A program made the translations under genes and the position numbers. From positions 10,151-31,910 of IMG/VR virus record IMGVR_UViG_3300030328_003230: a stretch of DNA of 21,760 nt; one strand, given 5' to 3'. Source of the stretch: a virus. Below the pieces are notes generated by a model. It had not been told where the DNA came from. It ran no database searches and saw only the letters and a list, made by a program, of their open reading frames with translations. Of the stretch, positions 1 to 21,760 are shown in pieces. Position 1 is the stretch's first letter. Each line of letters opens with the position of its first letter.

Positions 1-120
1 GAAGCTTTAGTTTCGCCATTTAATATGGATGATTTATCTGGTGATGGAAAAATAACACAAAAAGATGTGTTAATAGGAAAAGGAGTTATAGATAAAGAAG
101 GTAACAAAATAAAACAATAA
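1..120 (+). CDS. C-terminal fragment with an EF-hand-like calcium loop
   Basis: The window opens inside a gene whose last 39 codons end in TAA at 118-120. The visible tail contains DLSGDGKITQKD, which fits the 12-residue EF-hand/dockerin loop: Asp at loop positions 1, 5 and 12, Ser at 3, Gly at 6 and Ile at 8. A Gly/Lys-rich tail follows. Small EF-hand-like tails of this kind occur, as I recall, on proteins in uncultured marine phages. Calcium binding is inferred from the loop only. The rest of the protein lies upstream, so its function cannot be named. The next start is two bases after this stop, so both genes are probably on one transcript. Confidence 0.7.
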   Translation, partial: EALVSPFNMDDLSGDGKITQKDVLIGKGVIDKEGNKIKQ

Positions 121-122
121 TT

Positions 123-320
123 ATGAGTAATTCACCATTTTACAAAAAAGGTTCTGGATCCAAAATGGGTAAAGGATGTGCTGATACTGCGCAAGGATGT
201 ATTAGAAAAGACGGTAAAGGATTTAAAATATTAAATAATAAAAAAGGCGGAGTTTGGAGAAGTGGATATGCAACTAGAAAAGAAGCATTAGATCAATTAA
301 AAGCAATGCACGCTAATTAA
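123..320 (+). CDS. small basic protein, conserved unknown
   Basis: A 65-residue Lys/Gly-rich protein whose ATG lies two bases after the previous stop, preceded by an A-rich leader without a Shine-Dalgarno sequence. It begins with MSNSPFYKKGSGSK, has two Cys (in GKGCAD and QGCIRK), and then a segment that looks like a small beta-hairpin (GKGFKILNNKKGGVW) followed by a short helix (TRKEALDQLKAMHAN). I recall similar proteins in marine phage genomes but no assigned function. The basic charge and the strand-plus-helix shape would suit nucleic-acid binding, which is inference. The SNSPF start recurs in the protein at 827-1114. No membrane segment or signal peptide is visible. Confidence 0.75.
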   Translation: MSNSPFYKKGSGSKMGKGCADTAQGCIRKDGKGFKILNNKKGGVWRSGYATRKEALDQLKAMHAN

Positions 321-321
321 C

Positions 322-432
322 ATGGATACTAAAAAATTAAAATCAATATCTACTCAATTGAAGAAGGCTTCAGCTATGCACAAAGCACAAGCTTTAAAAA
401 TTGATAAAATATTAAAATCAATAAAAAAATAA
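322..432 (+). CDS. 36-residue Lys-rich helical peptide
   Basis: An ATG two bases after the previous stop opens a 36-codon frame ending in TAA at 430-432. The peptide is strongly basic (MDTKKLKSISTQLKKASAMH, then a KAQALKIDKI segment and LKSIKK). Its heptad-like spacing of Leu and Ile suggests one amphipathic helix. Support comes from tight packing between two genes, the A-rich start context, and the fact that without it there would be a gap of about 117 bases in an otherwise gap-free region. No family is recognised. It could bind DNA or act as a small virion component, but neither is shown by the sequence. Confidence 0.55.
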   Translation: MDTKKLKSISTQLKKASAMHKAQALKIDKILKSIKK

Positions 433-437
433 ATATC

Positions 438-662
438 ATGCACGAAGATAAAGCATATAATAAAGCAAGTAAAAATAAAAAAGTAGGTATAGTAGGGGAA
501 ACTCATATATGGGATGGTCCATTAAACCAAACAGGTAGAATGCATAAACCAGGTTCTAGTTCAGGTATTACAGGTATGGAAGTATCTAAATATCCTGCAT
601 CTCATACTGAATTACAAGTTAAATATCCTGTAACTGCTTTAGCACAAGGTAAAAAAATTTAA
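438..662 (+). CDS. small conserved-looking protein, unknown function
   Basis: A 74-residue protein starting at ATG 438, five bases after the stop of the preceding peptide gene. The N-terminus is basic (KAYNKASKNKKVG). The middle is rich in Gly, Ser and Pro (GPLNQTGRMHKPGSSSGITG), and the C-terminus carries short beta-prone stretches (TELQVKYPVTALAQGKK). It has no Cys, no membrane segment and no recognisable catalytic motif. Its stop is immediately followed by the start of the small membrane peptide at 664. I do not recognise the family. The position among small basic genes ahead of the holin suggests a virion-associated or late accessory protein, but this is inference from context. Confidence 0.65.
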   Translation: MHEDKAYNKASKNKKVGIVGETHIWDGPLNQTGRMHKPGSSSGITGMEVSKYPASHTELQVKYPVTALAQGKKI

Positions 663-663
663 G

Positions 664-816
664 ATGAGCGTATCAGATATAAAACTGCTCGCAATAAACG
701 GGATAGCTTTAGCTATTTCAATGACTCATTTAGAAGTTTCATTAAAAATTATACTTTTACTCGTAACTATTGGATATACAATATCTAAGTGGGTAAAATT
801 AAAGGAAAAGAAGTAA
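664..816 (+). CDS. small membrane protein, holin-like candidate
   Basis: A 50-residue frame (ATG 664, TAA 814-816) starts one base after the previous stop. It has a weaker hydrophobic stretch at about residues 8-20 (LLAINGIALAISM) and a strong one at about 27-41 (SLKIILLLVTIGYTI). It ends in a positively charged tail (SKWVKLKEKK). Two hydrophobic helices with a basic tail match the general build of small class II/III holins or other phage membrane peptides. A clearer holin of the 3-TM type lies at 3477-3857, so this one might be an antiholin, an auxiliary lysis factor or an unrelated inner-membrane peptide. The function is inferred from topology only; the reading frame is supported by its packing and composition. 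Confidence 0.55.
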   Translation: MSVSDIKLLAINGIALAISMTHLEVSLKIILLLVTIGYTISKWVKLKEKK

Positions 817-826
817 TATTTAAACT

Positions 827-1114
827 ATGGCATACATACAGTCTAATTCACCCTTTTTAAAAAGCAATGAACCTAGAAAAACAACTAAGGGTAAAGGAAG
901 AAACTTCAGAACTGTTGAAGAAGGGGCTGGTATGACTAAAAAAGGAGTTAAAGAGTATAAAAGAAAAAATCCAGGTAGTAAACTAAAAACAGCTGTAACA
1001 GGTGATGTTAAACCTGGTAGTAAAGATGCTAAGAGACGTAAATCTTTTTGTGCAAGATCAAGAGGATGGACAGGAGAAAGAGGTAAAGCCGCAAGGCGCA
1101 GATGGAAATGTTAA
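827..1114 (+). CDS. DUF6321-like small basic phage protein
   Basis: A 95-residue, very basic protein. The pattern GMTKKGVKEYKRKNPGSKL - TAVTG - VKPGSKDAKRRKSFCARS - ending ARRRWKC is one I recognise from many cyanophage and marine phage genomes, where it is annotated as DUF6321. The name is from memory, without a search. The N-terminal 20 residues (with SNSPFLKSN) are variable in that family; the conserved core starts near residue 33 (GAGMTKKG). Two Cys remain, one in FCARS and one at the C-terminus. The function of the family is not known to me. The many Arg/Lys residues suggest binding of nucleic acid or another polyanion, perhaps as a packaged internal protein. The start is chosen for the A-rich leader after the previous gene. 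Confidence 0.8.
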   Translation: MAYIQSNSPFLKSNEPRKTTKGKGRNFRTVEEGAGMTKKGVKEYKRKNPGSKLKTAVTGDVKPGSKDAKRRKSFCARSRGWTGERGKAARRRWKC

Positions 1115-1154
1115 AACAATAACAAACACAACATAAACACAAACAATAAATAAC
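1115..1154 (+). promoter_or_regulatory. G-free, CA-rich translation leader
   Basis: The spacer between two genes is made almost only of A and C with a few T and no G, with repeated ACAA/CAAA units, directly ahead of ATG 1155. A G-free leader cannot form stable secondary structure and contains no Shine-Dalgarno sequence. It resembles the leader at 2096-2147. A role in translation initiation is inferred from composition and position. Confidence 0.4.
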
Positions 1155-1394
1155 ATGGAAAAAGGACATTTTGGAAAGTATACTGGTAATGCAAGGCATT
1201 CACATACTCCTATAACTAAAAGTAACGTTCACGCAGCAGAGCGTGATGATGCTGCTCATATTTCTTATTTAAAAAGAGATATAGATTATGATGCAAAACA
1301 TGGCCATAGTGATATAGATATGACTGCTGATGAAAAACACATTTCTAAATTAGCTGGAGATATTAAGTATGACTCTAAAAAATACAAGAAATAA
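1155..1394 (+). CDS. small His/Asp-rich protein with an internal duplication
   Basis: A 79-residue charged, His-rich protein. The C-terminal two-thirds holds two copies of one unit, at about residues 32-48 and 59-75, offset by 27 residues and following DxxHISxLxxDIxYDxK. Each copy is predicted to be helical, so the protein may form a small helical hairpin. The N-terminus (GKYTGNARHSHTPITKSN) is probably flexible. The stop overlaps the next start in a TAATG junction (1392-1396), implying translational coupling to the Lys-rich gene downstream. I do not recognise a family. The regular His and Asp positions could bind metal, but nothing proves it. Confidence 0.7.
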   Translation: MEKGHFGKYTGNARHSHTPITKSNVHAAERDDAAHISYLKRDIDYDAKHGHSDIDMTADEKHISKLAGDIKYDSKKYKK

Positions 1395-2095
1395 TGGCAT
1401 TTAAATTACCAAAAATTAAAAGCATTTATTCTGGCAGCAAGTCACCTTTAAAAGTAAAACCTGGTGAAATAGCAAAAGCTATTAGCGGTGATTTATCTTG
1501 GTTTGGAAACAAAAGTTATAATGAACTTAAAGCAGAAAGAGAAAAAGCAAATAAAAAATCTAATTCAAATACAGCTAGAGATCAAAGATCTACAATAATG
1601 TCAACAGATGCTACTTCTACAGTTAAAGGTGGATCATCTAAAACAAAATCAACTATAAAACCTGGAACTGTTAACGTTGGAGGCACACAAATGAGTGCGG
1701 CAGATGCTGTTAAAAAACTTGCTGCTAACAAAAAAAAGAAAAGTGGTGGTTCTAAAATTAAAGCTAGACCTAAAGATTTAAAAGCCGCTGATACTGGAAT
1801 TAAAACTCAAGGTACTAAAGATAGACAAAATAAACCATTAGATAGAAAAATTAAAGCTTCAGATGTATCTAGCAATATAAAATCTTCTAAACAAAAAGAA
1901 AAATCAACTACAGATAGCACTAGTAAAAGTAGAAAACAAAGAAGATTAGAAAAAACTCAATCTAAAGGTAGAGCTATAGCTGATGGTAAAGGAATAAAAA
2001 CAGCAAAAGAACAAACAAAAGCATTAAGACTTAAAAAAAGAGAAGCTAGAATTAAAAAAAGAATAGCTAAAGCTGAAAAGAAAGCGAAGAAATAA
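1394..2095 (+). CDS. Lys-rich, largely disordered protein
   Basis: A 233-residue protein dominated by Lys, Ser, Thr, Ala and Arg. After a short N-terminal part (MAFKLPKIKSIYSGSKSPLKVK; residues 1-50 include the more ordered GDLSWFGNKSYNELK) it is low-complexity and probably disordered. The last 50 residues form a very basic helix (ALRLKKREARIKKRIAKAEK). There are no Cys residues and no catalytic motifs. Such histone-like tails suit DNA condensation or an internal head protein, but this is inference from charge. The peptide KSPLKVK is repeated exactly in the protein at 3030-3476 with different codons. The start overlaps the previous stop by one base. The reverse-strand poly-Leu frame over its 3' end is a shadow. 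Confidence 0.75.
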   Translation: MAFKLPKIKSIYSGSKSPLKVKPGEIAKAISGDLSWFGNKSYNELKAEREKANKKSNSNTARDQRSTIMSTDATSTVKGGSSKTKSTIKPGTVNVGGTQMSAADAVKKLAANKKKKSGGSKIKARPKDLKAADTGIKTQGTKDRQNKPLDRKIKASDVSSNIKSSKQKEKSTTDSTSKSRKQRRLEKTQSKGRAIADGKGIKTAKEQTKALRLKKREARIKKRIAKAEKKAKK

Positions 2096-2147
2096 CGCTC
2101 AATAATCAACAACAACAATAATAATAACAATAACAATAACAAAAATT
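2096..2147 (+). promoter_or_regulatory. CAA/AAT trinucleotide-rich leader
   Basis: After the stop at 2095 the spacer runs into AAC/AAT repeats (2107-2141), with no G from about 2099 until the ATG at 2148. It precedes a gene with unusually favourable, more GC-rich codons, as would fit a well expressed protein. CAA-repeat unstructured leaders are known translation enhancers in other systems (for example the tobacco mosaic virus omega leader). Whether this one acts that way is inference. The repeat could also slip and vary in length. Confidence 0.4.
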
Positions 2148-2552
2148 ATGGCACAATTCGTAAAATTTAACATAGTAGATAACGGTGATGCGGCTGGGCT
2201 TTTAGCTCAAGGTACACGTTTATTAAACTCTCAACATATAGGAGACGTTTCTTATGACGCTACAACTGGTGTTGTAACCGTAGTTCTTACTGCTCCTGCT
2301 GGAGGTAATTCTCAAGCTGCTGGTATAGCCGCAAGAGTACTTACATCAACAGTTAGAACAACTCAAGATGGTTCTGCTGGTATTCCAACAATTACTGATG
2401 GAGCTTCTGCACCTGATAAAGCTATTTATAAAGCAATGACTGCAAACCCTGGTGGTGTTGTAGCTACTGCTCAACTAGGTAGAGATCAAGCTGGTACTCC
2501 ATTACAAATGTATTGGACTACTTGGGCAGTTGCAACTGTAGACGACGTATAG
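2148..2552 (+). CDS. putative virion structural protein
   Basis: A 134-residue, acidic-to-neutral protein, quite unlike its basic neighbours. It is rich in Ala, Gly, Thr and Val with alternating beta-prone segments (SYDATTGVVTVVLTAPAGG, VLTSTVRTTQDG) and ends in ATVDDV. Codon use is more selective than in the small genes (for instance GCT, GGT and CGT appear), which suggests high expression. This profile resembles small decoration or minor capsid proteins of phages, but no family can be named. The ATG is the first in the frame and follows the CAA/AAT-rich leader. The stop (TAG 2550-2552) lies one base before the next ATG. It could equally be a secreted or tail-associated beta protein. Confidence 0.6.
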   Translation: MAQFVKFNIVDNGDAAGLLAQGTRLLNSQHIGDVSYDATTGVVTVVLTAPAGGNSQAAGIAARVLTSTVRTTQDGSAGIPTITDGASAPDKAIYKAMTANPGGVVATAQLGRDQAGTPLQMYWTTWAVATVDDV

Positions 2553-2553
2553 T

Positions 2554-2709
2554 ATGAAGTCTAAAGGTCTCGGCGATAGCATAGAAAAATTTACTAAAAA
2601 AACTGGGATCAAGAATATTGTTGACAAAGTATCACAGGGGCTTAATATCCCCTGTGGTTGTCAGCATAGAAAAGATAAACTAAATCAAATGTTTCCATAC
2701 AAAAAATAA
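2554..2709 (+). CDS. 51-residue CGC-motif protein, conserved in marine phages
   Basis: A 51-codon frame (ATG 2554, TAA 2707-2709) fits exactly between two genes, one base after one stop and one base before the next start. The protein has a helical N-terminal half (KGLGDSIEKFTKKTGIKN) and a C-terminal motif CGCQHRKDKLNQMFPYKK. I recognise this arrangement (GLGD..IEK.T..TGIK, then CGC..RK..LN..FPY) from many marine T4-like and podo-like phages, always as an unnamed small protein. The CGC plus nearby His might bind a metal, but there are too few ligands for a classic zinc finger. A perfect 8-bp inverted repeat lies inside the gene at 2633-2656. Confidence 0.7.
   Translation: MKSKGLGDSIEKFTKKTGIKNIVDKVSQGLNIPCGCQHRKDKLNQMFPYKK
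2633..2656 (+). repeat. 8-bp inverted repeat inside the CGC-protein gene
   Basis: CACAGGGG at 2633-2640 and CCCCTGTG at 2649-2656 are perfect complements around an 8-base loop. With GGGG paired to CCCC it would be one of the more stable hairpins in this AT-rich window. No T-run follows, so it does not look like an intrinsic terminator. It encodes the QGLNIPCGC part of the protein, so some of it may be coding constraint. Confidence 0.6.
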
Positions 2710-2710
2710 T

Positions 2711-3019
2711 ATGGCTTTTAAAATTAAACCACCTTATATAATTGATAATACACCATTGTATCATCTAGATTTTGAAGAAGATGGTTTACTTGGTAGAGCT
2801 GATAGAAATGGAAGTATATTAATAAATAAAAATATAACAGATCCTAAGATAAAAGCAAGCGTTATAAAACATGAAAAAGTACATCTTGATGATATGAAAA
2901 AAGGTATACTTGATTATGATGATAAAAACGTTTACTGGAAAGGTAAAAAATACCCTCGTTCTTCATTTAACGAAGGAAATAAAAACCTACCTTGGGAAAA
3001 AAAAGCTTATAACAAATAA
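2711..3019 (+). CDS. minimal HExxH metallopeptidase-like protein
   Basis: A 102-residue protein with a zinc-metallopeptidase signature. HEKVH sits at residues 54-58, at the end of a helix (IKASVIKHEKVHLDDM). LPWEKKAYNK follows at 93-102, placing Glu96 where gluzincin-type enzymes often carry the third zinc ligand in an NPxExxAY-like motif. The region between (DYDDKNVYWKGKKYPRSS) is probably a beta-hairpin. The fold would be a very small peptidase domain with no signal peptide or membrane segment. Possible roles are processing of virion proteins, cell-wall access or attack on a host protein; none is shown. The gene starts one base after the previous stop. The motif is clear, but activity is inferred. 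Confidence 0.6.
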   Translation: MAFKIKPPYIIDNTPLYHLDFEEDGLLGRADRNGSILINKNITDPKIKASVIKHEKVHLDDMKKGILDYDDKNVYWKGKKYPRSSFNEGNKNLPWEKKAYNK

Positions 3020-3029
3020 AATAATTAAA

Positions 3030-3476
3030 ATGGGATACGGTAATAAATCAGTAAGTGGAGTACATCCAATACTAAAACATATGAATAAATTAGGAGGTAA
3101 TCCTGAAATTAAAGATATGCCAATAAAACACGATATGAAGCCTTTAGGTAGAGGTGGAAAATTAGGTACAGCTGAATATGGTGATAAAGGAATGCCAGCA
3201 TATGGTCATGGAAAAGACAAAGGTATGCCAATGCATAAAGGCTATCCTCATAAAAGAGCTACATTTGAAGGTAAAGGAAGAGGAGGTCAAAATATATATG
3301 TTGATTCTTCTGGTAATGTTGCAGAGGGAACAAAGAAAAAATCACCACTAAAAGTTAAAGGTGATACGGGTCACGCTAGAACAGGTAAAAAAAGTAAAAG
3401 AAGCTCAGTTGATAAAGGTAAGTATATTGAACACACTGATTCAATGGGTAAAAAAGCTTATACACTTAAAAAATAA
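3030..3476 (+). CDS. basic Gly/His/Lys-rich protein, unknown
   Basis: A protein of 148 residues if translation starts at ATG 3030, which follows an A-rich leader and gives the N-terminus MGYGNKSVSGVHPILKHMNK. The open frame extends upstream to 2910, but that part lies entirely in another frame of the metallopeptidase gene and reads as a low-complexity shadow, so the later start is preferred. The protein is rich in Gly, His, Lys and Met, with short repeats such as DKGMPAYGHGKDKGMPMHKG. It is probably flexible and has no Cys. It contains KSPLKVK near residue 106, shared with the protein at 1394-2095. The stop directly abuts the holin start at 3477. The function is unknown; it may be a packaged or structural basic protein. 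Confidence 0.7.
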   Translation: MGYGNKSVSGVHPILKHMNKLGGNPEIKDMPIKHDMKPLGRGGKLGTAEYGDKGMPAYGHGKDKGMPMHKGYPHKRATFEGKGRGGQNIYVDSSGNVAEGTKKKSPLKVKGDTGHARTGKKSKRSSVDKGKYIEHTDSMGKKAYTLKK

Positions 3477-3857
3477 ATGTTTAAATTATTACTAAGCCTT
3501 TTAGGCAAAGGCAGTGGAAATAAATCTGTTGCCGGCGGTTTGGCTTGGGAAATAAGAGAAGCAATAAAAGGTAAGGAATTAGATCCTGAAAAATTAATAG
3601 AATTACAGACTAAGATAAATGCAGTAGAAGCTCAGCATAGAACATTGTTTGTTGCTGGATGGAGACCATTTATTGGGTGGATATGCGGCGTAGCACTAGC
3701 ATATAATTTTGTTGTAAGAGACTTGATTATATGGTTAACTCCTACTTTCGAAACTCCACCCGCCTTACAAATGGATCATTTAATGACAGTACTATTAGGT
3801 ATGTTAGGATTAGGTGGTCTTAGAACTTATGAAAAAATTAAAGATAAAGTAAAATAA
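3477..3857 (+). CDS. 3-TM holin (GTA_holin_3TM type)
   Basis: A 126-residue membrane protein. An amphipathic N-terminal stretch is followed by a helical part (about residues 20-58, with ELDPEKLIELQTKINAVEAQH), and then by hydrophobic segments at about 60-78 (AGWRPFIGWICGVALAYNFV), 80-90 and 102-115 (LMTVLLGMLGLGGL). The motifs GWRPFIGW and GLGGLRTYEK are hallmarks of the 3-TM holin family first described for gene transfer agents (Pfam PF11351 from memory). Holins of this kind make the inner-membrane lesion that releases virions. The gene abuts the stop of the upstream gene without a gap. No endolysin is visible in the window, so its lytic partner must lie elsewhere. Confidence 0.85.
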   Translation: MFKLLLSLLGKGSGNKSVAGGLAWEIREAIKGKELDPEKLIELQTKINAVEAQHRTLFVAGWRPFIGWICGVALAYNFVVRDLIIWLTPTFETPPALQMDHLMTVLLGMLGLGGLRTYEKIKDKVK

Positions 3858-3866
3858 AAAATAATT

Positions 3867-4604
3867 ATGTATCAAAAAAGTCAAGACGATGTTTTTATTG
3901 ATGCGGTTGATGTTACGTTGTCAGCCACATTACGAGCTCCCGGCGCTTCAGCTGCAGGAATACCATCTGGTCAATTTACAGATACCACAGCAAACATAGC
4001 GGCATCAGCTCAGAAAGTTATTGCTTTTGCTTCAGGTGGAACTTTTTTAGGTTCTGCAATACCAAGTACTAAAGGTACTGGTGGTGCTCCCGCATTAGCA
4101 GATACAGCATCACAAATGACTAGAACTGGTGCTTCATATGAAATAGAAACAAGTGCACTTGGAGCAATTACAAACGTAAGAGTAGTACAAACAAGACCTG
4201 CTGGAGCCACAAGCGCTCCTGAAAACCCAGGGGCTGGACCTAATTTAGGTGCCGCAACACAAACTATTGTTTTTGATGCAGCTTCATTAAATAAAGCTTT
4301 TGGTCAAACTAATATCACTGGTAGTTTATCTATAGCTTTAGCTGGAACTGATTTACAACCCCCAACAAGCGGTACTGATGCAGGCACTGATGGTGTATAT
4401 GAAGCAGATCCATTATCAAATGGTAGTTTTGGATTATATGTAGGTGGAACTGGTGATATTAAATTAGAATTAGTTGGAGCAGTTACAAATCAAACAGTTA
4501 CTATAAAAAGTATTCCTGCTGGAACAGTATTACCTTTACAAGCTAGAAAAATTTTAATTGGTGATGCTGCAACTACTGCTACGGAAATATTAGCATTATA
4601 TTAA
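3867..4604 (+). CDS. putative virion surface or decoration protein
   Basis: A 245-residue protein rich in Ala, Gly, Thr and Ser with alternating beta strands and no Cys. The C-terminal 60 residues (from about 186) have a pattern I recall from small marine phage structural proteins: FGLYVGGTGDIKLELVG, then VTIKSIPAGTVLPLQARKI, ending TATEILALY. That part may be a separate domain. The N-terminal 180 residues look like an inserted or expanded Ala/Thr-rich beta region. Codon use is richer in G+C than in nearby small genes, in line with abundant expression. A capsid decoration or tail surface role is inferred. The gene follows the holin after nine bases and precedes the coiled-coil gene at 4629. 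Confidence 0.55.
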   Translation: MYQKSQDDVFIDAVDVTLSATLRAPGASAAGIPSGQFTDTTANIAASAQKVIAFASGGTFLGSAIPSTKGTGGAPALADTASQMTRTGASYEIETSALGAITNVRVVQTRPAGATSAPENPGAGPNLGAATQTIVFDAASLNKAFGQTNITGSLSIALAGTDLQPPTSGTDAGTDGVYEADPLSNGSFGLYVGGTGDIKLELVGAVTNQTVTIKSIPAGTVLPLQARKILIGDAATTATEILALY

Positions 4605-4628
4605 TAAATTAAACTTAAATTAAATCAA

Positions 4629-4898
4629 ATGAAAAAAGTAGAATCAAAAGCCGAGGAGGCTAAAATACAAATTACAAAAGAACAACTTGCTAAAATAACT
4701 AAACAACAAGAAGATATCGCTAACTTATTAAGAGATATAGGTTTTTTAGAAGCTCAAAAACATGGTTTAAATCATAAATATGCTAATGTTGTTCAAGAAA
4801 TGGAAGATTTCAAAGCTGAACTAGAAAAAGAGTATGGTGCTGTTAATATTAATTTAGAAGACGGAACTTGTACTCCAATAGAAGAAAAAAGTGAGTAG
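4629..4898 (+). CDS. coiled-coil protein upstream of the packaging genes
   Basis: An 89-residue, highly charged protein. Residues about 10-72 form one long helix with heptad character (ITKEQLAKITKQQEDIANLL, then FLEAQKHGLNHKYANVVQEM), followed by the short tail YGAVNINLEDGTC. I recognise this helix-plus-NINLEDG arrangement as a common but unnamed gene in marine phages. It has no membrane segment or catalytic motif. It could be a chaperone or assembly cofactor for the virion genes downstream, which is inference from position. The 3' end overlaps the next gene by eight bases, so translation of the two is probably coupled. Confidence 0.7.
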   Translation: MKKVESKAEEAKIQITKEQLAKITKQQEDIANLLRDIGFLEAQKHGLNHKYANVVQEMEDFKAELEKEYGAVNINLEDGTCTPIEEKSE

Positions 4899-5118
4899 TA
4901 TAATAAGAAAAATTAGCATAGGAGCTGATTATAAAAATGATGCTATGCACTATGCTATAGGACAACAAGTGTATGGTGGTCACACTATATCTCATATATT
5001 ATATAATGAAGAAGAGTTTTCTTATAATATATTTATAAAAAAAGAAGACGAGGTATTACCATGGAAAAAGTTTAATTCCAATATGGCTATATCGGTTGAA
5101 TATGATTTGGAATACTAA
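4891..5118 (+). CDS. small conserved unknown, GTG start
   Basis: A 75-residue beta-rich protein read from a GTG at 4891, which overlaps the previous stop by eight bases. The N-terminus (SSIIRKISIGADYKNDAMHY) looks conserved by comparison with marine phage relatives I recall, so the GTG start is preferred over the internal ATG near 4937. Motifs include GQQVYGGHTISHI and LPWKKFNSNMAISVEYDL. There is no Cys and no membrane segment. The function is unknown. Its stop overlaps the next ATG by one base at 5116-5120. In relatives I recall, this gene sits between the coiled-coil gene and the GroES-like gene, which suggests a common assembly function; this is inference. Confidence 0.7.
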   Translation: MSSIIRKISIGADYKNDAMHYAIGQQVYGGHTISHILYNEEEFSYNIFIKKEDEVLPWKKFNSNMAISVEYDLEY

Positions 5119-5732
5119 TGAACAGTGTTTATGATTTTATTATACAGCCATTAGGTGAAAGATATAATAATAAAATAAATATTGATAATAAAGAATTAAT
5201 AATTAATTCTAGTATTTCAGATCATAAATTTGTTAATAGATTAGCTAAAATAATAAGTATCCCATTAGCTATTGAAACTAAAATTAAACCAAATGATATA
5301 GTTGTAGTACATCATAATTTATTTAGACGTTATTATAACATGAAAGGTAAATCTGTAAATGGTTCTAAATATTTTAAAGATGATTTATATTTTGCCTCAG
5401 AATCACAAATATATTTATATAATAATGGTAATTGGCATACAAATAAAGATTTTTGCTTTATAAAGCCAATACAAGAAAACAATGATTTTAGTACTGAAAA
5501 AGTAAAAAAGAATATTGGTATACTAAAGTATGGTAATAGTTCATTAGAAGTGTTAGGAATAACTACAGGTGATGTTGTAGGTTTTAAATCTAACAGAGAG
5601 TTTGAGTTTGTTGTTGATAAACAACTTTTATATTGTATGGAATCAAATGATATTTTAATTAAATATGAACACGAAAAAAACCAAAGAGAGTATAATCCAA
5701 GCTGGGCAGAAAGCGGTAGAAGAATTAATTAA
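5118..5732 (+). CDS. protein with two GroES-like domains, putative phage co-chaperonin
   Basis: A 204-residue protein that reads as two GroES-like units. Unit one (about residues 4-75) begins YDFIIQPLGERYNN, has RLAKIISIP where GroES has its gkV-vavG strand, and IKPNDIVVVHH matching the vkvGDkV turn. Unit two (about 112-184) has CFIKPIQ, NIGILKYGNSS, ITTGDVVGF and the closing strand MESNDILIKYE, as in the resDIlavi end of GroES. GroES-type co-chaperonins cap the host GroEL; phage versions such as T4 gp31 help the capsid protein fold. The identification rests on pattern reading, without a profile search. The position just upstream of terminase, portal and capsid fits. The last 68 bases overlap the next gene. 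Confidence 0.5.
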   Translation: MNSVYDFIIQPLGERYNNKINIDNKELIINSSISDHKFVNRLAKIISIPLAIETKIKPNDIVVVHHNLFRRYYNMKGKSVNGSKYFKDDLYFASESQIYLYNNGNWHTNKDFCFIKPIQENNDFSTEKVKKNIGILKYGNSSLEVLGITTGDVVGFKSNREFEFVVDKQLLYCMESNDILIKYEHEKNQREYNPSWAESGRRIN

Positions 5733-5937
5733 AGTAGCTAAAGAAGCAATAGTTGATTCTGATGATGATATTTCTGCAGACAGATTAAAAAATGCAGCTG
5801 CTACAAAAAAATTAGCTATATTTGATGCTTTTGAAATACTTAACCGTATAGAAGAAGAAGAAAGTATGTTAAAAGAAACTAGCAAAAAAGATAAAGGAGC
5901 AAGTTTTAAAGGTTTTGCAGAAAATAGATCTAAATAA
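5665..5937 (+). CDS. putative terminase small subunit
   Basis: A 90-residue helical protein directly upstream of the large terminase, the usual place for the small subunit that recognises phage DNA. Helices are likely at residues 6-28 (KESIIQAGQKAVEELIKVAK) and 38-66 (SADRLKNAAATKKLAIFDAF, then EILNRIEEEE), with a flexible basic tail. The ADRLKNAAATKKLAIFDAFEIL pattern is one I recall upstream of TerL in marine phages. No clear helix-turn-helix can be assigned by eye, so the terminase role is mostly positional. The 5' 68 bases lie inside the GroES-like gene in another frame, and no later start codon would keep the conserved helix. The stop overlaps the TerL ATG by one base (TAATG). Confidence 0.55.
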   Translation: MNTKKTKESIIQAGQKAVEELIKVAKEAIVDSDDDISADRLKNAAATKKLAIFDAFEILNRIEEEESMLKETSKKDKGASFKGFAENRSK

Positions 5938-8168
5938 TGTATAAACAAACTCTTTATAAAATTTTACCTGATCATATTAAATCTAAAATATTAAAAAGAA
6001 ATAATAGATATAAAAAATGGGAAACTGGTTATAATGAAGAACACGATGTTGTTATTATTAGTAAAACTGGTAAAATTGGCGAAATATATGAAATACAAGG
6101 TCTTAAAGTTGCACTTCCATTAGAAGAAAATACATATAAAAGATCAGATAAAAAAGAAGAACAATATTGGGAGGTAAAAGAATATCCTAAACAATTAGAT
6201 AAAATTAAAACAGTATTTGATTGGAATAATTATCCTGCTCAATTTAAAGATAAATGGTATGATTATATTGATGAAGAATTTAAAAGGCGTGAACAAGGCT
6301 TTTGGTTTTATAACAAAGGTATTCCTAGTTATATTACTGGTTCTCATTATATGTACTTGCAGTGGACCAAGATTGATGTTGGGCACCCAGAGTTCAGGGA
6401 ATCTAACAGAATTTTCTTCATATTTTGGGAAGCCTGCAAACTTGATTCTCGATCCTATGGACTGTGTTATCTTAAGAACAGGAGATCCGGTTTTTCTTTC
6501 ATGGCATCTTCAGAGCTTGTACACCAGGCCACTATATCCTCCGATTCACGATATGGTATACTTTCGAAAACTGGAGCTGATGCGAAGAAGATGTTTACCG
6601 ATAAGGTGGTACCAATCTCCGTTAATTATCCATTCTTTTTCAAACCGATCCAGGACGGTATGGACAGGCCCAAAACAGAACTCGCCTATCGTGTACCCGC
6701 GTCCAAACTTACCCGTCGTAAAATCGATCAGAATCAACGTCCCGAGGAACTCGTCGGGCTTGACACGACCATCGACTGGAAGAACACCGGCGACAACTCG
6801 TACGATGGGGAGAAACTCAAGCTTCTCGCCCATGATGAATCGGGCAAGTGGGAGAGGCCGGACAACATCCTCAATAACTGGAGGGTCACGAAAACAACAT
6901 TAAGATTAGGTAGTAGAATAATAGGTAGATGTATGATGGGATCAACATCTAACTCATTAGATAAAGGAGGTGGTAATTTTAAAAAATTATATGAAGCATC
7001 AGATGTTACAAAAAGAAACAGGAACGGACAGACTAATTCAGGACTATATAGTTTGTTTATACCTATGGAGTGGAATTACGAAGGATACATCGATACTTAT
7101 GGATTTCCTGTATTCGAAACTCCGAAAAAAGCGGTCAGAGGTATTGATGGCGGACAGATTAAAATCGGCGTCATCTCACACTGGGAAAATGAAGTAGAAG
7201 GTTTAAAAAATGACCAAGATGGTTTAAATGAATTTTATCGTCAATTTCCAAGAACTGAAAAACATGCTTTTAGAGATGAGGCAAAACAATCTTTATTTAA
7301 TCTAACTAAGATTTATGAACAAATAGATTATAATGAAGATTTAAGAAATACAAATATACTTACTCAAGGAAGTTTTCAATGGGAAAACGGTACAAAAGAC
7401 ACTAGAGTAATATTTGTTCCAAATAATAATGGTAGGTTTTTGGTATCATGGATACCACCTGCTCATTTACAAAATAAATATATAATTAAAAATGGTATTA
7501 GGTATCCTGGAAATGATCATACTGGTGCTTTTGGCTGTGATAGTTATGATATCTCTGGCACAGTAGACGGTAGAGGTTCTAAAGGAGCTTTGCATGGTTT
7601 AACTAAGTTTTCTATGGAGGATGTTCCTCCTAATTGTTTTTTTTTAGAATATATAGCTAGACCTCAAACTGCTGAAATATTTTTTGAAGATGTTTTAATG
7701 GCTATTGTTTTTTATGGTATGCCACTTCTTGCAGAAAATAACAAACCAAGATTATTATATTATTTAAAACGAAGAGGTTACAGAGGTTATTCTATGAATA
7801 GACCTGATAAAGTTTATAATAAATTATCAATAACCGAGAGAGAAATAGGTGGAATACCTAATACAAGCGAAGATATTAAACAAGCTCATGCAGCAGCAAT
7901 AGAAGATTATATTGAAAATTTTGTAGGATTAATACATGAAGGATATGGAGACATGTATTTTCAACAAACTTTAGATGATTGGGCTAAGTTTAATATAAAT
8001 AATAGAACTAAACATGATGCATCAATAAGCTCTGGATTAGCTATTATGGCTTGTAATAAAAATAGATATACGCCACATGCTAAAAGAACATTATCAACGG
8101 TTCCTTTAAAATTTAAATCGTATAATAATGATGGATACATTTCAAAAATAATCAAAATAAATGATTAA
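5937..8168 (+). CDS. terL: terminase large subunit (TerL)
   Basis: A 743-residue DNA-packaging motor. The ATPase domain has a degenerate Walker A (KNRRSGFSF, residues 180-188), as in other phage terminases, Walker B plus catalytic Glu (LKLLAHDE, 294-301) and a coupling motif (GSTSN, 335-339). The C-terminal RNase H-like nuclease shows GCDSYD (533-538), LLAENN (598-602) and HDASISSG (693-700), which carry the likely metal-binding acidic residues. It cuts concatemeric DNA and pumps it through the portal encoded next, whose start overlaps by eight bases. The odd feature is composition: bases about 6355-6895 and 7015-7197 have much higher G+C and use CGN and CTC codons instead of AGA and TTA, while the frame stays open. 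Confidence 0.92.
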   Translation: MYKQTLYKILPDHIKSKILKRNNRYKKWETGYNEEHDVVIISKTGKIGEIYEIQGLKVALPLEENTYKRSDKKEEQYWEVKEYPKQLDKIKTVFDWNNYPAQFKDKWYDYIDEEFKRREQGFWFYNKGIPSYITGSHYMYLQWTKIDVGHPEFRESNRIFFIFWEACKLDSRSYGLCYLKNRRSGFSFMASSELVHQATISSDSRYGILSKTGADAKKMFTDKVVPISVNYPFFFKPIQDGMDRPKTELAYRVPASKLTRRKIDQNQRPEELVGLDTTIDWKNTGDNSYDGEKLKLLAHDESGKWERPDNILNNWRVTKTTLRLGSRIIGRCMMGSTSNSLDKGGGNFKKLYEASDVTKRNRNGQTNSGLYSLFIPMEWNYEGYIDTYGFPVFETPKKAVRGIDGGQIKIGVISHWENEVEGLKNDQDGLNEFYRQFPRTEKHAFRDEAKQSLFNLTKIYEQIDYNEDLRNTNILTQGSFQWENGTKDTRVIFVPNNNGRFLVSWIPPAHLQNKYIIKNGIRYPGNDHTGAFGCDSYDISGTVDGRGSKGALHGLTKFSMEDVPPNCFFLEYIARPQTAEIFFEDVLMAIVFYGMPLLAENNKPRLLYYLKRRGYRGYSMNRPDKVYNKLSITEREIGGIPNTSEDIKQAHAAAIEDYIENFVGLIHEGYGDMYFQQTLDDWAKFNINNRTKHDASISSGLAIMACNKNRYTPHAKRTLSTVPLKFKSYNNDGYISKIIKIND
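6355..6895 (+). other. high-G+C island within the TerL ATPase domain
   Basis: Bases 6721-6780 and 6781-6840 contain 32 and 31 G+C per 60, against 18 of 60 at 7861-7920 in the same gene. Codons change from AGA/TTA to CGT, CGA, CTC, CTT, GTC and ACC. The edges are fairly abrupt, and the encoded protein remains a normal terminase from Walker A through Walker B. Possible causes are recombination with a G+C-richer relative or a chimeric assembly. Confidence 0.8.
7015..7197 (+). other. second, smaller G+C-richer island in terL
   Basis: After about 120 AT-rich bases that include the coupling motif GSTSN, composition rises again. Stretches such as TACATCGATACTTATGG and AAAATCGGCGTCATCTC use codons that are rare elsewhere in the gene. 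Past about 7197 the gene returns to AT-rich codons. The alternation suggests mosaic exchange with more than one crossover. Confidence 0.6.
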
Positions 8169-10575
8169 TATTAATTATAGTAGCACATTCCCCGATCAGG
8201 TAGTACCTGAAGCAGAGAAAAATTCTTGGGAATACGGTTTGGCTGTTGCACAAGCTATTGAATATGAGTGGTTTAGAAATAATGCAGGTACACAAAATAG
8301 ATTTATTAGTAATTATCAAAATTTTAATAGATTAAGATTATATGCCAGAGGAGAACAACCTGTTCAAAAATATAAAGATGAATTAGCTATTAATGGTGAT
8401 TTATCTTATCTTAATTTAGATTGGAAACCAGTTCCTATATTATCTAAATTTGTAGATATTGTAGTAAACGGTATGACTGATAAAGGTTATGAAATAAAAT
8501 CTTATGCTACAGATCCTTTTGCTATAAAACAAAGAACTGAATTTGCTGAAAACGCTTTACAAGATATATCTAATAAAGAAATACTAGATCAATTATCTCA
8601 ACAATTAGGAAAAGATTTTTCTGTGTCTGGTATTGGTTCTGAAAAATTACCAGCAACTGAAGATGAGTTAGATTTATATATGCAGTTAAGTTATAAACAA
8701 AGTATAGAAATTGCTTCTGAAGAAGTTATTGATAATATTTTAGATTATAATAAATTTGATGAAACTAAAAAAAGATTAGCATACGATTTAGCGGTTTTAG
8801 GTATGAGTTGTGTAAAAACTAACTTTAATTTATCTGAAGGTATTACTGTTGATTATGTTAATCCCGCAAATATTTGTTATTCTTACACTGAAGATCCTAA
8901 TTTTGAAGATATTTATTATGTAGGTGAAGTAAAAAATATTTCATTAGCAGAATTAAAAAGACAATTTCCTAATCTTACAGATAAAGATTTAGAAAGAATA
9001 CAAAAGTATCCAGGTAGAAATTCTTATACAAATAATTGGTGGGGTCAATCTACACAAGATCAAGTTCAAGTCTTATATTTTGAATATAAAACTTATCATG
9101 ATCAAGTTTTTAAAATAAAACAAACTGATAATGGATTAGAAAAAACATTAGAAAAAGATGATACTTTTAATCCTCCAGAAAGTGATAACTTTAAAAAAGT
9201 ATCAAGAGCTATAGAGGTATTATATTCAGGAGCTAAAGTATTAGGTATGGGTGACGAAATGCTAGAGTGGAAATTATCAGAAAATATGACTCGACCATTA
9301 AGTGATACTACAAAAGTAAACATGAATTATGTTATATCTGCTCCTAGAATGTATCAAGGACGTATTGAATCTTTAGTAAGTAAAACAATAGGTTTTGCTG
9401 ATATGATTCAATTAACTCATTTAAAATTACAACAAGTTTTAGCAAGGATGGTACCAGATGGAGTGTATGTAGATGTTGATGGTTTAGCAGAAGTTGATTT
9501 AGGTAACGGTACTAATTATAATCCAGCTGAAGCTTTAAACATGTATTTTCAAACAGGTAGTATTGTTGGTAGATCATTAACTCAAGATGGTGAGTTAAAT
9601 AGAGGTAAAGTACCTATTCAAGAACTACAAACATCTTCAGGTATGTCAAAAATACAATCTATGATTCAGACATATCAATATTATTTACAAATGATACGAG
9701 ATGTAACTGGTTTAAATGAAGCAAGAGATGGTAGTTCTCCTGATAAAAACGCTTTAGTAGGTTTACAAAAACTAGCAGCAGCAAATTCTAATACTGCTAC
9801 TAGACATATATTACAATCATTAATGTATTTGACTGTAAGAATTTGTGAAAATATAAGTTTAAGAGTTACAGACATGCTTAATTTTCCTTTAACTAAACAA
9901 GCATTAATCGGAAGCATTAACACAACTAATGTTAATACTTTAGAAGAAATTGAAGATTTAGCATTACATGATTTTGGTATATTTTTAGAATTAGAACCTG
10001 AAGAAGAAGAAAAAAGTTTATTAGAACAAAATATACAGATAGCACTTCAAGCAAAAAACATTGGATTAGAAGATGCTATTGATATACGTGAAATAAAAAA
10101 TATTAAACTTGCTAATCAAATGCTTAAATTAAAACAAAAAGAAAAAGCAGAGCAAGCAAGAATAGATCAATTACAAAACATACAAGCTCAAGCACAAGCA
10201 AATGCTCAGTCAGCAGAAAAAGCAGCAATGGCTGATGTTCAAAAAGAACAAGCGGTTGCTGAAACAAAAATGCAAATTGAAAAAGCTAAATCAGATTTTG
10301 AAATACAAAGAATGCAACAAGAAGCTTTAATTAAAAAAGAATTAATGGCTGAAGAGTTTGAATATCAAATGAAGTTGGCTGAAATGCAGGCTCAAGTACA
10401 AAAACAAAAAGAACAATCAATAGAAGATCGTAAAGATAAAAGAGTAAAAATACAAGGTACACAACAAAGTGAACTTATAAACCAAAGACAAAATGATTTA
10501 TTACCTCAAAACTTTGAATCAGCAGGTAATGATAATTTAGATGGTTTTGGATTAGAGCAATTTGGTCCTAATTAA
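8161..10575 (+). CDS. portal protein
   Basis: An 804-residue protein immediately after TerL, with which it overlaps by eight bases. Portal-like features are the early YARGEQPVQKYK segment, a helical stem region, the stretch LAYDLAVLGMSCVKTNF (about residues 204-222), and DYVNPANICYSYTEDPNFED followed by YYVGEVK. The region TGLNEARDGSSPDKNALVG is also typical. Residues about 620-770 form a long Ala/Gln/Glu/Lys-rich coiled coil, a common C-terminal barrel or crown extension of podovirus portals. The protein forms the ring at one capsid vertex through which DNA passes, docks TerL, and later binds the connector proteins. Assignment rests on order, length and pattern. The 30-base AT-rich spacer after it shows no terminator. 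Confidence 0.85.
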   Translation: MININYSSTFPDQVVPEAEKNSWEYGLAVAQAIEYEWFRNNAGTQNRFISNYQNFNRLRLYARGEQPVQKYKDELAINGDLSYLNLDWKPVPILSKFVDIVVNGMTDKGYEIKSYATDPFAIKQRTEFAENALQDISNKEILDQLSQQLGKDFSVSGIGSEKLPATEDELDLYMQLSYKQSIEIASEEVIDNILDYNKFDETKKRLAYDLAVLGMSCVKTNFNLSEGITVDYVNPANICYSYTEDPNFEDIYYVGEVKNISLAELKRQFPNLTDKDLERIQKYPGRNSYTNNWWGQSTQDQVQVLYFEYKTYHDQVFKIKQTDNGLEKTLEKDDTFNPPESDNFKKVSRAIEVLYSGAKVLGMGDEMLEWKLSENMTRPLSDTTKVNMNYVISAPRMYQGRIESLVSKTIGFADMIQLTHLKLQQVLARMVPDGVYVDVDGLAEVDLGNGTNYNPAEALNMYFQTGSIVGRSLTQDGELNRGKVPIQELQTSSGMSKIQSMIQTYQYYLQMIRDVTGLNEARDGSSPDKNALVGLQKLAAANSNTATRHILQSLMYLTVRICENISLRVTDMLNFPLTKQALIGSINTTNVNTLEEIEDLALHDFGIFLELEPEEEEKSLLEQNIQIALQAKNIGLEDAIDIREIKNIKLANQMLKLKQKEKAEQARIDQLQNIQAQAQANAQSAEKAAMADVQKEQAVAETKMQIEKAKSDFEIQRMQQEALIKKELMAEEFEYQMKLAEMQAQVQKQKEQSIEDRKDKRVKIQGTQQSELINQRQNDLLPQNFESAGNDNLDGFGLEQFGPN

Positions 10576-10605
10576 GAGTTATTATTAATTTTATATTATT
10601 ATATT

Positions 10606-11877
10606 ATGTCAAAAAAAGAAGAAGTAAAAAAAGAAGAAGAAGTAAAAGTTACTGTTACTGATACTACTCCTACTAAAAAAGAAGGAGATTTTAAAATAAA
10701 AAGTGCAAAAAAAGTAAAAAATTTATCTGAACAAGTAATCCCAGATATTATTAAGGTTGATTTAAGTAAACCTAAAGGAGAAATTAAAAAAGAAGAAAAA
10801 GATGCCGTTCAAACACAAAAGACAGATGATAGCGATGTTATTGTCGAAAAGCAAGAAGACAGTAGCGACAGCAAAAAAGTGGTTGAAGAAGTACGGGCCG
10901 CCGACGAAGGAATAAAAGAAGAATCTGATTCACCCTTACAACTAATAACAGATGAAGAAGATACAACTAACGAAACAGGAGTGGATGGAAGCACTGAAGC
11001 TACCACTACCTCACCGGAACAAAAAGAAATATTACAGGAAACAGAAACACAAAAGCTTCCTGAAAATGTAGAAAAATTAGTTAAGTTTATGGAAGAAACT
11101 GGCGGAGATATACAAGACTACGCTAGATTAAACGCTGACTATAGTAATGTAGATGATACTACACTTTTACATGAATATTACAAACAATCTAAACCTCATT
11201 TAAATGCAGAAGAAAGAAACTTTATAATAGAAGATTCTTTTTCATTTGATGAAGAATTAGATGAAGCAAGAACTGTTCGTAAGAAAAAGCTTGCATATAA
11301 AGAAGAAGTTGCAAAAGCCAAAAACTATTTGGAAAAAATCAAGAGTAAATATTACGACGAGATCAAGTTGAGACCGGGCGTTACTCAAGAACAACAAAAA
11401 GCTACTGACTTTTTCAACCGCTACAATGAAGAACAACAAGTAAATAACGATAGACACAATAGGTTTGTTACCAAAACTAAAGAATTATTAAACGATAATT
11501 TCAAAGGTTTTGATTTTAATTTAGGAGATAAAAAATTTAGGTATGGTGTTAAAGATCCTAATAGTGTCGCGAATAATCAAAGTGATATTTCAAATTTTAT
11601 AGGAAAGTTTCTTAATAAACAAGGCGAAATAACTAAAACTAAAGATTATCATAAAGCGTTATATGCTGCACAAAATGCTGATACTATTGCTAATCATTTT
11701 TATGAGCAAGGTAAAACTGATGCAATTAAAGAACAATTAGCTAAAACTAAAAATATAAGTACTGAAAACCCAAGGCAAACTGCTTCAGGTGATGTATTTG
11801 TAAATGGTTTTAAAGTAAAAGCAATTAGTGGTCTTGATTCTTCAAAACTAAGAATTAAAAAGAAAACATTTAACTAA
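10606..11877 (+). CDS. putative capsid scaffolding protein
   Basis: A 423-residue, very charged protein between portal and capsid genes, the usual position of the scaffold. Residues 1-150 are low-complexity Glu/Lys/Asp/Thr and probably disordered (SKKEEVKKEEEVKVTVTDTT at the start). Residues 150-260 are helical (LVKFMEETGGDIQDYARLNA, then AYKEEVAKAKNYLEKIKSKY), and the C-terminus is basic (SSKLRIKKKTFN), as in scaffolds that bind capsid protein. No protease motif is seen. Bases about 10803-11050 are notably richer in G+C (28 of 60 at 10861-10920 against 15 of 60 at 11701-11760), with codons such as GCC, CGG and GTC, so the acidic insert may have a separate history. The scaffold role is inferred. 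Confidence 0.65.
   Translation: MSKKEEVKKEEEVKVTVTDTTPTKKEGDFKIKSAKKVKNLSEQVIPDIIKVDLSKPKGEIKKEEKDAVQTQKTDDSDVIVEKQEDSSDSKKVVEEVRAADEGIKEESDSPLQLITDEEDTTNETGVDGSTEATTTSPEQKEILQETETQKLPENVEKLVKFMEETGGDIQDYARLNADYSNVDDTTLLHEYYKQSKPHLNAEERNFIIEDSFSFDEELDEARTVRKKKLAYKEEVAKAKNYLEKIKSKYYDEIKLRPGVTQEQQKATDFFNRYNEEQQVNNDRHNRFVTKTKELLNDNFKGFDFNLGDKKFRYGVKDPNSVANNQSDISNFIGKFLNKQGEITKTKDYHKALYAAQNADTIANHFYEQGKTDAIKEQLAKTKNISTENPRQTASGDVFVNGFKVKAISGLDSSKLRIKKKTFN
10803..11050 (+). other. G+C-richer island in the acidic part of the scaffold gene
   Basis: This segment encodes an acidic, low-complexity part of the scaffold candidate (residues about 67-148). Bases 10861-10920 have 28 G+C of 60, nearly twice the 15 of 60 near the end of the gene. 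Codons such as GCC, CGG, GTC and GAC replace their AT-ending forms. Together with the TerL islands it points to mosaic ancestry of the packaging and head genes. Confidence 0.55.
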
Positions 11878-11889
11878 AAACTATAAAAA

Positions 11890-13347
11890 ATGGCTTTAAT
11901 ACCACAGTTTGGTGCTATTGTACCTGCTCCTAATCAGCAGTTACTAGCATCAGCATATTTGGCATTTGACGGTGGAGCAAATGATTTTGCTCAACAATAC
12001 TTACCAGAGTTATACGAACAAGAAGTAGAGCGTTATGGAAACAGAACGTTATCTGGTTTTTTACGTATGGTAGGTGCAGAAATGCCTATGACATCAGACC
12101 AAGTAATTTGGTCAGAACAAAACAGATTACATATAGCATATGAAAATTGTGTAAACAATCAAGGTGCTGCAAATCCAACTATCACAGTTCCTGCTGCTAC
12201 AGCTCCAGGCGTTACAAGAAATGTAATTAGCCCAGGTCAAACAATAGTAGTAATGGATGATGCTGGAAATGAAGCAAAATGTTATGTATCTGCAAGTAAC
12301 ACTGGAACAGGTGTTTTAACAGTACAACCATATTTAACTGCAGGTTTAACTGCTGCTACAATGGGGGCAACTGTAAAAATATTTGTATACGGTTCAGAAT
12401 TTCAAAAAGGTGCTTCTACAGTTAACGCTGGAGCTGGTGCTTTAGTTGATGCTCCTGCTGCTCAGCCGCAAGTAACTATCACTCCTTCTTTCACTCAGTT
12501 TTCTAACTCTCCTATTATTATAAGAAACGTTTACACAATAAACGGATCTGATATGGCTCAAATAGGTTGGGTTGAAGTTGCTACAGAAGATGGAACAACT
12601 GGTTACTTATGGTACTTAAAAGCGGAGTCTGAAACTAGATTACGTTTTGAAGACTACCTAGAAATGATATGTGTTGAAGGTGAGTTAACAGCTGCAGGTT
12701 CAGGTGTTGCTGGTCTTGGTACAGGTCTAGGAGGTACTCAAGGTTTATTCGCAGCTATTACAGCTAGAGGTAACGTAGAAATTGGATTTGCTGGTTCTTC
12801 TGGTATCAACGATTTCGATGAAATTCTTAAAAACTTAGATACTCAAGGAGCTATAGAAGAAAACATGCTTTTCTTAAATAGATCTACTTCTTTAGAGTTT
12901 GATAACATGCTTTCACTTGTTTCTAATGGAAATAATGGAGGTACGGCTTATGGCTTGTTTGAAAATTCTGAGGAAATGGCATTAAATCTTGGATTTAGTG
13001 GTTTCCGTAGAGGATCTTATGATTTTTATAAAACTGACTGGAAATACTTAAATGACGCTTCTACAAGAGGTGCTCAAACAGGTATTTCTTCAATTGAAGG
13101 TGTTTTAGTTCCTGCTGGAACTTCAACAGTTTATGACCAAATTCTAGGAACAAACATCAGACGACCATTCTTACACGTTAGATATAGAGCTTCTCAAACA
13201 GAAGACAGACGTATGAAGTCTTGGTTAACTGGTTCTGCAGGTGGTGCTTATACTTCAAATCTTGACGCTATGGAGGTTAACTTCTTATCTGAAAGATGTT
13301 TAGTAACACAAGCTGCTAACAACTTTGTTTTATTCCAAGGAATTTAA
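11890..13347 (+). CDS. major capsid protein
   Basis: A 485-residue protein after the scaffold candidate. Position, size and codon bias fit the major capsid protein: GCT, GGT, AAC and GAC are used far more than in nearby genes, as in strongly expressed phage genes. The sequence has the look of an HK97-fold shell protein: an N-terminal arm with LPELYEQEVERYGNRTLSGF, a beta-rich insert around residues 95-180 (including PGQTIVVMDDAGNEAKCYV), a helical spine (LKAESETRLRFEDYLEMICV), and the C-terminal FLSERCLVTQAANNFVLFQG. The HK97 fold is inferred from the family norm. No N-terminal prohead-protease site can be seen. A strong terminator 10-50 bases downstream ends the transcript. Confidence 0.85.
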   Translation: MALIPQFGAIVPAPNQQLLASAYLAFDGGANDFAQQYLPELYEQEVERYGNRTLSGFLRMVGAEMPMTSDQVIWSEQNRLHIAYENCVNNQGAANPTITVPAATAPGVTRNVISPGQTIVVMDDAGNEAKCYVSASNTGTGVLTVQPYLTAGLTAATMGATVKIFVYGSEFQKGASTVNAGAGALVDAPAAQPQVTITPSFTQFSNSPIIIRNVYTINGSDMAQIGWVEVATEDGTTGYLWYLKAESETRLRFEDYLEMICVEGELTAAGSGVAGLGTGLGGTQGLFAAITARGNVEIGFAGSSGINDFDEILKNLDTQGAIEENMLFLNRSTSLEFDNMLSLVSNGNNGGTAYGLFENSEEMALNLGFSGFRRGSYDFYKTDWKYLNDASTRGAQTGISSIEGVLVPAGTSTVYDQILGTNIRRPFLHVRYRASQTEDRRMKSWLTGSAGGAYTSNLDAMEVNFLSERCLVTQAANNFVLFQGI

Positions 13348-13357
13348 TAAGTACTTT

Positions 13358-13400
13358 GTAAAGTTATGGGGCATTAATTTGCCCCAGCTTTACTTTTTTT
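13358..13400 (+). terminator. intrinsic terminator after the capsid gene
   Basis: GTAAAG (13358-13363) pairs with CTTTAC (13388-13393), and TGGGGC (13367-13372) pairs with GCCCCA (13381-13386), around the 8-base loop ATTAATTT with a small internal bulge. Seven T follow at 13394-13400. This is a textbook rho-independent terminator, the strongest in the window, placed 10 bases after the capsid stop. It would enrich capsid transcripts over the genes downstream. Confidence 0.9.
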
Positions 13401-13423
13401 AAACTATTTAATTATATCATATT

Positions 13424-14188
13424 ATGAAAACAAAAAAAATATCTCGAGATAAATCTTGGGAAATAAAAGATAGAACATATCTTGTAACAGGTAAAAATCA
13501 ACCATTAACTTTAAAAATACCTTCTCGTCATACAACTCGTCATGCATTATTATGGTACGACAATGAAAAAAATGAACAACGAGAAATAAGATATGCTACA
13601 AACCAAAATTCACCATTTAAAGATGAACAAAAAGGTGAAGCAACTTTAGGACATATTATATTTAAAGATGGTGCTTTAACTGTAAAGAAAAAAGATCAAT
13701 CTTTACAAAAAATATTATCACTTTATCATCCTTTATTAAATATAAAATATAGAGAATTAGATACGGTAGAAGATGCTAAAGATGAACTTATAGACCTAGA
13801 ACTTGAAATAGATGCTTTAAATATGGCAAGATCAATTGATATAGATCAAGCTGAGGCAATATTAAGAGTAGAAATGGGATCTAAGGTATCTGAGATGAGT
13901 TCTAAAGAAATAAAAAGAGATTTACTTATATTTGCTAAAGATGATCCTAAATTATTCTTAGATCTTGCAAAAGATGATAATGTACAGTTAAGAAATTTTG
14001 CTATAAAAGCAACTGAAGCTGGCATTATAGTTTTAGGAGATGATCAAAGAACATTTAAATGGAGATCAAATGGTAAAAAATTAATGACTGTACCTTTTGA
14101 TGAACATCCATACGCTGCTATGGCTTCGTTCTTTAAAACAGATGAAGGTTTAGAAATATATAAATCTATAGAGAAAAAACTCTCATAA
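13424..14188 (+). CDS. conserved unknown protein after the capsid gene
   Basis: A 254-residue, highly charged protein between the capsid gene and the connector genes. The N-terminal part (about residues 15-85) looks beta-rich: TYLVTGKNQPLTLKIPSRHT, then HALLWYDNEKNEQREIRYAT, then GEATLGHIIFKDGALTVKK. The rest is helical (LEIDALNMARSIDIDQAEAI, LRVEMGSKVSEMSSKEIKRD) and ends in VPFDEHPYAAMASFFKTDEG. I recall close relatives at this place in marine phages, without a function. It contains NSPF like the small genes at the window start. Flanking terminator-like hairpins on both sides suggest independent or reduced expression. Candidate roles are head completion or an assembly factor; this is inference. 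Confidence 0.7.
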   Translation: MKTKKISRDKSWEIKDRTYLVTGKNQPLTLKIPSRHTTRHALLWYDNEKNEQREIRYATNQNSPFKDEQKGEATLGHIIFKDGALTVKKKDQSLQKILSLYHPLLNIKYRELDTVEDAKDELIDLELEIDALNMARSIDIDQAEAILRVEMGSKVSEMSSKEIKRDLLIFAKDDPKLFLDLAKDDNVQLRNFAIKATEAGIIVLGDDQRTFKWRSNGKKLMTVPFDEHPYAAMASFFKTDEGLEIYKSIEKKLS

Positions 14189-14198
14189 CATGTAATAT

Positions 14199-14229
14199 TA
14201 ATAAGGGAGGTGTAATGCCTCCTTTATTA
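14199..14229 (+). terminator. hairpin downstream of the conserved unknown gene
   Basis: A 12-bp stem pairs 14199-14210 (TAATAAGGGAGG) with 14218-14229 (CCTCCTTTATTA), with one G-T wobble and a 7-base loop, 10 bases after a stop codon. The right arm includes TTTATT, but no long T-run follows, so termination may be weak or it may stabilise the 3' end of the mRNA. The AGGGAGG in the left arm is not a ribosome site: it lies about 35 bases from the next ATG and is in the stem. Confidence 0.65.
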
Positions 14230-14244
14230 TAATAAAAATAACAA

Positions 14245-15018
14245 ATGGCTATAAATGTAAATACAGTATACCAAACTGTTTTACTTATACTAAATAAAGA
14301 ACAAAGAGGTTACATGACACCTACTGAGTTTAATGATATAGGTAATCAAGTACAGTTAGAAATTTTTGAAAAATATTTTGAAGATATTAATCAACAAATA
14401 AGAGTACCTCAAACAGATACTGATTATGCGGATAGAGTAGAAAATATTGATGAAAAAATAGCTATATTTAAAACTTATGGTAATGCAGTTTATGTTGTAG
14501 GACCTCCAGCTTACTGGGTATTACCTAATACCGACGCATATGGTAATGATGTTTCTCCAACATCTTTAACTCCTTTCTATAGACTAGGTACTGTTACTTA
14601 TAATAATGAAGTGCTAGTTCAACGATTAGATAGAAACGATTTTTATACTATAAATAAATCTTTACTTACTAAACCTACCAAATCTTTTCCCGCATATTTA
14701 TATGAGAATAATAATTTGTTTATATTACCAACAGATATTACTACAGCTGGGGATATTCAAGTAGAATTTTTAAGAAAACCTGCTCCTCCAATATGGGGTT
14801 TTGATGTAGGAAGTTTAGGTCAATATACTTATAATAATACTCCTTTTACTCCAACTACAGCACCTACGGGATCTAGAAATTTTGAATTACATATTTCAGA
14901 ACAAACATCTTTAATATTAAAAATTTTACTTTATGCTGGTATTGTAATAAGAGATCCACAAATTGTTCAAGCTGCAGCACAACAAGTACAAGCTGAAGAA
15001 ATAAATGAAAAAAGTTAA
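14245..15018 (+). CDS. putative head-tail connector or tail adaptor protein
   Basis: A 257-residue protein after the hairpin. A helical N-terminus (TVYQTVLLILNKEQRGYMTP, then TEFNDIGNQVQLEIFEKYFE) is followed by a beta-rich middle (about residues 75-190, with QRLDRNDFYTINKS and PAYLYENNNLFILPTDITTA) and a helical C-terminus (SEQTSLILKILLYAGIVIRD, then Ala/Gln-rich). The helix-bundle-plus-beta build and the position between capsid and tail nozzle suit an adaptor ring that bridges portal and tail. Six bases separate it from the next structural gene. I cannot name the exact family. It could also be an inner tail protein. Confidence 0.55.
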   Translation: MAINVNTVYQTVLLILNKEQRGYMTPTEFNDIGNQVQLEIFEKYFEDINQQIRVPQTDTDYADRVENIDEKIAIFKTYGNAVYVVGPPAYWVLPNTDAYGNDVSPTSLTPFYRLGTVTYNNEVLVQRLDRNDFYTINKSLLTKPTKSFPAYLYENNNLFILPTDITTAGDIQVEFLRKPAPPIWGFDVGSLGQYTYNNTPFTPTTAPTGSRNFELHISEQTSLILKILLYAGIVIRDPQIVQAAAQQVQAEEINEKS

Positions 15019-15024
15019 TAAATT

Positions 15025-16260
15025 ATGGCACAACCTAATGGAGGATTAATAACGGAAACAAACGCACAATACTATGCAGGTACACAGGTTTTTATAGCTG
15101 CTGATGTAGACGGTGTAGCACAAACTGTGTTTACTGCTACATTTAACACAGATATAACTTTTGGTAGTAATGATCCTAACAATGAAGCATATAATGATAA
15201 TAATTTTAGAATTTATACAAGTGCAACTGGTGCTTCAGGAACTTTCACTGAATTAACAGCCACATATACTGTATTAAATAATGTGTTTACTTTACCCTCT
15301 CAAGCTGCTGGAACTTATGTAGTTATACAATTACTTACTGTTAATGGAGGTGAGTTTGGTACAGAAAATGCTTTAGGAACAGTTGTAGAAGAAAATTACG
15401 GCGGTTATCAATATATAAAAGTAAGTGATATTGTTAATAATTTTTTAGTAGCATATGTTGGTGCTAATAAATTAATATCTAGTGTTAAAAGAACTGATGT
15501 TATATTTCATGCTAAAAGAGCATTACAAGAATTTAGTTATGATACACTACGAAGTATACATTCACAAGAGCTTACAATACCACATAATTTAAGTGTACCT
15601 CTTCCACAAGATTATGTTAATTATGTAAATGTATCTTGGGTTGATGATTATGGTGTAAAACATATTATATATCCAACAACACTTACATCTAATCCTTATA
15701 CAAAACCTATACAAGATGCAGAAGGAATACCTACACAAAGTAATGAAGGTATAAATATAACTGGAACTTCTTTAACTGAAGAAAGATGGGCAGCTAATAA
15801 TACAGCAATATTACAAGAAATAAGAGATGATATAACAGGTAGATTAATTGCTGATGGACTATATGGATATTATGGTTATGGTTTATTTGGATATGGTGGA
15901 AGATATGGTTTACAACCAGAAACATCTCAAATAAATGGATGGTTTACTATCAACAATAGAGAAGGTAAAATGTCATTTTCTAGTGATTTAAAAGATAAAA
16001 TAATAATTTTAGAATATATATCTGACGGTCTTGCATATGATCAAGATATGAAAGTTCCAAAATTAGCTGAAGAAGCAGTATATGCTTATATTATACATGC
16101 TATTTTAGCTACTAGAATAAATCAACCTGAATATATAATACAGAGATTAAGAAGAGAAAAAAGTGCTAAATTAAGAAATGCAAAAATAAGATTATCAGAC
16201 ATTAAATCTAATGAATTTGTTCAAATAATGAGGGGCAAATCTAAGTGGCTTAAAAACTAA
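15025..16260 (+). CDS. putative connector or tail tubular A-like protein with an N-terminal beta domain
   Basis: A 411-residue protein. Residues 1-120 look like a beta-sandwich (VAQTVFTATFNTDITFG, then FTLPSQAAGTYVVIQLLTVN), a possible surface domain. Residues 130-411 resemble adaptor/tail-tube A proteins of podoviruses: VKRTDVIFHAKRALQEFSYD, LPQDYVNYVNVSWVDDYGVK, ILEYISDGLAYDQDMKVPKL and a helical end EAVYAYIIHAILATR. A striking Tyr/Gly run (YGYYGYGLFGYGGRYG, about residues 279-295) lies in a loop before the conserved beta region. The role of closing the head and joining the tail nozzle is inferred from order. The gene starts six bases after the previous stop and ends five bases before the giant nozzle gene. 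Confidence 0.6.
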   Translation: MAQPNGGLITETNAQYYAGTQVFIAADVDGVAQTVFTATFNTDITFGSNDPNNEAYNDNNFRIYTSATGASGTFTELTATYTVLNNVFTLPSQAAGTYVVIQLLTVNGGEFGTENALGTVVEENYGGYQYIKVSDIVNNFLVAYVGANKLISSVKRTDVIFHAKRALQEFSYDTLRSIHSQELTIPHNLSVPLPQDYVNYVNVSWVDDYGVKHIIYPTTLTSNPYTKPIQDAEGIPTQSNEGINITGTSLTEERWAANNTAILQEIRDDITGRLIADGLYGYYGYGLFGYGGRYGLQPETSQINGWFTINNREGKMSFSSDLKDKIIILEYISDGLAYDQDMKVPKLAEEAVYAYIIHAILATRINQPEYIIQRLRREKSAKLRNAKIRLSDIKSNEFVQIMRGKSKWLKN

Positions 16261-16265
16261 ATTAA

Positions 16266-19200
16266 ATGGCAGAAGTTAAAAATTCTTTTATTAAGTCCAA
16301 AATGAATAAAGACCTGGATGCCAGGTTGTTACCAAATGGTGAATATCGTGAAGGAACTAATATACAAGTAAGTAAATCTGAAGGTGCCGACGTTGGAGCG
16401 TTAGAAAATGTTTTAGGTAATAAAGAACTTGTAGACTTTAGAACTCTAACTCAATGTAACTGTAATTTAGATGCTATAGGTATGTATACTAATGAAGTTA
16501 CTAATGATATTTATGTTTTTTTAACAGATTATGATGAAACTACTACAGTTAATTATAATATTCAAACTGCTAATTATTCTTCTACAGCCAACAATTATAT
16601 TTATGTTTATAATAGAGCAAGCAACACTTCAACACTTTTAGTTAGTGGAGCTTTTTTAAATTTTTCTAAAAACAAACCTATATTAAATGTAAATTTATTA
16701 GAAGATGTTTTATTTTGGACAGATAATAGAAATCAACCAAGAAAAATAAACATAACTAGCGCTATTAATCAAGCTACTGAAACTACTTCAAATGGTTTTT
16801 ATACTTCAGAAGACCAAATAAGTGTTGCTACTTATGCACCTTTCCAACCTATTCAGCTTTATTATAAAAAAACACAAGCTTACAATACAAATGGAGGACA
16901 AGGAACTACATCAACTATATCAGCTGGTACTACACCTACTTGGACTGTAGATTTAGATTTAACTTCTTTAGTGGGTAAATCTCCAGCAAATTTAATAGGA
17001 GCTACTGTTTCTTGGGACACTCAACCTGTAGGTACTTATGTTATAGCTTCTTATGTAGCACCTAAATTAACTATTACTGGAACACCTGATCCTAGTTTAA
17101 CCATTGGTAAAGTTTTAACTTTTAATGCTAATACTTTAACTGGTAATAATCAATGGGTTACAACTATGCAAGACGTAAGTTCTACTACTTTTCCTGATGG
17201 AACTGCAAATTGGAATTACAATCCTAATTATAATGGTGATCCAGATTTTTTAGAAGATAAATTTGTAAGATTTAGTTACAGATTTAAATATAATGATGGT
17301 GAATATTCAATAATGGCACCATTTACTCAACCTACATTTATACCTAAACAAGATGGTTATTTTTTAGGAAGTACTACTCCTGCAGGAAATACTACTGATG
17401 AAAATGCAGCATATAGAAGTACTGTTGTTGATTTTATGGAAAATAAAGTTAACAATATACAGTTACAAATACCAACACCATTAGATAATAGTAATAATGG
17501 TATATTAGGTAATGAGCTTTATAATCAATTAAAAATTGATGAAATTGAAATACTCTATAAAGAGTCAGATGCTTTAGCTATAAAAGTTGTAGATACTATT
17601 CCTCATGAAGGTGAAAATGGTTATCAAGCGTTAAGTAAAGTAAATGGTGCTTACACAGACATAATTAGCTATGATTATCAATCAACAAAACCTTTTAAAA
17701 CTCTTCCTAATAATGAAATTACTAGAGTGTATGATAAAGTTCCTGTAAAAGCGCATGGTCAAGAAATATCTGGAAATAGAGTTATTTATAGTAATTTTCA
17801 AAATAAACACACTCCACCTGAATTTATAAATTATAACGTAGCGGCATCTGAAAAATATACTGATTTTATTGTTAGTGAAACTGGTAATGAAATATTAGGT
17901 CCTTTAGAAATTACTTCTTCAAGGGAATATCCAATGCATACATTAAAACAAAATAGAAATTATCAAGTTGGTATAATTTTATCTGATAAATATGGAAGAT
18001 CTTCAAGTACTATATTGTCTTCTGCTTCTACACAATTAAGTACTGAGGCAGACGCTACTAACCCAACAGCACTTACTTTGTTAGGTGATACTATATATTT
18101 TCCTTATAATGATGTATCGGTTACTAATAATATAAATTCATGGCCTGGAGATTCATTAAAAGTAGCATTTAACTCAGCAATAACAAGTGGTAACACAAAT
18201 GGTGATAATAACTATGGTGTTAATTTATCTACATTAGAACCAGGTATTTACAATGGAGATCCTACTAGTGAAAATTATAATCCATTAGGGTGGTATTCTT
18301 ATAAAATAGTTGTAAAACAACAAGAACAGGAATATTATAATGTTTATTTACCAGGTATTTTAAATGGTTATCCTGGTGCTCCAGCTTCTCCACCAGATCC
18401 TGCTAACACTACTGCGTTTATTACTCTTATAAATGATAATATAAACAAAGTACCTAGAGATTTAACAGAAGTTGGACCTGAGCAAAAACAGTTTAGAAGT
18501 TCTGTACAATTATACGGTAGAGTTACACCAGATACTGCAGCTCCTCCAACATATAATTTACAATTTAATCCTGGTACTATTTCTGATACAGTAAATACTA
18601 TAGGAGATGAAAATGATATATTAGGAACCACAGGTACTTCTTATTCAACAATTTATCAAACAGAATCTAATCCATTATTAGCTAGAATTGCTCAAGGTAG
18701 TAGTGCAAATCCTATAGGAGGTGGAACAGTTGCCGCTGCCGATCCATATAATATTTTATTAGGAATATATGAAACCTCACCTGTAGAATCTTTATTAGAT
18801 ATTTATTGGGAAACATCGTCTACTGGTACTTTATCAGAGCTTAATCAAGCTATTGAGTTAGGTGGCACAGGTATTAAAGGTTTTTCGTCTACTACAACCG
18901 CACCAACGTCTACTTGGACATTTGCTTTATATGAAAATATTTTAGCAGGTCAATCTCCTAATTATGAATTTGCTGGTACATATAGTAGTAATTTAAATCC
19001 TGCAACAAATACTTCATTTAAACCTTTTTATCCTTATGTTCTTGAAGCTAATAGTCAACGAAGTGTTGTTACTAATACTTCTATAGCAGGAGCAGTAGCG
19101 CCAGGTGTTAATCCCCCTACTACACAAGAAGGGTTTTGGGTGACAAATGCTAATGGAGATACAATTGAAAATTTATTTGCTTTATTTAAAATTGATGGTA

Positions 19201-21707
19201 TAGGAGTACCAGATAGTTATTATATACAAATAAGAAATAATGCTTCTTTTTATTATGGTCCAGATTCTATAACTCAAGATTCTTATACTTTTAATTTTGA
19301 TGTAGAAAATTTAGATCAATTTTTGGCTGATGGAGTAACTGCAAACCCACAATATTTAGAAATAAGTAGAATTACTTTAAGCGAACAATTATTAAATATA
19401 AAACCAGTAATTGATGGTGGTGTTTGTCCTGCAACTATAACTGTAGCAGCTAACTCAAGCACTATTAAACAATTTAGTGGTGTTAATGGTACTTCTGATA
19501 CTTTACGAGATACTAATGATTTATTATGGAGTATAACTCAAACTCCGGAACCAGATATAAATGCAGGTATTCCTGAGATATTAATTGATCAAACAGGTTT
19601 AGTTACTGTAAATGAAGAAACTGGATTTTTAAATAGTGCGGTAACTATAAGTGTAAGATTAAGTGATTCAGGAACTAATACCACAACTTATGCAGCGCCT
19701 CCAGCTTATGCTGAATGTACCACAATTATTAATGGTACTAGCGGTTATCAAACTGTATCTTTAAATAAAGAATTAGGTGCAATAAAAAATATGAATATTA
19801 ACCAAGGTCCAGAATCTTCTGGTTTTTATTGGGCTAAGGTTTCTAGTACTAGTGCAAATCCTGTTACATCAGGTCAATTACCTCCTGTTAATAGAACTCC
19901 AGTTCCAAATCTTACTAATGACACATTAACTACTTCAGGTGTTAGTAGTGTTACAACACCTGCTTTAACTAGTGGTTGTACTGATTGGTCTTGGGTTAAT
20001 ACTAATAGAAATGCTAATGTAACTTTTGCAGCTAATAACAGTGGTTTAACAGGTGAAAGAAACTTTGATCAAGCATTAACACAGCCTTTAAATAATAGTA
20101 CTAACAATCCTGCTGATCAAACTGGATTATCAGCTGGTAGTGCTTATATTATAGTAGATTTTGAATTTACTAATTATGGTTCAGCACCGAATGATCAACC
20201 ATCAATTATATGGCCAGCTTATTTACAATATAGAGAAACTGATTCTAGTGGTAATCCTACAAGTGATTGGGGTACTGCTTACGATGTAGAAGGTAACGCT
20301 ATTAAATTTGGAGGTACACAAGCTAACACTTATGGTGTTACAATTGATAATGAATCTAATTTAAAAGCTGCAGGAGTTAAAGATAATAGAACACAATCAA
20401 TTACATCACCTACAGATTTTCCCGGTGTAACTCAAGATAATGCGTTTGAATCTTATATGCAAGGTAGAATTGGTCCTAATAGTGTATATATAGACACAAT
20501 AGGAAGAATATTAGTAGTTGTAGGTAGAAATCAAGCATATAGAGAAGCTAATGGTGATGCACCTTTATCTGCTCCAGATAGATTTGGAGACTATAGATTA
20601 GTTGTAAGATATCCTTATGGTAACAATATATCTGTACCATCTAGTGGTACTGATGATCCAATAATTCCTGTTTTAACACCGGATGGTTGTCCTGTTAATT
20701 TTACATCTACTAATCCTTATGTTCCAGAGCAACTATCTAAAGAACATCAACGAGTATTTTTAAGTTATGGAGATTTTTATAATCCTACACAATTAGTAAA
20801 TACTTTTGCAGCTGTAGACGGTCTTGCAAATACACAAGTTACAAGTAATAGTGTTCCTAGCTTTTTTGAATATAGAGTAAGTACTTCACATACTACTAGA
20901 GATTCTGCAGAAGCAGCTTTCCCACAAACTGTAGTGTATGCTAAAGAGTGGGCATTTAAATATGTAACTCAATTTTATACTGATTCAACATTAGAAACAC
21001 CTTGGACACCAGGTCCTACAACAACAGAATACTATGCTTATAGAGGTGGTTCAAGTAGTTCAGCACAAAATTCTTTAAATGTTAAGTTTGGTAATGATTA
21101 TGCTAACAGTGAAAGAGAAGGATCTCCTGTTTTTATAGACCCAGTAACAGGAGCTCAAATAGGTACTAATTGGAATAATACACAAAGAAAATGGACTGCT
21201 CAATTTGATAGATATGGTAAAAAAATAATGGGTGTACTTGGTAAAGGAATTGCAGGAATTGATCTTCCTTTAGTTCAAGCAGCTTTTGCTCTATCAGATC
21301 CGACGACACTTGCTTACAGTTTACCTTTTACTAAAGTGGCTGCAGATGTGACTGGCATTACTAAACCAGCAGCTACTAAAGCAGGTCAAGTTGCTAAAAA
21401 TGTTTTATCTGGAATTGGTCCAAAAAGATTAGCTAAATATGCTTTACCTGTTAGTCGTATATCCACACCTTTTGGAATCGGAATGCTTGGTTATGATATA
21501 GCAAAACATTCAAAACCTAATTACTATATTGACCCTCAAACACAAGAACCAACTTTTTATGACAGAGAAAATGCTTCTGACGTATTACCAACTATGATGG
21601 ATATATATGATCAAGCATATAATCTTTCTAAAAAAGAAAACATTTCATATCAAGAAGCATTAAACAAAGTGAATCCAGAAAGGTTTTATAAGTTAAAAAA
21701 TGACTAA
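16266..21707 (+). CDS. giant tail-nozzle-type protein (tail tubular B/stabilization-like)
   Basis: A 1813-residue protein that opens with a motif typical of podovirus stabilization/tail-nozzle proteins: MNKDLDARLLPNGEYREGTN and EGADVGALENVLGN (residues 13-52). It continues with beta-propeller-like repeats such as DIYVFLTDYD and VLFWTDNRNQPRKINIT. It is more than twice the length of T7 gp12 (about 794 residues). Long Thr/Asn/Gly-rich beta regions fill the middle. A segment near residues 1052-1140 (ITVAANSSTIKQFSG, then LIDQTGLVTVNEETG) looks like a bacterial Ig-like domain. From about residue 1638 the style changes to helical (GVLGKGIAGIDLPLVQAAFA, RISTPFGIGMLGYDIAKHSK), more like an internal virion protein. 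It probably forms the tail tip, perhaps fused to an entry or internal domain. The last eight bases overlap the next start. Confidence 0.7.
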   Translation: MAEVKNSFIKSKMNKDLDARLLPNGEYREGTNIQVSKSEGADVGALENVLGNKELVDFRTLTQCNCNLDAIGMYTNEVTNDIYVFLTDYDETTTVNYNIQTANYSSTANNYIYVYNRASNTSTLLVSGAFLNFSKNKPILNVNLLEDVLFWTDNRNQPRKINITSAINQATETTSNGFYTSEDQISVATYAPFQPIQLYYKKTQAYNTNGGQGTTSTISAGTTPTWTVDLDLTSLVGKSPANLIGATVSWDTQPVGTYVIASYVAPKLTITGTPDPSLTIGKVLTFNANTLTGNNQWVTTMQDVSSTTFPDGTANWNYNPNYNGDPDFLEDKFVRFSYRFKYNDGEYSIMAPFTQPTFIPKQDGYFLGSTTPAGNTTDENAAYRSTVVDFMENKVNNIQLQIPTPLDNSNNGILGNELYNQLKIDEIEILYKESDALAIKVVDTIPHEGENGYQALSKVNGAYTDIISYDYQSTKPFKTLPNNEITRVYDKVPVKAHGQEISGNRVIYSNFQNKHTPPEFINYNVAASEKYTDFIVSETGNEILGPLEITSSREYPMHTLKQNRNYQVGIILSDKYGRSSSTILSSASTQLSTEADATNPTALTLLGDTIYFPYNDVSVTNNINSWPGDSLKVAFNSAITSGNTNGDNNYGVNLSTLEPGIYNGDPTSENYNPLGWYSYKIVVKQQEQEYYNVYLPGILNGYPGAPASPPDPANTTAFITLINDNINKVPRDLTEVGPEQKQFRSSVQLYGRVTPDTAAPPTYNLQFNPGTISDTVNTIGDENDILGTTGTSYSTIYQTESNPLLARIAQGSSANPIGGGTVAAADPYNILLGIYETSPVESLLDIYWETSSTGTLSELNQAIELGGTGIKGFSSTTTAPTSTWTFALYENILAGQSPNYEFAGTYSSNLNPATNTSFKPFYPYVLEANSQRSVVTNTSIAGAVAPGVNPPTTQEGFWVTNANGDTIENLFALFKIDGIGVPDSYYIQIRNNASFYYGPDSITQDSYTFNFDVENLDQFLADGVTANPQYLEISRITLSEQLLNIKPVIDGGVCPATITVAANSSTIKQFSGVNGTSDTLRDTNDLLWSITQTPEPDINAGIPEILIDQTGLVTVNEETGFLNSAVTISVRLSDSGTNTTTYAAPPAYAECTTIINGTSGYQTVSLNKELGAIKNMNINQGPESSGFYWAKVSSTSANPVTSGQLPPVNRTPVPNLTNDTLTTSGVSSVTTPALTSGCTDWSWVNTNRNANVTFAANNSGLTGERNFDQALTQPLNNSTNNPADQTGLSAGSAYIIVDFEFTNYGSAPNDQPSIIWPAYLQYRETDSSGNPTSDWGTAYDVEGNAIKFGGTQANTYGVTIDNESNLKAAGVKDNRTQSITSPTDFPGVTQDNAFESYMQGRIGPNSVYIDTIGRILVVVGRNQAYREANGDAPLSAPDRFGDYRLVVRYPYGNNISVPSSGTDDPIIPVLTPDGCPVNFTSTNPYVPEQLSKEHQRVFLSYGDFYNPTQLVNTFAAVDGLANTQVTSNSVPSFFEYRVSTSHTTRDSAEAAFPQTVVYAKEWAFKYVTQFYTDSTLETPWTPGPTTTEYYAYRGGSSSSAQNSLNVKFGNDYANSEREGSPVFIDPVTGAQIGTNWNNTQRKWTAQFDRYGKKIMGVLGKGIAGIDLPLVQAAFALSDPTTLAYSLPFTKVAADVTGITKPAATKAGQVAKNVLSGIGPKRLAKYALPVSRISTPFGIGMLGYDIAKHSKPNYYIDPQTQEPTFYDRENASDVLPTMMDIYDQAYNLSKKENISYQEALNKVNPERFYKLKND

Positions 21708-21760
21708 AGAAAACCCAACATTAGTTAAAAACATGAAGCATGTTAAATGGAACGCTATAC
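21700..21760 (+). CDS. start of a further small gene, truncated by the window
   Basis: An ATG at 21700 lies inside the last codons of the nozzle gene, overlapping it by eight bases as at several other junctions here. Twenty codons are visible (MTKENPTLVKNMKHVKWNAI), and the frame runs out of the window. A KHVKWNAI-type start is one I recall for a small conserved protein of marine phages located after virion genes. The function is unknown, and the call rests on the junction style and N-terminus only. Confidence 0.55.
   Translation, partial: MTKENPTLVKNMKHVKWNAI

Follow-up and report, generated by a model that had tools for sequence, protein, structure and literature searches.

IrrE/PprI of Deinococcus (peptidase family M78) has an HExxH helix followed by a helix that bears a glutamate, in chains of 240 residues or more that carry further domains. 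The minigluzincins abylysin, jannalysin, and selecase are archaeal single-domain chains of about 105-112 residues. ArdC and the zincin MPTase domains of polyvalent proteins also have an HExxH helix, a second helix with a glutamate, and a variable insert between the two, and they are parts of large multidomain proteins. SprT/Spartan and Wss1 have a small metallopeptidase core. The ArdC paper defines gluzincins by HExxH together with (E,H)xx(A,F,T,S,G) (PMC7213743). The metal-binding glutamate is described as E113 in IrrE (PMC5552922), E229 in ArdC (PMC7213743), and E983 in VgrG2b (PMC6899460), and the third ligand of Spartan as a histidine (PMC7213743).

The window analyzed here is a stretch of 21,760 nucleotides, which corresponds to bases 10151-31910 of a metagenomic virus record 31,910 bases long. 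An open reading frame with an ATG start (positions 2711-3019, + strand) encodes a protein of 102 residues that is, judging from conservation and modeling, very likely a single-domain minimal gluzincin-type peptidase. It resembles IrrE in having a predicted HExxH helix and a glutamate at the matching place on the following helix, but it is much shorter. It is comparable in size to the minigluzincins, with which its models align at Z 2.8-4.6, but no sequence match to them was found, and a leader shared with neighboring proteins is a feature of the phage family. Unlike ArdC and the polyvalent-protein domains, it stands alone. It also resembles SprT/Spartan and Wss1 in its core (Z 3.7-4.8), but the residue at the proposed third ligand position is Glu in 47 of 47 members.

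The candidate active site and predicted fold

The motif HEKVH (His54, Glu55, and His58; positions 2870-2884, +) lies on a predicted helix spanning residues 45-63. Glu96, the proposed third zinc ligand, is 38 residues past His58 within PWEKKA (residues 94-99; positions 2990-3007, +), where the last predicted helix starts. Both elements had been singled out in an initial annotation made from the letters alone, and both hold up: the motif is conserved, and Glu96 does not vary in either of two alignments (47 and 12 sequences). In the predicted model, E96-K-K-A99 has the ExxA form covered by the (E,H)xx(A,F,T,S,G) pattern. Three strands (residues 67-69, 73-76, and 79-82; positions 2909-2956, +) with a conserved W-x-G lie between the two active-site helices. 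When the residues of the protein were shuffled 100,000 times, HExxH appeared by chance in 0.28% of the shuffles. Synonymous codon differences exceed non-synonymous ones in comparisons with four relatives (15/6, 16/10, 14/11, and 24/8), which supports that the reading frame is coding.

The AlphaFold model built from the 47-sequence alignment (pLDDT 89.0, pTM 0.76) contains strands 16-19, 28-30, and 36-39, helix 45-63, the three strands described above, and helix 94-101. A second model, of another member and based on 30 sequences (pLDDT 85.8, pTM 0.74), has the same topology; in both, HExxH sits within a single helix and the Glu belongs to the final one. In structural alignments of both models with the PDB, the leading rows are nearly all metallopeptidases. 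IrrE/PprI ranks at the top for both (Z 5.8, rmsd 3.8 over 77 residues; Z 6.3, rmsd 3.8 over 82 residues), followed by SPRTN, abylysin, Wss1, and selecase, with ArdC and VgrG2b found with the first model only. Z stays under 8 for all matches, and Foldseek E values are below 0.001 only against predicted viral proteins. The moderate Z values alone prove little, and the weight lies on the position of the glutamate in the last predicted helix. In the first model, the alignments end with residue 102 on IrrE 119, ArdC 235, and VgrG2b 989; six residues back, Glu96 falls on IrrE E113, ArdC E229, and VgrG2b E983, a placement by end offset that assumes the last six or seven residues to be gap-free. In the second model, residue 101 is on IrrE 120, and Glu94 again falls on IrrE 113. 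SPRTN does not fit, as the simple end offset gives 134-135, off its third ligand, which we take to be His130.

Structure prediction had been proposed in the initial annotation as a check, and a fold with the two His far from Glu96 did not appear, judged by helix placement and alignment ends. The proposal of a gluzincin with His54, His58, and Glu96 in 102 residues is therefore well supported by conservation, two predicted folds, and the ends of the structural alignments. We suggest that the metal would be held by His54 and His58, from one helix, together with Glu96 from the last, and that Glu55 would activate water, in an IrrE-like or minigluzincin-like core with the W-x-G strands inserted between the active-site helices. 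We infer from this arrangement that the protein binds metal and acts as a peptidase.

Conservation and distribution of the family

A scan of viral contigs with the single protein gave 260 pattern matches, 238 of which were relatives; 80 of these were kept and, with the window, form a set of 81 sequences. A profile-guided scan of viral contigs gave at least 599 matches, including at least 583 relatives. HExxH is present in all 81 sequences and in 131 of 133 distinct cores of the larger set, the other two being fragments that miss that part. Relatives without the motif, which the initial annotation had named as evidence against its reading, were thus not encountered. Nearly all members are small: of the 81 distinct relatives, a single one exceeds 125 residues, with a length of 254. 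This sole long form (L059:6001-6762) consists of the peptidase and about 150 extra residues, many of them basic.

Across the 47 chosen sequences, the positions without variation are P15, G28, G34, I36, H54, E55, H58, G65, L67, Y69, V74, W76, G78, R83, E88, G89, L93, W95, and E96. The alignment of 12 diverse sequences takes in four proteins of isolated phages (Methylophilales phage Melnitz, Xanthomonas phage XacN1, Ochrobactrum phage OC, and Sinorhizobium phage phiM12) at 28-30% identity. Here H54, E55, H58, G78, P94, W95, E96, and A99 are invariant, which is the residue set that an active site would leave. In a divergent copy in locus L294, Tyr replaces Trp95, and the Glu is retained. Among genome contigs, 94 stretches matched a pattern and seven encoded a relative, all on metagenome-assembled-genome contigs; we tentatively read these seven as binned viral contigs and not as cellular in origin.

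The closest family profiles are PHROG 16532 and PHROG 10499, both of unknown function, which are each matched by 47 of 47 members at E up to 0.1 (best 5e-11 and 3e-10, respectively). Their isolated-phage members carry the same HExxH and PWExxA, but the profiles are 138-149 positions long, and the members examined come from larger phage genomes. PHROG 87 (metallo-protease) is matched by 27 of 47 members at E up to 0.1 (best 7.5e-4). The curated M78 model, PF06114, is matched by two of the 47 (best E 0.19), so that the family does not classify as M78 by sequence. DUF6782 (PF20573) is matched by 25 of 47 at E up to 0.5; the L031 protein, which gave the lowest E seen (3e-4), scores 20.6 bits, below the curated cut-off of 27. 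No curated model was seen to reach its cut-off for the family in the Pfam and NCBIfam checks, and PDB sequence searches with the peptidase found no metallopeptidase. The peptidase, very probably a minimal gluzincin, is a new family inside a known enzyme kind.

The terminase large subunit of the window (positions 5937-8168, +), which defines the clade in terminase comparisons, shares 64% identity with its counterpart in MW202828 (Manatee Spring), 45% with those of the Flavobacterium phages elemo, and 31-42% with those of Maribacter, Cellulophaga, and Tenacibaculum phages. These identities make the window phage, a marine one, akin to podoviruses of Flavobacteriia, and its host probably belongs to the Flavobacteriia. 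Loci were counted if they extended 5 kb or more beyond the terminase on its upstream side (33 of the 80 sister-set loci and 20 of the 78 close-set loci, the repeat loci L108 and L136 being left out of the close-relative count). Scored by six-frame profile hits, the peptidase is present in 17 of 20 close relatives and in 0 of 33 members of the MW202828-like sister clade. The whole records of MW202828 and elemoE_6-9C gave no peptidase match at E up to 1, in a search run without a positive control alongside. No small HExxH protein that could substitute for it (plus strand, 60-260 residues) was found in the three close loci lacking the peptidase or in the 33 sister-clade loci. The peptidase is therefore a clade-specific accessory gene.

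Gene neighborhood and a shared N-terminal leader

The common gene order was drawn from 96 spanning loci, a biased set because most were fetched via the peptidase. It runs GroEL, GroES, a 148-residue gene, a 74-residue gene, a 50-residue hydrophobic protein, sometimes an M15 endolysin, DUF6321, a 134-residue gene, a 51-residue CGC gene, the peptidase, often a holin, two small genes, a GroES-like gene, a 90-residue gene, and the terminase. The initial annotation placed the peptidase among basic genes of a virion module. The first part is borne out in the window by five neighbors with pI 9.9-11.1 (positions 123-320, 827-1114, 1394-2095, 2554-2709, and 3030-3476). The second is only partly right: chaperonin, lysis, small basic, and packaging genes together make up a mixed block. 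On the + strand, the basic neighbors include a DUF6321 protein with an NSPF tag (827-1114, assigned by Pfam), a Lys-rich protein of 233 residues and pI 10.7 with a MAFK leader and a KSPL tag (1394-2095), the 51-residue protein (2554-2709), and a 148-residue protein with a KSPL tag (3030-3476). They are followed by a holin (3477-3857, +; GTA_holin_3TM in Pfam, PHROG 3427). Cellulophaga phage phi38:1 encodes two small basic proteins in the corresponding block, before its terminase, that are annotated as structural by similarity to phi18:1; this gives a precedent for a virion location of such proteins.

Neighbor counts were made over 81 loci, the window itself excluded, as an overlap rule of the ORF caller had dropped its peptidase gene. 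The holin family lies within a few genes downstream of the peptidase in 72 of the 81 loci and directly next to it in 28, and in locus L134 the reading frames of the two overlap. Two members of the holin cluster were checked as PHROG 3427 holins, with a Pfam score below the cut-off for one and absent for the other; the holin model of the 96-locus survey missed the window's own holin, which was identified by Pfam and PHROG. The 51-residue GLGD...CGC...FPY protein adjoins the peptidase upstream in 53 of 81 loci. An exclusive partnership between the two was considered and rejected, as the CGC gene also occurs in MW202828 and in L261, both without the peptidase. Relatives of the 51-residue protein are found in Nonlabens and Microcystis phages.

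The peptidase begins with MAFKIKPP (positions 2711-2734, +), and confidence is lowest over the first ten residues in both models (66 and 60). M1, A2, F3, and K4 are at least 90% conserved in the 47-sequence alignment. This start is common to unrelated neighbors. In peptidase loci, M[AP]FK[LMIV] opens 93 of 1217 distinct forward reading frames upstream of the terminase (peptidases included), compared with 0 of 767 upstream frames in loci without the peptidase and 0 of 102 and 0 of 341 downstream; the shuffle expectation is 0.06 at most on average. Compared after removal of 20 residues, the non-peptidase leader proteins are 37 in 21 families, all on the + strand (an initial tally of 38 in 22 included L294:1657, which is a divergent peptidase). 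The DUF6321 proteins start with MAFK (MAFKLP) in two relatives and differently elsewhere. Non-peptidase leader proteins occur in 42 of 186 peptidase loci and in 0 of 140 loci without the peptidase. Some contigs enter the 186 more than once, having been fetched again, and parts of the window's own record are among them; most of the sampled loci that lack the peptidase come from another clade or stop short of the block. As the leader and the peptidase share one clade, and no more than 42 of the 186 loci have another MAFK protein, the link between them may be ancestry. Codon 2 of the leader varies and the codons TTT and AAA are nearly fixed, so that a nucleotide-level cause is possible.

A tag of the form [KNSRGM]SP[LFM] also recurs in unrelated small basic proteins (window positions 123-320, 827-1114, 1394-2095, and 3030-3476), about 4 to 6 fold over shuffles. 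It is found in 137 of 1217 upstream frames of peptidase loci (21.6 in shuffles) and in 55 of 767 upstream frames of loci without the peptidase (14.5 in shuffles), and is thus not tied to the peptidase. A narrow combined literature search that included MAFK found nothing; the search is a weak one, and we make no claim that the leader is unpublished. We consider it somewhat short of an even chance that the leader is a sorting tag, and a more tentative possibility that the proteins bearing it are virion cargo.

Possible roles of the peptidase

T4 internal proteins bear a capsid targeting sequence, and the leader described here is similar in being a short N-terminal label on several unrelated proteins, a comparison by description and not by sequence. 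We tentatively prefer, at a little under even probability, a leader-tagged, co-delivered late zinc peptidase. The flexible leader (MAFKhK, then Pro) would be an address label that takes all its bearers to one place, most simply the virion interior, and the peptidase would cleave a particular protein in the virion or after ejection; leader function, location, and substrate are inferred here from gene content and sequence. There are related cases in the literature: the crassvirus head and tail are described as storing cargo proteins (PMC10172136), packaged phage polyvalent proteins as having zincin domains with predicted processing or effector roles (PMC5512222), and the ejected N4 RNA polymerase as containing an HExxH domain (PMC12633501).

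The top structural match suggests that the protein may act during infection as a cytosolic effector with a single host or phage target, for example a repressor bound to DNA or a defense protein, which it would cleave as IrrE cleaves DdrO. This reading would also suit an accessory gene, as effectors often are, and a related phage protein is annotated as an ImmA/IrrE metallopeptidase. We regard it as unlikely, though worth keeping in mind, since the gene lies beside holin, endolysin, and packaging genes and not among early genes, 102 residues leave no room for a DNA-binding or sensor domain, and no convincing PADLOC or NCBIfam match was found. The position next to the holin could instead point to a lysis helper that is released through it and breaks down a protein of the periplasm or envelope as infection ends. 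The holin counts given above favor this role, as does the M15 endolysin, which lies just upstream of the peptidase where present. VgrG2b, which acts in the periplasm and whose gluzincin domain is described as toxic there (PMC6899460), is among the fold matches, but this match is weak (Z 3.7) and missing from the list of the second model. The sister clade does without the peptidase, and a cell-wall role appears taken, by an M15 endolysin that accompanies the peptidase in 28 of 78 loci and, in near relatives, is encoded at another place in the record. On balance we find a lysis helper doubtful.

In the course of assembly, the peptidase might also take off the MAFKhK-SP leader common to the small basic proteins, or cut at that leader. 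In favor of this, non-peptidase leader proteins were seen only in peptidase loci, and polyvalent-protein zincin domains are predicted to process packaged proteins (PMC5512222). The shared leader is in this respect a modest and indirect hint toward the earlier idea that the Lys-rich neighbors are processed; the attack on a host protein, also raised in the initial annotation, may apply instead. However, 144 of the 186 peptidase loci lack another MAFK protein in the stretch fetched, the comparison loci are mostly of another clade or end before the block, and SP tags occur without the peptidase, so that we rate leader processing as slightly more doubtful still. The initial annotation also raised maturation of the head. 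A prohead protease of the whole lineage could be a small protein of the late block, and no other protease was recognized among the ten head-side proteins scanned. The peptidase is nevertheless missing from all 33 sister-clade loci, from 3 of the 20 close ones, and from the two whole records, all of which keep the terminase, portal, and capsid genes. This absence from relatives with the same terminase-portal-capsid block argues against a shared head-maturation enzyme and makes this role very improbable. We give the least credence to a chance motif in a non-enzymatic basic protein. The protein is indeed short and basic, and no curated family reached its cut-off in the checks made, but the catalytic residues are strictly conserved down to 28% identity and the predicted fold is metallopeptidase-like.

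The co-delivered late peptidase thus remains our preferred reading. A bolder version, which we consider speculative, is that MAFKhK with SPL/SPF or PPY serves as a portable address label, carried by the peptidase and by no fewer than 21 unrelated small proteins; the peptidase would be either the processor of the label, a zinc counterpart of the T4 pair of capsid targeting and prohead protease, or a packaged peptidase ejected with the DNA. Environmental phages thereby gain an abundant family of probable gluzincins of very small size. Its predicted active site is well defined, so that structural and enzymatic studies would have a good target in it. From the leader on unrelated proteins comes a concrete hypothesis for the sorting of small late phage proteins, and if the peptidase acts on the leader proteins or is ejected, it would provide a handle on a gene block with many proteins that lack an assigned function.

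We also considered the peptidase as the endolysin and rejected this for near relatives, as the records of L001 and L002 have an M15_3 gene elsewhere. M15_3 is found in 8 of 13 records searched, the others being the window's own 31.9-kb fragment record, L069, L138, L271, and L293. Between chaperonin and peptidase, no M15 gene is present in 50 of 78 distinct loci, and the window record has none. Amidase_3 and phage lysozyme profiles found nothing in 12 virus records, and the GH108 profile was silent on records and controls alike and is uninformative.

Several other genes of the block were recorded. The 134-residue acidic protein (window positions 2148-2549), commonly encoded two genes upstream of the peptidase, belongs to a family with an ALTANPGGV-like segment and had no match in isolated phages. 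The 204-residue protein at 5118-5732 matches a PHROG annotated as co-chaperonin GroES, and its family lies near the terminase in 79 of 81 loci; a GroEL/GroES pair is also present upstream in the window's record. In L154 (9630-10270), two reading frames repeat the stretch EALVSPFNMDDLSGDGKITQKDVLIG, which resembles an EF-hand or dockerin type loop, and the second copy has undetermined bases directly before the window start, which may reflect a gap in the assembly.
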